A stretch of 64,000 bases of DNA from Tidjanibacter massiliensis (lineage in GTDB: Bacteria; Bacteroidota; Bacteroidia; Bacteroidales; Rikenellaceae). Positions 1 through 64,000 of this stretch are shown piece by piece; the first letter of the stretch is position 1, and each line of letters opens with the position of its first letter. The position numbers were made by a program, and so were the translations under genes. The notes under the pieces were generated by a model. That model made no database searches and had not been told where the DNA came from. It saw only the letters and a list, made by a program, of their open reading frames with translations. Location: contig NZ_LT629960.1 in NCBI RefSeq assembly GCF_900104605.1, positions 1,302,001 to 1,366,000 of the forward strand, given 5' to 3'.

Positions 1-241
1 TCACCGTCAATGTCTTGTCGTCGCTCCGTTCGGCAGAGAGCCACTCCGCAGCCTCCGCGGCCACTTCGTGCGTCCACTCCACCCCCTGCGCGGTTACGGC
101 CGCCTGCTGCGTCCCACTTCCCGCCTCAAAAGTCATGGCCTCGGGAGAGACCTCCAACGACGGCTGCTCCGTTCCGCTCTTTCCCTCGCAGGAGACCATC
201 AGAAAGGCAGCCAAAGCTCCTATCAATACATGTGTTCTCAT
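1..241 (-). CDS. BACON-domain lipoprotein, N-terminal part (module copy b)
   Basis: The start codon is at 241 and the gene runs off the left edge, so only about 80 residues are visible. They show a lipoprotein signal peptide (MRTHVLIGALAAFLMVSC, lipobox Cys at residue 18) and then the start of a BACON domain with the usual pattern LEVSPEAMTFEAGSG, ending near W-L-S-A-E-R. The N-terminus resembles the multi-BACON proteins at 2713-4218 and 46089-47558, and like them it lies directly downstream of a propeller-BACON lipoprotein gene (560-2044). BACON domains are known from Bacteroidetes surface proteins and are often linked to carbohydrate or mucin binding. The specific ligand is unknown. Confidence 0.85.
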   Translation of the reverse strand, partial: MRTHVLIGALAAFLMVSCEGKSGTEQPSLEVSPEAMTFEAGSGTQQAAVTAQGVEWTHEVAAEAAEWLSAERSDDKTLTV

Positions 242-559
242 AATATTCTGTTCGATTAACCGATTTTCATTTTGCCGATTGACTTTCCGGCACTCCGCGG
301 CCTCGGCCGCCGCGGCTGCCCCATTCACCGCTACCGAACGGAAAAAGGGAGTGTCCGCCGACCCAACATGCCCTACTACACTTAACCTGTATAACCTATG
401 AAAAAACTGCAGCCTCATCAACTTCGGACACTCCGGTCTCTTCCGTTCAACATATCGCCGGCCGGCGTACGGCACTGCCGTTTCGCCTCCCCGACGGCCG
501 GGCAGGCTCCGGACTTCGGCAGTCCGGCCGCCCCTGCCGTCACTCGCCGACACCCGGCA
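242..559. other. Intergenic gap inside module copy b
   Basis: This 318-base gap separates the propeller-BACON gene (stop at 560) from the downstream multi-BACON gene (start at 241). It is longer than the matching gaps in the other two modules (153 and 193 bases). I see no convincing open frame, hairpin or TAnnTTTG box on the minus strand. Confidence 0.5.
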
Positions 560-2044
560 TCACATCTCCGTCGGCCGGACGTACCATGCGACGGAGAGCA
601 ATCCGGCCCCTACATCCATCACGGAGTACCCGAGGGCCACCCCGTTGGGGCACAGACGCTGTATGAATCCGGCAGGAACCGTAATGCCGTAGTTGTCGTG
701 TATCCACTGCTCCGTGGTTCCGAGCTGCGTTCCGCTCTCGATATCCACCACATAGCCCGAAGCACCGCCGCTGTTCACGATGAAGCCGATACCGTCGTCG
801 GTCGCCGAACGGGCACTTCCGCTGTATTCGTCGAAAATGTAGGTCTTCCCCGTCTCGGTATTGAAGAAGGCGGGACATTTGGAGGTAATCACATCATGCA
901 TCCCTTCAGTAGCCGTATCGACCGCATACGCCGCGCACAGCCACCTGCCGTTGGGGCTGATATTGGTACGCTCGGCATATACCATCAGGCCCTTGGTCAA
1001 CGTGAAGGGTATCTCCTTGCCGTCCTCCTGGCGGATGAGCGTCACCTCCTCGAACTCCCGTATATCCTCGCCGGCCCAATGCACCTCGCCGTCTTTCCAG
1101 TAGACCATCCCCTGATTCGTATTGTCCCATGCACTGCCGTAGATGACGCTTCCGTCGTAGGATACGCCGCGGGCCATCACGCTCCGCCCGGTCGGCCACG
1201 GTTCGTTGCGGTAATTCTTCTCCGGAATGGACAGGATTTCCGGCTCGCCGTTCGTCCACTTGATGGGCATGTAGTGCCCGCCATCGTCTCCGGCCGCCAC
1301 CGCATCATCTGTATTCATCCACTGCTGGTAACCTACCCATACCGTTCCGTCGGCAGTGGTCGCCTCCACGTTCGACTCTCCTATCCAGTCGGGATAAGCC
1401 TTCTCCAGCAGGTAATTGTCCCCCGACAGGGTGGAAACCAAATTCCCGTATGTATTGTATTCGGCGAAAAAGAGCGTACCGTCGTCCGTAATGCAGGAAG
1501 GAATGGTCGGCTTGTACTGGTTGCTGTGGAACTCGCCCACTTCATGCCACTCCTCCGTTTCGAGGTCGATGATGACGACGTGGTAATTATACGTATCGTC
1601 GTTGTTACGCGTCTGGTACGACCCGCCGGCATACCGGCCGTTGGGCGATACGACCGCACCGTAGTTGAACTTGTTGAGCAGGCGGTAGTGCGCCATCTCG
1701 CTGTCGCTCGGGAGCTGGTTCACGCTGATGACGACGGAAGCCTCCCCGGCCGTAACGGTCACCTCCGCCACGCGCTCGGAACCGCTGTCGTTGGCATCCG
1801 CTGTCAGGGAAAACGAACTTGCGCCCTCGTCGCCGACCTTCAGCCACGAAGCCGACGAGGAGACCTCGTACCCCGGATTGGCCTCGACCGTGATGACCTT
1901 CGGCCCCCCTTCGCCGAGGAAGGTGCATGCCACCTCGCTGAGTTTGACATAATGCGTCTCCGTGGTCTCTGTCGTACACCCCACGAAAAGCAGACCGGCC
2001 AGGCACGCGGCCGGCAACATGCTGAAACGTCTCTTTAGATTCAT
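560..2044 (-). CDS. Propeller-like BACON lipoprotein (module copy b, first gene)
   Basis: A 494-residue predicted outer-surface lipoprotein. Signal peptide residues 1-22 end in the lipobox G-C-T. One BACON domain follows (about residues 30-115, with ASWLKVGDEGAS and a VSVNQLPSDSE exit). About 370 residues of repeating strands with S-P-N-G-R-Y and Y-D-G-S-V-I-Y-G motifs come next, suggesting a beta-propeller. The protein is clearly paralogous to 4372-5847 and 47752-49221: all three share V-M-A-R-G-V-S, a G-M-V-Y-W-K segment and E-R/H-T-N/K-I/V-S-P-N/S-G-R/K-W. It is followed by a multi-BACON gene (1-241), as are its paralogs. No catalytic motif is recognisable. A glycan-binding or surface-display role is inference. 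Confidence 0.88.
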   Translation of the reverse strand: MNLKRRFSMLPAACLAGLLFVGCTTETTETHYVKLSEVACTFLGEGGPKVITVEANPGYEVSSSASWLKVGDEGASSFSLTADANDSGSERVAEVTVTAGEASVVISVNQLPSDSEMAHYRLLNKFNYGAVVSPNGRYAGGSYQTRNNDDTYNYHVVIIDLETEEWHEVGEFHSNQYKPTIPSCITDDGTLFFAEYNTYGNLVSTLSGDNYLLEKAYPDWIGESNVEATTADGTVWVGYQQWMNTDDAVAAGDDGGHYMPIKWTNGEPEILSIPEKNYRNEPWPTGRSVMARGVSYDGSVIYGSAWDNTNQGMVYWKDGEVHWAGEDIREFEEVTLIRQEDGKEIPFTLTKGLMVYAERTNISPNGRWLCAAYAVDTATEGMHDVITSKCPAFFNTETGKTYIFDEYSGSARSATDDGIGFIVNSGGASGYVVDIESGTQLGTTEQWIHDNYGITVPAGFIQRLCPNGVALGYSVMDVGAGLLSVAWYVRPTEM

Positions 2045-2507
2045 AATGACCTTCGATTAATAGTGATAATAAGTTAAGAAATATACATATGGACGATACA
2101 GCCGGCCGCAGGTGGATTTCTTCCGTTTTCCCGTCCGTATTCCGGAATCCCCGGACGGATACCCGACACGCCCGACCGATGCACCGCCGCTTACGCTGTT
2201 CCTGCCGATGCGGCCGGTCTCCCGCTGCCGCCGTGCTGTTCCGGACAGGCTTCTCCTGCCGTTAAATCAAATATAACAGACAAGCCGAAATAAAACTTCA
2301 ACACCATAATACATATGATTAATGTCCGCAAACGCACATTTTGTTGTTTACAATATTAGGCATACAAATCCAAACTAACAAATATTTTAGCCATTTTATT
2401 TTCTTATACCATCATTACTATTAATAAGACACATTGAACGGGCGCAATATTTCATGCAGTAATCATTTAGCAATCAGACAGTAATACCAAAAAAACAATC
2501 GCCTGAT
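2045..2507. other. AT-rich upstream region of module copy b
   Basis: This stretch lies between the start of the propeller-BACON gene (2044) and the palindrome at 2508-2558. The half from about 2270 to 2500 is strikingly AT-rich compared with the flanking genes, which is typical of Bacteroidetes promoter regions. I could not find an exact minus-strand TAnnTTTG box and see no gene in it. Confidence 0.5.
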
Positions 2508-2558
2508 AGCAGCAAAGGGAAGGGGAGGCAAAATTTGCCTCCCCTTCCCTTTGCTGCT
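2508..2558 (-). terminator. Perfect 25-bp palindrome, probable terminator
   Basis: Arms 2508-2532 and 2534-2558 are perfect reverse complements around a single central base. On the minus strand the hairpin is followed after roughly 15 bases by a run of seven T (about 2489-2495), so it can serve as a terminator for leftward transcription from the 2713-4218 gene. It lies 43 bases past the stop of the infC remnant. The hairpin 6372-6404 lies 49 bases past the stop of the intact infC. Confidence 0.7.
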
Positions 2559-2600
2559 GCCCGGCCGCACGGCATACAGGCACTCCGTCATGTCACTCCG

Positions 2601-2696
2601 TTACTTTTCGGGCTTCGGCGCGAGCATCATCGTCATGCGTTTTCCCTGCAGCCCGGCACCTCTCCATTTCGGCTGTCCTTTCGAGCCGATACCGGA
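2601..2696 (-). pseudogene. Decayed 3' end of infC (duplicate remnant)
   Basis: The minus strand encodes [16 protein letters not shown] followed by TAA, nearly the same as the C-terminus of the intact translation initiation factor IF3 at 6453-7058 ([16 protein letters not shown]). A block of 27 bases (2610-2636) is identical to 6462-6488. Upstream of it the nucleotide similarity continues to about 2696 with small indels that break the frame. No start or upstream IF3 domain is present. It sits just after the stop of the multi-BACON gene at 2713 and marks a tandem duplication join. Confidence 0.85.
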
Positions 2697-2712
2697 CATA
2701 ACGAACGGAACG

Positions 2713-4218
2713 TCATTCGACGGTAGGTTCCGGACGGGCCGTACCGACTACACTGAGTTCCATAGCACCGGTATAACTTCCGGCCACGGCGTACCCCAAA
2801 TCGTCCTCGAAATCCAATACGAACGTATACTCCTCTCCGCTGCGCGTCACCGTCAGGGTACCGGTTACTAGCGGAGCCTGCTCCTTCGTATAGGCATCGT
2901 TCTCCAGCTTCGTGTACCATGCTCCGATAGGCAATTTCGGATGGCCCGTATTGCTCACCGCCGGATAGCGAAGCTGTCCCGGCGCGCTCGTCTCCCCTTC
3001 GGCGAGAGCGGTCACGGTATAGGTCCCGTCGGGTATATAATATGCGTTATCGTCGTTGAAGTTAATCCTCTCCGAAACCAACGTGATGGCCAGCCGGGCT
3101 CCGGTGCCCACGAAAGCCCCGGTACTCGCCTTGTAGCTCACACCTTCTTCCCACAGATAGAGATTCCATTCGCTGAAGGTAGATACCTTGTCCCATGTCT
3201 GCTTGGGCATCAGCGTGGCCCGCGCGCCCGCCAGCTCGCCCAGGTCGAGGTCACCGGTGAGGGTACTCAGAATCTCATCGGCCGCCGTCTGCCGAACGGC
3301 TACCTTTACCGGTTCCAGCCCCTCGGCCGCAGGCGTCAGCACCACATAGGCCACGCGCTCCTCCTCCGTAGCGTTGACTTCGGCCTCTACACGCACCGCA
3401 TCGCTCGCTTCATGGGTCTTCAGCCAGGAGATTTCCGTCGCATCGCCCGCCTCGTTCGCCTCATGGAAAGTCCACTCCGTATTGACAGCCGTCACCCGGA
3501 TGTTCTTGTAATTCTTCGCCCTGTAATCGAATTCGATGCTCTCCGTATCGACGGCAAACATCGGAGGCAAGCCGGCCTGTTCCACCCGTATCACCTTTTC
3601 CGCTACATTATCCAAACTGGGCACAATGAGGATATTGCCGCTGCGCGGCCCCTCCAGCGAAGTATCCTTCACCGAGACGGTCACCGTCCCGTCGCCTTCC
3701 TCCACCGAAATCCACTCTTTCGCATCGCCCTCCACCTCGCTATGCCAGGTCAGTCCGGTTCCTTCCGTCACGACCTTCACGACCTGCGGTTCGGCATCCG
3801 TACCCGCAAAATCGAGTCTCTCCGGATTCACCGAAAGGCTGTACTTCTCGTCGGAAGCCAGTTGAACGACCGTAACGGTCCTGCTCTTGACAGGGCCTGC
3901 CTCCGAAGGCGCAATCGTCACGCTTCCGCGACGTTCCGTCGGTGAAGAGTTGTCATCTACCCGGACGATGAGCTTCTCTCCGTCCCTTTCGGCATGCAGC
4001 CACTCCGCCGCACTCTCCGCAACCCAGAATTCCCAGGTCAGGTTCTCCGCCGTCACCGCTATCTCGCACGGGGCCGCCCCTTTCGCATCAAAGGTCAATT
4101 CGGTCGTCTCCACATCGAGGGATTTCGCCTGACCGGTTGTTTCGTTTCCCGACCGCTCGCAGGCGCTCCCTGCCCATGCAGCAGCCGCAATCAACAAAGA
4201 ATAAATATACTTTTTCAT
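2713..4218 (-). CDS. Multi-BACON lipoprotein (module copy a, second gene)
   Basis: A 501-residue lipoprotein with signal peptide and lipobox (A-G-S-A-C at about residues 16-20). Three successive BACON domains occupy roughly residues 33-125, 130-220 and 225-315, each ending in a V-x-Q-x-A/G strand. A C-terminal domain of about 185 residues is rich in Trp and Tyr and contains a Y-I-P-D-G-T-Y-T-V motif. The paralog at 46089-47558 has the same plan with Y-L-P-E-G-T-Y-E-V. The gene lies 153 bases downstream of the propeller-BACON gene 4372-5847 and is probably co-transcribed with it. BACON domains are a known Bacteroidetes surface fold. No enzyme motif is visible, so binding is the most likely role. 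Confidence 0.87.
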   Translation of the reverse strand: MKKYIYSLLIAAAAWAGSACERSGNETTGQAKSLDVETTELTFDAKGAAPCEIAVTAENLTWEFWVAESAAEWLHAERDGEKLIVRVDDNSSPTERRGSVTIAPSEAGPVKSRTVTVVQLASDEKYSLSVNPERLDFAGTDAEPQVVKVVTEGTGLTWHSEVEGDAKEWISVEEGDGTVTVSVKDTSLEGPRSGNILIVPSLDNVAEKVIRVEQAGLPPMFAVDTESIEFDYRAKNYKNIRVTAVNTEWTFHEANEAGDATEISWLKTHEASDAVRVEAEVNATEEERVAYVVLTPAAEGLEPVKVAVRQTAADEILSTLTGDLDLGELAGARATLMPKQTWDKVSTFSEWNLYLWEEGVSYKASTGAFVGTGARLAITLVSERINFNDDNAYYIPDGTYTVTALAEGETSAPGQLRYPAVSNTGHPKLPIGAWYTKLENDAYTKEQAPLVTGTLTVTRSGEEYTFVLDFEDDLGYAVAGSYTGAMELSVVGTARPEPTVE

Positions 4219-4371
4219 ATCCGTGTCTGTTTTTTATCTGTCCATAAAGACCGCAGGTCTGCATTCCCCATCGGATACGTGCCGAACTGCCCGAGAAACG
4301 CGCAGGACTCCTGCTGCCTCCCGGCACCGGGAACGAGACCGGCGGCAATTCCGTCCGTTCCTCCGTCCGGA

Positions 4372-5847
4372 CTACTCCCCGAGGGGAGGAGCGATATACC
4401 ATACATAAGGAATGACCCCGCCCAAAGCGTAACCACGCTGGCCCACTCCCCAAATATGCGTAAGGTCCGGCGAGAAAGCGATAATGCCGCAGTCATCCGG
4501 AATCACGATGCCGTAGGTGTCATAAACCCACTGGGACACGGAACCGACGGCACACTTCGCCTCCACATCGACCACATATCCTTCCGTACCGTACCGCGAC
4601 TGGATGACTCCCAGACCGTCGTCCGTCACCGTCGCCGCATAATATCCGTTATAATCCTCGAAAATGGTCGTCTTCTCCGTTTCGGTATTGTAGAACGCCG
4701 GATAATCGCCCGTCTCTACAATCTGGTGGTTCCGCTCCTCCTCCGTTTTATACGCTCCCGCAATCCATTTTCCGCTGGGGCTGATGTTCGTCCGCTCCGC
4801 CGTACAGGTCACGCCGTTGGCCAGATTCCAATCGAACAGCTCCCAATTGGCATCGTACAACTGGCAGGGCGTTATCGTATGGACATCATGCCCGACATAC
4901 TTGACCTCGCCGTCTTTCCAATAGACCATCCCGGAGTCGTCCCGCTCCCAGGTAGTGCCGTAAATCACCTCGCCGTCGGCCGAGACTCCGCGGGCCATCA
5001 CCCCCGTCGTAAAATCGTATCCCCGGAAATCCTTCTCCGGCATGGGCAGCCACTCGGGAACCCCGTCGGTCCACTTAATGGGGTGGTAGAGCCTGTCGCT
5101 GTCATTACGCACATAGCCGACCCAATATTTCCCGCCGAGCGAAGTAGCCTGAACGGAGGGAACCCGCGACACCCCTCCCGGAGCCTCCGGAGCATAATGA
5201 CCGCCGGTCAAATCGAATATCATCGTCCCGGAAGTATTCGAGTCCTGATAAAAGACCTCTCCGTTGTCGGAGACTGCAAAAGTACCGTGAAACCAACAAA
5301 TCTCGGCCTCTTTATACGGGCCGCCGAGCGCCTGCCGCTCCCCCGTCTCCGTGTCGATTATCACGGGTGTATAATACCAGGTGTTGCCGGAAGGTATTTC
5401 GGCAGTGTATCCTCCGACGTAACGTCCGTTGGGCGACATCGCACCGAGGTTCTGAAAATCGTCCAGCCGACGGAAACGCACGCATCCCTTGCCGGAAGCC
5501 ATTTGGAAAACCGTTATCTCCCGGGACAAAGCGCCCGCGGTCAGCGAAATCCGGGCACTCCGTTCCGCACTGTCGGGGTTGTCATCGACAGTTATCGTGA
5601 AAGATTCCGCCGTTTTGTCGCCGACCTTCGCCCACGAAGCGTCCGACTCCGCCGTCCAGTCGGCATACGCATAGACCGTTACCTTGAAGGGAAGATTATC
5701 CTCTCCGGTAAAGGTACATGCGATGTCGCTCAGGTTCAGGTACTGCAGATTCTCTTCCTCCTCTTTGCCGCATCCGGCCAGGGCACATGCGGCAAACAGA
5801 CCGACGCACCCATACAATAGTTTTTTCCACTCCATGCTTGGAATCAT
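4372..5847 (-). CDS. Propeller-like BACON lipoprotein (module copy a, first gene)
   Basis: A 491-residue lipoprotein. The signal peptide ends in A-L-A-G-C (Cys near residue 25). One BACON domain follows (about residues 35-120, with ASWAKVGDKTAESF), then a long repeat-rich region with S-P-N-G-R-Y-V-G-G, V-M-A-R-G-V-S-A-D-G, G-M-V-Y-W-K-D-G-E-V and T-N-I-S-P-S-G-K-W. These motifs match the paralogs at 560-2044 and 47752-49221 and suggest a WD/YVTN-like propeller. An alternative start 12 bases downstream (M-E-W-K-K-L) gives a more typical signal peptide and cannot be excluded. It is the first gene after infC in the leftward direction. Its ligand is unknown. Confidence 0.87.
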   Translation of the reverse strand: MIPSMEWKKLLYGCVGLFAACALAGCGKEEEENLQYLNLSDIACTFTGEDNLPFKVTVYAYADWTAESDASWAKVGDKTAESFTITVDDNPDSAERSARISLTAGALSREITVFQMASGKGCVRFRRLDDFQNLGAMSPNGRYVGGYTAEIPSGNTWYYTPVIIDTETGERQALGGPYKEAEICWFHGTFAVSDNGEVFYQDSNTSGTMIFDLTGGHYAPEAPGGVSRVPSVQATSLGGKYWVGYVRNDSDRLYHPIKWTDGVPEWLPMPEKDFRGYDFTTGVMARGVSADGEVIYGTTWERDDSGMVYWKDGEVKYVGHDVHTITPCQLYDANWELFDWNLANGVTCTAERTNISPSGKWIAGAYKTEEERNHQIVETGDYPAFYNTETEKTTIFEDYNGYYAATVTDDGLGVIQSRYGTEGYVVDVEAKCAVGSVSQWVYDTYGIVIPDDCGIIAFSPDLTHIWGVGQRGYALGGVIPYVWYIAPPLGE

Positions 5848-6317
5848 TAAAGGGTTAATAATAAAAAGTTAGATTCATAAAAGGAACATACTATTCCTTG
5901 TTTAGACGTCATGCATTAAAAAGCAATACATCGTATCCATTATCGCATTTTTAGTATTTTGTCACAGAAAACTATTTATATTTTTAGTTATACAATAATA
6001 ATATTCATACAACAATAATAAAAGAGAAACTCATCTTTTTTTCCTATAAAAATCATCCGTCTATTAGGAAGAATCAATAATCGGCCCTACAAAAGCGTTT
6101 CAGGGCCCTTCCAAGCAAAAAAAACAGAATACCGACCCTTTCCCCGCAACCGGACACATGCCAACAATACGTCGTCCCTACCCACATAGGGATTCGTCTC
6201 CTACAGAACAGAAAATCCGCCCCGACGCATGCCCTGCAGATACCGCGATTCAGTGTACTGCGAATGAATACCGCCGCAACCCGTCTATCGCTTCCCCGAA
6301 AACGACAAAAAACACGC
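5848..6317. other. AT-rich upstream region of module copy a
   Basis: The gap between module copy a (start 5847) and infC (stop 6453) is 605 bases, close to the 556-base distance between the infC remnant stop and module copy b. Positions about 5860-6070 are very AT-rich and probably hold the module promoter, although no exact minus-strand TAnnTTTG box was found. No gene is supported. Confidence 0.5.
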
Positions 6318-6359
6318 AGGAGAGGCAGCGTACCGAAACGGCCGGTCGCTGCCTCTCCT
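6318..6359 (-). terminator. Rho-independent terminator downstream of infC
   Basis: The arms aggagaggcagcg (6318-6330) and cgctgcctctcct (6347-6359) are perfectly complementary. On the minus strand the stem is followed by GTGTTTTTTG. This is a standard terminator for the leftward infC transcript and separates it from the lipoprotein module. Confidence 0.8.
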
Positions 6360-6371
6360 CCCGAAAACGAC

Positions 6372-6404
6372 GCCGGGCGGAACGCATAATGCGTTCCGCC
6401 CGGC
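6372..6404 (-). terminator. 15-bp hairpin 49 bases past infC stop
   Basis: The arms gccgggcggaacgca (6372-6386) and its reverse complement (6390-6404) enclose a 3-base loop. The T-run beyond it on the minus strand is short (TTTTC), so it may be an attenuator or 3'-end stabiliser rather than the main terminator. The palindrome at 2508-2558 occupies the matching position after the infC remnant. Confidence 0.6.
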
Positions 6405-6452
6405 AAATTCATCTAATCTTCCTCCTGCAAGAGGAACCGTACTGCTTCGTGC

Positions 6453-7058
6453 CTATTTTTTGGGCTTCGGCGCGAGCATCATCGTCATACGTTTTCCCTC
6501 CAGTTTGGGCATCATTTCCACTTTCGCTATCTCTTCGAGGTCGGTAGCGAAACGGAGCAGCAGTATCTCCCCCTGCTCCTTGAAGACTATCGAACGCCCC
6601 TTGAAAAAGACGTATGCCTTCACTTTCGCCCCCTCGCCGATGAAGTTCTGCGCGTGGCGGAGCTTGAAGTTATAGTCGTGGTCGTCGGTCTGAGGACCGA
6701 AACGTATCTCCTTTATCGTCACCTTCACGGTCTTCGCCTTCAGCTCCTTGGCCTTCCTCTTCTGCTGGTAGAGGAACTTCTGGTAATCGGCGATACGCAC
6801 CACGGGCGGCTCCGCCTTGGGCGAGATTTCGATAAGGTCGAGCTCCTGTTCGCGGGCGAGCCGGAGCGCCTGGCTGGTCGGCATCACTGCCGAACCGCCT
6901 TCGATGCCGTCGCCCACCACCCGCACCTGCGGGACGGTAATCCGCTCGTTAATCCTATTGGGCGCCTCCTTCTCCACCCTTCCGGGGTACGGTCTGCGCT
7001 GTTGGCCGGCTCCCGACGGGGCCGGTTTGGGACGGTAAGTTTTCTTTACGGTGTTTAT
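6453..7058 (-). CDS. infC: Translation initiation factor IF3, probable ATA start
   Basis: IF3 binds the 30S subunit and checks start-codon pairing. The N-terminal domain begins at [15 protein letters not shown], and the C-terminal domain ends [18 protein letters not shown] start at 6977 would give 174 residues, but the frame stays open upstream. An ATA at 7058, seven bases after GAGGAGG, gives 201 residues with a basic Pro-rich N-terminus ([14 protein letters not shown]). A rare non-AUG start is characteristic of infC and underlies autoregulation in E. coli, so I prefer ATA. The gene lies 70 bases downstream of thrS. The usual partners rpmI and rplT are not next to it here. Confidence 0.93.
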
Positions 7059-7128
7059 AGTTTTGTCCTCCTCGATTAATAAAACATCTAATTATCTATC
7101 GGAATATTCATGCAAAACACATTCCAAT

Positions 7129-9075
7129 CTACGCTTCCACCTCTTTCTTGACAAGGTCGGCAAGATAGGCGGCGAACTCTTCCAGCTTCATCGTCCCCTT
7201 GTCGCCTTCGCCCTGCATGCGGACGGAAACCGTACCGTCGGCCTCCTCCTTTTCGCCCACGATGAGCAGGAAAGGAATCCGCTTCAGCTCGTTGTCGCGT
7301 ATTTTTCTGCCAATCTTTTCGTTGCGGCAGTCTACCTCGGCACGAATATCGGAATTATTCAGGAATTTTAAAACACTCTGCGCGTAATCGTTGAATTTTT
7401 CGCTGATGGGCAGCACCACCACCTGCTGGGGCGTGAGCCACAACGGGAACTTGCCGCCGGTGTGTTCGAGCAGCACGGCCACGAAGCGCTCCATCGAACC
7501 GAACGGCGCCCGGTGTATCATGATGGGACGGTGGGGCAGGTCGTCGGCTCCGGTGTAGGTCAGGTCGAAACGTTCGGGCAGGTTGTAGTCCACCTGTATC
7601 GTACCGAGCTGCCACTTCCGGCCGAGGGCATCCTTCACCATGAAGTCGAGCTTCGGGCCGTAGAATGCAGCTTCGCCGAGCTCCACGACGGTCTTCAGCC
7701 CCTTGTGTTCGGCCGCTTCGATGATGGCCCGCTCGGCCTTCTCCCAATTCTCGTCGCTGCCGATATATTTCTCCTTGTTCTCCGGGTCACGCAGCGATAC
7801 CTGGGCGATGAAATCCTCGAACTTGAGCGTCTTGAAGATATAGAGCACGATGTCGATAACCTTCTCGAACTCCTCCAGCAACTGGTCGGGACGCACGAAG
7901 AGGTGCGCGTCGTCCTGCGTAAAGCCCCGCACGCGCGTCAGCCCGTGCAGCTCGCCGCTCTGTTCGTAACGGTACACCGTACCGAACTCCGCAAAACGCA
8001 ACGGCAGGTCGCGGTACGAACGCGGCTTGTGGCGGTATATCTCGCAGTGGTGCGGGCAGTTCATCGGCTTGAGCAGGAACTCTTCGTTCTCGTCCGGTGT
8101 CCGGATGGGCTGGAACGAATCCTTGCCGTATTTGGCGTAGTGTCCCGATGTCACGTAGAGGTCCTTCATGCCGATATGCGGCGTGATAACCTGCTCGTAA
8201 CCGTATCTCTTCTGTACGCTCTGCAGGAAATTCTGAAGTCTCTCCCGCAGTGCCGCCCCCTTGGGCAGCCACATCGGAAGCCCCTGCCCCACCCTCGGCG
8301 AGAACATGAAGAGCTCCAACTCCTTGCCTAATTTGCGGTGGTCGCGTTTCTTGGCCTCCTCCAGCATGGCAAGGTACTCGTCGAGCATCGACTTCTTCGG
8401 GAAAGTAATGCCGTAGATACGGGTCAGCATCTTGTTCTTTTCGTTGCCGCGCCAATAGGCTCCGGCCACGGAAGTGAGCTTTATCGCCTTTATCAGCCCC
8501 GTATTGGGAAGGTGCGGGCCGCGGCAGAGGTCGGTGAAACAGCCGTTCGTATAGAACGTGATGGTACCGTCCTGCAGGTCGCTGATGAGTTCCGTCTTGT
8601 ATTGGTCTCCCTTCTCGGTGAATATCCGCATGGCCTCCGCCTTGCTCACCTCCCGGCGCACGAGCGGCTCCTTGGTACGGGCAAGCTCCTCCATCTTCTT
8701 TTCGATTTTCGGCAGGTCGGCCTCCGTAATGGGTACGGGCGAATCCACGTCGTAGTAGAAACCGTTCTCGATGCTCGGCCCGATGCCGAACTTGATGCCC
8801 GGATAGAGGCTTTCGAGCGCTTCGGCCAACAGGTGCGACGAAGTGTGCCAGAAAGTGGCCTTACCTTCGGGGTCTTCCCATTTGTTGAGCTTCACGGAGG
8901 CATCCTGATTGACGGGCATGGCGAGGTCCACCACCTTGCCGTTCACCGTCGCCGACAGCACCTCCTGCGCCAGCCTCTGGCTGATTGATTCCGCAATCTG
9001 GAACGGCGTCACCCCCTGCGGATATTCCCTGACGCTTCCGTCCGGGAACGTGATTTTGACATTGTTCTGGCTCAT
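7129..9075 (-). CDS. thrS: Threonine--tRNA ligase
   Basis: Charges tRNA-Thr with threonine in the cytoplasm. The product is 648 residues, normal for the family. It has an N-terminal TGS domain ([11 protein letters not shown]), the SAD editing domain with [11 protein letters not shown] and C-x-D-L-C-R-G-P-H-L, the class II catalytic core with M-N-C-P-H-H-C and R-x-x-E-x-G-x-V-Y-R, and a C-terminal anticodon-binding domain. The start M-S-Q-N-N at 9075 is chosen because GAAGAGAG lies just upstream. A TTG four codons earlier is possible. It is followed by infC after 70 bases and preceded by pdxA after 76 bases, which suggests one transcript. Confidence 0.97.
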
Positions 9076-9151
9076 TTCTCTCTTCAATAATGCGACCGGC
9101 TACAAACCCGGCCGCCATTTCCAATATCTTGTTAAAATCGTATCGACCGCA

Positions 9152-10252
9152 TCAGTCGTCCTGCTGCTCGGGCAGCTTGAGGTCTTTCACCGAGACGTCG
9201 GCACCGCGCTCGCGTTCGTAATGCCTCAGCGGATTGGCACTTATCTCTCCGTACCAGCGGCGGCTGCGGAAAATATCCATCGCCGCATAGACGGCATCCC
9301 GCATGGACCCCTCGTCGGCCCCCCCTTTCCCCGCTATGTCGTAGGCCACGCCGTGGTCGGGACTCGTACGCACCACCGGCAGCGACGCGGTGAAATTGAC
9401 ACCGCTCCGGCTGAGCGACTTGAAAGGTATCAACCCCTGGTCATGATACATCGCCAACACGGCATCGTATTTAGTATAACTACCCGAGGCAAAGAAACCG
9501 TCCGCCGCGAAGGGTCCGAAAGCCAATATCCCGCGCCGCACGGCTTCGGCAACGGCCGGCCGCACCATCTCCTCCTCCTCGCTGCCTATCACTCCGCCGT
9601 CGCCCGCATGGGGGTTCAGCCCGAGTACAGCGATACGCGGCTCCACGACCCTGAAATCGGTCACGAGCATACGCCGCAACTGCTCCAGCCGGCGCACAAT
9701 CAATTCCGTCGAGAGCATTCCGCTCACCTGTGCGAGCGGAACGTGTATCGTCACGAGACCTACTTTCATGCGTTCGCTGCACATGACCATGAGGGGCTCG
9801 CCGCCGAACCGGTCCGCGAAAAACTCCGTGTGTCCGGTAAATCCGAAACCGGCCTCCTGCACGTTCTCCTTGTTGATAGGAGCCGTCACCACCACGTCGA
9901 TGTCGCCCGCAGCGAGGTCGTCGGCCGCCCGGCGCAAGGCGTTCACCGCTTCGGCACCGCCCTCCCGCGTGGCCGTACCCGGTTCGATGCGCACCTCGCC
10001 GGTACCGGTCTCCACCAGGTTCACCCGCTTGGGACGCGCCTCACGCGCGCTTCCCGTTATCTGAAACGAAAAGGTCTCTCCTTCGGGCAATCCCTTCCGG
10101 TAATATGAGAACACCTTGGAAGAGCCGTACACCACCGGGACGAACAGTTCGCTCATCCGCGGGTCCGCAAGGGTTTTGATAATGACCTCCGGTCCGATGC
10201 CGTTGACGTCTCCCTGCGTGATGCCGACCCTTATCATCCTGTTTTCTGCCAT
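9152..10252 (-). CDS. pdxA: 4-hydroxythreonine-4-phosphate dehydrogenase
   Basis: PdxA oxidises 4-phosphohydroxy-L-threonine with NAD(P) in DXP-dependent pyridoxal 5'-phosphate synthesis. The 366-residue product opens with M-I-R-V-G-I-T-Q-G-D-V-N-G-I-G-P-E and contains T-A-P-I-N-K-E, G-H-T-E-F, G-L-N-P-H-A-G-D-G-G and Y-H-D-Q-G-L-I-P-F-K, the metal-ligand and phosphate-binding signatures of the family. The start at 10252 is supported by AGGAAG just upstream and by a TATCTTTG -7 box at 10308-10315. A longer frame reaching 10501 lacks any family similarity in its N-terminus. It probably leads a pdxA-thrS-infC transcript. Confidence 0.96.
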   Translation of the reverse strand: MAENRMIRVGITQGDVNGIGPEVIIKTLADPRMSELFVPVVYGSSKVFSYYRKGLPEGETFSFQITGSAREARPKRVNLVETGTGEVRIEPGTATREGGAEAVNALRRAADDLAAGDIDVVVTAPINKENVQEAGFGFTGHTEFFADRFGGEPLMVMCSERMKVGLVTIHVPLAQVSGMLSTELIVRRLEQLRRMLVTDFRVVEPRIAVLGLNPHAGDGGVIGSEEEEMVRPAVAEAVRRGILAFGPFAADGFFASGSYTKYDAVLAMYHDQGLIPFKSLSRSGVNFTASLPVVRTSPDHGVAYDIAGKGGADEGSMRDAVYAAMDIFRSRRWYGEISANPLRHYERERGADVSVKDLKLPEQQDD

Positions 10253-10578
10253 AAGAATCTTCCTGTCGAAAATCCTCCGCCTGTCGGCGGAGCATCGTTT
10301 GAAATAACAAAGATACGAATAAAATACGATGACGCAATACGGTACACGGGCAATCTGAACTCCGGAACGAAAGAAAGCAACCGACGCATCGCCCGCATAC
10401 AAAAGTCCGACAGCGGCATGGTCTTGCACGTTCGGCAAAAACGGGAAAATGCGACAAGAAAGACAAACAGGTGGGAAATACATACGGGAGCGACCGTACA
10501 CAGCAAGCCGCGTACGTTTTCAGGCACATCCCCGGCAGCCGTTTCCATTCCCTCCCCGGCACATCGAACCGGAAGGTA
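10253..10578. other. Gap between pdxA and the SpoU methyltransferase gene
   Basis: About 326 bases hold the pdxA promoter (10308-10315) near one end. No additional gene is supported in the remainder. Open frames there have no recognisable content. Confidence 0.5.
10308..10315 (-). promoter_or_regulatory. pdxA promoter -7 box
   Basis: The minus strand reads TATCTTTG, an exact TAnnTTTG Bacteroidetes sigma-ABfr -7 element, about 56 bases before the pdxA start in an AT-rich stretch. Confidence 0.75.
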
Positions 10579-11355
10579 TCATCGTGCCGCACGTACACGC
10601 CTACGGAACTCGGCGCATACGATAGCCGTCGCGGCGGCTACGTTCAGCGATTCGGAGCCATGCCGCCCGGGCGGAAATGGCGGAATGAAGAGTTTCCGGT
10701 TCACCAGCGCGGCGGCCTGCGGGGAGATACCCCGTCCTTCGCTTCCCATGACGATGATGCCCCCGGCAGAGAGCTCCGCCCGGTAAAGGTCGTCTCCTCC
10801 GAGAAAAGTACCGTAAACAGCCTCCCCGCGCACGGCCGCCTCCGCCAGCGCCGAATCGAGAGGACCGTACCCTACCGATACCCGGAAAAGGGCTCCCATC
10901 GTGGCCTGCACCGCCTTGGGATTGTAGCAGTCCGCCGAATCGGGCGAACAAAACACCCTGCCAATCCCGAACCAGTCCGCTATCCGGATGATTGTCCCCA
11001 GATTACCGGGGTCCTGTACCCCGTCCAGGCAGAGGGAGAGTTCTCCGGCCGGGAAGGCTGCCTCCCCGCCGTCGGCGGGCATGCGTATCACGGCGAGCAT
11101 GTCCGCAGGGGTTTTCAGATGGCTCATGCGCTCCATCTCGCTGTCAGACACCCGTTCGACGATGCCGCGGCGCACGGCCTCGTCCACCCCCCCGGCACCC
11201 TCTTCGCCGGTCAGGTAAATACGCTCTATGTCGGCTCCGGCCGCCAGGGCCTCGCCGACCATCTTGCGCCCCTCCGCCACGAAGAGGCCGTTCTCGCTGC
11301 GGGCCGCCTTGTCCGAAAGCGACCTGACCTGTCTTATGCGTGCTTTGGTGAGCAT
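10579..11355 (-). CDS. SpoU/TrmH-family RNA 2'-O-methyltransferase
   Basis: A 258-residue SPOUT-class methyltransferase that would transfer a methyl group from S-adenosylmethionine to a ribose 2'-OH in rRNA or tRNA. It has an N-terminal substrate-binding part (L-F-V-A-E-G-R-K-M-V). The SpoU motifs follow in order: motif 1 D-P-G-N-L-G-T-I-I-R, motif 2 I-V-M-G-S-E-G-R-G-I-S, and motif 3 ending S-E-S-L-N-V-A-A-A-T-A-I. Its start lies two bases after the amidohydrolase stop, so the two are translationally coupled. The exact target base cannot be told from sequence. A second SpoU enzyme (rlmB) is encoded at 32988-33716. Confidence 0.9.
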   Translation of the reverse strand: MLTKARIRQVRSLSDKAARSENGLFVAEGRKMVGEALAAGADIERIYLTGEEGAGGVDEAVRRGIVERVSDSEMERMSHLKTPADMLAVIRMPADGGEAAFPAGELSLCLDGVQDPGNLGTIIRIADWFGIGRVFCSPDSADCYNPKAVQATMGALFRVSVGYGPLDSALAEAAVRGEAVYGTFLGGDDLYRAELSAGGIIVMGSEGRGISPQAAALVNRKLFIPPFPPGRHGSESLNVAAATAIVCAEFRRRVRAAR

Positions 11356-11357
11356 GG

Positions 11358-12572
11358 TCAGCCAAGAACGGTAAAGACGATATTGATGAACTGCACCACA
11401 CCGTAGCCGAGCGCCTTCTCGTCGGGACGGAAGGTGCCCGTGTGTATCCGACCCGCCGAACGGCTGTCGAAATACGCTCCGTCGCCCCCCACGCCGAGCC
11501 GGTAGTAGACCGAAGGGTACTCGAGCGTGTAGTATCCGAAGTCCTCCGCCGTGGGGCGCAGACCGAGGGATATCACCGCATCCTCCCCGAAAAGTCCCGC
11601 CGTGGCGCTCTCCACCCGCCGCGTCAGCTCCTCATCGTTGTAAACGCACGGATAGCCGTGGTTGATATCCACCTCGGTGGAGACGCCGAACCGGGCATCC
11701 ACCTCTGCAGCGGCCTCGTGTACCATCTCTTTGACACGGCGGCGCCACGTCTCGTCGAATGTCCGCATCGTTCCCTCCATAAAGGTGCGGTCGGGCACGA
11801 CGTTTGTCGCCCCGTCGGCCGTCACCCGACCGATGGAAACGATGGTGGGAAGCTCCGGCGAAGGATTCGCGGCAGGTATATCGTAGAGCAGCCGGATGAG
11901 TTCGGCCGCCGCCCGCACCGGGTCCTTTATCCGCTCCCGGAGAGCGGCATGTCCACCGACACCATTCACGCGAAAACGGAGTTCGTCGCTCGAGGCCATG
12001 TATTTTCCCCGCCGGAAACCGAACGTTCCCGTCTTGAGCATGGGTTCCACGTGCTGTCCGACGAACGCCGCGACGCGGTATCCGTCGAACGGACGTTCCC
12101 GCATCACCAGCGAAGCCCCGCCGGGGTTCAGCTCCTCGCCCGGCTGGAAAAGTCCGAACACCGTTCCGCAGAAGAGGTCGCGGTGACGGTTGAGGATTTT
12201 CAACGCCCCGAGCAGGATGGCCGTATGCATGTCATGGCCGCAGGCGTGCATCACCCCCTTATGGACAGAAGCGAATTCGAGCCCGGTCGCCTCCGCAATA
12301 GGAAGCGCATCCATATCGGCCCGCAGCACGAGCGCATCCCGCTCGCGGCCGACGCACGCCTTCGTCCCCTCGATACGGGCGAGGACACCCGTCCCCGCCA
12401 CACTGCGGTATTCGATACCCTCGTGCTGGAGCGCCTCGGCCACGACCTTCGCTGTTCGGTGCTCCTCGAACGAGAGCTCCGGGTGCTGGTGCAGGCTCCT
12501 GCGCCACATCATGACATGGAGGAACTCCCCGAGCGCCTCGTTGATGACTGTCTGTTTCTCCCTGTTATCCAT
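11358..12572 (-). CDS. M20 family amidohydrolase (N-acyl amino acid hydrolase type)
   Basis: A 404-residue zinc peptidase-like amidohydrolase of the M20D group, which removes N-acyl groups from amino acids or related conjugates. Visible motifs are R-S-L-H-Q-H-P-E-L-S-F-E-E at the N-terminus, L-R-A-D-M-D-A-L-P-I, M-H-A-C-G-H-D-M-H-T-A, F-Q-P-G-E-E-L-N-P-G-G-A with catalytic Glu, and P-T-A-E-D-F-G-Y-Y near the C-terminus. The start at 12572 (M-D-N-R-E-K-Q) begins the family homology. The frame is open for another 100 codons upstream with no similarity. It lies 158 bases downstream of metH and two bases before the SpoU gene. Confidence 0.92.
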   Translation of the reverse strand: MDNREKQTVINEALGEFLHVMMWRRSLHQHPELSFEEHRTAKVVAEALQHEGIEYRSVAGTGVLARIEGTKACVGRERDALVLRADMDALPIAEATGLEFASVHKGVMHACGHDMHTAILLGALKILNRHRDLFCGTVFGLFQPGEELNPGGASLVMRERPFDGYRVAAFVGQHVEPMLKTGTFGFRRGKYMASSDELRFRVNGVGGHAALRERIKDPVRAAAELIRLLYDIPAANPSPELPTIVSIGRVTADGATNVVPDRTFMEGTMRTFDETWRRRVKEMVHEAAAEVDARFGVSTEVDINHGYPCVYNDEELTRRVESATAGLFGEDAVISLGLRPTAEDFGYYTLEYPSVYYRLGVGGDGAYFDSRSAGRIHTGTFRPDEKALGYGVVQFINIVFTVLG

Positions 12573-12730
12573 ATCTCCAATAGGCCTTCCCGGCCCGCAT
12601 ACTGAATCGCCAAAATCTGCCGCATCCGGAACATCCGCTCCCCGGGATACGGACAGCCCGTACCGCCATACGGAGCAACAAACGCCCCGCATTCTCCCGC
12701 CGACAAAGGGCTGCAAGGAACATGCCTCTT

Positions 12731-15700
12731 CTAAACGATATTTTTCGGCAGCAGCCTTTTCGCCTCCTCCGGAGTGATTCTCCGACGACGGGCATAATCG
12801 GCAAGCTGTTCGGCATCTATCTTGCCGACATCGAAATATTTCAGGTGCCGGTCGGCGAGTATCATTCCGCAAAGCGATTCGCCGGGGTCTATCATATAAC
12901 TGTCCGTCAGCTTCATTCCCGTAATCCGCTCCGCATCGAGCAGCCGGAAGACCTCCTTTTTGAGCGAATGGTCGGGAACGGCCGGATACCCGAAGGCCAT
13001 CCGCGCTCCCTGATAATTCCCGGCCAGAACCTCCTGCACCGGCATGGTCTCTCCGGCCTCGAACCCCCAGAGATCGCGGCGCACGGCCACATGCAGCGCC
13101 TCGGCGAAAGCCTCGGCCAACCGGTCGGCAAGCAGCTTCGCCAGGATGGCCCCGTATTCGTCGCCGCTCTCGCGCAGTCCAGTCACCAGTTCGTGCAGTC
13201 CGAAACCCGCACTGGCAGCAAAAAGGCAGACATAATCGTTCCCTTCCCCCTCCGGCAGCACGTAATCGGCGAGCGACAGGTTCTCCGCGGTCGAAGCCGA
13301 CTGACAGCGGAGCTGCGGAAGAACTACCTTCCGCCCCTCCCGTTCCACCACGATATCGTCCCCGCGCGAGAAAGCGGGGAATATGCCCACGACCGCATTC
13401 AGGGTCAGCAGTTTTTCACGGCCTATCCGATAGAGCATGGTCTGCGCGTCGTCCACGAGTTTCCGCGCCTCCTCCCCCTTGTCGGACGAAAAGAGAATCT
13501 CCGGCCACCGTCCCTTCAGCCCCCACGAGGAGATAAAATAGCTCCAGTCGATATAGGGTATCACGTCGCATATCGGATAGTCGAGCAACTGCCGGATACC
13601 GGAGCTGCGCGGCAGCTCCACATCTTCGGCCCGCTTTACGTGCCGGTTCGTCCGCGCCAGCGCAAGAGGGAGCAAATTTCCCTCGCCGTGCGAAGCGGCA
13701 TAACTGCGCCGCAGCTCCTCCTGTCTTCTCCGCAGGTCGGCGAGGAACTCCTCCCGCTCCGGGCCGAACAGTTTGCCGAGCACGACCACATTCTCCGACG
13801 CGTCGCGGCAGTGTATCACCGGGCCGGAATACTCCGGGGCTATCTTGACGGCCGTATGCACCCCCGACGTGGTGGCTCCGCCGACCACGACCGGAATCCT
13901 CACCCCGCGCCGCTCCAGCTCCCGCACCACCTTTATCATCTCGCCCAGCGAAGGCGTTATCAGCGCACTCAGCCCTATCACGTCAGCCCCCCATTCGAGG
14001 GCGGTATCCACGATATCCTCACACTCGACCATCACGCCCAGGTCCCGGATACGATAACCGTTGCAGGCCATCACCACCGACACGATATTCTTCCCGATGT
14101 CGTGCACGTCGCCCTTCACGGTGGCGAGCAGCGCCTTCTCTTTGCCGGAGTTCTCCGTACTGCCGCCCTCTATCAGCGGCGTCAGGGCACCGACCCCCTT
14201 CTTCATCACCCGTGCCGTCTTCACCACCTGAGGCAGGAACATCTTCCCCTGCCCGAAGAGTTCGCCCACATGCTCCATGGCGGGCATGAAACAGCGGTCG
14301 ATGACCTCAAGGGGCGTCATTCCCTCTCCGACGGCCTCCAGCGCATCATCGGCAATACGGTCGGCGATACCCTTCACCATCGCATGGTATATCCGCTCCC
14401 CTACGGGCAGCGAACGCCACTCCTCGCCTGCGGCGGCTCTGCCTCCGGCCTCCTTCTCGCCCCGGACACGTTCGGCGTATGCGGCGAGGTTCTCCGCGGC
14501 CTCCGTCCGCCGCGCCAGCACCACATCCTCGGCCAGCGCGAGCAGTTCCGGTTCTATCTCTTCGTAAAGGTCCGTCATGGCCGGATTGACGATGCCGAAA
14601 TTGAGGCCCGCCTTCCGGCCGTGGTACAGGAACACCGAGTGCATGGCCCGGCGTACACGGTCGATGCCCCGGAAAGCGAACGACAGGTTGCTGATTCCGC
14701 CGCTGACATTCACTCCCGGCAGGTTGGCCCGTATCCATTCGGTCGCCCGGATGAAGTCACGGGCATACACGTCGTGCTCCGGAATACCCGTCGCCACGGC
14801 CAGCACGTTCGGGTCGAAGACGATATCCTCGGGCGGAAAACCCGCTGCGGTCAGCAACCTGTAAGCCCGTGCGGCCACCTCTATCTTGCGCTCGTAAACG
14901 TCGGCCTGCCCGCGCTCGTCGAAGAGCATGACCACTGCCGCCGCACCGTACCGCCGGATGAGCGACGCACGGTGCAGGAAGGTCTCTTCGCCCTCCTTGA
15001 GCGAAATGGAGTTCACGATGCTCTTGCCCTGCACGCACTGAAGTCCCGCCTCCAGCACCTCCCACGACGAAGAGTCTATCATCACGGGGACACGCGCTAT
15101 CTCCGGCTCGGCAGCGGCCATGTTGAGAAACCTGCGCATCGCTGCCGGGCCGTCTATCATTCCGTCGTCGAAACAGATGTCGATGACCTGTGCGCCCCCC
15201 TCTATCTGATTGCGGGCCACGGCGAGCGCCTCCTCGAAACGCCCTTCGCGTATCAGACGGGCGAACTTGGCCGAACCGGCCACGTTCGTGCGTTCGCCGA
15301 CACTCACGAAACCTGTCGTCTCATCCACTACGAGGGGTTCGAGCCCGGCAAGCATCGTCCGGTGCCGCGGAACCGGCAGCGGACGCGGCGGATAGCGCCG
15401 TGCGGCCTCCGCAACGGCGCGTATATGGTCGGGCGTCGTACCGCAGCATCCGCCCGCGATATTGACCAGCCCCTGCCGGAAATACTCCTCCATCTGCACC
15501 GCCATGGTCTCCGGCGATTCTTCGTATTCGCCTGCGAGGTTCGGCAAGCCGGCATTGGGATAGACCGATACCGGACACTCCGCGATGTCGGCCATCCGTT
15601 TGAGGTAGGGCAGCAATTGCCGCGCCCCGAATGAACAGTTAAAACCGACGGCCAGCGGCCGGGCATGCGCGACCGATGCGTAGAATGCCTCGACGGTCTG

Positions 15701-16366
15701 TCCGGAGAGCGTCCGTCCGCTGTTGGTGAGCGTTCCCGACACGATAAGGGGAAGTTTCCTTCCGCGCGAGGCGAAGACCTCCCCGGCGGCGAATATCGCC
15801 GCCTTGCAGTTGAGCGTGTCGAAAAAGGTCTCGAACTGGATGATGTCCGCGCCGCCGTCCACCAGCCCCTCTATCTGAGGAGTATAAGCGGCAACGAGCC
15901 CTTCGAAATCGACCTCGCGGCGCGCGGTGTCGTTCATGTCCGTGGCGATGGAGGAGGATTTGCTCGTCGGCCCCACCGAACCGCTCACGAACCGTGGCCC
16001 CGCCTGCGGATGCTCCCGCATGTAGTCGTCCGCCGTCCGTCGGGCCACCTGTGCCGCAGCGCGGCTAATCGCATACGCATGTTCCTGCAGGCCGTAATCG
16101 GCGAGCGAAATGCGGTTCGCATTGAACGAATCGGTCGTAATGATGTCGGCACCCGCCTCCAGATAGGCGCGGTGTATCTCCCCGATGACCTCCGGCCGGG
16201 TAAGGGCCAGCAAATCGTTGCACCCTTTCAGCGGGAGATGCCACGATGCGAACTCCTCGCCCCGGTACTCCTCTTCCCGCAGGCCGTACCGCTGTATCAT
16301 GGTACCCATACCGCCGTCGAGGATGACAATCCGCTCCCCGATAATATCGTATAACTCTTTTCCCAT
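12731..16366 (-). CDS. metH: Cobalamin-dependent methionine synthase
   Basis: MetH moves a methyl group from methyltetrahydrofolate through cobalamin to homocysteine. The 1211-residue product carries all four modules. The homocysteine domain has L-D-G-G-M-G-T-M-I-Q, G-F-N-C-S-F-G-A near residue 240 and A-G-G-C-C-G-T-T with the zinc cysteines. The pterin domain has V-G-E-R-T-N-V-A-G-S. The cap and B12 domain has D-V-H-D-I-G-K-N-I-V, whose His is the lower cobalamin ligand. The C-terminal activation domain binds AdoMet. GGGAGA lies just ahead of the start. The gene follows the glutamine cyclotransferase-like gene by 17 bases. No cobalamin riboswitch fits in the gap. Confidence 0.98.
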   Translation of the reverse strand: MGKELYDIIGERIVILDGGMGTMIQRYGLREEEYRGEEFASWHLPLKGCNDLLALTRPEVIGEIHRAYLEAGADIITTDSFNANRISLADYGLQEHAYAISRAAAQVARRTADDYMREHPQAGPRFVSGSVGPTSKSSSIATDMNDTARREVDFEGLVAAYTPQIEGLVDGGADIIQFETFFDTLNCKAAIFAAGEVFASRGRKLPLIVSGTLTNSGRTLSGQTVEAFYASVAHARPLAVGFNCSFGARQLLPYLKRMADIAECPVSVYPNAGLPNLAGEYEESPETMAVQMEEYFRQGLVNIAGGCCGTTPDHIRAVAEAARRYPPRPLPVPRHRTMLAGLEPLVVDETTGFVSVGERTNVAGSAKFARLIREGRFEEALAVARNQIEGGAQVIDICFDDGMIDGPAAMRRFLNMAAAEPEIARVPVMIDSSSWEVLEAGLQCVQGKSIVNSISLKEGEETFLHRASLIRRYGAAAVVMLFDERGQADVYERKIEVAARAYRLLTAAGFPPEDIVFDPNVLAVATGIPEHDVYARDFIRATEWIRANLPGVNVSGGISNLSFAFRGIDRVRRAMHSVFLYHGRKAGLNFGIVNPAMTDLYEEIEPELLALAEDVVLARRTEAAENLAAYAERVRGEKEAGGRAAAGEEWRSLPVGERIYHAMVKGIADRIADDALEAVGEGMTPLEVIDRCFMPAMEHVGELFGQGKMFLPQVVKTARVMKKGVGALTPLIEGGSTENSGKEKALLATVKGDVHDIGKNIVSVVMACNGYRIRDLGVMVECEDIVDTALEWGADVIGLSALITPSLGEMIKVVRELERRGVRIPVVVGGATTSGVHTAVKIAPEYSGPVIHCRDASENVVVLGKLFGPEREEFLADLRRRQEELRRSYAASHGEGNLLPLALARTNRHVKRAEDVELPRSSGIRQLLDYPICDVIPYIDWSYFISSWGLKGRWPEILFSSDKGEEARKLVDDAQTMLYRIGREKLLTLNAVVGIFPAFSRGDDIVVEREGRKVVLPQLRCQSASTAENLSLADYVLPEGEGNDYVCLFAASAGFGLHELVTGLRESGDEYGAILAKLLADRLAEAFAEALHVAVRRDLWGFEAGETMPVQEVLAGNYQGARMAFGYPAVPDHSLKKEVFRLLDAERITGMKLTDSYMIDPGESLCGMILADRHLKYFDVGKIDAEQLADYARRRRITPEEAKRLLPKNIV

Positions 16367-16383
16367 TCTCCCTTACGGAGCTC

Positions 16384-17220
16384 TCACTCCTCTCCTTTTT
16401 CTTTCTCGAATATCTCTACTTTATAAAGTTTGTTCCAGTTCTTTCCGGTCACATAGATGTCTCCCGATGCGGCATCGTAGGCGATACCGTTGAAAACATC
16501 CGTTTCCGGCGTCCGGTCCGAAGGCTCCTGCAGGCCTTCGAAGTCCACCACCCCGGTCACCTCGCCCGTCTGCGGGTCGATGACGACCACCTGGTCGTAC
16601 AGATAAAGATTGGCCCAGATGCGCCCCTCTATCCACTCCAGTTCGTTGAGCATGTCCACCGGCCGCCCCTTGGCCGTAACCTGCAGCGTCCGCACCACGC
16701 CGAAATTCTCCGCATCGCGCACATAAATTTTGTCGGAACCGTCGCTCATGTAGAGATACTCCCCGTCGGTGGTCAGCCCCCACCCTTCGCCGTCGTACAC
16801 GAACGAACGGAGCGGCCGGAAATCCTCCGCATCATAGACGAACGCACGGCCCGCCACCCAAGTCAACTGGTATATCTTGCCGCCGAGGTATGCGATACCC
16901 TCGCCGAAATACTTTCTCTCCAGTCCCACGCGCTGCAGCACGCGCCCGGTCGCCGGTTCCACCCGCCGAAGCTCCGAACGCCCGTTCTGGCCCGTTCCCT
17001 CGTACAGATACCCGTCGAGCCAGAACAGTCCCTGCGTATAGGCTCCGGTATCGTGGGGATAAACGGCCTTCACGCGGTAGGTGTATTCCGCCGGTTCGCG
17101 GAAGGAGACCGGGGCCTGAGGCGCAGCAGGTGCGGCCGCAGCCCGCTTCGCCGTCCCGCGCCCGCCGCAGGATACGGCCAGCGCGAGTATAACATAAAGT
17201 ACGACTATCCTTTTCATCAT
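16384..17220 (-). CDS. Glutamine cyclotransferase-family lipoprotein
   Basis: About 278 residues with a lipoprotein signal (I-L-A-L-A-V-S-C) followed by an Ala/Pro linker and a five-bladed propeller typical of the glutaminyl cyclase / QCT family. Motifs include Y-P-H-D-T-G-A-Y-T-Q-G-L-F, L-Y-E-G-T-G, Y-L-G-G-K-I-Y-Q-L-T-W, L-E-W-I-E-G-R-I-W-A-N-L-Y and F-N-G-I-A-Y-D. Known family members cyclise N-terminal glutamine to pyroglutamate. Activity of this periplasmic or surface form is inferred. Either of two adjacent ATGs (17220 or 17217) may start it. A TAACTTTG box lies at 17242-17249. metH follows after 17 bases, which implies co-transcription. Confidence 0.88.
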   Translation of the reverse strand: MMKRIVVLYVILALAVSCGGRGTAKRAAAAPAAPQAPVSFREPAEYTYRVKAVYPHDTGAYTQGLFWLDGYLYEGTGQNGRSELRRVEPATGRVLQRVGLERKYFGEGIAYLGGKIYQLTWVAGRAFVYDAEDFRPLRSFVYDGEGWGLTTDGEYLYMSDGSDKIYVRDAENFGVVRTLQVTAKGRPVDMLNELEWIEGRIWANLYLYDQVVVIDPQTGEVTGVVDFEGLQEPSDRTPETDVFNGIAYDAASGDIYVTGKNWNKLYKVEIFEKEKGEE

Positions 17221-17241
17221 TTTGAAATTTACCGGAATGTA

Positions 17242-17249
17242 CAAAGTTA
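17242..17249 (-). promoter_or_regulatory. Promoter -7 box for the QCT-metH transcript
   Basis: The minus strand reads TAACTTTG, 22 bases ahead of the glutamine cyclotransferase-like start. It faces away from the serS box at 17325-17332. Confidence 0.7.
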
Positions 17250-17324
17250 CGCAAAATATGCCGAAACGCATATACCGTCCCGCCAAATAGCGGCGAAACC
17301 CTCCGGCGATTGCCATAATTTTAT

Positions 17325-17332
17325 TAATTTTG
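17325..17332 (+). promoter_or_regulatory. serS promoter -7 box
   Basis: TAATTTTG matches TAnnTTTG and lies 21 bases ahead of the serS ATG. Confidence 0.7.
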
Positions 17333-17353
17333 CCCAATTAAAACCGACTGGGT

Positions 17354-18625
17354 ATGCTTACTTTGAAACAAATCCGGGAAGAGAGGCAGCGCACCGTGGA
17401 GCGCCTCGCCGTCAAGGGAGTCGATGCGGCCCCGGTGATTGAAAAAATCATAGCGGAGGACGACCTGCGCCGTTCGCTCCAGCAGCGGCTGGACGGCTGC
17501 CTTGCCGAACAGAACGCCCTCTCCAAGGAGATAGGAAAGCTCTTTGCCGCGGGACGACGCGAAGAGGCCGACGCGGCCAAGGGACGGGTAACGCTCTTGA
17601 AGGAGGAGTCGAAAAAACTCGAAGAGCAGCTCCGCGAGGCCGCCGACCGCATGAACGCGCTCATCGTTACCCTGCCCAACGTACCGACCGAAATCGTACC
17701 GGCAGGCAGGAGCGCCGAGGAGAACGAAGTGGTCAAAATCACGCCGCTGCCCGAGGCACTGCCCGAAGGGGCGCTTCCACACTGGGAACTGGCGCGCAAA
17801 TATGGCATTATCGATTTCGAGCTGGGCGTGAAGCTCACGGGAGCCGGATTCCCCGTCTATAAGGGACAGGGAGCAGCTCTGCAGCGAGCCCTCATCTCCT
17901 TCTTCCTCGACCGCAACACGAAAGCGGGCTACACGGAGGTGATGCCCCCGTTGATGGTGAACGAAGCGTCGGGCTTCGGCACGGGCCAGCTTCCCGACAA
18001 GGAGGGGCAGATGTACCACGTAACGCAGGACAATTTCTACCTCATTCCTACGGCCGAAGTTCCCGTGACGAACATCTACCGCGACGTCATCCTCGACGGA
18101 GCGGAACTTCCCGTGCGCATGACCGCCTACACGCCCTGTTTCCGCCGCGAGGCCGGCTCCTACGGCAAGGACGTGCGCGGCCTCAACCGCCTGCACCAAT
18201 TCGACAAGGTGGAAATCGTGCGCATCGAAAGGCCCGAAAATTCCTATGCCGCACTCGACGAAATGGTGGCCCACGTGGAAAGCATCGTAAAGGAACTGGA
18301 ACTTCCCTACCGCATCCTGAGGCTGTGCGGCGGAGACATCAGCTTCACGTCGGCCCTCACGTACGATTTCGAGGTATGGTCTGCCGCCCAGAAGCGATGG
18401 CTGGAGGTCTCCTCCGTGTCGAATTTCGAGACTTTTCAGGCCAACAGGCTGAAACTCCGCTACCGCGACGCCGACCGGAAAATCCAGTTGGCCCACACCC
18501 TCAACGGCAGTTCGCTCGCCCTGCCGCGCATCGTGGCCGCGCTGCTGGAAAACAACCAGACGCCCGACGGCATCCGCATTCCCGCGGCGCTCGTCCCCTT
18601 CACCGGGTTCGACCGGATAAAATAA
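17354..18625 (+). CDS. serS: Serine--tRNA ligase
   Basis: Charges tRNA-Ser (and tRNA-Sec where present) with serine. The 423-residue product has the N-terminal long coiled-coil arm (about residues 25-105, Glu/Lys/Arg-rich) and the class II core. Motif 2 lies around T-P-C-F-R-R-E-A-G-S-Y-G-K-D-V-R-G, followed by H-Q-F-D-K-V-E, and motif 3 is N-G-S-S-L-A-L-P-R. Length and motifs are normal. It is a single-gene unit with its own promoter and a strong terminator at 18646-18675. Confidence 0.98.
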   Translation: MLTLKQIREERQRTVERLAVKGVDAAPVIEKIIAEDDLRRSLQQRLDGCLAEQNALSKEIGKLFAAGRREEADAAKGRVTLLKEESKKLEEQLREAADRMNALIVTLPNVPTEIVPAGRSAEENEVVKITPLPEALPEGALPHWELARKYGIIDFELGVKLTGAGFPVYKGQGAALQRALISFFLDRNTKAGYTEVMPPLMVNEASGFGTGQLPDKEGQMYHVTQDNFYLIPTAEVPVTNIYRDVILDGAELPVRMTAYTPCFRREAGSYGKDVRGLNRLHQFDKVEIVRIERPENSYAALDEMVAHVESIVKELELPYRILRLCGGDISFTSALTYDFEVWSAAQKRWLEVSSVSNFETFQANRLKLRYRDADRKIQLAHTLNGSSLALPRIVAALLENNQTPDGIRIPAALVPFTGFDRIK

Positions 18626-18645
18626 CGGATTGCCCCGCACATGCC

Positions 18646-18681
18646 AGCGGCCTGCCGGATACCCGGCAGGCCGCTCTCTTT
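18646..18681 (+). terminator. serS rho-independent terminator
   Basis: The 13-base arms 18646-18658 and 18663-18675 pair perfectly around a 4-base loop and are followed by ctcttttttc. Confidence 0.9.
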
Positions 18682-18934
18682 TTTCTCCCGCTGCGGCCGG
18701 CCACCCTTGCTCCGAAAGGACCACTGGCGAGAATCGCCCGGCGGTACCTTTCGTTCCCGCTCTGTCCTCTTCCTAATCCCTACATCGTTCTCTGCTTCCT
18801 CTGCCGCCGGGAAAACGGACAAAAGCCATCGGGAAAACGCACCGGTACCCGAGAAATACGGGAACGTCCCCGCAAACAGCGGACGCGGCGGAGATTTTCC
18901 GCCGCGTCCATTCCTGTTACCGAATCGCCTGTTC
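18682..18934. other. Gap between serS terminator and the fimbrillin-like gene
   Basis: Apart from the serS terminator, this stretch between the convergent genes holds no recognisable feature. Short open frames on both strands have no family-like content. Confidence 0.4.
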
Positions 18935-21262
18935 TCACTTCCATCCCGGTGAAACCGGAGGCTGCGGTACGAAACTCTCGGTCGAAGCCATCCCTCCCGA
19001 CGTCTGCGGCAGAAGCGAAGGATAGAAGAACAGTATGTCGACCTGAGCCCCCGCATCGTTGTTCCAGAAAGCGTATCCGATGACGTCATAGCTATCCCAC
19101 GACTCATCGAAGGAAACCCCGTCCGCACTCCAGGTACCGTACAGACTGTAACCATTTCCGATGTACATTCCCGAAGTAAAAGGCTCGAAAGTAACGTTCG
19201 CTCCGGCAGCCGCTACCGGAGTGCCTCCGGCGAATTCGATGCGGCCGTCCGTAAAGTAGGCCCGGACGGCATCGTCGGTCACCACGGTACCGGACACACT
19301 GTTCATCAGGCCGGAAACCAGATAGGACTTGCCGACCACTTCCTCGCGCACCGTAACGGGTTGCCAATAGGGGCCGTTCGCCTTCGCCGCATCGGTATAG
19401 AACGTCAGGGCCCAGGTACCTATGTATTTCCGGTATGCCTCGCTGTCCTCGCCCGGTATCAGGTCGAGCGTAGTGAAATCGGCGCGATAGAATCCGCCGG
19501 CCACTCCGTCGGCATCGAACGCAAGGGCTGCGACCGTATAATCGGTGAGCGGCTTGAAATTGACGAATTCACGCTCTACCGATGCCGATTCGCTCTCGAA
19601 CTCCAGCAAATTGCCTCCGCCTGCAAGCGTTGCCTTCAGGTCCTCGTCGCTCACACCGCCCTGGAACGCTCCGAAGCGGACATATGCACTGCCGTCATTG
19701 ACGAAACGTACGACGAACGACCGGTCGGACGCATCGACGTCCAGACTGCTCAACGCCGCCGCACTGCGCTGTACCTCCACCGTGAAAGTACAGAGTTCGC
19801 CGATGCCGTCCGCCGACTCCGGTACCGCCAGCACGACATAACGGTCGGCCTTTCCCGACGGAACCGCAAGAGTCTGAACCGCCTCGGTCGCCGGGAACAC
19901 GCTTCCCACGCTCAGCACTCCCCGCAATTCATCTTCATATTCCTCCTTAAAGACGTTCTCGTAATCGGCTCCGGCATATACGGCCAGCCAATAGCGTTCG
20001 ACGGCAGGAGAGGAAAATTCGAAACGAAGTTCCAGCAAGTCGGCCGCAAGCCACGCATAAGAGCCGGTCATCCGTTCCCCGCTCCGTACCAACGCTTTGG
20101 TACGGTAGGTCTCCGTCACCGGCTCCAACGGCCGATGGTCGGCATCGTAAGGCTGGGCATAAACGACATACTCCGTCTCCGGCTCCACGGAAAATTCGCC
20201 GGGAATGTCCCCGAACTGCTCCTGATACGCTTGGTTGGCCAGAATGAACTCCTCCATCGTATGACCGGCATTGTCTGCGAACCACTGTTCCAACACCGCC
20301 TTCTCCACATAGCCCGGTATGAAGGACGCGCATCCTTCCGCCATCACGAAGTTCACCAACATCCGATAGGGCGAATAGTTCTTCTGGTCGATGGTCATGA
20401 TGACGGCGCCGGTCTTCTCCGCCCCGTCGAACACGAGTCCCTCGACAGGCAGCACCGTATTGCGGGCGACGGTTATCGGCGATGCCAGCGTGCGCTCGAC
20501 ATATCCTCCCTCCTTATCGAACAAACGGACGGTAAGCGCATCGTATTCCGCAGGCGGAACGGCGACATACACCGACAGAGGCGTATCGGAAAGCTGCGTA
20601 TCGATACCCGTTACGGTCACCGAACGGGCAGTCTGCTCCGTCTTCGCATAACCGACGAAAGAACCGTCGGCACCAAAATACATCCTGCCCGAAAGATTCA
20701 GCGCCTGCTCGCTCAAATCGGTATTGCTCGTCAACATGAGTTTGGAAAGCACCGTACTGCCCGTAATGCGCAGTTCCAGCAATCCGAATACGTTCCGGAA
20801 AGCGAGACCGGATTCCGGGTCGCTGCCCGAAGCGACCATGGGATTGCAGCCCGAAGCGAACGTCCCTGCTGCATAAGGCTGTTCGGCAGGTATCTCCATA
20901 GCCACCGACCCCGAATCATAAACCGCACCTGCAGCCGGGTACGCCGCATAATACATACCGTCGGAACCGGCATCGAGCCAATCGCCGGTGAAAGTCGCCG
21001 AACGCTCCCCGGCCCCCTCCGTCAATCCGAACACGGAGCTGCCGCCGCTGTCGTTCATCAGAAGAAACGAGTCACCCTCGTTCCACACGACCGAATAGTC
21101 GGCACCCAGTGCGGTACGTGTCACCTCCGTCGTCGCACGGATGGTCATCCCGCTTTGCGGCCCTACCGGCTCCGGCCCCTGCGTACACGAAGAGAGCAGC
21201 ACCGCCGCAGCGGTCACCGCCGTGCAAAGGCCGCACATCACATTCCGTCCAATCTGTTTCAT
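18935..21262 (-). CDS. Large fimbrillin/Mfa-like surface lipoprotein
   Basis: A 775-residue lipoprotein. The signal peptide ends V-L-L-S-S-C (Cys near residue 26). The N-terminal 270 residues resemble Bacteroidales fimbrillin-like domains: I-R-A-T-T-E-V-T-R-T-A, V-V-W-N-E-G-D-S-F, Y-Y-A-A-Y-P-A and V-Y-V-A-V-P-P-A. The middle holds repeated Y-x-V-x-A-x-x-x-D-A-D motifs that look like fibronectin III-type repeats (E-Y-V-V-Y-A-Q-P-Y-D-A-D, Y-T-V-A-A-L-A-F-D-A-D). The C-terminal 150 residues are a Trp/Tyr-rich beta domain. It stands alone with its own TATCTTTG box. Whether it is a fimbrial subunit, adhesin or binding protein cannot be decided. The start at 21262 gives the proper signal peptide. 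Confidence 0.85.
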   Translation of the reverse strand: MKQIGRNVMCGLCTAVTAAAVLLSSCTQGPEPVGPQSGMTIRATTEVTRTALGADYSVVWNEGDSFLLMNDSGGSSVFGLTEGAGERSATFTGDWLDAGSDGMYYAAYPAAGAVYDSGSVAMEIPAEQPYAAGTFASGCNPMVASGSDPESGLAFRNVFGLLELRITGSTVLSKLMLTSNTDLSEQALNLSGRMYFGADGSFVGYAKTEQTARSVTVTGIDTQLSDTPLSVYVAVPPAEYDALTVRLFDKEGGYVERTLASPITVARNTVLPVEGLVFDGAEKTGAVIMTIDQKNYSPYRMLVNFVMAEGCASFIPGYVEKAVLEQWFADNAGHTMEEFILANQAYQEQFGDIPGEFSVEPETEYVVYAQPYDADHRPLEPVTETYRTKALVRSGERMTGSYAWLAADLLELRFEFSSPAVERYWLAVYAGADYENVFKEEYEDELRGVLSVGSVFPATEAVQTLAVPSGKADRYVVLAVPESADGIGELCTFTVEVQRSAAALSSLDVDASDRSFVVRFVNDGSAYVRFGAFQGGVSDEDLKATLAGGGNLLEFESESASVEREFVNFKPLTDYTVAALAFDADGVAGGFYRADFTTLDLIPGEDSEAYRKYIGTWALTFYTDAAKANGPYWQPVTVREEVVGKSYLVSGLMNSVSGTVVTDDAVRAYFTDGRIEFAGGTPVAAAGANVTFEPFTSGMYIGNGYSLYGTWSADGVSFDESWDSYDVIGYAFWNNDAGAQVDILFFYPSLLPQTSGGMASTESFVPQPPVSPGWK

Positions 21263-21290
21263 AGTCCTGAATTTAAGGTTAATGTTTAGC

Positions 21291-21298
21291 CAAAGATA
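21291..21298 (-). promoter_or_regulatory. Promoter -7 box of the fimbrillin-like lipoprotein gene
   Basis: The minus strand reads TATCTTTG, 28 bases ahead of the start at 21262. Confidence 0.75.
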
Positions 21299-21517
21299 AA
21301 GATACATTTCCGCATTTAAAACATTATATATAAACGATATAAATTATCCGGAAAAGCACCGCTGCGGCGCCAGGAGGTACGGCGCACGCCTCGCCGGGAG
21401 ACCGCCGGAAGCGCCACCGACAGGGATACTCCATCCTCTCCCACGGCCGGTAGCCGCCCTTTCGTCTGGCAAAATAAAATAATCCGGAGGCCGTTTATTT
21501 TATACAAGATAAAATAC

Positions 21518-21525
21518 TATCTTTG
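21518..21525 (+). promoter_or_regulatory. Ferredoxin promoter -7 box
   Basis: TATCTTTG lies 33 bases ahead of the ferredoxin ATG in an AT-rich stretch. Confidence 0.78.
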
Positions 21526-21558
21526 CGAAGTTTTTAACGACACTTAAACACTAAAGAA

Positions 21559-21732
21559 ATGGCTTACAAAATTGATGAGAATGTCTGCATCTCCTGCGGC
21601 TCATGCGCCGGAGAATGTCCCACCGAAGCGATTTCGGCCGGTGATAACTCCTATGTTATCGACGCCGACAAATGCATCTCCTGCGGCACCTGCGCAAGTG
21701 TTTGCCCGACGGAGGCTATTTCGGAGGAGTAA
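21559..21732 (+). CDS. Short 2[4Fe-4S] ferredoxin
   Basis: This gene of 57 codons encodes M-A-Y-K-I-D-E-N-V-C-I-S-C-G-S-C and so on. Two C-x2-C-x2-C-x3-C-P clusters are present: C-I-S-C-G-S-C-A-G-E-C-P and C-I-S-C-G-T-C-A-S-V-C-P. This is the classic clostridial-type ferredoxin that carries single electrons between redox enzymes at low potential. It has its own promoter at 21518-21525. The stop at 21732 lies 140 bases ahead of mqnC, a radical SAM enzyme that needs an electron donor, so a link is possible but not shown. Confidence 0.95.
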   Translation: MAYKIDENVCISCGSCAGECPTEAISAGDNSYVIDADKCISCGTCASVCPTEAISEE

Positions 21733-21872
21733 ACCGGATATTTCCAGAATACGAAAGAGGGGTATGGCAGCGGCCGTGCCCCTTTTCGTTTCCCCTGCCG
21801 GAACGTCCTCCCCGCTTTCCGCCCGGCAGACCGCTATTTTTCGTAACTTCGCATGCAAAAAGGGAAAACACG

Positions 21873-22985
21873 ATGAATTTCGAAACCATCCGCGGCAAAG
21901 CGCTCGACCGGGTGCCGCTCACTTTCGACGAAGCGCTGTGGCTCTACGAAACGGTCCCGCCCGCACGGCTTTTCCGCCTGGCCGACGCACTGCGCCGCAG
22001 GGCAGTGGAAGAGCCCGGTACCGTGACCTGGCAGATAGACCGCAACGTCAACATCACCAACGTCTGCATCTCGGGCTGTACGTTCTGCAATTTCCACTGC
22101 CGGCCCGGCGAGCGCACCGCCTACATCACGACCCCCGAAGCCTATGACGCCAAGATAGAGGAGACCCTGCGGTTGGGCGGCGACCAACTGCTGCTGCAGG
22201 GCGGCCTGCACCCCCGCCTCGACATCGCCTTTTATGAAGAGCTCTTCCGCGGCCTCAAGGCCCGCCATCCGGAAATCCGGCTCCATGCCCTCGGTGCCCC
22301 GGAGGTCGCCCACATCGCCCGTATCAGCTGCCTCTCGATAGGCGAGACGCTGCGACGGCTGCACGAGGCAGGGCTCGATTCGCTGCCCGGCGCGGGCGCG
22401 GAGATTCTCTGCGACGAAGTGCGCCGCCGCATCTCACCCGGCAAACCCTCCGTCGCGCAATGGTGCGAAGTGATGCGCGAAGCCCACCGGATAAACCTGC
22501 CCACCTCGGCTACCATGATGTACGGCCATGTGGAGACACCCGCCCAGCGCATCGAACACCTGCTGCTGCTGCGCGACCTGCAGGCCGAATGCCCGGAGGG
22601 CCACTACGGTTTCATCGCTTTCATCCCGTGGATATTCTGCAGCGAGGGTACCCGGCTCGAAAAGGAGGGGGTACGTTCCCGCTTCTCCCCGCTCGAATAC
22701 CTGCGTCTCATCGCCGTCAGCCGCATCGTACTCCACAACATACGCAACATACAGGCTTCGTGGCTCACCGTCGGCAAGGCCACGGCACAGATAGCCCTGC
22801 ACTGCGGAGCCAACGATTTCGGCTCGATAATGATAGAGGAGAACGTGGTCTCCTCGGCAGGCGCCCGCAACGCTTTCGATGCCGAAGGCATCCAGCGGGC
22901 CATCCGTGAAGCGGGTTTCACTCCACAGCTGCGCGACCAGCTCTACCGAAAGCGCGACTACGCCGCGGCCCTCTCCCGGCAGTAA
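21873..22985 (+). CDS. mqnC: Cyclic dehypoxanthine futalosine synthase (radical SAM)
   Basis: A 370-residue radical SAM enzyme. The cluster motif is C-I-S-G-C-T-F-C (C-x3-C-x2-C), preceded by I-D-R-N-V-N-I-T-N-V. The MqnC-type signature follows: L-P-G-A-G-A-E-I-L-C-D-E-V-R-R-R-I-S-P and then T-S-A-T-M-M-Y-G-H-V-E-T. MqnC closes the spiro ring of dehypoxanthine futalosine in the alternative (futalosine) menaquinone pathway. MqnE or CofH-type relatives are less likely because the G-A-G-A-E-I-L segment fits MqnC. Homology begins at the ATG at 21873. A longer open frame upstream overlaps the ferredoxin gene in another frame. No other mqn gene is in the window. Confidence 0.88.
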   Translation: MNFETIRGKALDRVPLTFDEALWLYETVPPARLFRLADALRRRAVEEPGTVTWQIDRNVNITNVCISGCTFCNFHCRPGERTAYITTPEAYDAKIEETLRLGGDQLLLQGGLHPRLDIAFYEELFRGLKARHPEIRLHALGAPEVAHIARISCLSIGETLRRLHEAGLDSLPGAGAEILCDEVRRRISPGKPSVAQWCEVMREAHRINLPTSATMMYGHVETPAQRIEHLLLLRDLQAECPEGHYGFIAFIPWIFCSEGTRLEKEGVRSRFSPLEYLRLIAVSRIVLHNIRNIQASWLTVGKATAQIALHCGANDFGSIMIEENVVSSAGARNAFDAEGIQRAIREAGFTPQLRDQLYRKRDYAAALSRQ

Positions 22986-23327
22986 CCTCCGGCCCCGAAA
23001 CAAACGGAACAACAGCCCTGCAAAGAGAAGGCCTGCAAAGAGTAAAACGGGGGAGTCTCCTCCCGGTACCTGCAGTTTTCCGCTCCGGCGAAATCGGCAG
23101 CATCCGGACTGCCGCACAAAACCGCCCGACACGCCGAACATTGCCGTTCCGACGGGCAGTACGGAACGAAGCCGCTCCAGGAAACAGGCATGCAGCGGAA
23201 AGGCTCGCTCAAAACACACGGGAACCGGCCGGGCCGCCGAATCGCAAAGCCCGTCAGGCACAACGGAGGAACATCCACGGACAACCCGTCGAACCGAAAC
23301 GTTCCGGATGCCGAAGAGCGACAGACA
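22986..23327. other. Gap between mqnC and typA terminator
   Basis: Between mqnC and typA (convergent, 400 bases in all) I see only a short direct repeat (cctgcaaagag twice near 23026-23045) and the typA terminator. No gene is supported. Confidence 0.45.
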
Positions 23328-23367
23328 CAACGGAGGGGCCGCATCGGTCGATGCGGCCCCTCCGTTG
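23328..23367 (-). terminator. Perfect 19-bp hairpin downstream of typA
   Basis: The arms 23328-23346 and 23349-23367 are perfectly complementary with a 2-base spacer, 19 bases past the typA stop. There is no long T-run, so it may be a terminator or a 3'-end protecting structure. Confidence 0.65.
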
Positions 23368-23385
23368 CATCCGCCCCCCGGCGGA

Positions 23386-25185
23386 CTATTTCGCGGCGCG
23401 CTTGCGCTCCGTCTCGTCAAGCAGGATTTTCCGCAGCCGCATCGCCTTGGGCGTCACCTCCACATACTCATCCTCCTTGATATACTCCAGCGCCTCTTCG
23501 AGCGAAAAGATGACCGCCGGAGCGATGTTCATCTTCTCGTCGGAACCGCTCGCCCGCATGTTGGTCAGCTTCTTCGACTTGGTCAGGTTGATGGTGATGT
23601 CCCCCTCGCGGGTGCTCTCGCCCACCACCTGGCCGCAATATATCTCGTCGCCGGGCGATACGAAGAAACGGCCCCTATCCTGAAGCTTGTTGATGGCATA
23701 GGCATACGCCTGCCCCGTCTCCATGGCTATCAGCGAACCGTTGCTGCGCATCTCTATTTCTCCCTTGTAGGGCTCGAAATCCTTGAACCGGTGCGCCATC
23801 ACCGCCTCGCCGGCCGTAGCGGTCAGCAGGTTGCTCCTTAGCCCGATGATGCCCCGCGAAGGGATGTCGAACTCCAGCCTCGTGCGGCCGTTCTCCGACA
23901 CCATGTTCACGAGCGTCCCCTTGCGTTTGGTGGTCATCTCGATGGCCTTGCCGGAGTATTCGTCGGGCAGGTCGATGGTCAGCTCCTCCACCGGTTCGCA
24001 CTTTCGGCCGTCGATTTCCTTGATGATGACCTTGGGCTGTCCCACCTGCAGCTCGTACCCCTCCCTGCGCATCGTTTCGATGAGCACGGAAAGGTGCAGC
24101 ACGCCGCGCCCGTACACCACGAAGCTGTCCGCCGTCGCACCGGGCTCCACGCGCAGGGCGAGATTCTTCTCCAGTTCCCGGTCGAGCCGCTCCTTGATAT
24201 GGCGGGAAGTCACGTACTTGCCGTCACGGCCGAAGAAGGGGGAATCGTTGATGGTAAAGAGCATGCTCATCGTGGGCTCGTCGATGGCTATCGGTTCGAG
24301 CGGTTCGGGGTTGTCGTAATCGCATATCGTGTCACCTATCTCGAAACCCTCGATACCCACAATGGCGCATATCTCGCCGCACGGCACCTCTTCGGCCTTG
24401 CTCTTTCCGAGCCCCTCGAAGGTCATCAGGTCCTTGATTCTGGTCTTCACCATCGTCACGCCGTCGCGTTTGGCGAGCGTCACGTTCATGCCCGGCCGAA
24501 GTGTGCCGCGCGTCACCTTGCCCACGGCGATACGCCCCACGTAAGGAGAGTATTCGAGCGAGGTGATGAGCATCTGCGGAGTCCCCTCCACACGGGCCGG
24601 TTCGGGAATATCGTCGATTATCGCGTCGAGCAGCGGTGTGATATTGTCGGTACGTTCGCCCAGTTTGTTGGACATCCACCCCTGCTTGGCGCTGCCGTAC
24701 ACGGTACGGTAGTCGAGCTGCTCTTCGTTGGCATTGAGGGTGAACATCAGGTCGAACACCTGCTCGTTCACAAACTCCGGACGGCAGTTGGGCTTGTCCA
24801 CCTTGTTTATCACCACAATGGGTTTCTTGCCCAGCGCCAGCGCCTTCTGAAGTACGAACCGCGTCTGGGGCATGGTCCCCTCGAAAGCGTCCACAAGCAG
24901 CAACACTCCGTCGGCCATGTTCAGCACGCGCTCCACCTCGCCCCCGAAATCGGAGTGACCGGGCGTGTCGATGATGTTTATCTTGTAGTCCTTATAGATG
25001 ACCGAAACATTCTTGGAGAGAATCGTGATTCCCCGCTCCCGTTCGATATCGTTGTTGTCGAGTATGAGTTCGCCCGCCGAAGCGGCGTTCCGGAACAGAT
25101 GTCCCTGGAGTATCATCTTATCCACCAGCGTGGTTTTGCCGTGGTCTACATGGGCGATGATGGCGATGTTGCGAAGTTTCCGCAT
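23386..25185 (-). CDS. typA: Ribosome-associated GTPase TypA/BipA
   Basis: A 599-residue translational GTPase that acts in 50S assembly and stress adaptation. The G motifs are I-I-A-H-V-D-H-G-K-T-T (G1), R-G-I-T-I (G2), D-T-P-G-H-S-D-F (G3) and V-I-N-K-V-D-K-P (G4). EF-G-like domains II, III and V follow, and the BipA-specific C-terminal domain includes G-R-G-V-L-H-L-S-V-L-I-E-T-M-R-R-E and P-S-R-G-I-I-G-L-R. Length is standard. It has its own promoter (25296-25303). Confidence 0.97.
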   Translation of the reverse strand: MRKLRNIAIIAHVDHGKTTLVDKMILQGHLFRNAASAGELILDNNDIERERGITILSKNVSVIYKDYKINIIDTPGHSDFGGEVERVLNMADGVLLLVDAFEGTMPQTRFVLQKALALGKKPIVVINKVDKPNCRPEFVNEQVFDLMFTLNANEEQLDYRTVYGSAKQGWMSNKLGERTDNITPLLDAIIDDIPEPARVEGTPQMLITSLEYSPYVGRIAVGKVTRGTLRPGMNVTLAKRDGVTMVKTRIKDLMTFEGLGKSKAEEVPCGEICAIVGIEGFEIGDTICDYDNPEPLEPIAIDEPTMSMLFTINDSPFFGRDGKYVTSRHIKERLDRELEKNLALRVEPGATADSFVVYGRGVLHLSVLIETMRREGYELQVGQPKVIIKEIDGRKCEPVEELTIDLPDEYSGKAIEMTTKRKGTLVNMVSENGRTRLEFDIPSRGIIGLRSNLLTATAGEAVMAHRFKDFEPYKGEIEMRSNGSLIAMETGQAYAYAINKLQDRGRFFVSPGDEIYCGQVVGESTREGDITINLTKSKKLTNMRASGSDEKMNIAPAVIFSLEEALEYIKEDEYVEVTPKAMRLRKILLDETERKRAAK

Positions 25186-25295
25186 CTGATATCCTTTCCG
25201 TTATACAGCCCGCCGCAGAAGCGCAGGAACGACGCCGGCAGGCAGTTATCAACACATTGGCCGGAAGCGTGCCTACACGTCTTCCGATTAGGGCG

Positions 25296-25303
25296 CAAAG
25301 GTA
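25296..25303 (-). promoter_or_regulatory. typA promoter -7 box
   Basis: The minus strand reads TACCTTTG, an exact TAnnTTTG match, about 110 bases ahead of the typA start. It implies a long 5' leader. Confidence 0.68.
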
Positions 25304-25432
25304 CGAATAAATCGCCGATTTCATACAAAAATTTCCGTCTCTCCGACCGACGGGCAACGCCGCCACGACAGGACGGCACTCCGCACTGAAAATTATCGTC
25401 CCCATTTATGCCGATTCTAATCCAATCGGGAT

Positions 25433-25440
25433 TATCTTTG
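25433..25440 (+). promoter_or_regulatory. aroB promoter -7 box
   Basis: TATCTTTG lies 22 bases ahead of the aroB ATG. Confidence 0.78.
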
Positions 25441-25462
25441 CAACTTCAGCGAGGAATCACAT

Positions 25463-26593
25463 ATGAAGGATATCATCAATATCGTATGCGACGAAGGGGC
25501 CACGTCCCGGGTCGTGATAGGTTCCGTAGAGGAGAACTTCGAGAGCCTGCTGCCCGGCGGAACGCCCCGCATCATCATCGTGACCGACGCCAAGGTACAT
25601 GCCAACAACCTGGCTTTCGTCAATGCGCACGAACATATCGTCATCGGTCAGGGCGAAAGCAGCAAGACTTTCGTCAAGCTCGAAGAGGTCTACCGCCAGC
25701 TCCTCCACATGGGGGCCGACCGGAGCACCTTCATCGTCGGTATGGGCGGCGGCATCGTGACCGACGTCACCGGTTTTGTCGCCTCCACCTACATGCGGGG
25801 CGTCCGTTTCGGATTCCTGCCCACCACCCTCCTCGCACAGGTCGATGCGAGCATCGGCGGCAAAAACGGCGTGAACCTCGACGGATACAAGAACATCATC
25901 GGAGTCTTCAACCAGCCGGAATTCGTCCTCTGCGACCCCGAGCTGCTCTCCAGCCTCCCCGACCGGGAGTTCCGGGCGGGTCTGGCCGAGGTAATAAAGG
26001 CGGGCATCATCGGCGACGCGGAGCTCTTCTCCATGGTGGAGAGGCACTCCTTCGAGGAGATACGTTCCGACGCTCCCCTGCTGCGCGAACTCATCATCCG
26101 CTCCATCCGGGTGAAGACGGCGATAGTGGAGCACGACCAGCGCGAACGGGGCGAACGGCGCAAACTCAACCTCGGCCACACATTCGCCCATGCGATAGAG
26201 AAAAGTTTCACCAACCTCTCCCACGGCGAAGCCGTAGCGGCCGGCATGGCCATCGTCTGCGACGCGGCGGTACGCGCAGGCAAGCTCGACGAAGCCACGG
26301 CGGACCGTATCCGGAACGTCATCAGCAGCATGGGCCTGCCCACGGAGTACCCGGTAGAGATGAAACAGCTGCTTATTGCCATCCGTGCCGACAAGAAACG
26401 GGAAGGCAACGGCATCTACCTCGTCTTTCCGCGTGCCATCGGCGAATGTTCGGTGGAGATGGTGAATACCGACAGCCTCGAAGACATCTTCCTCGACGCG
26501 GCGAAGGCACCCCAGAAACCGGCGCCGCAGTCCGCCGTACCGGAAGAAGCCCCGGAAGTTCCCGGAAGCCTCAGCGCCTCAGAAGCTCTTTGA
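25463..26593 (+). CDS. aroB: 3-dehydroquinate synthase
   Basis: AroB converts DAHP to 3-dehydroquinate, the second step of the shikimate pathway, using NAD and a divalent metal. The 376-residue product has the NAD-binding G-M-G-G-G-I-V-T-D-V-T-G-F-V-A, the P-T-T-L-L-A-Q-V-D-A-S-I-G-G-K-N-G substrate motif and the metal-binding N-L-G-H-T-F-A-H-A-I-E with H-G-E-A-V-A-A-G-M. About 25 C-terminal residues are a Pro/Ala-rich tail beyond the usual end. The last 23 bases overlap the 3' end of the convergent queG. Confidence 0.96.
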   Translation: MKDIINIVCDEGATSRVVIGSVEENFESLLPGGTPRIIIVTDAKVHANNLAFVNAHEHIVIGQGESSKTFVKLEEVYRQLLHMGADRSTFIVGMGGGIVTDVTGFVASTYMRGVRFGFLPTTLLAQVDASIGGKNGVNLDGYKNIIGVFNQPEFVLCDPELLSSLPDREFRAGLAEVIKAGIIGDAELFSMVERHSFEEIRSDAPLLRELIIRSIRVKTAIVEHDQRERGERRKLNLGHTFAHAIEKSFTNLSHGEAVAAGMAIVCDAAVRAGKLDEATADRIRNVISSMGLPTEYPVEMKQLLIAIRADKKREGNGIYLVFPRAIGECSVEMVNTDSLEDIFLDAAKAPQKPAPQSAVPEEAPEVPGSLSASEAL

Positions 26594-27497
26594 TACGTGC
26601 CAGTCCCGAACGTGCCATCGGTGTCGCCCCGAACCGCGCGTCGAACTCTGCCTGTGTCATCTCCAGCCACCGGCAGGCGGGCATATCAGCCGGACTGAAA
26701 AGCGGCCGGAAGCGAGGATTCGCAAAGAAAGGAGCCCGGAGGTTATAGGGACACACGTTCTGACAGTCGTCACACCCGAATATCCATCCCGCCGTAGAAG
26801 CTCCGATGCGCTGCGCAAGCGCCGGGACCCGTTCCGGATGCGGTTCGACGGTCAACCGGGAGATACACCGGCGGGCATCCAGCCCCTCGCCTGTCAAAGC
26901 GCCTGCCGGACAATGTTCCACGCACCTCCGGCACGCGCCGCAGCCGATACCCTCATAGGGCCGGTCATAAGTATCGACCGGCACATCCACCACCAGTTCG
27001 CCGAGCAGCAGGAAAGAGCCGTAACGGGGCGAGACGAGCAGCGTATTGCGTCCTATGAAACCGAGGCCCGCTTCGCAGGCGAGCCGTTTCTCCAGCAGCG
27101 GAGCCGTATCCGTAAAGGCTCTGAAACCCGTTCCGTCCTCCTTCAGTCCCAACCGCGCAGCGGTCTCGTACAGCATCTCCTTCACCGCGACATGATAATC
27201 CCCCGAACAGGCATACGACGCCACCTTGGGTACCGCCGTATCGCCGTAACCGAGGCTCGTATCATTCTTGTAGGAGACACCGCAGACCACCACCGAGTGC
27301 GCTCCGGGCATCAGTTCCGCCGGAGAGAAACGCTTCTCCACATTCCTGCGCAGATACCCCAGTCCTCCGTCGAACCCCCGCTCCAGCCACCCCTCGAAAA
27401 AGGTCTGTTCGGCACTGAAATTGCGCACACGACAGATACCGCACAGGTCGAAACCGGCGGCAGCGGCGGCCTGCTTTATTTCACGGGCTTGCAACAT
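26571..27497 (-). CDS. queG: Epoxyqueuosine reductase
   Basis: QueG reduces epoxyqueuosine to queuosine in tRNA using cobalamin and two [4Fe-4S] clusters. The product of about 308 residues has F-D-L-C-G-I-C-R-V near its start and the cluster motifs G-C-G-A-C-R-R-C-V-E-H-C-P and C-D-D-C-Q-N-V-C-P. M-L-Q-A-R-E at 27497 is taken as start. Starts at 27506 or 27515 are in frame, but the -7 box at 27513-27520 would leave them at or inside the promoter. The gene is convergent with aroB with a 23-base overlap. Confidence 0.94.
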   Translation of the reverse strand: MLQAREIKQAAAAAGFDLCGICRVRNFSAEQTFFEGWLERGFDGGLGYLRRNVEKRFSPAELMPGAHSVVVCGVSYKNDTSLGYGDTAVPKVASYACSGDYHVAVKEMLYETAARLGLKEDGTGFRAFTDTAPLLEKRLACEAGLGFIGRNTLLVSPRYGSFLLLGELVVDVPVDTYDRPYEGIGCGACRRCVEHCPAGALTGEGLDARRCISRLTVEPHPERVPALAQRIGASTAGWIFGCDDCQNVCPYNLRAPFFANPRFRPLFSPADMPACRWLEMTQAEFDARFGATPMARSGLARIKELLRR

Positions 27498-27512
27498 ATT
27501 GACCATTTGCGG

Positions 27513-27520
27513 CAAAAATA
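27513..27520 (-). promoter_or_regulatory. queG promoter -7 box
   Basis: The minus strand reads TATTTTTG. Its position argues for the inner queG start codon at 27497. Confidence 0.65.
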
Positions 27521-27554
27521 ACGATTAATAAAAGGAGTAGGAAATAAATATAAT

Positions 27555-27562
27555 TAACTTTG
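27555..27562 (+). promoter_or_regulatory. Acyl-CoA ligase promoter -7 box
   Basis: TAACTTTG lies 172 bases before the ATG at 27735, giving a leader of about 165 bases. No riboswitch-like fold was recognised in that leader. Confidence 0.68.
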
Positions 27563-27734
27563 CGTTGTGTAGGAAAAGGAACGGCGGGCCGGTCAGCGCG
27601 TTACGCAGCGTGCGGTCGAACGGTGCGACGAGGCGGCCGGAAGTGCAGCGGACTCGTCCGGACACAGGCAGGCGGCCGCGCCTCCTACGGAACGCAAGAG
27701 CCCGCGGCAAGGGTTCACAACATATCATTTCCCA

Positions 27735-29381
27735 ATGGAATTCCAGACTCTCAAAGAACTATATGCCCACAGCATCAAGGCCTACGGCAACCGGCCTTCG
27801 TTCTCGATGCTCGAACGCGAATCCATGACGTACAACGATTTCGACGACCGGGTGGAGTACGTGCGCGGTATCCTGCTCGGAGCCGGCATCGGCAGCGGCG
27901 ACAAAGTGGCGCTGCTGAGCAGCAACATGCCCAACTGGAGCGTCTGTTATTTCGCCATCGTCACCTCCGGCATGGTCGCCGTTCCGATACTGCCCGATTT
28001 CTCCGGCAGCGAGCTGGACATGATAATCACCCATTCCGAAGCCAAAGCGCTTTTCGTATCCGACAAGCTCTACACGCGCATCTCCAAGGAGGTGGTGGAA
28101 CGGATGAACATCGTGGTACGCACCAAGAACCTCGGTATCATCGCCCGCACTTCGTTCGAACTCGGGGCCATGACCGAACCGAAACCGGAAGACCTGGCGG
28201 TGATAATCTACACATCGGGAACGACCTCTTCGCCCAAGGGCGTCATGCTCACGCACTACAATCTCGCGGCACAAATACAGATGGACCGCGACCTGTTTTT
28301 CGTGAAGCCGGACGACATCTTCCTTTCGATACTCCCCCTCTCCCACACCTACGAATGTTCGCTCGGCATGCTGCTGCCGTTCATGTGCGGCGCTTCGGTG
28401 GTGTACGTAGACAGACCGCCGACGGCATCCAACCTGCTGCCCGCGCTCAGGGAGGTACGCCCGACGGTGATGCTCAGCGTCCCGCTGGTCATAGAAAAGA
28501 TATACAAAAGCCAGGTGGCCGGGCGGTTCAATTCGTCGGGCCTCCTGCGGAAACTCTACGGGAAACCGTTCTTCAGAAAGATGATACACCGCATAGCGGG
28601 GCGGCAGCTTTACAAACTCTTCGGAGGACGGCTGCGCTTCTTCGGCATCGGCGGAGCGAAGCTCGACACGGAGGCGGAACGGTTCCTGTCGGAAGGAAAG
28701 TTCCCCTACGCCATCGGCTACGGCCTGACCGAAACGGCCCCGCTGATTGCCGGAGCGGTACCGTCTAACGTGCGGCTCGGCTCTACGGGACCGGTACTGC
28801 CGGGTATCGAGGCACGGCTCGAAGATACGAACGAATTCGGCGAGGGGGAACTCGTGGTCAAAAGTCCCTGCACAATGCTGGGATACTACAAGAATCCGGA
28901 ACTCACCGCGGAGGTTTTCACTCCCGACGGTTGGTTCCGCACGCGCGACCTCTGCGCCTTCGACCCGGACGGATTCCTCTACATCAAGGGGAGGCTCGGC
29001 AGCATGATAGTCGGGCCGAACGGCGAGAACATCTACCCGGAGGATATCGAAAGCGTTCTGAACAGCCATTTTCTGATAAGCGACTCCATCGTGACGCAGG
29101 AGCAGGGCAAACTCGTGGCGCTCGTCCGTTTCGACCGGGCCGAACTGGAGAAACGCTACCACGAATTCCGAGACGACCTTGCCACGACCATGGAGGATAT
29201 CAAGGCCGACGTGATAAAATACGTCAATTCGAAGGTCAACAAATCCTCCAAAATAGCCACCATCGAGGAGCAGGAACACGACTTCGAAAAGACGCCTTCC
29301 CATAAAATCAAACGCTACCTCTACACCCGCAAACCGAAGGAAGAGAAGGAACACCCGCAAACGCCGGCAGACAAACGGTAA
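27735..29381 (+). CDS. Long-chain fatty acid--CoA ligase (AMP-forming)
   Basis: A 548-residue member of the acyl-adenylate family that activates fatty acids as acyl-AMP and then acyl-CoA. The P-loop is Y-T-S-G-T-T-S-S-P-K-G-V-M-L-T-H at about residues 158-173. Further motifs are G-Y-G-L-T-E-T-A-P, the adenine-binding D-G-W-F-R-T-R-D-L, and the hinge and C-terminal region beginning I-K-G-R-L-G-S-M-I-V-G-P-N-G-E-N-I-Y-P-E. The C-terminus is Lys-rich. The chain-length preference is not visible. It is a monocistronic unit convergent with the EamA transporter. Confidence 0.92.
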   Translation: MEFQTLKELYAHSIKAYGNRPSFSMLERESMTYNDFDDRVEYVRGILLGAGIGSGDKVALLSSNMPNWSVCYFAIVTSGMVAVPILPDFSGSELDMIITHSEAKALFVSDKLYTRISKEVVERMNIVVRTKNLGIIARTSFELGAMTEPKPEDLAVIIYTSGTTSSPKGVMLTHYNLAAQIQMDRDLFFVKPDDIFLSILPLSHTYECSLGMLLPFMCGASVVYVDRPPTASNLLPALREVRPTVMLSVPLVIEKIYKSQVAGRFNSSGLLRKLYGKPFFRKMIHRIAGRQLYKLFGGRLRFFGIGGAKLDTEAERFLSEGKFPYAIGYGLTETAPLIAGAVPSNVRLGSTGPVLPGIEARLEDTNEFGEGELVVKSPCTMLGYYKNPELTAEVFTPDGWFRTRDLCAFDPDGFLYIKGRLGSMIVGPNGENIYPEDIESVLNSHFLISDSIVTQEQGKLVALVRFDRAELEKRYHEFRDDLATTMEDIKADVIKYVNSKVNKSSKIATIEEQEHDFEKTPSHKIKRYLYTRKPKEEKEHPQTPADKR

Positions 29382-29534
29382 GAAGACCAGACGTTCGTTC
29401 CGCCTGTAGGAAACGAACGAAACGCTCCCCTACCCCCGGAAAGCGGCCGTTTCCCGCACCGGCCCCGTACAAGGGAGGCGTTCCGAAAAAGCCTCCTCCG
29501 TCGCCCGCCTCTTACTACGGCAGCGGCCCCGTTA

Positions 29535-30470
29535 TCAGGCGGCACGCCTCCGCCGGGACAGCTTCGGGAAGAGTTTGCGGAAACGCACCAGATAAGCGGT
29601 GATGCTGCCTCCGGCTACGATGAAGGTCACGGCCAGAATTATCATCACTATCCCGCACACTATCCTCGGCGTCAGCGCCTCTCCAAATACCGTCACCCCG
29701 AAGAAAACGGCGGTCACGGGTTCCAGTGCGCCGAGTATCGCGGTAGGCGTGGAACCTATGTACTGTATGGCGCTGGTCGTACAAAGAAACGATATGGCCG
29801 TGGGAAAGACCGCCAGCGCAAGCAGATTGCCCCACGAATACCACCGGTCGGGGAGACACACGTCCCGGCCGAAATCCAGCCGGACGAGGAACAGCGACAG
29901 GCCGAACAGCAGCACATAGAAGGTGACCTTGAGTGTCGCCACACTCTTCAGCGCCGTCTGATTGACACCCACGATATAGATGGCATAAGCCAATGCCGAA
30001 ACCAGCACGAGTACGGTTCCCGTCAGGCTCAGGGTGGTTCCGTCACCGCTCCGGTAGAGCAGCGCGATGCCGACCAGCGCGAGGACGATGCACAATCCGG
30101 TCTGCATCGTCAGTTTCTCCTTGAATACGAGGGCCATAATCAAAGCCACCAGCACCGGATAGACGAACAGGAGCGTGGAGGCTATTCCGGCATCCATATA
30201 GTTGTAACTGAGGAAGAGCGTGAGCGACGACAGGGCCACGAGAAGGCCCATGACTATCAGAGGTACTATCTCTTTCCGCTTGAGCCTGAAATCGCGTCCC
30301 CGGGCCTTAATCATGATACCCAGCAGAGGAATGGCGAGCAGATACCTGAAGAAGAGCACCGAATCGGGGTCCATCCCCTCCTTGTAGAGCGGAAGCGCGA
30401 ACAACGGATTCATTCCGTACGATGCCGCCGCAACGGCCCCCAGCACATAACCTTTCAGCTTCGTATTCAT
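29535..30470 (-). CDS. EamA/DMT-family membrane transporter
   Basis: A 311-residue inner-membrane protein with about ten hydrophobic segments and the two repeated EamA halves. Recognisable parts are a start K-L-K-G-Y-V-L-G-A-V-A-A-A-S-Y-G-M-N-P-L-F-A, P-L-L-G-I-M and, late in the second half, G-A-L-E-P-V-T-A-V-F-F-G-V. Such proteins export metabolites or amino acids. The substrate is not predictable here. The start at 30470 fits the promoter box at 30493-30500. The Arg-rich C-terminal tail is cytoplasmic by the positive-inside rule. Confidence 0.88.
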   Translation of the reverse strand: MNTKLKGYVLGAVAAASYGMNPLFALPLYKEGMDPDSVLFFRYLLAIPLLGIMIKARGRDFRLKRKEIVPLIVMGLLVALSSLTLFLSYNYMDAGIASTLLFVYPVLVALIMALVFKEKLTMQTGLCIVLALVGIALLYRSGDGTTLSLTGTVLVLVSALAYAIYIVGVNQTALKSVATLKVTFYVLLFGLSLFLVRLDFGRDVCLPDRWYSWGNLLALAVFPTAISFLCTTSAIQYIGSTPTAILGALEPVTAVFFGVTVFGEALTPRIVCGIVMIILAVTFIVAGGSITAYLVRFRKLFPKLSRRRRAA

Positions 30471-30492
30471 GAAGAGTCTTAATTTTTCCGCG

Positions 30493-30500
30493 CAAATATA
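30493..30500 (-). promoter_or_regulatory. EamA transporter promoter -7 box
   Basis: The minus strand reads TATATTTG, 22 bases ahead of the start at 30470. Confidence 0.72.
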
Positions 30501-30609
30501 ACGAATATATCCGGTGAAAAACCGAAAACGGACGGCGGGTATAAGCCCGGCCCGCAAATGTGATGCGGTCGAGACGACCATACCGCACCTTACGACCGGG
30601 TACGCTGCA

Positions 30610-30647
30610 CACAAATAAAAAAGGGATTGCATCTTGCAATCCCTTTT
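30610..30647 (-). terminator. Terminator of the arginine deiminase-like gene
   Basis: The 13-base arms 30619-30631 and 30635-30647 pair perfectly with loop tct. On the minus strand the stem runs into TTTTATTTG. Confidence 0.88.
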
Positions 30648-30733
30648 CCTTGCTGCCGGAAAGGATACCGTGCCCCTATCCGCTTACGGACACCGGCTTG
30701 CCAAACTCTCCCGGCCAAATCCGCTTTCCTTCC

Positions 30734-31906
30734 TCAGAAAACCTCTTCCGTACCGAGAATCTGCGTCATGCAGTGCGCCGCACCGTATCCTCTGGTCAGG
30801 TTGGGGAGCGGTATCCACGTCACATCGACGCCGTGCGCCGCCAACGCCTGCTGCAGCTCCTGCGACTGTCCGGCGACGGCCATGATGCGGCGCGGGCCGA
30901 TGGTCAGGTAGTTGTTGGCGTAATTCAGCTCGTCCGGCCGCGATATGGGAATGACTTTCACGCCGAGCGTCTTTTCGAGGAAATCTACGAAACATGCGCC
31001 TTCGACCGTCCTGCTGTACCGGCCATTCTTCCGCTCGTACACATCTACCGTCAAGTACTGCGACGAATCGGGCCCGGCCTTGTAGCGGTTTGCCGACAGC
31101 GTCACCAGGTCGCGGTCGATGCAGTTGAAATAGGTATCGAGGTGCATCTGTTCCTGTTCGAGCCAGTTGTCCCGAACAACCATGAGCCTGTCCGTACCGA
31201 GCCAGTCGTTCTCCATGAGCTGGTCGATGGCCTTCTGCGTCGTGCGCAGCCCGCATCCGATAAAGGCGCTGCTGCCGAAAGGCAGAAAGTCTCCCCCCTC
31301 GAGATAAGCCCCCTCGCCGCTGATACGGCCTATCGGCGGCATTCCTATCTTATTGAGGCAAAATTCGGCTACGCGGCTCTCCACTTCCCGCTGGGGCGAG
31401 TGCATGCGGGCGATGACCAACCCTTTGAAAGTCGCTATCATCTGGTCGCGCATGTAGAAGAGATTCATCATCGGCCGCTGCCTGTAAGTGGCCGCGAAAC
31501 CGGTATTCCCCTCCGTATGCGACAGCACCACTTCCGGCTGAAGCAGGATGATGCGCAGCAGGTCCTTGGGATTGGCCTTGCGGAGCACCTCCTCCTTGTA
31601 TGCCCGCTGGGCATCGCGCTGGGCAGGGATAGCATCCGTATTGTACACGAGAAACTCTCCGGCAAAGGTACGCAGGGCGTCGAGCGCCGGCCCCTCCACC
31701 GCATTACCCTCCCCGTCGAGCGTACCGTCGAGAAGCACCTCCCTAACGGTCAGTACACGGGCACCGGCCTCCGTCAGTGCCTTCCGGTAATTCCTGTGCT
31801 CCCTGGAGGCCTGGTCCACATTGAAATAATCCGCGAACAGAGCCGCATCGGGATGTATCACACCGAGAAACAGCTCCTCGGTGGGTTCATGCATCAAAAT
31901 AGTCAT
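30734..31906 (-). CDS. Arginine deiminase-family guanidino-group hydrolase
   Basis: A 390-residue member of the amidinotransferase / arginine deiminase superfamily. The catalytic set is present: N-L-F-Y-M-R-D-Q (about 148-155), E-G-G-D at 203-206, H-L-D-T-Y-F-N with His255, and a C-terminal catalytic Cys at about 379 in G-Y-G-A-A-H-C-M-T-Q. Classical arginine deiminases have G-G-G-P/R-C-M, while agmatine deiminases have H-C-I-T-Q. The mixed ending and 390-residue length leave the substrate open (arginine, peptidyl-arginine or another guanidine). No signal peptide is visible. There are no arcBC genes nearby. The gene ends at a strong terminator. Confidence 0.85.
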   Translation of the reverse strand: MTILMHEPTEELFLGVIHPDAALFADYFNVDQASREHRNYRKALTEAGARVLTVREVLLDGTLDGEGNAVEGPALDALRTFAGEFLVYNTDAIPAQRDAQRAYKEEVLRKANPKDLLRIILLQPEVVLSHTEGNTGFAATYRQRPMMNLFYMRDQMIATFKGLVIARMHSPQREVESRVAEFCLNKIGMPPIGRISGEGAYLEGGDFLPFGSSAFIGCGLRTTQKAIDQLMENDWLGTDRLMVVRDNWLEQEQMHLDTYFNCIDRDLVTLSANRYKAGPDSSQYLTVDVYERKNGRYSRTVEGACFVDFLEKTLGVKVIPISRPDELNYANNYLTIGPRRIMAVAGQSQELQQALAAHGVDVTWIPLPNLTRGYGAAHCMTQILGTEEVF

Positions 31907-32081
31907 AACTGTTCGATATCGTTTGGCGGAGCGGCGGCAGACAATCCGGCCCGGCGGCCGCCCCTTCGGTTTAATCTTTCCGGATACGGCACCGAAACGA
32001 GGCTGTTGCCGGTACCGCGTTAAAAACGTGTAAAATTAAGCAATTCCCCTCTTTTATCCAAATCCGCTGCCGCCGGCAGGC

Positions 32082-32795
32082 TCACACCACATCCGGTACA
32101 TAGCGGCGTATCTCCCGCGCAAGTTCCTTCTCCCGACCGCCGAGCAGCGTATCGGCCAGCGCATGGAAACGGGCCGAATGGTCCTTATGGCACGTATGGC
32201 AAAGTTCGTGGACAATCACATATTCGATGAGCGGCAGCGGCAGACGCACGAGGAAGATGCTGAGTGAAATATCGTTGCGCGAGGAACAGCTGCCCCACCG
32301 GCTGCGCGTGGCACGGACGGTCACCTTTCCGTACCGGAAACCGTACCGGGCGGCGAGCTCCTCCACCATGCCCGGCAGCAGCGCCTTCGCCTCGGCACGC
32401 AGGGCACGGAGGGCTCCCTCCCTCGCCGCCGCCTGCACCTCCGGGGAGGAGGACGGCATCGAAACCGGAAACGAAACCGCTATTTCGTCCGCCGTGACAT
32501 GGCACACCACCCGTTCCCTGCCCGGCTCCGGATACCAACGCAGAACGTGGGTACGGGTGGCATAAGGGGGTTCCAGCAGGCGGACAGGGTGGCTTCGTTC
32601 CATTCTTTCGAGCGCCGCGGCCACCCACGACTCTTTTGCAGCGAGGAAAGCGAGTCCCTCCCGCACGGAACATCCCGCCGGCAAGGTCAGACGCACCTCG
32701 CCCGACGGTCGGACCGACACCGAGATACGCCGTGCCCGACGGGTACCGAACACCGTCACCTCCCCGAAAACAGGATGCACTACCCTCTTCTTCAC
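32082..32795 (-). CDS. YgjP-like metallopeptidase (DUF45, M48-like)
   Basis: About 237 residues of the YgjP/WLM-type zinc protease family. The zinc motif is V-I-V-H-E-L-C-H-T-C-H-K-D-H-S-A-R-F (HExxH with a downstream His), and G-S-C-S-S-R-N-D-I-S-L-S precedes it. Members are linked to UTP hydrolysis or protein processing, but function is poorly defined. The start is unsure: a GTG at 32795 begins the conserved part (V-K-K-R-V-V-H-P-V-F-G-E), while the frame stays open to 32954 with no conserved content. It lies downstream of rlmB on the same strand with a gap of about 190 bases. Confidence 0.82.
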   Translation of the reverse strand: MKKRVVHPVFGEVTVFGTRRARRISVSVRPSGEVRLTLPAGCSVREGLAFLAAKESWVAAALERMERSHPVRLLEPPYATRTHVLRWYPEPGRERVVCHVTADEIAVSFPVSMPSSSPEVQAAAREGALRALRAEAKALLPGMVEELAARYGFRYGKVTVRATRSRWGSCSSRNDISLSIFLVRLPLPLIEYVIVHELCHTCHKDHSARFHALADTLLGGREKELAREIRRYVPDVV

Positions 32796-32987
32796 ACCTT
32801 TTATATCCGTTCGGAAGCGGAACGGCAGGCACCTCCGCCCCCTCGTTCCGCCCCCGTCTTTTTTGTTCCGTCCGCCTGCCCATGCGGTTCCCCACGACCA
32901 CAAACTCCGCTGACCGCCCCCGCACTCCGACAGGGCTGCTGCGACTCTCCGCACGCGGCACTGTTCCGGACGGTTCCACCGCCAAGG

Positions 32988-33716
32988 TCAGTGAATCCGC
33001 TGGCGCACCGCTTCAAACAGCAGCACGGCCGCGGCAGCCGAAACGTTCAGCGACTCGATGGACCCGATGATGGGTACGGCCAACTGCACGTCGCACAGTT
33101 TAAGAACCTCCTTTGAAATCCCCTTGTCCTCGCTTCCCATGACGATGACCGTCGGCTTGCCGAGGTCGGCATCGTAAATCAGCGTACGCGACTTCTCGGT
33201 CGCGGCAACTATCTGCATGCCCGTTTCGGAGAGATATTTCAGCGTATTGCGGATGCTGCCCGCCCGATGGACGGGAATCCTGTTCAGCGCCCCGGCCGAA
33301 GCCTTCACCGCTTCGGCATTCACCGGAGCGGCGTTTTTCATGGGAACGATAAGCCCGTGGGCCCCGGCACACTCGGCACTGCGGGCGATGGCGCCGAAGT
33401 TACGTACGTCGGTCACGCCGTCGAACACCACAATCAGCGGCGTTTCGTCGTCGGGCACCCGGTCGAGGATATCCTGCAACGCTACATAACCGATGGCGGC
33501 TATCTGCGCCACCACCCCCTGGTGGTTGCCGCGCGTCATCCGGTTGAGTTTCTCCACCGGCACCTCCTGCCAGCGCACCCTGTACCGCCAACAGAGGTCC
33601 TTGAACTCGGTCATGAGCTGCCCCCCGGCATCCTTTTTTATGTACAACCGCTCTATCTGCCGGCCTGACTGTATCGCCTCTGCGACCGGACGTATGCCGA
33701 AAATGATATTTTCCAT
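32988..33716 (-). CDS. rlmB: 23S rRNA (guanosine-2'-O)-methyltransferase RlmB
   Basis: A 242-residue SpoU/TrmH methyltransferase that in E. coli methylates G2251 of 23S rRNA. It opens I-I-F-G-I-R-P-V-A-E-A-I, has the RlmB-type R-G-N-H-Q-G-V-V-A, and carries SPOUT motifs D-V-R-N-F-G-A-I-A-R, V-M-G-S-E-D-K-G-I-S and S-I-E-S-L-N-V-S-A-A-A-A-V. Length is normal. It lies 120 bases downstream of the ABC-F gene on the same strand and could share its transcript. The other SpoU gene (10579-11355) is a different subfamily. Confidence 0.93.
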   Translation of the reverse strand: MENIIFGIRPVAEAIQSGRQIERLYIKKDAGGQLMTEFKDLCWRYRVRWQEVPVEKLNRMTRGNHQGVVAQIAAIGYVALQDILDRVPDDETPLIVVFDGVTDVRNFGAIARSAECAGAHGLIVPMKNAAPVNAEAVKASAGALNRIPVHRAGSIRNTLKYLSETGMQIVAATEKSRTLIYDADLGKPTVIVMGSEDKGISKEVLKLCDVQLAVPIIGSIESLNVSAAAAVLLFEAVRQRIH

Positions 33717-33836
33717 ACCGTACCCTCTTCTCCGTTCTCCGGATATCGTTCCCTATCTATTCCCGACCGCCGTTTGCGGCCGACCCTTCTCGTTCTCTTG
33801 CGGACTGCCCATGCCTTTCCACGGCCGCATGCCCGT

Positions 33837-35798
33837 TCAGAGCATCTCCTTCAACCGGTCTTCGAGCAATTCCAGCTCATATCCGAGCTTCTCCCACTCA
33901 TGCACCTCGTATGCCAGCCGCTCTTTCAGGGCGTTGTACTCCCCGAACACACTTCCGTCGGAGAGGTCTATCCCGTGCGCGGCGGGGTCTGCCAGCCGTT
34001 TGTCCCATTCGGCGACTTCCGCCTCCAGACCGGTTATCCGCTGCTCCACAGCGGCCACGGCCCCCTGCGTCTTGCGGATGGTGCGTTCGAGCTCCTTCTT
34101 CTGCTGGTAATCCACCTTCTTTTTCTCCGGCTTCGCCGCAGCCGGGGCCGATGCCGCAGGCTGCCGCGCCTCTATCTCGCGCATCGACTCCACCCGGCGT
34201 TTCTCCAGAAAATACCAGATACCGCCCAGATACTCTTTCACCCCTCCGTCGCGAAACTCGTACACCTTGTCCACCAGTCCGTCGAGGAACTCGCGGTCGT
34301 GTGATACCACCACCAGCGTCCCGTCGTATTTCAGCAGGGCATTTTTCAGAATATCCTTCGAACGCATGTCCATGTGGTTCGTCGGCTCGTCGAGCACGAG
34401 CAGGTTGTGGGGTTCGAGCATCATACGGGCCATGGCCAGACGGCTGCGTTCGCCGCCCGAAAGCACCTTCACCTTCTTGTCGATATCCTCGCCCCGGAAG
34501 AGGAACGCGCCGAGAATATCCCTCAGCCGCGTGCGTATGTCGCCCACCGCCACCCGGTCGAGGGTATCGTACACGGTGAAATCACCGTTCATCAGGTCGT
34601 CCTGGTTCTGGGCGTAGTAACCCGTATTGACATTCACGCCGACCCGGATACTCCCCTCCGTAGGCCGGAGCTCGCCGACGAGCATCCGCGCGAACGTAGT
34701 CTTGCCCTCGCCGTTGCGCCCCACGAGCGCAATGCGGTCACCCTTCTCGATGGTGAATTCGGCACCGCTGAAGACATGTTTCTCCCCGAAACTCATGCCC
34801 GCCCCCTTGACCTCGGCCACGATTTGTCCCGAACGGGGCGCCGGAGGAAACTTGATGCTCAGGGCGCTCAGGTCCTCTTCGTCCACTTCGATACGGTCGA
34901 GCTTCTCCAGCTGCTTGATGCGCGACTGCACCTGATTGCTCTTGGTGGGTTTGTAACGGAACTTTTCGATGAACTCCTCCGTCTTCTCTATCATGCGCTG
35001 CTGGTTCTCGTAGGCGGCCATCTGCTGCTGGCGCCGTTCGCGCCGCAGCTCCACATACCTGCTGTACGGAACTTTGTAGTCATACAGCTTGCCGAGCATG
35101 ATTTCCACCGTACGGTTGGTCACGTTGTCGAGAAATGCCCGGTCGTGCGAAATGAGTACGACGGCCCCGTTGTACTCCTTCAGATACCCCTCCAGCCACT
35201 GGATACTCTCGATGTCGAGGTGGTTGGTAGGCTCGTCGAGCAGAAAGACCGAAGGACGGCGAAGCAACAGTTTGGCCAACTCGATGCGCATGCGCCACCC
35301 ACCGCTGAACTCGCTCGTGGGACGATCGAAATCGCTGCGACGGAAGCCCAGTCCGAGCAGCGTCTTCTCTATCTCCGCCTCGCGGTTGTCTCCGCCGAGA
35401 ATATGGTAACGGTCCGTGGCATCGTTCAGCCGGTGGAGCAGTTTCTCGTAATCGGCACTTTCATAATCGGTGCGCACGGCAATCTCATCGGTGAGTTCGG
35501 CTATCTCCCGTTCCAACGCGATGACCTCGGTAAAGGCTCCCGCCGTCTCCTCCACGAGACTCGTGGTATCGGCCACCTTCATCTGCTGCGGCAGGTACCC
35601 CACCGTCACGTCGCCGCTGCGGGTCACCGTACCGCTCGTGGCGGGCTGCTCGCCGGCAATCACCTTGAGCAGAGTACTCTTGCCCGCACCGTTCTTACCC
35701 ACCAGACCGATGCGGTCTTTGGGATTCACGAGCAACGATATGTCCTTAAACAAATCCCAGCCGCCGAAACTGACGGTCAGGTTATCTACTGAAATCAT
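33837..35798 (-). CDS. ABC-F family ATPase
   Basis: A 653-residue soluble protein with two ABC domains and no membrane segments. The Walker A motifs are G-K-N-G-A-G-K-S-T and G-R-N-G-E-G-K-T-T. The signatures are S-G-G-W-R-M-R and S-G-G-E-R-S-R, and the Walker B/D-loop is L-L-D-E-P-T-N-H-L-D. A linker with charged helices separates the domains, and a C-terminal coiled coil covers about residues 560-653. ABC-F proteins act on the ribosome in stalled translation or antibiotic protection. This one looks like the housekeeping Uup/YheS type, but subfamily cannot be settled. Neighbours on the same strand are rpe upstream (gap 156) and rlmB downstream. Confidence 0.93.
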   Translation of the reverse strand: MISVDNLTVSFGGWDLFKDISLLVNPKDRIGLVGKNGAGKSTLLKVIAGEQPATSGTVTRSGDVTVGYLPQQMKVADTTSLVEETAGAFTEVIALEREIAELTDEIAVRTDYESADYEKLLHRLNDATDRYHILGGDNREAEIEKTLLGLGFRRSDFDRPTSEFSGGWRMRIELAKLLLRRPSVFLLDEPTNHLDIESIQWLEGYLKEYNGAVVLISHDRAFLDNVTNRTVEIMLGKLYDYKVPYSRYVELRRERRQQQMAAYENQQRMIEKTEEFIEKFRYKPTKSNQVQSRIKQLEKLDRIEVDEEDLSALSIKFPPAPRSGQIVAEVKGAGMSFGEKHVFSGAEFTIEKGDRIALVGRNGEGKTTFARMLVGELRPTEGSIRVGVNVNTGYYAQNQDDLMNGDFTVYDTLDRVAVGDIRTRLRDILGAFLFRGEDIDKKVKVLSGGERSRLAMARMMLEPHNLLVLDEPTNHMDMRSKDILKNALLKYDGTLVVVSHDREFLDGLVDKVYEFRDGGVKEYLGGIWYFLEKRRVESMREIEARQPAASAPAAAKPEKKKVDYQQKKELERTIRKTQGAVAAVEQRITGLEAEVAEWDKRLADPAAHGIDLSDGSVFGEYNALKERLAYEVHEWEKLGYELELLEDRLKEML

Positions 35799-35954
35799 CT
35801 GTCAACCTAATCCTTTTCAAACACGCCTCTCCAGCGGCAAAAACGGTATGCGCCATCCCATGGCCGAAAGCACAACGCAACGGCGCACCCTTCGGATACC
35901 GCATCCGCCACGGTTCTCTCCCGCACATCCTGCAGCTCCCGGCACCGGCTGCCG

Positions 35955-36617
35955 TTACCGGGAGGACTGTGCCTCCAGCATCTTCACGATTTCCGCCTTC
36001 GGGTCGGCGGCACCGAACACCGCGCTTCCGGCCACGAGCGCATCGCAACCCGCTGCAAAGAGGTCGCCTGCATTGGACGCGGATACGCCGCCGTCTATCT
36101 CTATCAGCACCGGCAGACCGCGGTCGTCTATCATGCGGCGCAGCCGACGCACCTTTTCCCAACTGCCCTCCATGAAACTCTGGCCGCCGAAACCGGGTTC
36201 CACGCTCATGATGAGTACAAGGTCGAGCTCGGGCAGCAACTCTCCGAGCACCTCCACCGGAGTAGCCGGCTTGACGGAAATTCCCGCCTTCACACCGCAC
36301 TCTTTAATCATCCGGATGGCGCCCAGCGGGTCCTGCGTCGCCTCGTAATGGAAAGTCACGAGGTCGGCTCCCGCCTCGGCAAAACGCCTGAGGTACTTCT
36401 CCGGCTCCACTATCATCAGATGTACATCGAGAAACTTCGCGCTCGCCCGACGGATGGGTTTCATCACCGGAAAGCCGAACGATATGTTGGGCACGAAGAC
36501 GCCGTCCATGACGTCAATGTGTATCCACTGCGCGGCACTTTCGTCAATCATCCTCGTGTCGCGGTCGAGGTGGCCGAAATCGGCCGAAAGCATAGAAGGG
36601 GAGATAATGCGTTCCAT
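35955..36617 (-). CDS. rpe: Ribulose-phosphate 3-epimerase
   Basis: Interconverts ribulose 5-phosphate and xylulose 5-phosphate in the pentose phosphate pathway. The 220-residue TIM-barrel has S-P-S-M-L-S-A-D-F-G-H-L, H-I-D-V-M-D-G-V-F-V-P-N with metal ligands, V-H-L-M-I-V-E-P, M-S-V-E-P-G-F-G-G-Q-S-F, I-D-G-G-V and the C-terminal G-S-A-V-F-G. Length is standard. A TACCTTTG box at 36638-36645 lies 21 bases ahead. Confidence 0.97.
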   Translation of the reverse strand: MERIISPSMLSADFGHLDRDTRMIDESAAQWIHIDVMDGVFVPNISFGFPVMKPIRRASAKFLDVHLMIVEPEKYLRRFAEAGADLVTFHYEATQDPLGAIRMIKECGVKAGISVKPATPVEVLGELLPELDLVLIMSVEPGFGGQSFMEGSWEKVRRLRRMIDDRGLPVLIEIDGGVSASNAGDLFAAGCDALVAGSAVFGAADPKAEIVKMLEAQSSR

Positions 36618-36637
36618 GGCATTTTAAAACATTTGCA

Positions 36638-36645
36638 CAAAGGTA
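36638..36645 (-). promoter_or_regulatory. rpe promoter -7 box
   Basis: The minus strand reads TACCTTTG, back to back with the rmuC box at 36669-36676. Confidence 0.75.
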
Positions 36646-36668
36646 AGGCAATTTCCGAAAAAAACGGG

Positions 36669-36676
36669 TAACTTTG
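36669..36676 (+). promoter_or_regulatory. rmuC promoter -7 box
   Basis: TAACTTTG lies 28 bases ahead of the rmuC ATG. Confidence 0.75.
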
Positions 36677-36703
36677 GAGAGCTCTCCGACGAAATAAGAC
36701 GAT

Positions 36704-37999
36704 ATGCAAATCTTTCTGATAATCACCGCTGTCATTTTCGCCGCCGCATGCGGCATCCTCTCCGTTCTCTGCCTGTCCCAGCGCCGCCGGCTGCACGCGC
36801 AGTCCCTGCGCATCGGGGAGGAGGAGGCCCGCACGGCTGCAGAAACGGCACGGAGTACGGAGCTGGCCGGCGAGCTGCGCGCACGGGAGCTCGACCTCGT
36901 GGCAGCCCGCAAGGACATCGAAGCGCTCACGGCCCGGCTCGACGAAGAGGGAGAGAAGCTGAAGGAGAAGAACGAGATGCTGATGCTCCAGTTCGAGAAG
37001 ACCGCCAACGACATCTTCGAACGCAAGACGCGCCAGTTCAAGGATGTCAACAAAGAGTCGCTCGACATTATTCTGAAGCCGCTGAAGGACAACATCTCCG
37101 ACTTCAAGCAGCGGGTGGAGGAAATCTACTCCAAAGAGAACGAGAACCGCGGCGCCCTCAAGGCGGAACTCAACAGTCTGATGGAGCTCAACCGCCGCAT
37201 CACCGAGGAGACCAACAACCTTACCTCCGCCCTGCGGGGCAACAGCAAGGTACAGGGCGACTGGGGCGAAATGATACTCGACACCATTCTCGAAAGTTCC
37301 AATTTGCAGAAAGGCATCCACTATACGACACAGACCAACGTGAAGGACGCCGAAGGGAACAACCTCCGGCCGGACGTCATCCTGAACCTGCCGGACGGCA
37401 AACGGGTGGTCATCGACTCCAAGGTATCGCTCACGGCCTACGTGAACTATTGTGCATGCGAGGAGGAAGAGTCGCGCCGCCGGGCCATGGCCGAACACCT
37501 GCGCTCCGTCCGCAACCACGTCAACGAGCTGGGCCGCAAAAGCTACCAGGAGAACGTGCTCGGTTCGCCCGATTTCGTCATCATGTTCATTCCGACGGAA
37601 CCGGCCTTCCTGGCTGCCGTACAGTACGACAACGGCCTGTGGGACGAGGCCTACCGCAAAAAGGTCATCATCAGTTCACCCACGAACCTCTTCGGCATGC
37701 TCAAGATTGTGGACGACCTCTGGAAACGCGACGACCTCGGACGCAACGCCAACCGCATCGCCCGCGAGGGGGCCATGATGTACGACAAATTCGTCGGATT
37801 CGTCACTACGCTCGAAACAATCGGCAAGAATATCGACACCATGCAGGGCAACTACGACAAGGCGATGAAACAGCTCCGCACCGGCACCGGCAACCTCGTC
37901 AGCCGAGCCCAGCGGCTCAGCGCCCTGAACATCAAAGTTTCCAAATCCCTGCCCCAGTCCATGTTGGAAGAGTCCGACGACCTGCCCGTCGAGGAGTGA
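36704..37999 (+). CDS. rmuC: DNA recombination protein RmuC
   Basis: A 431-residue RmuC-family protein, a putative nuclease that limits recombination at inverted repeats. An N-terminal membrane anchor (residues 2-22, I-F-L-I-I-T-A-V-I-F-A-A-A) is followed by a long charged coiled coil (about 25-170). The RmuC core has G-D-W-G-E-M-I-L-D, R-P-D-V-I-L-N-L-P-D-G-K, V-V-I-D-S-K-V-S-L-T-A-Y, D-F-V-I-M-F-I-P-T-E-P-A-F and I-I-S-S-P-T-N-L. The restriction-endonuclease-like D...D-S-K residues are present. It is transcribed alone, divergent from rpe. Confidence 0.94.
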   Translation: MQIFLIITAVIFAAACGILSVLCLSQRRRLHAQSLRIGEEEARTAAETARSTELAGELRARELDLVAARKDIEALTARLDEEGEKLKEKNEMLMLQFEKTANDIFERKTRQFKDVNKESLDIILKPLKDNISDFKQRVEEIYSKENENRGALKAELNSLMELNRRITEETNNLTSALRGNSKVQGDWGEMILDTILESSNLQKGIHYTTQTNVKDAEGNNLRPDVILNLPDGKRVVIDSKVSLTAYVNYCACEEEESRRRAMAEHLRSVRNHVNELGRKSYQENVLGSPDFVIMFIPTEPAFLAAVQYDNGLWDEAYRKKVIISSPTNLFGMLKIVDDLWKRDDLGRNANRIAREGAMMYDKFVGFVTTLETIGKNIDTMQGNYDKAMKQLRTGTGNLVSRAQRLSALNIKVSKSLPQSMLEESDDLPVEE

Positions 38000-38472
38000 C
38001 CGAACGGAAACCCGCCATGCGCAGCCTCCGTACGGCCCGGTCTTCCGCTGCAGTACCCCTCCATCCCGGAATAAAGAAAAGCCGTCCCCGCACCGAACCG
38101 CTCCATACATCACGAAAACCTCCTTACGGCCCCTCCTGTATTCCATCGCTCCCGACTTAAAAACGACATCCCGACAAACAGGGCCGAATCACTCCACCGC
38201 ACCGGAGAAGAAAACCTTCCCACGAACGCCGCCTGTCTTCTATCGTTCCCGGCATAGGCATATCCCCCGTCCCCCCTACCCGCACACAGAGACGAGAAAT
38301 ACCAAAAAACAGCGGGACGAAAGAACCGTCCCGTTTATCCTTTCCATGTTTCCGTAAATCCCGACCGACATTCGGGAAAAAGATTCCGCTCTCCCCGTTC
38401 CCCGAAAAAAACACCCCCGACACCCTGTCTCTACCGGCCAACGGCACCGCCGTCCACCTGCCGTTACGCCTC
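38000..38472. other. Gap between rmuC and cdaA
   Basis: This gap of about 470 bases between convergent genes contains one hairpin (38313-38333). Open frames in it are short and lack recognisable content. No gene or RNA is supported. Confidence 0.45.
38304..38333 (-). terminator. Probable cdaA (possibly bidirectional) terminator
   Basis: The arms cgggacg (38313-38319) and cgtcccg (38327-38333) form a short stem followed on the minus strand by CTGTTTTTTGG. On the plus strand it is followed by only a short T stretch. It lies about 140 bases past the cdaA stop. Confidence 0.6.
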
Positions 38473-39285
38473 TCAGGAGGCTTTTGCAGTCTTGGCGTGC
38501 GGTTCTTCGGGAGCGGAGAGCCGCATCAGTTCGGCCTTGAGTTCGGTGGAAGAGAGGCCCACGTTTATCTTGCCGTTATGGGCCACGGAGATATTGCCCG
38601 TCTCCTCCGACACCACCACGATGATGGCATCCGTCGTTTCGCTGGCGCCGAGAGCAGCCCGGTGTCTCATGCCGAACGAAATAGGTACCTCCGAACGGGT
38701 GGAAGGCAGCACGCACTTGGCCGCCACTATCCGGTTATCAGCTATGACTACCGCCCCGTCATGCAACGGAGAGTTCTTGAAAAAAAGGTTCTTGACCAGC
38801 GGCGTGGAGATGATGGCATCCACACGGACCCCCGAATCGATTATCTCCTGCAAGTTACCCTCCGTCTTTATCACTATCAGAGCTCCCGTTTTCGTCGCAG
38901 ACATATCGCCGCATGCACTGACTATCGGGTTGATGTATTCGAGGTCCGCCACTTTGCCGCTCCCCTTAAAATCGAATATGCGTCCGAGAAAAGAGCGCTG
39001 CCGGTCACGGAACTGATTGCCCCACACCTGCAGGAAACGCCTTATCTCCGGCTGGAAAATGATGACCAAAGCGATAAGACCGACACTGGTCAGACTGCCG
39101 ATAAGCGACGTCAGCAGCTCCATGTTGAGGGCACGGACGACGATATAGACGACGAAGAGCAACAGGATACCGGAAAGGATGCTCATCGCATGCGTACCGC
39201 GCAACACCTTGTACAGGTAATACATCAGCATCGCCACCAACACGATGTCAAGGATATCGACGAATGTTATCCGGATGAAATCCAT
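38473..39285 (-). CDS. cdaA: Diadenylate cyclase (c-di-AMP synthase), CdaA type
   Basis: A 270-residue membrane-anchored DAC enzyme that makes cyclic di-AMP from two ATP. It controls potassium and osmolyte balance and envelope homeostasis in bacteria that have it. There are three N-terminal membrane helices (about 8-27, 33-54, 60-78), then a DAC domain with the catalytic P-L-H-D-G-A (DGA at 176-178) and G-M-R-H-R-A-A-L-G (RHR at 207-209). The start at 39285 begins M-D-F-I-R-I-T-F-V-D and sits behind a TAGTTTTG box. The usual folP or ybbR neighbours are absent. Confidence 0.95.
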   Translation of the reverse strand: MDFIRITFVDILDIVLVAMLMYYLYKVLRGTHAMSILSGILLLFVVYIVVRALNMELLTSLIGSLTSVGLIALVIIFQPEIRRFLQVWGNQFRDRQRSFLGRIFDFKGSGKVADLEYINPIVSACGDMSATKTGALIVIKTEGNLQEIIDSGVRVDAIISTPLVKNLFFKNSPLHDGAVVIADNRIVAAKCVLPSTRSEVPISFGMRHRAALGASETTDAIIVVVSEETGNISVAHNGKINVGLSSTELKAELMRLSAPEEPHAKTAKAS

Positions 39286-39305
39286 ACCAGCCTCTATTTG
39301 AAACA

Positions 39306-39313
39306 CAAAACTA
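39306..39313 (-). promoter_or_regulatory. cdaA promoter -7 box
   Basis: The minus strand reads TAGTTTTG, about 20 bases ahead of the start at 39285. Confidence 0.7.
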
Positions 39314-39414
39314 AATAAAAAAACGGGACATGTCAATAACCGCAGCGGGAAAAAGAGCCGGCCGGCAGTCCGGCCGTTTTCAAAAAAACGCCTGCCGAAT
39401 GAACCGGAACAGAA

Positions 39415-39447
39415 AGCCGGAGCTGCCCTTTCGGGGCGGCTCCGGCT
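39415..39447 (-). terminator. Hairpin downstream of secDF
   Basis: Complementary arms of about 14 bases (39415-39428 and 39434-39447, one G-T pair) lie 29 bases past the secDF stop. There is no clear T-run, so function as a terminator is moderately likely. Confidence 0.5.
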
Positions 39448-39475
39448 GCAACAGGTCCGGAATATCCGGATGATA

Positions 39476-42400
39476 TTACTTCGCCGTCTTTACGGGGGCT
39501 GCCGGCGCCTTGGCCTTGCGCGACATCAGGTCATAGGAGACCGGCGTCGCAAGGAAGATGGAAGAGAGCGTACCGATAACGATACCGAACATGAGGGCGA
39601 ATACAAACCCGCGGATAACCTCACCGCCGAAAAGGAAGATGGCGAGCAGCACCACGAACGTCGTAGCCGAAGTGTTTATCGTACGGGACAGCGTATGGTT
39701 TATCGCATTGTTGATATTGTCGAACATCGAACGTTTGGGATACAGTCCCATATACTCCCTGATACGGTCGAACACCACCACCTTGTCGTTGATGGAGTAA
39801 CCGATGATGGTCAGGATAGCCGCAATGAACGACTGGTTCACCTCCATGCTGAAGGGCAGGATGCCGTAAAACAGGGAGAAGACACCGATGGTCAGGAATG
39901 CATCGTGGGCGAGGGCGATGACGCTGCCGGCACCCCACTGCCATCTGCGGAAGCGGATGATGATATAGATACCGATGGCGAAGAGGCCGATGAATACCGC
40001 GATGAACGAGTTACGGGTAATGTCGCTCGCCACGCTCGGGCCCACCATGTCGGCGGAGATGATACCGTAGGGATTGGTCGCCGTCGAATGGAACTCTTCG
40101 AACGTCAGCGGCGTAGCAAAAAGCGGTGCAAGCGCCTCGTACATCAGCCGCTCTACCGTGGTATTCGCATCCTGACTGTCATCATCGTATTTGTACTGCG
40201 TAGTAATGCGCTTCTGCATCTGCGCTTCCGAGCCGAACTGTTTCACCTCAAAGCTCTTGTAGGCAGCATCGCCCTCCACGTCGTCCGACATGAAAGTCTG
40301 GTCGAGCGCATAGCGGACGTCGTTGTCGGAGATGACCTGGTCGAACCGTATCACGAAGGTACGGCCTCCGGAGAACTCCACGCCGTAGTTGAGGCCGCGG
40401 GTCATCAACGACACGGCGGCTATCACGATGAGCAGCAGCGATACGCCGTATGCCCACTTGCGGATACCGAGGAAATTGACATGCACGTTCTGGAGGAAAT
40501 TCTCCGACCACTTGTTCGAGAAGCGGATGTTCTTCCCGCGGCTGAGCATGCCCGTAAATATCAACCTGGTGATAAAGAGCGAAGTAAAGAGAGAGGTCAG
40601 GATACCGATGATAAGCGTGGTAGCGAATCCCTGTACGGGGCCGTTACCGAATACGAAGAGGACGATACCCGTGATGATAGTCGTCACGTTGGAGTCGATG
40701 ATGGCCGACATGGCGTTCTTGTATCCTTCGTTCACGGCGAGACTCAATCCCTTGCCGCCCCGCAGCTCCTCTTTGACACGTTCGTAGATGAGGACGTTGG
40801 CATCCACCGCCATACCCATCGTCAGCACGATACCCGCGATACCGGGCAGTGTCAGCACGGCTCCGAACGAAGCGAGCACTCCGAACAGGAAGAAGAGGTT
40901 CGCAACCAGTGCGATGCTCGCCACCATACCCGCTTTGTTGTAGAACAACATCATGTAAATGAGGACGCAGCAGAAAGCTATCACGAACGAAATCATGCTC
41001 GAATTGATGGACTCCTGTCCGAGCGACGGACCGACCACCGCCTCCTGGGTGATGCGGGCCGGCGCCGGCAGCTTACCGGACTTCAGCACGTTGGCAAGGT
41101 CCTTGGCCTCCTGAATGGTGAACTGTCCCGAAATGGAGGAACGTCCGTTGGGTATCTCGCTGTTCACCCTCGGTGCGGAATAGACATAGCCGTCGAGCAC
41201 GATGGCAATGAATTCGCCGATGTTATCGGCCGTCATACGGGCCCAGGTTTTGGCACCGGTAGGCGTCATGGTCATGGAAACCTCGGCAGCAGAGCCTTGC
41301 TCGGCGAAATCGCCCTTCGCATCGGCTACTGCGGAACCGTCCAGCGGAGCCTTGCCGTCGCGCGTATTGGCTTTGATGGCATAAAGTTCATAGGTGGTTT
41401 CGGCCGGGTCTATCGGTTTCACGCCCCACATGAGTTTCACGTCGCGCGGCAGCAGCATACGTACCTGCGGGGTGTTGAGCATCGAATTGACGGCGGCGGT
41501 ATCATACGATTTCGCATACCCTATCACCGGGCCGTTCATTATCTGGCCCGTTTCGCTCAATGCAGGGGAGAGTTTCGCGAAGAGCGGGAATTCATCCATA
41601 ACCGCCTCATCGGCCCCCGTCATGGCAGCGGCATCGGGCCGGTTCTCCAACTCGGCCAGCAGGTCCTGCTCGGCACTCTCCTCACTGACTGCCACTTCGG
41701 TAACCTGTCCGTCGGTTATCTCGGTCACGTCCACCACCTCGGTATCCTGCAGCGCCTGCTGTTCCTCTCCGGCCGCTGCGGCATCGGAAGCCTTCTGCAG
41801 CTCTTTCACCACCGCATTGGCCTGTTCAAGCATCGGGAATATCTCCGTATTATTATAGGTAAGCCAGAATTCGAGTGACGCCGTTCCCTGAAGAAGCTTG
41901 CGTACGCGTTCGGGCTCCTTGACACCGGGAAGTTCCACGAGGATACGGCCCGAGGCCCCTATCTTCTGGATATTGGGCTGCGTGACGCCGAAGCGGTCGA
42001 TACGGCTGCGCAGCACGTTGAACGAGTTGTCTATCGCACTTTCGGCCTCTTCCCTCAATACACGGATGACCTGTTCGTTCGTGCTGGTGGGAGTAATCTT
42101 TTCGCGCAGCTCCTGGGTATTGAAGATGAGCGCCAACGGAGCATTGCCCGAAAGGTCGGCGTATGCACGCGAGAAGAGTGTAATAAAATCTTCCGCACTG
42201 TTCTTCTGCTCGCTCCGTGCCTGCGAAAGCGCCGCATTGAAGATGGGGTCCTGACTGTCGTTGGACAGGGCTCTCACCACATCTTCGACGGAGATTTCGA
42301 GCATGACGTTCATACCGCCCTTCAGGTCGAGGCCGAGGTTTATTTCCCTCTCTTTGACCTGTTTGTAGGTGAAGCCCAGGAATACTTTCTGGGATTTGAT

Positions 42401-42571
42401 AGAGTCGAGGTAAGACTGCTGCCTCTCCTGCTGGAGTTCGACGGGGAACCCTTCGGCATAGCGGGCGGCCTTCTTCTCGATGTTCCGTGCCACGAATGTG
42501 AACGAAAGCTGGTAAGCACAAGCGATAGCCAAAATAATCGCAATTGCTTTGATAGCGCCTCTGTTTTGCAT
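39476..42571 (-). CDS. secDF: Fused protein translocase subunit SecDF
   Basis: A 1031-residue fusion of SecD and SecF, which uses the proton motive force to complete protein export through SecYEG. N-terminal TM1 (I-A-I-I-L-A-I-A-C-A-Y) and L-G-L-D-L-K-G-G-M-N-V start the SecD half. An extended periplasmic domain carries an unusual Ala/Glu-rich insert of about 60-70 residues (about 270-340). Five helices then include G-M-A-V-D-A-N-V-L-I-Y-E-R-V. The SecF half has G-V-E-F-S-G-G-R-T and I-N-D-K-V-V-V-F-D-R-I-R-E. Fused SecDF is usual in Bacteroidetes. It has its own promoter at 42662-42669. Confidence 0.97.
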   Translation of the reverse strand: MQNRGAIKAIAIILAIACAYQLSFTFVARNIEKKAARYAEGFPVELQQERQQSYLDSIKSQKVFLGFTYKQVKEREINLGLDLKGGMNVMLEISVEDVVRALSNDSQDPIFNAALSQARSEQKNSAEDFITLFSRAYADLSGNAPLALIFNTQELREKITPTSTNEQVIRVLREEAESAIDNSFNVLRSRIDRFGVTQPNIQKIGASGRILVELPGVKEPERVRKLLQGTASLEFWLTYNNTEIFPMLEQANAVVKELQKASDAAAAGEEQQALQDTEVVDVTEITDGQVTEVAVSEESAEQDLLAELENRPDAAAMTGADEAVMDEFPLFAKLSPALSETGQIMNGPVIGYAKSYDTAAVNSMLNTPQVRMLLPRDVKLMWGVKPIDPAETTYELYAIKANTRDGKAPLDGSAVADAKGDFAEQGSAAEVSMTMTPTGAKTWARMTADNIGEFIAIVLDGYVYSAPRVNSEIPNGRSSISGQFTIQEAKDLANVLKSGKLPAPARITQEAVVGPSLGQESINSSMISFVIAFCCVLIYMMLFYNKAGMVASIALVANLFFLFGVLASFGAVLTLPGIAGIVLTMGMAVDANVLIYERVKEELRGGKGLSLAVNEGYKNAMSAIIDSNVTTIITGIVLFVFGNGPVQGFATTLIIGILTSLFTSLFITRLIFTGMLSRGKNIRFSNKWSENFLQNVHVNFLGIRKWAYGVSLLLIVIAAVSLMTRGLNYGVEFSGGRTFVIRFDQVISDNDVRYALDQTFMSDDVEGDAAYKSFEVKQFGSEAQMQKRITTQYKYDDDSQDANTTVERLMYEALAPLFATPLTFEEFHSTATNPYGIISADMVGPSVASDITRNSFIAVFIGLFAIGIYIIIRFRRWQWGAGSVIALAHDAFLTIGVFSLFYGILPFSMEVNQSFIAAILTIIGYSINDKVVVFDRIREYMGLYPKRSMFDNINNAINHTLSRTINTSATTFVVLLAIFLFGGEVIRGFVFALMFGIVIGTLSSIFLATPVSYDLMSRKAKAPAAPVKTAK

Positions 42572-42661
42572 TGTAAGTAAGAGTTATTATTTTTTCAGTT
42601 AATTGCGTCGCATAAGCCGCAGCCGCACGAGGAGGCTGCAGACACTCTTCCCAATAGTGCG

Positions 42662-42669
42662 CAAAAATA
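42662..42669 (-). promoter_or_regulatory. secDF promoter -7 box
   Basis: The minus strand reads TATTTTTG, 90 bases ahead of the secDF start. Confidence 0.6.
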
Positions 42670-42836
42670 GATATTTTTTCGTAAAATACAACAGGGTATC
42701 AGCCACTATTCGCATCCGGAAGGGGAAAAAGGGAGCCCGGCGGGAGAGAAAAACGGAACGGGGCCGCCCTTCCGGACAGCCCCGCCAACCGATGTCCGTC
42801 TGGAACGGACAGTATTTTCTTCAAAACCCGGCCGCG

Positions 42837-43088
42837 TCAGTTCGCCTGCCGCTCGTCGAGGATGCGCTTTGCGCAGTCGAGTATGGCCGTATCGTCCAGT
42901 GTGACGACGCCGCCGTCGGGCCCCGGTTCAAAGTGTACACCCACGGTATTGCCGCTCTCGAAATGGCGTCCGCCGAAGTAATTCCTCACTATCTCTACAT
43001 CCACTCCCAGTTCATCCGCAATACGCTGGGTGCTGCCGCTCGGAAGCTGGTCCTTGATACGGCGCAACTCATTAAAGGTTATTGTCAT
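42837..43088 (-). CDS. Small helix-turn-helix DNA-binding-like protein
   Basis: An 83-residue protein beginning M-T-I-T-F-N-E-L-R-R-I-K-D-Q-L-P. The segment S-T-Q-R-I-A-D-E-L-G-V-D-V-E-I-V-R-N-Y-F-G looks like a lambda-repressor-type or LacI-like helix-turn-helix (helix, turn at G, recognition helix). It is followed by V-H-F-E-P-G-P-D-G-G-V-V-T-L-D-D-T. I recall similar short proteins as conserved across Bacteroidales, but no function is established. It is divergent from dnaK and could act on the shared intergenic region. That role is only inference. Confidence 0.8.
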   Translation of the reverse strand: MTITFNELRRIKDQLPSGSTQRIADELGVDVEIVRNYFGGRHFESGNTVGVHFEPGPDGGVVTLDDTAILDCAKRILDERQAN

Positions 43089-43270
43089 AGCTATATGGTT
43101 TTATGTGAAATATACATCCAACGATTTAAAGATAACAAAAAATTCCGGACTAAAAAAATGAAACGTATCTTTTTTGTCATTCATAATTAACAGCCGTGCA
43201 ACACGCCCTTCCGAGGAGTATTCCGGGTCTTCATCCATAAGAACGCCGGAGCGGACGGTTTAGTCTGCCG
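43089..43270. other. Gap between the small HTH gene and dnaK control region
   Basis: The 350 bases between the divergent HTH gene and dnaK begin with an AT-rich part (43100-43190) that probably contains the HTH gene promoter. The dnaK control elements lie from 43271 on. No gene is supported. Confidence 0.45.
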
Positions 43271-43332
43271 GTGACAGTCCGCATGTCACCTTTTCTGGCA
43301 GCGGGACTGACATGCCACCTCCTTTTTGTCAG
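43271..43332 (+). promoter_or_regulatory. Pair of TGACA/TGTCA inverted repeats upstream of dnaK
   Basis: Two spaced inverted repeats occur. GTGACA-N7-TGTCAC spans 43271-43289, and CTGACA-N14-TGTCAG spans 43307-43332. They sit just upstream of the -24/-12-like element at 43353. This arrangement resembles enhancer sites for a bacterial enhancer-binding activator. That role is inference. Confidence 0.5.
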
Positions 43333-43352
43333 TTTCACGGGACTTTGCGCGG

Positions 43353-43369
43353 TTGGCATAAAGATTGAA
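43353..43369 (+). promoter_or_regulatory. Sigma-54-like -24/-12 element upstream of dnaK
   Basis: TTGGCATAAAGATTGAA aligns with the sigma-54 consensus TTGGCACGN4TTGCW. The GG of the -24 part and the TTG of the -12 part have the right spacing, but A replaces the C of the -12 GC. No TAnnTTTG box was found between it and the dnaK ATG at 43439. Confidence 0.5.
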
Positions 43370-43438
43370 GTTCTCAGGACAAACCGAAACGGTAAGACGA
43401 ACGGAAATTAAAGAAATAACTAAAACAATATATCAATT

Positions 43439-45361
43439 ATGGCAAAGATTATCGGAATCGACTTAGGAACAACCAACTCCTGCGTAGCAGTAATGGAAGG
43501 CAACGAACCCGTTGTGATACCCAACAGCGAGGGGCACCGCACCACCCCGTCCATCGTGGCGTTCACCGACAGCGGCGAGCGCAAAGTGGGCGACCCGGCC
43601 AAAAGGCAGGCTATCACCAACCCGAAGAACACCATCTTCTCCATCAAGAGATTCATGGGTGAGAACTGCGGGCAGGTGAAAGGCGACATCGAGCGCGTCC
43701 CCTACACGGTGGTATGCGAGAACAACATGCCGCGCGTGGAGGTGAACGGGCGTAAATATACTCCGCAGGAGATTTCGGCCATCATTCTCCAGAAGATGAA
43801 GAAGACGGCGGAAGATTACCTCGGTACCACGGTGGACGAGGCGGTCATCACCGTACCGGCCTACTTCTCCGACTCGCAGCGTCAGGCCACCAAGGAGGCG
43901 GGCGAAATCGCCGGTCTGAAGGTACGCCGTATCATCAACGAGCCTACGGCCGCCGCGCTGGCTTACGGTCTGGACAAGGCCAACAAGGACATGAAGATAG
44001 CCGTGTACGACCTGGGAGGCGGTACGTTCGATATTTCCATTCTGGAGCTGGGCGACGGCGTCTTCGAAGTAAAATCGACCAACGGCGACACGCATCTGGG
44101 CGGCGATGACTTCGACCACGTCATCATCGACTGGCTGGCAGAGGAGTTCATGAAGAATCACAACATCGACCTGCGCAAGGACCCGATGGCGATGCAGCGC
44201 TTGAAAGAAGCTGCCGAAAAGGCGAAAATCGAGCTTTCGAGCTCCACGCAGACGGAAATCAACCTGCCGTACATCATGCCGGTAGACGGTATTCCGCAGC
44301 ACCTGGTCACGACGCTGACACGGGCCAAATTCGAACAGCTCAGCGACCGATTGATACAGGCCACCATCGAGCCGTGCCGCAAGGCGCTCAAGGATGCGGG
44401 TATGCAGGCGAAGGATATCGACGAGGTTATCCTCGTGGGCGGTTCCACCCGTATTCCGGCCATCCAGAAGGTCGTACAGGACTTCTTCGGCAAGACGCCT
44501 TCCAAGAACGTGAATCCGGACGAGGTGGTAGCCATCGGCGCGGCTATACAGGGCGGTGTACTGACGGGCGAAGTGAAGGACGTGCTCCTGCTGGACGTCA
44601 CCCCGCTGTCGCTGGGTATCGAAACCCTGGGCGGCGTCTTCACCAAGCTTATCGACGCCAACACGACGATACCTACCCGCAAGAGCGAGGTCTTCTCGAC
44701 TGCGGCCGACAACCAGCCCTCCGTGGAGATTCACATCCTGCAGGGCGAACGTCCCATGGCACGCGACAACAAGACCATCGGCCGGTTCCATCTGGACGGC
44801 ATCCCCGCCGCACCGCGCGGTGTGCCGCAGATTGAGGTGACCTTCGACATCGACGCCAACGGCATCCTCAACGTATCGGCCAAGGACAAGGGTACGGGCA
44901 AGGAGCAGAACATCCGCATCGAGGCCTCCTCGGGGCTTACCGAACAGGAGATACAGCGGATGCGCGACGAGGCGAAAGCCAACGAGGCCCGCGACCGCGA
45001 GGAGCGCGAGAAGGTGGACAAGGTGAATGCGGCCGACACCCTCATCTTCTCGACCGAGAAGCAGCTCAAGGAGTACGGCGACAAGATACCGGCCGACAAG
45101 AAGGCCAACATCGAAAGTGCGCTGGCCGAACTGAAAGCCGCACACGCCGCAGGCAACGTGGCCAACATCGACTCGGCTACCACGCGGCTGAACGACGCAT
45201 GGCAGGCGGCTTCCCAGGATATGTATTCAGCCCAGCAGCAGGCCGGCGGTGCACAACAGGGTGCACAGGATGCCGGAACGCAGCACGGTACACCGAACAA
45301 TGCGGGTGGCAGCCAGAACGACGGCGGCGTGACCGATGTGGAATTCGAAGAGGTCAAATAA
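43439..45361 (+). CDS. dnaK: Molecular chaperone DnaK (Hsp70)
   Basis: A 640-residue Hsp70 that uses ATP to bind and release unfolded polypeptides with DnaJ and GrpE. The nucleotide-binding domain starts [13 protein letters not shown] and includes [22 protein letters not shown] and V-G-G-S-T-R-I-P. The interdomain linker [10 protein letters not shown] leads to the substrate-binding domain. The C-terminus is a Gly/Gln/Ala-rich tail ending D-V-E-F-E-E-V-K. dnaJ and grpE are not adjacent. Control appears to be from the 43271-43369 region. Confidence 0.98.
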
Positions 45362-45429
45362 GACGGACGATACGCCCGGCCGTCTGCGGACGGTAGAGGG
45401 ACTCCGTAACCATAGAAACGATTAGACGA

Positions 45430-45466
45430 AAAGGGACAGGTCATTGCGGCCTGTCTCTTTTTTTAT
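45430..45466 (+). terminator. dnaK terminator
   Basis: The stem gggacaggtc / ggcctgtctc (G-T pairs allowed, loop attgc) is followed by ttttttta, about 70 bases past the dnaK stop. Confidence 0.85.
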
Positions 45467-46088
45467 CGTTTTCCGTGCCCGCGCAACGTCTGCCGGAACA
45501 TGCTCCGACCGAGCACATGAATCCTCACCGATGCAAAATCCTTTGCGACAAACCTTTTGAATCGCCCCTATGCCACCGTAACGACACGACGGAGCATATA
45601 GCGACACGCCGAAAAGCAATCCTGCCCCGACGAAAAGTCATTCGTGCCATGCCTTCCGAGCCATTCGTTTCCACCGCATCCTATGCGGTCTGTCCTCATC
45701 CACTCCGATACGGCCCTGCCCTGTCATACCCGACGCCCCGCCCCGTGTCTTTCAGCTCTTCTCCAGCTCTGCCCGACGGGGCACAAACCGTTCCTGCCAC
45801 CGCTGCCCGTACAAACCGGCTCTTCCCGGCCGCAGCGCTCCGAGCCCGAACACCGGCCCGCACACCGTACACCCGGCCCGAACAGGAAAAGACGACCGGC
45901 CTCCGAACCCCATCGCCCCAAACACGAAACATCACCCCGGACATGAAAAAACCTGCCCGAAAGGTGCGAGACCCTCCGGACAGGCGTGTGCGGCCTGGTA
46001 AAAACCTCTATTTGTCAATTCCGGTCATTATGAAACGGCCTGCGCCGCGTGCCGCCCGCGGCCGGCCGGTTGTCGCACATCCGAACAA
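45467..46088. other. Long gap between dnaK and module copy c
   Basis: This stretch of more than 600 bases lies between convergent genes. Open frames run through much of it on both strands because it is GC-rich, but none has a ribosome-binding context, family motif or plausible composition (the products are Arg/Pro-rich). An imperfect hairpin at about 45952-45984 may be the terminator of the 46089-47558 gene. Confidence 0.45.
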
Positions 46089-47558
46089 TCAGTAAACTCC
46101 TACGATATCGAAAGTCCCCTCGAACGAACCTTTCACGCTGTACAGCGCATCGCTGCCGAAATCGAACGAGATGTTGTACGTTTCGCCGGTACGTTTCACC
46201 GTCATGGTGCCGGTCGTGATGCAGGCGTCGCCCGTGACGGTGTCGTCGACCTGCCGTATAAACCACGTATGCGACTGCGCATACGGTGTTCTGTATCCGC
46301 CGCTGATGTTGAAAGGCACATACAAGGCACTATCGGAATAGAAGTTATCGACCACCTCATAGGTACCCTCCGGCAGATAATAGACCCCTTCCTCGTTCTT
46401 GGCGATGGCCTCTGAAGCGAGATACACCTGTATCCGGTCGCCCGTTCCGTTGAACCGGCCGTAATTGAGATCGAACTCCAATCCTTCATTCCAAAAGACC
46501 AAATCCCACAACGAATAATCCTGACCCTCACGTGCCGTATACAGCAGTATCTTGGAGTGCGTCAGCGTCCCGAAATCGACATCCTCGGCCAGCGTGCTGT
46601 CGAACTCGGGTTTTCCCTCCTGCGTCACCGGTATCTCAAACGGGCCGATTCCCTCGGCATCGGCCGTAATGCGCACGGTGCAGCGGCGCGCCTCGGACGA
46701 GGTGTTTTCATTCCCGTCAAGCACCTGAATGACTGCCCGTTCATCCGTTTTCACTGCATTCAGCCATCCGGCAGAATCGCCCTCGTACTCGACGGAGATG
46801 TTCCACTCCACGTTTACGGCCTCGATATCTATGTAAATCGGATTGTTATCGTTATAGGACAAAGTGAATCCCTCCTCGGGCAGTGTACCGCCATCGTAGG
46901 AGAGCGTCAGCGAGGGAGGAAGCACCTTCCCCTCCTGTACCACGCGGACCGCCTTCGGCGAAGCGGAACGCTCGCTCGGCGTCACCGTGATGTCGGCGGT
47001 ACGCTCCGACGTATCCGGATTGTCGGCCGCCGAGACCGTAAAGCCGCCTGCCTTCTCCGTCACGGTAAGCCAGTCGGCCTCCGTCGACGTACTCCACGTA
47101 AGGCCTTCGCCCTCGGTCGTGACGGTCACCTCCTGCGGGGCCGCACCCTCCGCACCGAAGGTCAGCGAGGCCGGCTCGACGGTCAGCGAATAAACGACCG
47201 GAGCGGGATTGCCCTCCTGTTTCACGGTCACGTTCTTGGCCTTTACGTCGTCGTTATCCGTCGGCCGGACGGTGACGGAGGCGGTACGCGCTTCGGCCGC
47301 CGGGTTCGCGGCGACCGTAACCAGCAGTTTTCCGGTCGTTCCGTCCTCCACCGTAATCCAGTCGGCCGTGGAGGGCAGTACATATTCCCACTCCACACCC
47401 ACAGCGGTCACGGTAATCTCCTGCGGAGCCGTATCCTCCGCGCCGAAGGTCAACTGCGAGGGAGATACCTCCAGCGACGCCTCCTGTACGCCCTCATTCT
47501 CGGGCGAACATGCCACGGCAACCAATGCCGCCGCCAAAATACTTCCTATCTTTTTCAT
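46089..47558 (-). CDS. Multi-BACON lipoprotein (module copy c, second gene)
   Basis: A 489-residue lipoprotein with signal peptide and lipobox V-A-C (Cys near 17). There are two clear BACON domains (about 27-112 and 118-210, with LEVSPSQLTFGAEDTAPQ and LTVEPASLTFGAEGAAPQ) and a third more divergent one (about 215-310). A C-terminal domain includes Y-L-P-E-G-T-Y-E-V and W-F-I-R-Q-V. The plan matches 2713-4218. It lies 193 bases downstream of the propeller-BACON gene 47752-49221. It is probably surface-exposed and binding rather than catalytic. No enzyme motif is visible. Confidence 0.87.
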   Translation of the reverse strand: MKKIGSILAAALVAVACSPENEGVQEASLEVSPSQLTFGAEDTAPQEITVTAVGVEWEYVLPSTADWITVEDGTTGKLLVTVAANPAAEARTASVTVRPTDNDDVKAKNVTVKQEGNPAPVVYSLTVEPASLTFGAEGAAPQEVTVTTEGEGLTWSTSTEADWLTVTEKAGGFTVSAADNPDTSERTADITVTPSERSASPKAVRVVQEGKVLPPSLTLSYDGGTLPEEGFTLSYNDNNPIYIDIEAVNVEWNISVEYEGDSAGWLNAVKTDERAVIQVLDGNENTSSEARRCTVRITADAEGIGPFEIPVTQEGKPEFDSTLAEDVDFGTLTHSKILLYTAREGQDYSLWDLVFWNEGLEFDLNYGRFNGTGDRIQVYLASEAIAKNEEGVYYLPEGTYEVVDNFYSDSALYVPFNISGGYRTPYAQSHTWFIRQVDDTVTGDACITTGTMTVKRTGETYNISFDFGSDALYSVKGSFEGTFDIVGVY

Positions 47559-47751
47559 CTCGATTTTGCGTTAAAAGGTTACGAATTAAAAGGTTAGTCA
47601 TCGAAATCCCGCTGCCGGCAGCAGACCGGAGGCTATCCGGCCCCTCCGGCGCCCGGCGTTTCTGCCGCACGGACGCCGTCTGCGGGCCTCCCTTACACCA
47701 AAAATAACCTCTATGAAAAAAACTGCTTCAACATGAAAAGCCATGCTCACA

Positions 47752-49221
47752 TCACTCGCCTACAGGCGTCACATACCACCCCAGATGCTGCAGCCCTATC
47801 CCGGCCATCTCTACCGTATAGTACCCGTGCAGACGGCCGTTCGGAGCCATATAGCGCACCCACGCAGAGGCAGGGACATGGATTCCGTAATGCTGGTAAA
47901 CCCATTCGGGCAAGGTACCGAGATAAGTGCCGGCATTCAGGTCATAGACATGGCCGCCCGTGAAGAACGCGTACCCCTCGGAGATAAAAGCGATGCCGTC
48001 GTCCGTCACGGCAACCCCCACGCATTCGCCCAGGTCGTCGATGATGACGGTCTGCTCCGTCTCGGTATTGTAGAATGCGGCGCGTTTCTCCAATATCCAG
48101 TCCGTCCTATTCTCGGTAGGCGTTTCGGTACGGTACATGCTGGCCAGCCACTTGCCGTTGGGGCTTACCTTCGTATGCTCCGCCGTACAGGTCAGGCCAT
48201 TGACCATATTGAGGTCGTATTCGTTTCCCTCTACATCAATCATCTTGACCGGAGTCACCTTGCGCACGTCCTTACCGGCATAAGCCACCTGCCACTCGCC
48301 GTTCACCCGTTTCCAATAGACCATGCCGAAATCGGAGTTCTCCCACGTACTGCCGTAGATGACGCTGCCGTCGTTGGAGATGCCGCGTCCCAGAATCCCT
48401 GTCGTAAAATCCTCGTCCCTGTAGTTTTTTTCGGGCATGGGGAGCAGTTCGGGCACCCCGTCGGTCCAAAGTACCGGCCGGTAGAAACCTTTTCTCTCTG
48501 TAACATACCCCACCCAGTACCTGCCGTCCTCGGAAGTCCGCGAAACGTGGGGCCACGATTCGCATCCGTCGATGCGCTCTACGAACGAAGCATTGCCGTC
48601 GAGGTCTATCATCAGGCACTCCCCGGTCATACCGAGATTGATGAACAACACCCCCTGGTCGGTCACGGCCTGCGTACTGAAAAAGTCGTACTGGGATTTA
48701 AAGAAGGGACCCACTTCGGTCACTTCGCCGGTATCGAGGTCGATGAAAGAGACCGTATAGCGGAACCCGGCCGCATCGCTCTCGTCGATGAAAGCCGTAT
48801 AACCGGCCACGTACTTCCCGCCGGGAGACATCACTCCCCCGTTGGCTAGGGCGTCCAGCCTGCGGTAGGTAGCAATCTCGCTGTCGGGAGCCAACTGCAC
48901 CACCTTGATGTGCTGCACGGCCTGCCCGGCCTCAACGGTCACCGTCGTACTCCGCTCCGCCGACGCATCGTTGTCGGCCACGGTGATGGTCAGCGTCCGG
49001 CCGTCGGTACGTTCCGCCGTCACCCACGAAGCCTCCGACTCCACCGTCCACTCGGTCGGCGATGTCTTCACTTCGATGGCCAGCGGTTCGTTTCCTGCGC
49101 CATGGAAGGAACACACCACCTGGCTGAGATTCACGAACTGACGCTCCTCTTTCACTTCCGTGGTACAGGCCGCAAAAGCCGCTGCAAGTACCGGCAGGAC
49201 AAAAAGCAATCCTCTCTTCAT
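47752..49221 (-). CDS. Propeller-like BACON lipoprotein (module copy c, first gene)
   Basis: A 489-residue lipoprotein. Signal residues 1-19 end in F-A-A-C-T. One BACON domain covers about 33-115 (ASWVTAERTDGRTL, then VVQLAPDSE). The repeat region carries M-S-P-G-G-K-Y-V-A-G-Y, I-L-G-R-G-I-S-N-D-G-S-V-I-Y-G, G-M-V-Y-W-K and V-S-P-N-G-K-W-L-A, matching 560-2044 and 4372-5847. It is most like copy a in the A-G-Y-T-A and Y-A-G-K-D-V-R parts. A TAAGTTTG box lies at 49307-49314. Likely role: surface binding or sensing. Ligand unknown. Confidence 0.87.
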   Translation of the reverse strand: MKRGLLFVLPVLAAAFAACTTEVKEERQFVNLSQVVCSFHGAGNEPLAIEVKTSPTEWTVESEASWVTAERTDGRTLTITVADNDASAERSTTVTVEAGQAVQHIKVVQLAPDSEIATYRRLDALANGGVMSPGGKYVAGYTAFIDESDAAGFRYTVSFIDLDTGEVTEVGPFFKSQYDFFSTQAVTDQGVLFINLGMTGECLMIDLDGNASFVERIDGCESWPHVSRTSEDGRYWVGYVTERKGFYRPVLWTDGVPELLPMPEKNYRDEDFTTGILGRGISNDGSVIYGSTWENSDFGMVYWKRVNGEWQVAYAGKDVRKVTPVKMIDVEGNEYDLNMVNGLTCTAEHTKVSPNGKWLASMYRTETPTENRTDWILEKRAAFYNTETEQTVIIDDLGECVGVAVTDDGIAFISEGYAFFTGGHVYDLNAGTYLGTLPEWVYQHYGIHVPASAWVRYMAPNGRLHGYYTVEMAGIGLQHLGWYVTPVGE

Positions 49222-49520
49222 ACTTTCGTTCTTTTTAGAGTTAATGATTTAGAGTTGACGCCACCAATCGTCACGCCGGCCGGACACATGACTTTTTGTA
49301 GCAATACAAACTTATAAATAATATAAAATACATAATATAGCATGTTAAAAGATTTTCATCTTTTATACTCTATGTAATTTTTCACACACACGTTAAAAGT
49401 ATAGGAACAGCGGTCCGGCCGGAAGCAGGAGCCGCAAAATGCCGGACAACACACAACACACTGATATGCAACACATCCGGCAGTCTTACCGAAACCCACC
49501 GGGCGGGAAGACACAAAAAA
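49222..49520. other. AT-rich upstream region of module copy c
   Basis: This region holds the promoter of module copy c (-7 box 49307-49314) in a strongly AT-rich stretch (about 49290-49400), followed by the terminator of the outer-membrane gene. No gene is supported. Confidence 0.5.
49307..49314 (-). promoter_or_regulatory. Module copy c promoter -7 box
   Basis: The minus strand reads TAAGTTTG, a TAnnTTTG match about 86 bases ahead of the gene start at 49221. Confidence 0.65.
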
Positions 49521-49544
49521 TCCGGGCGGCCAATGCCGCCCGGA
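49515..49544 (-). terminator. Terminator of the outer-membrane barrel gene
   Basis: The 10-base arms tccgggcggc and gccgcccgga (49521-49530, 49535-49544) are followed on the minus strand by TTTTTTGTG. Confidence 0.9.
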
Positions 49545-49625
49545 CCACTCTCCGTATAATCCGCGGTTCCGGTTCCGCTCACACGGAAACGCAAACCGGG
49601 TAAATCAAACTTTCGGAACGCGCCG

Positions 49626-50492
49626 TCAGAAGTAGAACGACAGGAAGATGTTGCCCGTCGCCGCAGTACGTACGTTGAAACCGTTGGTAGGCGTCGTGGA
49701 GTCGTGACGCTTCACAGTGTTCTCCTTCACGCTGTTGCTGGCCGTATCGAAATACTGCGTCTTGTACTCGCTCTCGCCCTGATTGACATAGGCGATGCCG
49801 AGTCCGAGTTCTCCGCCCACGGACATCTTGGGTGCGAAGAAATACTCCACGCCCACGAAACCGAATACGCCCACGCTGATGACCGGCGACCCCTTGACAT
49901 CTATCGTACGTTCGCTGACCTGAGCCTGGCTGTCGGTATTGAAGTTCCAGGTCCACGGGTCGGGATAGGTCGCGCTCATCTCGTTACCGTACTTGTAGTG
50001 GGTGGTCACGTTGTTGTAGGATGCGGTGAGCTGAGCCCCGTAGAAGCCTTGCAGACGGCCGTAACCGCGCCTCCACTCGTAGCCGACGTTAATGCCGAAG
50101 CCCTGGTTGCTCTTCTCCATGCGGTCGGTGACGGTAGCGCCTGCCGCCGTATTGCTCGTGGGGTTGCCATAATAATAGTCCGTCCCGAAATTAACGGTCA
50201 GGCCGGCACGGATAGCCTGGTTGTCGGCCGTGAAGAACTTCATGTTGAGGCCAGCTCCGAGGCTGCTGAACGTGGGAGCCGAATTGGAACCGTCACGGGT
50301 GAACATGTTGCCCAGATAGGTAAAGAACGGAGTCGTACTGATACCTATCGACATGTCGCCGGCCTGGGGAAGGATGGGGGCACCCTTCTTGTTGGTAAGA
50401 ACCGGTTTCTCTTCGACCACGATAAGGGTCTGGGCCGATGCCGTAGCCGCTACACACAGAATGGCTGCAAGCGAGATAAAAAGTCTTTTCAT
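49626..50492 (-). CDS. Outer-membrane beta-barrel protein
   Basis: A 288-residue protein with a type I signal peptide (A-A-T-A-S-A-Q cleavage near 20). Alternating hydrophobic/aromatic strands follow, with a C-terminal sequence G-N-I-F-L-S-F-Y-F ending in Phe, the hallmark of outer-membrane barrels. Recognisable strands include F-F-T-Y-L-G-N-M-F, Y-G-R-L-Q-G-F-Y-G-A-Q-L and F-G-F-V-G-V-E-Y-F-F-A-P-K-M. It is probably a small porin or OmpA-like barrel lacking a peptidoglycan domain. It is monocistronic with a strong terminator. Partner proteins are unknown. Confidence 0.88.
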   Translation of the reverse strand: MKRLFISLAAILCVAATASAQTLIVVEEKPVLTNKKGAPILPQAGDMSIGISTTPFFTYLGNMFTRDGSNSAPTFSSLGAGLNMKFFTADNQAIRAGLTVNFGTDYYYGNPTSNTAAGATVTDRMEKSNQGFGINVGYEWRRGYGRLQGFYGAQLTASYNNVTTHYKYGNEMSATYPDPWTWNFNTDSQAQVSERTIDVKGSPVISVGVFGFVGVEYFFAPKMSVGGELGLGIAYVNQGESEYKTQYFDTASNSVKENTVKRHDSTTPTNGFNVRTAATGNIFLSFYF

Positions 50493-50603
50493 AATTCAGA
50501 TAATTTAATTGGTTTAACGAAACTAAATGGTTTCTCTTTCTTACGAGTTTTGCAAATATTAAACCAAATGCGTGCCACACCTCCCTTTTCGGGCCGCCGA
50601 CAA

Positions 50604-50639
50604 AGGCAAAAACCCTTCCGCCTCACGGCTGGAAGGGTT
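50604..50639 (-). terminator. Terminator of the dipeptidyl peptidase gene
   Basis: The 9-base arms aacccttcc (50611-50619) and ggaagggtt (50631-50639) lead on the minus strand into GGTTTTTGCC. Confidence 0.8.
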
Positions 50640-50668
50640 CAATTTCATCATAATCAACCTATTGCCCG

Positions 50669-52855
50669 TCAAAGATTCTCAAGGCAGTAATCGACCATTT
50701 TCTGCCGGACATGGAAACGCCCGTTGGGTACCATCGAATGGTTGTCGTCCGGATATATCATCATGTCGAACTTCTTTCCGGCCCGCACCAGTTCATAGGC
50801 CATCTTGTAGCTGTTCTGCGGATGGACGTTGTCGTCCGCAGAACCGTGCATCAGCAGCAACCGCCCCTTCAGCCGGTCGGCATAATAAACGGGCGAAGGG
50901 ATGTCGTAACCGTCGGGATTCTCCTGCGGCAGACCGTTCACCCGCTCGGTATAGACCGAATCGTAGTAGCGCCACGAGGTTACCGGGGCAACCGAAATGG
51001 CCATACTGAATACGTCGGCCCCTTTCAGAATGCAGTTGAGCGACATGAAACCGCCATAGCTCCAGCCGTATATGCCTATCCGGGAGGCATCCACGTAAGG
51101 CAGCCCGGCCACGTACCGTGCAAGGGCTATCTGGTCTTCCGTTTCGAGCAGCCCCATCTGCCCGTAGGTAAGTTTCTTGAACCATTCGCCCCGACCGCCC
51201 GTACCGCGCGGGTCCATGCAGACCACAAGGTAGCCCTGCTGCACGAGGGCATCCTCCCAGTCCACGAACCAACGGTCGAGCACCTGCTGCGAGGCCGGCC
51301 CGCTGTACTGTGTGAAGAGTACGGGATAACTCCCGCCTGGGTCGAAATCCGCCGGTTTGACGATATAGCAGTTGAGTTCTATCCGACGCCCCTCGTGGGT
51401 AACGGGAAAGGTAAAGAACTCCCTGACCGGATACCCTACCGAGGCGATGTACTCCTTCAGTTCCGCATTATCCTCCAGCGTACGCAGCAGTCGGCCCCGG
51501 CTGTCGTGAAGCGTCACCGTATTGGGCATCGAGGAGTTGGAGAAGTAGCTGATATAGTATTTGCACCCCTCGCTCGGCGCGATGGCATAGGTGCCCTCAC
51601 CTTTGGTGAGCCGACGTTTTCCCTTGCCGTTCGTCCCCACCACATAGAGGTTGTTGCGCAGCGGGGAGGTCTCGTTGGAGAGGAACCACACCCGCTCGTC
51701 CGTCGCACATACGAGGCTGCGCACCTCCCATTCGCCCTCGGTCAGCGGATAGAGGAAACCCCTCTCCATGCTGTACATATAAAGGTGCGAAAAACCGGTA
51801 CGGGTCTCGTTCTTCACGATGAAACGGTCACCGTCGGAGAGGAAAGTCACCGTTCCCATGCCGATGTTGTCGATGTATTTGTCCGAACGCTCCTCGTATA
51901 TCATCTTCCGAGTTCCCTTCAGGTCGTCCACGAAAACTTCCAGATGGTTCTGAAGCCGGTTGATACGGTAGAAACAGAGAGCGCCGGCAGGCGTCCAGCC
52001 GAAGAAGGGGAGATACTGGTCGCGCTCCGGGCCGACATCCACATGCGTCGTCCGTCCGCTCGCCAGGTCGTACACATGGAGCGAAACCGCCGAATTGGCC
52101 TCGCCCGCCATCGGATATTTGTAGGTGAAGCGCCGCGGATAGCGGGGTGCCGTCACGTCGTCTTCCGGAGTGCTTCCGTCCGGGCCGTAAAGGTCGAGTG
52201 AATAGTCGCGCACACCGCTCTCGTCGAACCGCAGGAAGGCGAGTTTCTTCCCGTCGGGCGACCAGCGGAGCGCATCCTCCAAGCCCCACTCCTCCTCATA
52301 CACCCAGTCGGGCATACCGTTGATAATGTGGTTGGGTACACCGTCGGTCGTGACCGCCGTCTCGCGCCCCGTAGCCAGTTCCTTTACATAGATGTTGTTG
52401 CGCAGTACGAAGGCCACCCGCTCCCCGTCGGGAGAGAAGACCGCATACCGCAGGCTGTCGCTCTCGTGCAGCGGAGCGGCCTCACCCGATTCTGTATCGT
52501 ACACCACATAAGAAGAGTAGGCCGAACGGCGATACAACGGTTTTCCGTCGAGACGGAACAGCACTTTGTCCTCCGCGGGACTAAGCCGGTAATCGGCGAT
52601 GCGCTGCCATGCCGCACCGATATCTTCCGGCGAAGCCAGCACCCCCTCCCGGTCGCCCGACGCATAGGAAAAGACGACCACCCGGCCGCTGTCGAGCACC
52701 GTATAATGTTCTCCGTCCGCCATCGACCTCAGTCCCGCGACGGTGCGCTGCGCGAACTTGCCGGCAGCGATATCCGCATAAGTAAACTGCGGGGAGGCGC
52801 CGTATGCCGTACATGCGACGGCGGCCAACCCCAGCAACAATCCGAGTTTCCTCAT
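50669..52855 (-). CDS. Dipeptidyl peptidase IV (S9B)
   Basis: A 728-residue secreted serine peptidase that removes X-Pro or X-Ala dipeptides from peptide N-termini. A signal peptide of about 20 residues (T-A-Y-G-A) is followed by an eight-bladed propeller region and the alpha/beta-hydrolase domain. The catalytic triad is visible: G-W-S-Y-G-G (Ser about 599), H-G-S-A-D-D-N-V (Asp about 674) and D-D-N-H-S-M (His about 706). The DPP IV Glu-Glu motif occurs in the propeller as D-W-V-Y-E-E-E-W. In Bacteroidales such enzymes work in periplasmic peptide use. nadC lies 115 bases upstream on the same strand. Confidence 0.95.
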   Translation of the reverse strand: MRKLGLLLGLAAVACTAYGASPQFTYADIAAGKFAQRTVAGLRSMADGEHYTVLDSGRVVVFSYASGDREGVLASPEDIGAAWQRIADYRLSPAEDKVLFRLDGKPLYRRSAYSSYVVYDTESGEAAPLHESDSLRYAVFSPDGERVAFVLRNNIYVKELATGRETAVTTDGVPNHIINGMPDWVYEEEWGLEDALRWSPDGKKLAFLRFDESGVRDYSLDLYGPDGSTPEDDVTAPRYPRRFTYKYPMAGEANSAVSLHVYDLASGRTTHVDVGPERDQYLPFFGWTPAGALCFYRINRLQNHLEVFVDDLKGTRKMIYEERSDKYIDNIGMGTVTFLSDGDRFIVKNETRTGFSHLYMYSMERGFLYPLTEGEWEVRSLVCATDERVWFLSNETSPLRNNLYVVGTNGKGKRRLTKGEGTYAIAPSEGCKYYISYFSNSSMPNTVTLHDSRGRLLRTLEDNAELKEYIASVGYPVREFFTFPVTHEGRRIELNCYIVKPADFDPGGSYPVLFTQYSGPASQQVLDRWFVDWEDALVQQGYLVVCMDPRGTGGRGEWFKKLTYGQMGLLETEDQIALARYVAGLPYVDASRIGIYGWSYGGFMSLNCILKGADVFSMAISVAPVTSWRYYDSVYTERVNGLPQENPDGYDIPSPVYYADRLKGRLLLMHGSADDNVHPQNSYKMAYELVRAGKKFDMMIYPDDNHSMVPNGRFHVRQKMVDYCLENL

Positions 52856-52970
52856 GATAACCTGTTTATTAACTTAAATTCCAATATCCCGTCGGCCGAC
52901 ACGGCTCTCTCCGCCCGCCGTGCGGCACCGGAACGCCCCGATACAACCGCATACTCCGCGACTCCGCGCA

Positions 52971-53825
52971 CTATACGCACGCTTTCAGGCTCATGTCGAG
53001 GCTCCGTATCTGGTGCGTCAGCGCACCCACCGAGACGTAATCCACACCGCATTCGGCATACGCCCGCATCGTCTCCTCCCGGATACCCCCCGAAGACTCC
53101 GTTTCGCAGCGACCGGCGATACGACGCACCCCTTCGCGCGTCATCTCCACCGTGAAGTTGTCGAACATGATGCGGTCGGCCCCCCCTGCGGCGAACACCT
53201 CGTCGATATCCTCCAGCGAACGCACCTCCACTTCGATAGGCAACTGCCGTCCGGTATCGGCCAGGTAGCCGCGCACGGCTCCCAGCGCATTGGCGATGCC
53301 GCCGGCAAAGTCGATGTGGTTGTCCTTGAGCAGTATCATATCGAAAAGTCCCATGCGGTGATTCTCGCCGCCGCCGAGCTTGACGGCCATCTTGTCGAGC
53401 ACCCGCATACCGGGCGTGGTCTTGCGCGTATCGAGCACCCGGCAGTGCGTGCCCTCCAGCAGCTTCACGTATGCGGCCGTCTGAGTCGCCACGCCGCTCA
53501 TGCGCTGCATGATATTGAGCACGATACGCTCCGCCTGCAGGAGCGACAGGATGCGCCCCTCCACGTAGAAAGCGATGTCACCCCGGCGCACGCACGCACC
53601 GTCCTCTATCCGCTGGTCGAAGGCCACGCTGCCGTCGAGCCGGTCGAAGACCATCCGCGCCACTTCGATTCCGGCGATGATACCGTCCTGTTTGACGAGC
53701 AACTGCATCTTCCCGCGGGCATCCGCGGGAATGGTGGCGAGCGACGTGTGGTCGCCGTCGCCGATGTCTTCCCGGATGGCAAGCTCGATGAGCTCCTCCA
53801 CGAAGGGAATGTATTCCTTTTTCAT
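52971..53825 (-). CDS. nadC: Nicotinate-nucleotide pyrophosphorylase
   Basis: NadC converts quinolinate and PRPP to nicotinate mononucleotide in de novo NAD synthesis. The 284-residue product has R-E-D-I-G-D-G-D-H-T-S, N-I-M-Q-R-M-S-G-V-A-T, L-D-T-R-K-T-T-P-G-M-R, G-G-G-E-N-H-R-M-G-L-F-D and, near the end, E-S-S-G-G-I and V-D-Y-V-S-V-G-A-L-T-H. The start at 53825 (M-K-K-E-Y-I-P-F) fits the -7 box at 53852-53859. nadA and nadB are not in the window. Confidence 0.97.
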   Translation of the reverse strand: MKKEYIPFVEELIELAIREDIGDGDHTSLATIPADARGKMQLLVKQDGIIAGIEVARMVFDRLDGSVAFDQRIEDGACVRRGDIAFYVEGRILSLLQAERIVLNIMQRMSGVATQTAAYVKLLEGTHCRVLDTRKTTPGMRVLDKMAVKLGGGENHRMGLFDMILLKDNHIDFAGGIANALGAVRGYLADTGRQLPIEVEVRSLEDIDEVFAAGGADRIMFDNFTVEMTREGVRRIAGRCETESSGGIREETMRAYAECGVDYVSVGALTHQIRSLDMSLKACV

Positions 53826-53851
53826 ACCGATTCTTTTATGCCAATATGCTG

Positions 53852-53859
53852 CAAAAATA
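53852..53859 (-). promoter_or_regulatory. nadC promoter -7 box
   Basis: The minus strand reads TATTTTTG, 26 bases ahead of the nadC start. Confidence 0.7.
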
Positions 53860-54030
53860 ATCATTACCGCCGAGCCGCACCAACCGCCGGGCAGTTTTTT
53901 CCCTTCATACCGCCCCGTTCCGTGACGGTATGCGCCGGAATACCTACCGAAAACCCCTTCCACAGCGGCAATCTCCCGGACAAGCGAAGAAGTATAATAC
54001 CATAATTAGACTTCATTATAATATTTTTCA

Positions 54031-54038
54031 TATCTTTA
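54031..54038 (+). promoter_or_regulatory. Kinase-WG operon promoter -7 box
   Basis: TATCTTTA differs from TAnnTTTG only in the last base. It lies in an AT-rich stretch 17 bases ahead of the first ATG, predicting a very short leader. Confidence 0.65.
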
Positions 54039-54055
54039 CAGGGTAATCCACCTGC

Positions 54056-55309
54056 ATGAACACACCCACCATATCCCAATATGCCGAAAGCGTATGCCAC
54101 CCTTACGGCCGTTTCCGCACCCTCGGAGAACCGGCCGTCGAACGCGATGCCTACGGGGAACCCCTGCTCTATGCAGGAGGCAATGCGGCGGTGTTCAAAG
54201 TATGGCTCGCAGGCAGACCCTATGCGCTGAAATGCTACACCCGACCGGGAAAACGCAACGGCATGCTCTACGCATACCTCGCCGGACGCCGGACGCCGCT
54301 GCTCTGCGAAGTCCGGTACCTACCCGAAGAACTCTACATCTATGGCCCGGACGGAGAAGGGGCGTGGTACGATACCGTGCTGACCGAGTGGGCCGACGGG
54401 GATTCGCTTGGATACGCCGTAAGGAGAGCGCTCCATCACCGCGATACGGAGAGAATGGCCGCCCTGTCCCGTGGTTTCGACGCGATGGTCGCCGCACTGC
54501 TCTCCATGCCGTGGGCACACGGCGACCTGAAACCGGGGAACATCACGGTCGGGACTGACGGCACGATGCGGCTGCTCGACTACGACGCCATGTACATTCC
54601 CGGCATCGACGCGCCCGGAGCACCCGAAACGGGTACCCCGCAGTTCAACCACCCCTCCCGCAACGCCTCCTTCTTCTCGAAAAGCATCGACGACTATCCC
54701 GCGGCACTCATCTCGGCAGCACTGCGCACACTCGCCGCCGACCTTTCATTCGCCGACGGGGCCGACCTGACGGACTCGCTGCTTTTCACTCCGCCGGAGC
54801 TCTTCGCACGCCGGTCTGAGCGATATGCCAAAGCCCTCACGGAGGCGGCACGGCGGGGCGATGCCGTCACCTACCGTCTGCTCGCCCTCCTGCTCTCACC
54901 GACACCGGCACTTCCGTCCCTCGGCGGAATCATCCGGTTCGCGACGAACGGAAACGACGCGCTCCCGGCCGGAAATACCGCACCGGAACCCTTCCTGCGC
55001 GACGGTGCATGGGGATACGAAACGGCCGGACACGAAACCGTCCCTCCGCTGTTCGACACGGCTCTCCGCTTTACCGAAGGGCTCGCCGTAGTGGAAACGG
55101 GCGGCTTCCGTCACTTCATCGACCCCACGGGACACACGGCCATCGTGGGCAGCGGATACGACCATCTGAAGCCCTTCCGCAGCGGTGTGGCGGCCGTCAG
55201 ACGGGCAGGCCGGTGGAGCTGTATCGACCGCCGGGGCAATCCGGTAGAGTCACCCTCCGACAACGGCCGGAAGGGTATCCCGGAAGCCGGCGGAGAAGAA
55301 AACCGGTAA
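54056..55309 (+). CDS. Kinase-like protein with C-terminal WG repeats (operon gene 1)
   Basis: A 417-residue soluble protein. Residues about 10-230 have a eukaryotic-type protein kinase fold: a degenerate Gly loop A-G-G-N-A-A-V-F-K-V, the VAIK-type Lys59 (Y-A-L-K-C), the catalytic loop H-G-D-L-K-P-G-N-I (Asp157, Asn162), a DFG equivalent L-L-D-Y-D (Asp175 or Asp177), G-T-P-Q-F-N-H-P-S-R and D-D-Y-P-A-A-L. Key residues are kept, so activity is possible. The end (about 312-395) holds WG-type beta repeats (L-R-D-G-A-W-G-Y, A-G-R-W-S-C-I-D-R-R-G). It heads a three-gene operon with a VWA protein and a degenerate kinase paralog. Role inferred: signalling. Substrate unknown. Confidence 0.82.
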   Translation: MNTPTISQYAESVCHPYGRFRTLGEPAVERDAYGEPLLYAGGNAAVFKVWLAGRPYALKCYTRPGKRNGMLYAYLAGRRTPLLCEVRYLPEELYIYGPDGEGAWYDTVLTEWADGDSLGYAVRRALHHRDTERMAALSRGFDAMVAALLSMPWAHGDLKPGNITVGTDGTMRLLDYDAMYIPGIDAPGAPETGTPQFNHPSRNASFFSKSIDDYPAALISAALRTLAADLSFADGADLTDSLLFTPPELFARRSERYAKALTEAARRGDAVTYRLLALLLSPTPALPSLGGIIRFATNGNDALPAGNTAPEPFLRDGAWGYETAGHETVPPLFDTALRFTEGLAVVETGGFRHFIDPTGHTAIVGSGYDHLKPFRSGVAAVRRAGRWSCIDRRGNPVESPSDNGRKGIPEAGGEENR

Positions 55310-55449
55310 AAGCCGTATCCGGCGTGGCAAGAGGAACGGGCAGCAGGAGACGGCGGAAAAAGAGCAACATGCCGGATACCGTGCGACAGGAAACGGACAG
55401 AACCCGGCCGGTCCGGCAAGGAAGACACGCGACAAACCAACAACATACG

Positions 55450-56313
55450 ATGTACAAGGCAAAGATAACCCGAGAACACCGGACGGCATTCATCATCCTC
55501 TGCGACCGCTCCGGCTCCATGGCCGAAGAGACACGGTTCGGCGGGCAGGTCATGCGAAAGGCCGAAGCGGTCGCCTGCATCATCAACATGCTGCTCGGCG
55601 AACTCATCCACCGCTCCCGGCGCGACGACGGAATAAGGGATTACTTCGACATCGCCGTTCTCGGATACTCCGGCAGCGGAGTGCAGCCCTTGCTCCCCGC
55701 CGGCGACCGGGAACGGTTCATCGGCATCGGCGACCTCGTCCGTCTGCCTGCGCCGGTGCAGCAGCGCCGTATGCTGCGCACGCTGCCCGGCGGAAGACAG
55801 ACGGCGGTGGAAATCGGACAGCGGCAGTGGATAACCCCCGAAGCGAACGGCGACACCCCCATGTGCAGAGCACTGTCGGCAGCCGCCGTACTGGCAGGAG
55901 CGTGGTGTGCCGTCCCCCGCAACCGCGACAGCTTTCCGCCCATCGTCCTCAACATCACCGACGGCGAAGCTTCCGATGCCACGCCGCAAACCCTGCTCGC
56001 CGAAGCCGGCAGCATCAAATCCGTCGCCACACGCGACGGGAATGTCCTTCTTTTCAACATCCACCTGGCCGGAAGCGGCACGCAGACCTCCGCACAGTGC
56101 TTCCCCTCGAACAGGGAGGAACTCCCCTACATCCGGTATGCCGACCTGCTCTACGACATGTCGAGCGAGCTACCCGCCTGTTACGACGACCTGATACTCG
56201 CCTCGCGCCCCGGAGCCTGCCCGCCGTTCCGGGCGGTCGGCTACAACTGTCCCGTGGAAGAGCTCTTCGCCATGCTGGCCATCGGTACGGCCAGCTCCTC
56301 CTTCGTGATATGA
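55450..56313 (+). CDS. VWA-domain protein, TerY-like (operon gene 2)
   Basis: A 287-residue von Willebrand factor A protein without membrane segments. The full metal-ion-dependent adhesion site is visible: D-R-S-G-S-M (Asp19, Ser21, Ser23), Thr136 in N-G-D-T-P-M and Asp171 in N-I-T-D-G-E. The layout resembles TerY/YegL-type VWA proteins that bind partner proteins through Mg. M-Y-K-A-K-I-T at 55450 is the preferred start. An in-frame ATG at 55370 would add 27 residues with low similarity to VWA folds. It lies 140 bases after gene 1, and its stop overlaps the ATG of gene 3 (ATGA), so genes 2 and 3 are translationally coupled. Confidence 0.86.
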   Translation: MYKAKITREHRTAFIILCDRSGSMAEETRFGGQVMRKAEAVACIINMLLGELIHRSRRDDGIRDYFDIAVLGYSGSGVQPLLPAGDRERFIGIGDLVRLPAPVQQRRMLRTLPGGRQTAVEIGQRQWITPEANGDTPMCRALSAAAVLAGAWCAVPRNRDSFPPIVLNITDGEASDATPQTLLAEAGSIKSVATRDGNVLLFNIHLAGSGTQTSAQCFPSNREELPYIRYADLLYDMSSELPACYDDLILASRPGACPPFRAVGYNCPVEELFAMLAIGTASSSFVI

Positions 56314-57809
56314 CGCGACCGGGTCCGACCATAGCCGCCATCGCCGAAAGCCTGCTCCATCCGCAGGGAAGGTTCCGCAGGCTCTCCGGGGTAACCCCCG
56401 TCACGGACACAAACGGCGTACCCCGCTTCACCGTCACGGCGGAAACGGCGGATTTCGAGGCGGAAGCCGACGGTACGCCCTGTCTGCTCAGGTTCTCCCT
56501 CGGCGAGAATACGCGCCTGCGCCGTAACGCACAGGAACATCCCTTTCCCAAAGGCGGTGAAAGGTTCTTCATCGCCCCCTACGAATACCTGTACGAAGAG
56601 ATGCTCTTCTTCGACGGTACGGGAACCCCGCAACGTACCGACCTTCTGCTCGAACGGCTCCCGCCCGGCGCCCTCCGGCTCCCCGATTTCGTCCGCACCC
56701 ACCTCGACCGTAACGGAGCCTCCATCCTCCGCCGTCTGCTGGAGAGCGTGGCCGAAATGTACCGGACATTCGATGCCGAAGGTATCGTACACGGACACCT
56801 CAAAACGGCCAACATCCTCGTCACTGCCGACGGCCGGCCCACGGCCATCCGCTGTCTCCACAGCCACAGCCGCGACGCCCGAAACGACCGTTCGGCATTG
56901 CTGCGGCTCTCCCTCGCCGTCTATGTTTCGGCCTGTATGCCGCCGCTCTTCCATATGCTGTGGACCTCCCCGACAGCAGAGGCGTGGCTGCCGGCACTCT
57001 TTACACAGGCCGAATTCGACCGGAATACGCCCCTGATACGCATCGCGGCAGCCGCCGCAGCAGACAGTACCCCTCCCCTACACGCGCTTCCGCCGGAACT
57101 GCTCCGGTCACCCGGCCCCGAAGAGACCGCCGCACTGCTCGATACGCTGGCCGCACTGCCCTTCGCCCCCATGCCGTTGTTGGAAGCGCTGCTGGAAACG
57201 GCAGCGAATACCTCCGCTCACGCCACGGCACACGATATCACCGTACCCTACACGGCAACGGAAACAGCCGGCCCGCAGACGATACTCCTCGATACCGAGA
57301 CATGCGAGCACATCGGACGTCCGGCCGACACGGTCGTGCGCTACTGTAAAAACGGCCTGTGGGGATACGCCGACGCGGAACTGCGGCCACTGACAGCTCC
57401 GGTGTTCACCCGGGCGGACGAATTTTACGAAGGCCGGGCCGCCGCGGGAAATACCGGCGGGGTCGGTCTGATAGACCGCAGCGGCGGATTTGTCATGGAA
57501 CCGCGCTTCGAAGCGCTCGAATGGTACGGCGAATGGAACGTGGCGGCGGCCTGCCTTGACGGCGAATGGAATCTCTACGACCGGTGCGGAAAGCGGCTGA
57601 CGGCCTCCGGATACGACTGGATGGCTCCGCCGGCGGAGGGGACGCTCCTTGTCCGGCGCAGGGAGCGGTTCGGGTTCATCGACCTGACCGGCCAACCCGT
57701 CACGGAGCTGCGTTACGAGGAGGCTTTCTCCTTCAGCGACGGCCGGGCACTCGTCCGCACCGGCCATACCGCATACTTCATCGACCGGGAAGGACGACGG
57801 ATAAAATAA
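56310..57809 (+). CDS. Pseudokinase with four WG-type repeats (operon gene 3)
   Basis: A 499-residue paralog of operon gene 1. The N-termini match (A-E-S-L-L-H-P-Q-G-R-F-R-R-L against A-E-S-V-C-H-P-Y-G-R-F-R-T-L). The kinase fold is degenerate: the Lys position is Arg61 (C-L-L-R-F), the catalytic loop is H-G-H-L-K-T-A-N-I-L with His163 in place of Asp, and no DFG is present (A-I-R-C-L-H-S-H-S). It is therefore probably inactive. Residues about 345-499 form WG repeats (N-G-L-W-G-Y-A-D, G-L-I-D-R-S-G, G-E-W-N-L-Y-D-R-C-G, F-G-F-I-D-L-T-G). It starts inside the stop codon of the VWA gene. A scaffold or regulator of gene 1 is the likeliest role. Confidence 0.82.
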   Translation: MTRPGPTIAAIAESLLHPQGRFRRLSGVTPVTDTNGVPRFTVTAETADFEAEADGTPCLLRFSLGENTRLRRNAQEHPFPKGGERFFIAPYEYLYEEMLFFDGTGTPQRTDLLLERLPPGALRLPDFVRTHLDRNGASILRRLLESVAEMYRTFDAEGIVHGHLKTANILVTADGRPTAIRCLHSHSRDARNDRSALLRLSLAVYVSACMPPLFHMLWTSPTAEAWLPALFTQAEFDRNTPLIRIAAAAAADSTPPLHALPPELLRSPGPEETAALLDTLAALPFAPMPLLEALLETAANTSAHATAHDITVPYTATETAGPQTILLDTETCEHIGRPADTVVRYCKNGLWGYADAELRPLTAPVFTRADEFYEGRAAAGNTGGVGLIDRSGGFVMEPRFEALEWYGEWNVAAACLDGEWNLYDRCGKRLTASGYDWMAPPAEGTLLVRRRERFGFIDLTGQPVTELRYEEAFSFSDGRALVRTGHTAYFIDREGRRIK

Positions 57810-58004
57810 CAGCCGACGTACACGGCGGCAACGGACAGGCCCGACGCAAACGGGCTTTCCGGAGACAACACACGCCCGCATTCCGCCCGGCCCGCAGACA
57901 ACCGCCCGCGACAGGCAACCGAAAGAGATATGCCGCAATACGAAAAGAGGGCAAACACACGGAAGATACAGCCCTGCGGCCGGAGCTTTCCGGCTATGCA
58001 GCCG

Positions 58005-58505
58005 TCATTTCTGCCGGGCTATCAGCACCACGGCATTGGCCTCCACCCCCTCCTCGCGGCCGACGAAGCCGAGCCGTTCGGTCGTGGTCGCCTTGACCGA
58101 CACACGAGAAACATCCACGCCCAGCACGCCGGCCAGCCTCCGGCGCATGGCATCGATGTGGGGACGCAGCCGAGGACGCTGCATGGCGATGGTCACATCG
58201 GCATTCACCACACCGAATCCTTCACCGGCCAGCAGTTCCATACACCGTTCCAGCAGCACCATGCTGTCTATCCCGGCATACTCCGCCGCCGTATCCGGAA
58301 AATGGAGCCCGATATCGCCCAGAGCGGCGGCACCGAGCAGGGCATCGCACAGCGCATGCACGGCCACGTCGCCGTCCGAATGGGCCACGCATCCCCTGTC
58401 GTGCTCCAGGTCGACTCCGCAAAGCCTCAGGCGCAGCCCCGGCGCGAGGGCATGCACGTCATAACCGTGCCCCACCCGGAGGCAATCGGCAAAAGTCCTA
58501 TCCAT
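58005..58505 (-). CDS. ispF: 2-C-methyl-D-erythritol 2,4-cyclodiphosphate synthase
   Basis: IspF closes the cyclodiphosphate ring in the non-mevalonate isoprenoid pathway. The 166-residue product has R-V-G-H-G-Y-D-V-H with zinc ligands, H-S-D-G-D-V-A-V-H-A-L-C-D-A-L-L-G, G-D-I-G-L-H-F-P-D-T and V-S-V-K-A-T-T-T-E-R-L-G-F-V-G-R. Length is typical. It lies downstream of and convergent to the kinase-WG operon, and divergent from pepD. ispB at 62822 belongs to the same isoprenoid route but is not linked. Confidence 0.97.
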   Translation of the reverse strand: MDRTFADCLRVGHGYDVHALAPGLRLRLCGVDLEHDRGCVAHSDGDVAVHALCDALLGAAALGDIGLHFPDTAAEYAGIDSMVLLERCMELLAGEGFGVVNADVTIAMQRPRLRPHIDAMRRRLAGVLGVDVSRVSVKATTTERLGFVGREEGVEANAVVLIARQK

Positions 58506-58709
58506 AACAGTCAGTTTGAGGATTGCAAGTTACGCATATTTTCACTATTTTTACATTTCCTTGCCGACGGCGGGAAAAGGCTAAAATCCCGAAACAACAT
58601 ATTAAATGATAATCAAGGCGCTGCACAGGAGCGTGCTGCTCTCCGGCCGGAACACCCCGCCGCAAGAGGCCGGCACCGCATGCCGCAGGGCCGCAAAAAC
58701 GCAAAAGCT

Positions 58710-60161
58710 ATGTCAGAAATCAGCAGGCTCGAACCGAGGGCCGTATGGGAAATCTTCGACGAAATCACTCAGGTTCCCCGACCCTCCAAAAAAGAGGAGA
58801 AAATCATCGCCTACCTGGAAGGGTTCGCCAGAAAACACAGTCTCGACTACAGGAAAGACACGGCCGGCAACATCGTGATGTACAAGAAAGCCACGCCTTC
58901 GATGGCCGGCAAACCCACCGTCGTGCTCCAGAGCCACATGGACATGGTGTGCGAGAAGAACGCCGACGTCGCCTTCGACTTCATGACCGACCCGATACAG
59001 CCCTACATCGACGGCGAATGGGTGAAGGCGCGCGGCACGACGCTCGGTGCCGACGACGGCATCGGCATGGCCACCGCCCTGGCACTCATCACGGCCGAGG
59101 GTGTAGAGCATCCCGACCTCGAAGCGTTATTCACGGTGGACGAGGAGACGGGCCTTACCGGTGCGTTCAACCTCGGCAGCGACATGCTCTCGGGCCGCTA
59201 CCTCATCAACCTCGACTCGGAAGACGACGGCGAGATTTTCATCGGCTGCGCCGGCGGCGTCGATACGGTAGCGACTTTCCGCTACCGCGAAGAACCCGCC
59301 CCGGAAGGGATGACCTGGATGCAGGCCGACATCTCCGGTCTCAAAGGCGGCCATTCGGGCGACAACATCAACGACGGACTCGGCAACTCCAACAAGCTGC
59401 TCACGCGCCTGCTGCTGGCCGGAACGGAACGTATGGACCTGCGTCTGGCCTCGTTCGACGGGGGTAATCTGCGCAACGCCATTCCGCGCGAAGCGCATGC
59501 GGTATTCGGCGTCCCGGCCGGGCAAGCGGACGAGATGCGCCGACTGGCCGGACAGTTCGCCGCGACCTTCGCCGAAGAGTATAAATATACGGACGCGGGC
59601 GTCCGGCTGGAGGTCAGGGAGGCCGGCAAACCGGCGACGGTCATCGATGCCGGCACCCAGCGCTCTCTGCTGCTCGCCCTGCAGGGCGTGGCCAACGGCG
59701 TGCTCGCCATGAGCCGTTCAATGCCTGGCCTCGTGGAAACCTCCACCAACCTCGCATCGGTCAAGTTCGCCGACGGAGGGCGCATCGTCGTGACCTCCTC
59801 GCAGCGTTCCTCGGTGGAGAGCGCCAAGGCCGATGCCGCAGCCACCGTCGGAGCGGCCTTCCGGCTGGCCGGTGCCGAAGTCGAGCACGGCGAAGGTTAT
59901 CCCGGCTGGAACCCCGACCCGTCGAGCCGCCTGCTCCAAATTGCGGAGGCGGCTTACGAACACCTGTTCGGCACACAGCCCAAAGTACGCGCCATCCACG
60001 CGGGGCTGGAGTGTGGACTCTTCCTCGAAAAATATCCGAAGCTCGAAATGATATCGGTCGGCCCGACGCTGCGCGGCGTACACTCGCCCGACGAACGCCT
60101 CGAAATAGCGACCGTAGACAAATTCTGGAAATTCCTTATCGAAATCCTCCGGACGCTCTGA
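58710..60161 (+). CDS. pepD: Aminoacyl-histidine dipeptidase (M20C)
   Basis: PepD cleaves Xaa-His dipeptides and related small peptides in the cytoplasm. The 483-residue product has L-Q-S-H-M-D-M-V-C-E-K and G-A-D-D-G-I-G-M-A metal ligands, T-V-D-E-E-T-G-L-T-G-A with catalytic Glu, G-G-H-S-G-D-N-I and A-I-H-A-G-L-E-C-G. The start at 58710 begins M-S-E-I-S-R-L-E-P. A longer upstream frame reads into the ispF region and has no similarity. A terminator follows at 60185-60219. Confidence 0.95.
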   Translation: MSEISRLEPRAVWEIFDEITQVPRPSKKEEKIIAYLEGFARKHSLDYRKDTAGNIVMYKKATPSMAGKPTVVLQSHMDMVCEKNADVAFDFMTDPIQPYIDGEWVKARGTTLGADDGIGMATALALITAEGVEHPDLEALFTVDEETGLTGAFNLGSDMLSGRYLINLDSEDDGEIFIGCAGGVDTVATFRYREEPAPEGMTWMQADISGLKGGHSGDNINDGLGNSNKLLTRLLLAGTERMDLRLASFDGGNLRNAIPREAHAVFGVPAGQADEMRRLAGQFAATFAEEYKYTDAGVRLEVREAGKPATVIDAGTQRSLLLALQGVANGVLAMSRSMPGLVETSTNLASVKFADGGRIVVTSSQRSSVESAKADAAATVGAAFRLAGAEVEHGEGYPGWNPDPSSRLLQIAEAAYEHLFGTQPKVRAIHAGLECGLFLEKYPKLEMISVGPTLRGVHSPDERLEIATVDKFWKFLIEILRTL

Positions 60162-60184
60162 CGGTTGCGACACGTTCCTATGTC

Positions 60185-60219
60185 AGGGGCCCCGTAATGA
60201 ACGGGGCCCCTGTTTTTTG
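60185..60219 (+). terminator. pepD terminator
   Basis: The arms aggggccccg (60185-60194) and cggggcccct (60202-60211) with loop taatgaa are followed by gttttttg. Confidence 0.92.
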
Positions 60220-60432
60220 CATGTCGATTCGACCCATGCCTGCCGGGACAACGTACCGGCGGACGGTTGCATTCCTCCCCTACATCCCGCATCTTTCCGA
60301 CACTAACGGCCGAACAATGGAATTTACAATTATTTATAATATTGACTTTTATCATCCGAAACGCTAATTTCGCGCCTTGAACACGATTTCCGAGAACCCG
60401 ACCGGCTCTCGTACAGTAACTGATTAAACCTT

Positions 60433-61419
60433 ATGAAAAGATTGTACCTGACAAGCGTATCGGCACTCCTGCTACTGACCGGATGCGAACAACTGCAATC
60501 GCTGCTCGACCGACAAATCAGCGTACCGGACACCTCGCAGCTCATACAAACCGTCTCTGCCGAAAGCACCGAAGGGGAAACCACCATCGACTTCATCACC
60601 CAGGATGCCTGGCAGGCTGCAATATCCCAACCGGGCGAGGAACGCATTCCCGAATGGCTCTCCGTATCGCCCGAAAGCGGGGACGAAGGCGGAACCTACT
60701 CCATGCACATCGCACTGCTTCCAAACGAAAACAACTCGGACCGCACCGCACTCATAACGATTACCTGCGGAAAGGACGAGGTCCAAGCAAGAATCACGCA
60801 AAAAGCGACGGACGACAGCGGAAACGGCACCGGGGACGAAGATGAAGACGAAGACGAAGATTCGCTCATATTTGCCGACGGTACCCCGCAGACCCTGACC
60901 CTCCCCGCAGCAGGCGGCGAAATCGACCTCACATTCTCCGCTTCCGGCCCATGGCAGGCAGAAATAACCGATGGGGTCGAATGGATTGTCCTCTCACAGG
61001 CCGCGGGCGAAGCCGGAGAACACTCCCTCACCGTAACCGTCGCTGAAAACGCAGCCCCGGTACAACGGGCAGCCGAGATTACCTTCACATGCGGCACCTC
61101 CGCAGTAACCATCTTAATTACACAGCAGGCAACGGAAACCATCACATTTCCGGACGGTACCCCGCAGACCCTGACCCTCCCCGCAGCAGGCGGCGAAATC
61201 GACCTCACATTCTCCGCTTCCGGCCCATGGCAGGCAGAAATAACCGATGGGGTCGAATGGATTGTCCTCTCACAGGCCGCGGGCGAAGCCGGAGAACACT
61301 CCCTCACCATAACCGTCGCTGAAAACGCAGCCCCAGTACAACGGGCAGCCGAGATTACCTTCACATGCGGCACCTCCGCAGTAACCTTCTCAATTACACA
61401 GCAGGCTGCGGAAATATAA
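60433..61419 (+). CDS. BACON lipoprotein with duplicated domain
   Basis: A 328-residue lipoprotein. The signal peptide ends L-L-L-L-T-G-C (Cys 18). A first BACON-like domain covers about 25-125, then an acidic linker D-E-D-E-D-E-D-E-D. Two almost identical 92-residue BACON domains follow (F-A/P-D-G-T-P-Q-T-L-T-L-P-A-A-G-G, W-Q-A-E-I-T-D-G-V-E-W-I, ending F/L-I-T-Q-Q-A). The repeat unit is 276 bases with only a few differences between copies. The protein is predicted to be surface-anchored. A TAATTTCG element at 60365-60372 may be its -7 box. No catalytic motif is visible. Confidence 0.88.
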   Translation: MKRLYLTSVSALLLLTGCEQLQSLLDRQISVPDTSQLIQTVSAESTEGETTIDFITQDAWQAAISQPGEERIPEWLSVSPESGDEGGTYSMHIALLPNENNSDRTALITITCGKDEVQARITQKATDDSGNGTGDEDEDEDEDSLIFADGTPQTLTLPAAGGEIDLTFSASGPWQAEITDGVEWIVLSQAAGEAGEHSLTVTVAENAAPVQRAAEITFTCGTSAVTILITQQATETITFPDGTPQTLTLPAAGGEIDLTFSASGPWQAEITDGVEWIVLSQAAGEAGEHSLTITVAENAAPVQRAAEITFTCGTSAVTFSITQQAAEI

Positions 61420-61428
61420 ATTGCTCGC
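60877..61428 (+). repeat. Tandem 276-bp direct repeat (two copies)
   Basis: Copy 1 begins at 60877 and copy 2 at 61153, with period 276 bases (92 codons). Only scattered single-base differences separate them, for example ctcaccgtaacc against ctcaccataacc and gccccggtaca against gccccagtaca. Copy 2 runs past the last codons of the gene. Confidence 0.9.
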
Positions 61429-61628
61429 CATCGAAACGACTTCCAGCTAAACGCTCCTGCACATCCACCGATATCAGCACACGATACGGCCTGGTCGTTA
61501 CGGTCGGAGAGCGGAATGAACGCTGTCGTCCGACCGTAGTCATCGAATTTCCTGCTATCCGTCCCCAAAATACGCTCCGATTTTTACATCGGGCAACTAC
61601 CGAACGGACCTTTTTCCCCGATTTTCCA

Positions 61629-61636
61629 TATCTTTG
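61629..61636 (+). promoter_or_regulatory. Promoter -7 box of the nucleotidyltransferase-like gene
   Basis: TATCTTTG lies 22 bases ahead of the ATG at 61659. Confidence 0.78.
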
Positions 61637-61658
61637 CGCCCCGCAAAAAGCAACGACA

Positions 61659-62246
61659 ATGGAAGATTACAGAAAGATGGCCGAAGCCAATCAGCGACGG
61701 GGCCGGGAGATAATCGCCGAAACGCAGCTGGTCGAAAGCTGGGAGGCAATCGGAGCACAGGCGAACCTCATCGGCAGCCTCTCCACGGGGCTGATGATGA
61801 AGAAGCTGGACATCGACATGCACGTCTACACCGATACGCTGTCGATAAAGGAGAGTTTCCGGGCGGCGGCCCGAATCGCCTCGCATCCGGGCATCGTCCG
61901 GATGGAATACACCAATCTCATCGACACCGAAGAGGAGTGCATCGAATGGCACGCCGCCTACCGCGACCGGGACGGACGCATGTGGAAAATGGACATGATA
62001 CACATCCGGCGCGGTTCGGCCTACGATGGCTTCGCCGAACGCATGGCCTCACGCATCGGCGCCGTCCTGACCGAAGAGACGCGCGACGCCATTCTGCGGC
62101 TCAAATACGAAACCCCCGACACGGAGTCCGTCATCGGAGCGGAATATTACGCGGCAGTACTCTCCGGCGGAGTGAGGGATTATGCCGGCCTCACGGCCTG
62201 GCGCGAGGCGCACCGCGGCGACAGCCTCATCGGCTGGCTGCCCTGA
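61659..62246 (+). CDS. Nucleotidyltransferase-like protein of unknown function
   Basis: A 195-residue soluble protein. The segment L-I-G-S-L-S-T-G-L-M-M-K-K-L-D-I-D-M-H-V-Y resembles the nucleotidyltransferase signature G-S-x(n)-D-x-D, and K-M-D-M-I-H could supply the third acidic residue. The C-terminal half is helical and charged and ends W-L-P. No domain of known substrate is recognisable. It is monocistronic behind a clear TATCTTTG promoter. Alternatives are a small-molecule or tRNA-modifying NTase-fold enzyme, or a degenerate family member. Confidence 0.75.
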   Translation: MEDYRKMAEANQRRGREIIAETQLVESWEAIGAQANLIGSLSTGLMMKKLDIDMHVYTDTLSIKESFRAAARIASHPGIVRMEYTNLIDTEEECIEWHAAYRDRDGRMWKMDMIHIRRGSAYDGFAERMASRIGAVLTEETRDAILRLKYETPDTESVIGAEYYAAVLSGGVRDYAGLTAWREAHRGDSLIGWLP

Positions 62247-62821
62247 CGGGCCGCCCCTCCGCGACGGAGAGCATCCCCGCACATCCGGTCCGGCAGCACC
62301 CGCCCCCGGCAAGCGGCATTGTCTTTCTCTCTAACCATCCCGCACAGCGATTCGAACGCGGCAACACATCTTGCCATATCGGTATCGACCGCATGCCGCC
62401 GCAACCTCCTGACCATTCCCCGTAAGTCCGTCTCACTGCGCCGACCGGCACCCCCGGAAACGCCATCCCCAAGCATACCGCAGCCTGCCACACGCCCCAT
62501 ATACCCCATCCGATACGGGACTGCTCCCGACAGACACGCCTCCCGCCGCGCGTATCATTACGACCGGCCGACCGTAACCGACGGACATACTCCGGCATCT
62601 GTCAGCGGAATCCTCCACCCGACCGCAAAGTCACTCCGCGCAGCGACACATTGCAGGACGACAAACGCCCCACGGCGTATGACAATGACCGGAAAACGCC
62701 GGACATCACCACAAAAAGCAACGAACCTGCACAGGGCACCCCGTCACAGAAGAAGAAACAAAAACGGAAAATTCAAGGATTCAGGACGAATACGGCTCCG
62801 CCGAAAAAAGGAATCCGCCGG
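62247..62821. other. Gap between nucleotidyltransferase-like gene and ispB
   Basis: These 575 bases lie between convergent genes. Several overlapping open frames occur on both strands but are Arg/Pro/Ser-rich with no family motif. I see no hairpin with a T-run and no gene. Confidence 0.4.
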
Positions 62822-63802
62822 TTACCGCTCCCGGTCGCCGATGTAGTCGCAGAGCAGTTCGAGCGAACGGCGGTAAACGGAATCGGGATAGGTGACAATG
62901 ATGCTGCGAGCCCGCCCGAGGTACTCCTCCATGACACTCTCGGCGGCCTCGATACCCCCTTCGCGGCGGACGAACGACGAGATTTCTTCGATAAGCCCGG
63001 GATTTTCGCCCGCAGCTTTCACTTTCTCCATGATGCGTGCTCGTTCTTCGTCGCCGCACCGTTCGAAAATGGCTATCAGCGGAAGCGTGACCTTCCCTTC
63101 GCGCAGGTCGGCGCAGGAGGACTTGCCGGTCTGTTCGGAGGGTGCATAATCGAGGATATCGTCCTTAATCTGAAAGGCCATCCCCAAATCAAGTCCTATC
63201 TGACGGGCCATCCCCACCTCCGTGGCAGCAGCCCCCGCAGCCATGGCTCCCGCGCCGCTGCTGACCCCCATCAAGATAGCCGTTTTCTTGAAGATGATGT
63301 CGAGGTATGCCTCGCGCGAGACGCGGCGGCTACCGTTGAGCTCGCTCTGAATGAGCTCGCCCTCAACAAGTTCGGAAATGCCGGCCGTAATATAGGATAC
63401 GATGTCGAACTGGGCACTCTGCATGCCGAGCGAATAGCTCCGTGCGAGGATATAATCGCCGGAAAGCACCGAAACGCGCGCGTCCCATCGGTGATGCACC
63501 GTAGGCTTGCCGTGGCGCGTATCGGAACCGTCCACCACGTCGTCGTGAACGAGCGAGGCGTTGTGTATCATCTCCACCATCAGGGCGGCCAGATAGGCCC
63601 GCTTGCCGATTCCGAACCGGGAATGGATACCGGCACAGAGAAAGACCAGCAAGGGCCGGATACCCTTGCCGCGCGAAGAGACGATATAATCCATGATGCC
63701 CGCGACGAACCTGTTGTCGCTGTACAGGGCCCGTTTCATGAACTCCTCATACTCCCCGAACACCTTTTCGAGCGGTTCCCTTATTTCACTCAACCTATCC
63801 AT
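62822..63802 (-). CDS. ispB: Polyprenyl diphosphate synthase
   Basis: A 326-residue trans-isoprenyl diphosphate synthase that extends farnesyl diphosphate for the menaquinone side chain. The first Asp-rich motif is H-D-D-V-V-D-G-S-D (DDxxD), the second is F-Q-I-K-D-D-I-L-D-Y, and G-K-G-I-R-P is present near the N-terminus. The residues before the first motif (M-I-H-N-A-S-L-V-H) are small, consistent with a long-chain product. The start at 63802 fits a TACCTTTG box at 63822-63829. Possibly octaprenyl or longer. Exact chain length is not determined. Confidence 0.92.
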   Translation of the reverse strand: MDRLSEIREPLEKVFGEYEEFMKRALYSDNRFVAGIMDYIVSSRGKGIRPLLVFLCAGIHSRFGIGKRAYLAALMVEMIHNASLVHDDVVDGSDTRHGKPTVHHRWDARVSVLSGDYILARSYSLGMQSAQFDIVSYITAGISELVEGELIQSELNGSRRVSREAYLDIIFKKTAILMGVSSGAGAMAAGAAATEVGMARQIGLDLGMAFQIKDDILDYAPSEQTGKSSCADLREGKVTLPLIAIFERCGDEERARIMEKVKAAGENPGLIEEISSFVRREGGIEAAESVMEEYLGRARSIIVTYPDSVYRRSLELLCDYIGDRER

Positions 63803-63821
63803 GCCGTTCCGACCGAACGCA

Positions 63822-63829
63822 CAAAGGTA
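63822..63829 (-). promoter_or_regulatory. ispB promoter -7 box
   Basis: The minus strand reads TACCTTTG, 19 bases ahead of the ispB start. Confidence 0.75.
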
Positions 63830-64000
63830 GTGCAAAATTCCGAGAGAATCCGCCTGCGTCCTCCCCTTCGGAGATATTTTACGCACATTTCCGTCGAAAA
63901 ACCCCGCTCCGGCACCGGGAAATACGCCAACAGGACACAATAGCCGGGATACCGCAGTTCATAATCTCAACTATTTTTCGTTACTTTGCGGGATACGAAA
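63830..64000. other. Right edge, probable promoter for a gene beyond the window
   Basis: After the ispB promoter no gene is visible. The last bases (near 63979-63986) read TTACTTTG on the plus strand, close to TAnnTTTG, suggesting a rightward gene starting just past the end. Confidence 0.4.

Follow-up and report, generated by a model that had tools for sequence, protein, structure and literature searches.

The closest described relatives of the locus investigated here are TerY-P triads, which combine a TerY-type von Willebrand A (VWA) protein with a PP2C phosphatase and a Ser/Thr kinase, and whose constituents are represented by three models in PADLOC (PDLC02222 for the PP2C, PDLC02223 for the kinase STK_OB and PDLC02224 for TerY). 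TerY-P has been reported to provide stand-alone defence against phages (PMC11090510, PMC7699616) and its triads are referred to as hypothetical metal-sensing switches (PMC11090510). A second module of related composition is KKP of Pf prophages, a kinase-kinase-phosphatase set which is reported to act as a phosphorylation-based toxin-antitoxin system (PMC11341870). Our locus shares with KKP the joint encoding of two kinase-fold proteins, whereas KKP, as presented there, is prophage-borne and contains two active kinases and a phosphatase. In the chromosomal and family-wide set described below, one of the folds is dead, with the catalytic aspartate missing in 89 of 89 proteins, and no PP2C adjoins it.

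Pairs of catalytic kinases and pseudokinases are familiar from eukaryotes, with JAK JH1/JH2 and EGFR/HER3 as examples, whereas to our knowledge few descriptions exist of pseudokinases from bacteria that are constantly paired with a catalytic kinase. In the working proposed below, catalytic and dead paralogues would act jointly as in these eukaryotic pairs, but the bacterial set consists of separate proteins accompanied by a VWA adaptor, and no recent common ancestry is claimed.

Three genes between nadC and ispF

The analysed window, a 64-kb stretch of the genome of Tidjanibacter massiliensis, contains three rightward genes located between nadC (quinolinate phosphoribosyltransferase) and ispF (YgbB) on the other strand. 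The first gene, K1 (54056..55309, + strand), encodes a protein of 417 residues composed of a Ser/Thr kinase domain (residues ~1-290) and C-terminal WG repeats. It is followed, after an intergenic stretch of 140 nt (55310..55449, +), by the gene for a VWA protein of 287 residues (55450..56313, +), whose stop codon overlaps in an ATGA with the start of K2 (56310..57809, +), encoding 499 residues with a predicted pseudokinase domain and C-terminal WG repeats. All three genes named in a preliminary description are thus present, with slightly refined coordinates: the VWA reading frame listed from 55009 includes an in-frame upstream extension of a conserved Met start that is common to relatives, and the K2 frame listed from a GTG at 55827 extends into VWA. 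Upstream of K1, a weak sigma-70-like promoter match (53977..54006, +) is one found compared to 0.9 expected by chance, and the sequence TATCTTTAC directly upstream of the gene is a candidate -7 box, resembling that of Bacteroidales. The GC content of the trio (0.62-0.64) falls within that of its surroundings (0.54-0.66). Chance reading frames in GC-rich DNA are ruled out by homologues, which recur in the same order across the Rikenellaceae.

This recurrence agrees with the proposed conservation of gene order for VWA and K2, which adjoin each other in 101 of the 112 family loci where this could be assessed, with a median gap of 6 nt (-4 to +30 nt in 78 of 89 cases, range -187 to +328), but it holds less well for K1. 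The latter is located upstream of VWA within ~5 kb in 65 of 95 family loci. For 29 of the remaining 30, it is encoded at a different site of the same genome, as in two genera where it is found on the same contig as VWA at a distance of more than 400 kb (genomes G013 and G027). The trio is therefore no obligate operon, and the scattering of genes that the preliminary description named as grounds for refutation is in part observed. Among 20 further loci, fetched for a weak VWA score or a weak or missing K1, 11 lack an adjacent K2 (one of them, L245, being cut by a contig edge) and in five of the respective genomes a match to K1 is missing as well, showing that VWA can be maintained without the other two. 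While the relocation of K1 in some genera and the occasional occurrence of VWA without K2 would be expected of functionally unrelated neighbours assembled by chance, the common origin of VWA and K1 with their TerY-P counterparts, the adjacency of VWA and K2 and the joint presence and absence of the genes make this highly improbable. In 200 family genomes, a K1 profile and TerY are both matched in 176, TerY alone in six, K1 alone in eight and neither in 10, corresponding to a Fisher p of 1.2e-8 (1.4e-9 with a stricter K1 cut-off) when genomes are treated without regard to phylogeny.

Catalytic residues and domains of the encoded proteins

Homology to TerY-P is evident in K1, whose residues 1-234 match STK_OB with 99.9 bits, and the profile is matched by all 33 chosen K1 proteins. 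In K1 the match stops at position 235 of the 562 of the profile and is followed by WG repeats (Pfam, 35.6 bits, cut-off 25.6). Neither a C-terminal OB-fold, as judged from the extent of this match, nor a zinc ribbon, in a Pfam scan, was found on K1, and where a kinase tail exists the trio thus differs from TerY-P triads in carrying WG repeats instead. The catalytic motifs HGDLKPGN and DYD are intact. The catalytic aspartate is kept in 64 of 65 upstream K1 proteins (the exception being that of locus L105) and the aspartate at the DFG position in all 65, and the β3 lysine is replaced by arginine in 13 (including 12 of 16 in the genus g22), which would normally weaken catalysis. Since K1 (E 0.015) is the sole match at E ≤ 0.1 in a PF00069 search of the genome of T. 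massiliensis, a search that found matches in 12 of 14 control genomes, it may be the main Hanks-type kinase of this organism, although PF00069 performs weakly on this family.

In K2, the equivalent motif reads HGHLKTAN and the catalytic aspartate is consequently missing, as is the DFG region. The aspartate is found in none of 89 downstream K2 proteins (16 having a gap at this position) and that of the DFG motif in only 16 (25 gaps). K2 matches STK_OB marginally (E 0.0043), and its WG repeats score 65.1 bits at the same Pfam cut-off. Structure models of K1 and K2, based on 8 sequences each, are of low confidence (mean pLDDT 53 and 52), and the 50 Foldseek hits shown for either model are all protein kinases, in line with the kinase folds that had been proposed. 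In a kinase tree of 81 rows, the K2 proteins of the 33 chosen loci constitute one side of a single branch with a support of 100. Judged by its residues, K2 is a pseudokinase that retains the kinase fold and has lost catalytic residues, which matches the suggested pairing of kinase and pseudokinase, and a second ordinary kinase is ruled out by the residue table.

Certain kinase-fold proteins are active despite lacking the usual residues. By this precedent, K2 could be an enzyme of unusual chemistry, for example in AMP transfer, and the module would then comprise two different enzymes. The nearly invariant His161 of K2 would be in line with such an activity, but its glycine loop, lysine, catalytic aspartate and DFG aspartate all vary and in some genera no more than the N-terminal third of the protein can be aligned to the kinase model, making this reading highly improbable. 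K2-type proteins outside of the Rikenellaceae were considered and rejected: in a K2-profile search of 247 genomes of the order, eight non-family genomes contain a hit below E 1e-10 and the kinases read from seven of them (G363, G378, G435, G418, G241, G269 and G323) keep the catalytic aspartate in an HGD motif. The reading covered hits below this threshold, in all of these genomes except G259, where the hit is interrupted by one in-frame stop, and one hit in G363 where a second exists.

The assignment of WG repeats to both kinases is correct in this window but does not describe a general feature. With a profile made from the K2 tails of the 33 chosen loci, repeats are detected on 87 of 89 K2 and on 46 of 65 K1 proteins, and 13 of the 19 K1 proteins where none were found belong to the window's own genus (out of 18 in that genus). 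A contact between the WG repeats of K1 and K2 can therefore not be general. This count replaces an earlier one based on Pfam (E ≤ 0.01) in the 33 chosen loci (30 of 33 K1, 32 of 33 K2), in which long-tailed K1 were over-represented.

The VWA protein matches PADLOC TerY with 171.5 bits and, as already noted in the preliminary description, its metal site (DxSxS, T, D) is complete, as in 103 of 113 aligned family VWAs. This homology, the intact site and the naming of TerY-P triads as hypothetical metal-sensing switches in PMC11090510 would be compatible with a classical Ter-type response to metal or tellurite stress. We consider this very unlikely, and a tellurite system is rejected, as TerD is absent from all 112 Rikenellaceae genomes searched, each with a completeness of 90% or more.

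A pseudokinase proposed to stand in place of the phosphatase

The absence of an adjacent phosphatase, likewise proposed at the outset, extends to the family loci examined. A PP2C profile built from seven TerY loci detects the phosphatase beside TerY in 24 of 26 loci outside of the Rikenellaceae (seven of which trained the profile), including 6 of 6 from the order (all trained), 5 of 5 from Nitrospirota (one trained) and 13 of 15 from the phylum (none trained), compared to 0 of 115 loci inside the family. A PF13672 search of the window's genome also found no PP2C, and the same model has a match in 19 of 112 family genomes. It was rejected as proof of a phosphatase-free genome, being blind to two PP2Cs of TerY loci which have no Pfam match yet are recognised by PDLC02222. 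Since PF13672 misses PP2Cs of real TerY-P loci, we claim the absence for the locus and not genome-wide.

The TerY and kinase homologies, the split into an active and a dead kinase and the contrast between phosphatase-containing loci outside of the family and their counterparts inside lead us to propose, with a confidence that is evenly balanced, that the trio descends from a TerY-P triad, with a pseudokinase paralogue now occupying the position of the phosphatase, and that adaptor and pseudokinase control a single kinase for phospho-signalling. The change would have occurred in the Rikenellaceae ancestor or earlier by duplication of the kinase gene, with the K1 copy staying catalytic and the K2 copy losing catalysis and taking the slot beside VWA that is held by PP2C in other Bacteroidales. 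VWA and K2, overlapping here and adjacent in most loci, would form a standing complex, whose metal site and WG repeats (near-constant on K2, variable on K1) may bind a ligand or client protein. As allosteric partner, K2 would turn K1 on or off, and K1 might phosphorylate clients or the complex itself. Besides its altered composition, the trio retains the homologous VWA and catalytic kinase of the triad and, in many genera, the adjacency of genes. The preliminary description did not recognise the set as a described system; the relationship of VWA and K1 to TerY-P can be recognised, and we found no description of a pseudokinase-WG form of the triad in open-licence literature.

A further comparison is offered by three TerY-P-like loci from families of Bacteroidales outside the Rikenellaceae (L163, L165 and L166), where another gene also directly follows VWA and where, in L163 and L166, a kinase is located upstream whose C-terminal repeats look Sel1-like or LRR-like on visual inspection. 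They differ from the trio in that VWA is fused to a DarT domain and followed by a PP2C, and in the presence of a DUF6939-like gene (the Pfam assignment covering L166 only). In the 115 loci examined from 22 genera, a dead kinase mostly occupies the position of a phosphatase, which outgroups have retained. These loci constitute a replicated natural experiment by which the functions of TerY and of the WG repeats become testable.

Inheritance and rate of evolution

TerY is found in 182 of 200 sampled Rikenellaceae genomes and in all 22 genera, compared to 7 of 291 non-family genomes in the order sample (one of them, G374, with a weak partial match) and 15 of 344 others in the phylum sample, and nearly every family genome contains one copy of the trio. 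TerY-P triads, by contrast, are patchy. In a VWA tree of 139 rows, the outgroups are separated from Rikenellaceae by one change (support 86) and all 23 groups require 22 changes, which is the minimum. The tree fits vertical inheritance, the set being inherited with the genera. The suggested location in variable islands, as part of a mobile defence set, is thus not borne out: near-universal presence, the vertical-type tree, a GC content like that of the surroundings and dS values like those of neighbours all speak against an island or mobile element.

Relative to Candidatus Tidjanibacter gallistercoris (L006), dN values of K1, VWA and K2 are 0.27, 0.20 and 0.33 and dS values 0.97, 0.74 and 0.94, while four flanking genes show dN of 0.025-0.084 and dS of 0.43-0.92. 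Evolution of the trio is thus more rapid than that of the adjacent genes, though under purifying selection, and this rate would also fit a conflict or a defence role. An anti-phage function like that of TerY-P, in which K2 would sense or inhibit and K1 would be a toxic kinase freed on infection, would account for this rate and for the PADLOC matches of VWA and K1, and has precedents in the stand-alone activity reported for TerY-P (PMC11090510, PMC7699616) and in KKP as a phosphorylation-based toxin-antitoxin trio (PMC11341870). Still, we regard it as a live rival but rather unlikely for a single-copy, near-universal set that is inherited with genera, unlike patchy defence islands, and whose identified neighbours are housekeeping or peptidase genes; relatives of VWA are found on only two plasmid records (Calothrix and Acaryochloris) and on no phage record among those searched.

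Within the derived-triad reading, a more specific scenario, which we hold tentatively and as somewhat short of probable, is that the Rikenellaceae ancestor domesticated a defence-linked triad, where replacement of the PP2C by a dead kinase copy would have converted a kinase/phosphatase switch into a kinase/pseudokinase switch with a WG sensor on the pseudokinase, near-universal yet evolving with conflict-like speed. In this family of gut bacteria, a relative of TerY-P has turned into a near-universal set of rapidly evolving genes. Its surroundings change between genera: of the 19 loci from the window's genus, 15 have DPP4 and 14 have nadC close to the trio, compared to 2 of 21 loci of g22 and no locus of the remaining 20 genera, and the trio therefore outlives its surroundings.

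Organization of the trio in the window

Refined gene coordinates and the identities of the flanking genes nadC and ispF, both located on the opposite strand, bear out the preliminary description of three rightward genes between these two markers, with WG repeats on both kinase folds. The first gene (54056–55309, plus strand) encodes the kinase K1, a protein of 417 residues containing a kinase domain and WG repeats, the second (55450–56313, plus strand) a TerY-type VWA protein of 287 residues and the third (56310–57809, plus strand), whose start is located inside the VWA stop codon (ATGA), the pseudokinase K2, with 499 residues comprising a kinase-like domain and WG repeats. The repeats score above the Pfam cut-off in both K1 and K2. 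In searches with PADLOC, the VWA protein matches TerY (171.5 bits) and residues 1–234 of K1 match STK_OB (99.9 bits). The VWA protein shows neither a Pfam or NCBIfam family at E up to 1 nor sequence resemblance to a solved structure at E ≤ 0.1, and the solved structures resembling K1 and K2 are distant sequence matches only (best E 0.009 and 0.055, respectively). Structure models of K1 and K2, based on alignments of eight rows, are weak (pLDDT 53 and 52), and the Foldseek matches listed for each are protein kinases, in line with the proposed folds. Outside the trio, the window contains a BACON-domain protein with near-identical internal repeats (60433–61419), and a second WG-repeat protein is encoded in the same genome beyond the window (C8:1120824–1121249), unlinked to the trio.

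Linkage of the three genes within the Rikenellaceae

The surroundings of VWA genes were retrieved from 94 further genomes of the family, which together with the window define 95 loci from 22 genera, and from six other genomes of the order Bacteroidales. Later, 20 family loci selected for a weak VWA score or a weak or missing K1 were added. K2 is found downstream of the VWA gene in 89 of the 95 loci, with a median gap of 6 nt, and directly upstream in three (L115, L142, L152); besides two loci ending at a contig edge (L141, L156), L137 is the sole case without K2 around the VWA gene. Among the later 20 loci, K2 adjoins the VWA gene in 9 and was not found in 11, one of which (L245) is cut by a contig edge. 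Altogether, the two genes adjoin in 101 of 112 family loci where K2 could be judged. The conservation of gene order holds in most loci for this pair and only in part for K1, which is located upstream on the same strand inside the fetched stretch in 65/95 loci and 14/22 genera. Several of the 30 loci without upstream K1 lie at contig edges, and in 29 of these 30 genomes a strong K1 match (E ≤ 1e-54) is found elsewhere, interrupted by an in-frame stop in one (G044); the remaining genome (G014) is 57% complete. The separation is genuine in long contigs where the two genes lie far apart, at positions 2013050 and 256082 of one contig in G013 and 96207 and 532150 in G027.

In genus g22, K1 is found some kilobases from the VWA gene. 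A DUF4954/DUF6819 gene is present in 17 of 21 loci of this genus and in L171 (3074–4939) sits between both. In genus g1, K1 resides beside a K2-like match in G080 (contig C52) and G107 (contig C82), with VWA on a different contig. Finally, VWA genes without adjacent K2 in L237, L246, L250, L251 and the contig-cut L245 belong to genomes (G141, G145, G156, G198 and G121) of which none contains a K1 match, and these solitary TerY proteins are probably relicts or re-used.

An active-looking kinase, a degenerate kinase and the lack of an adjacent phosphatase

The catalytic-loop aspartate is conserved in 64 of 65 upstream K1 (asparagine in L105), the DFG-position aspartate and the glycine of the Gly-loop in all 65. 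The β-3 residue is a lysine in 52 and an arginine in 13 cases, twelve of them in g22, where 12/16 K1 (L121, L143, L168, L171, L178 and others) carry the arginine and keep both aspartates. Conversely, none of 89 downstream K2 contains the catalytic aspartate (another residue in 73, a gap in 16), and the DFG aspartate, lysine and glycine persist in 16, 18 and 21 proteins, respectively. A kinase tree of 81 rows, comprising outgroups and sequences of 33 chosen loci, places all K2 proteins to one side of a single branch (support 100) and separates the outgroup kinases in the same way with weak support (42); K1 sits in between and requires two changes. This topology would be consistent with a single duplication, although long branches call for caution.

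A WG profile made from K2 tails detects repeats in 87/89 K2, the exceptions being the contig-cut L157 and the short K2 of L108, and in 46/65 K1. Since K1 without repeats prevails in the genus of the window (13/18, compared to 5/6 in g16 and 1/16 in g22), the K1 tail of the window is typical of the family and atypical of its own genus. In the g1 loci L084, L088–L091, L093, L095–L097, L099 and L100, K1 spans about 250–300 residues and, unlike its counterpart in the window, lacks the WG tail, while K2 keeps its repeats. When 33 K2 proteins are aligned, the WG part accounts for 9 of the 13 nearly invariant positions; among the open-licence papers listed in searches for WG or KWG repeats, none indicated a function.

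The proposed absence of a phosphatase from the gene set is confirmed by a profile built from the PP2C proteins of seven non-family TerY loci (L009, L162–L167), which finds no PP2C near TerY in any of 115 family loci. The same profile matches 6/6 order loci, all used for training, 5/5 Nitrospirota loci, one of them used for training, and 13/15 phylum loci, none used for training (with nothing in L217 and L224). A search with PF13672 returned no match in the genome of the window and in 93 of 112 family genomes that are at least 90% complete, with 19 having one. Because Pfam misses both tested PP2Cs of TerY loci, which are recognized by PADLOC PDLC02222, the absence refers to the locus and not to the whole genome. 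In the Bacteroidales outgroup loci L163 and L166, with the kinase upstream, the order is kinase, VWA and PP2C, and relative to this order K2 occupies the position of the phosphatase.

Distribution, divergence and relation to TerY-P systems

TerY is found in 182 of 200 sampled family genomes, in 22/22 genera and in 103 of 109 good assemblies, with one match per positive genome except for three genomes with two. The order sample contains 10 positives in 295 genomes, or 7/291 without the four family members (three positive), one of the seven (G374) showing a weak and partial match; the phylum sample contains 16/345, including the genome of the window. In this set of 200 genomes, the K1 profile has matches in 184 (both proteins 176, TerY only 6, K1 only 8, neither 10). 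As this profile also picks up K2 weakly, we applied a stricter K1 cut-off (E ≤ 1e-20), yielding 172, 10, 6 and 12. Both distributions are far from independence in a test that ignores the shared ancestry of the genomes. Genomes of at least 90% completeness lacking both proteins span two genera (G037; G066, G072, G112, G128), and the absence has thus arisen on two or more occasions, provided that the assemblies are reliable.

A tree of 139 VWA rows places the outgroups a single change away from the family (support 86), and 14 of 15 listed groups each occupy one side of a branch, with two changes for g1; all 23 groups together require 22 changes, the minimum. Among 19 loci of the window's genus, DPP4 is found near the trio in 15, nadC in 14 and ispF in 3, and outside the genus these neighbours appear in two g22 loci only. 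Compared with L006, the locus of Candidatus Tidjanibacter gallistercoris, a near relative that assigns the genome of the window to the Rikenellaceae and whose VWA protein is 72% identical, dN and dS are 0.273 and 0.97 for K1, 0.197 and 0.74 for VWA and 0.332 and 0.94 for K2, versus 0.025–0.084 and 0.43–0.92 for four flanking genes. In this single pair, the trio has diverged together with its neighbours, is held by purifying selection and has changed at the protein level between about twice (VWA versus DPP4) and thirteen times (K2 versus ispF) as much as its neighbours. This fast evolution keeps alive the alternative that the trio constitutes a defence system, which we consider less likely than a resident role in regulation or surveillance, the reading favoured by a family-wide presence that follows genera.

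Descriptions of TerY-P systems reportedly go back to Anantharaman 2012 and Gao 2020. We interpret the trio as a module derived from TerY-P, which might work as an adaptor-controlled kinase with the pseudokinase as regulator. TerY-P is described as a combination of VWA, PP2C and a kinase; with a zinc-ribbon kinase it is associated with restriction systems and resistance to tellurite, and with an OB-fold kinase it acts as stand-alone anti-phage system (PMC11090510, PMC7699616). We rejected an assignment of the trio as TerY-P triad proper because it contains neither PP2C nor the OB-fold/zinc ribbon tail.

A different arrangement is found in L163, L165 and L166 from other Bacteroidales families, where a DarT domain (PF14487 in L166, recognized by eye in L163 and L165) precedes the TerY VWA within one fused protein, the fusion spanning about 4411–5853 in L163 and 4394–5857 in L166. 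A DUF6939-like gene is located upstream and PP2C downstream of the fusion in all three, and a kinase with C-terminal repeats precedes it in L163 and L166. Judged from sequence, these loci would represent TerY-P coupled to a DarT toxin.
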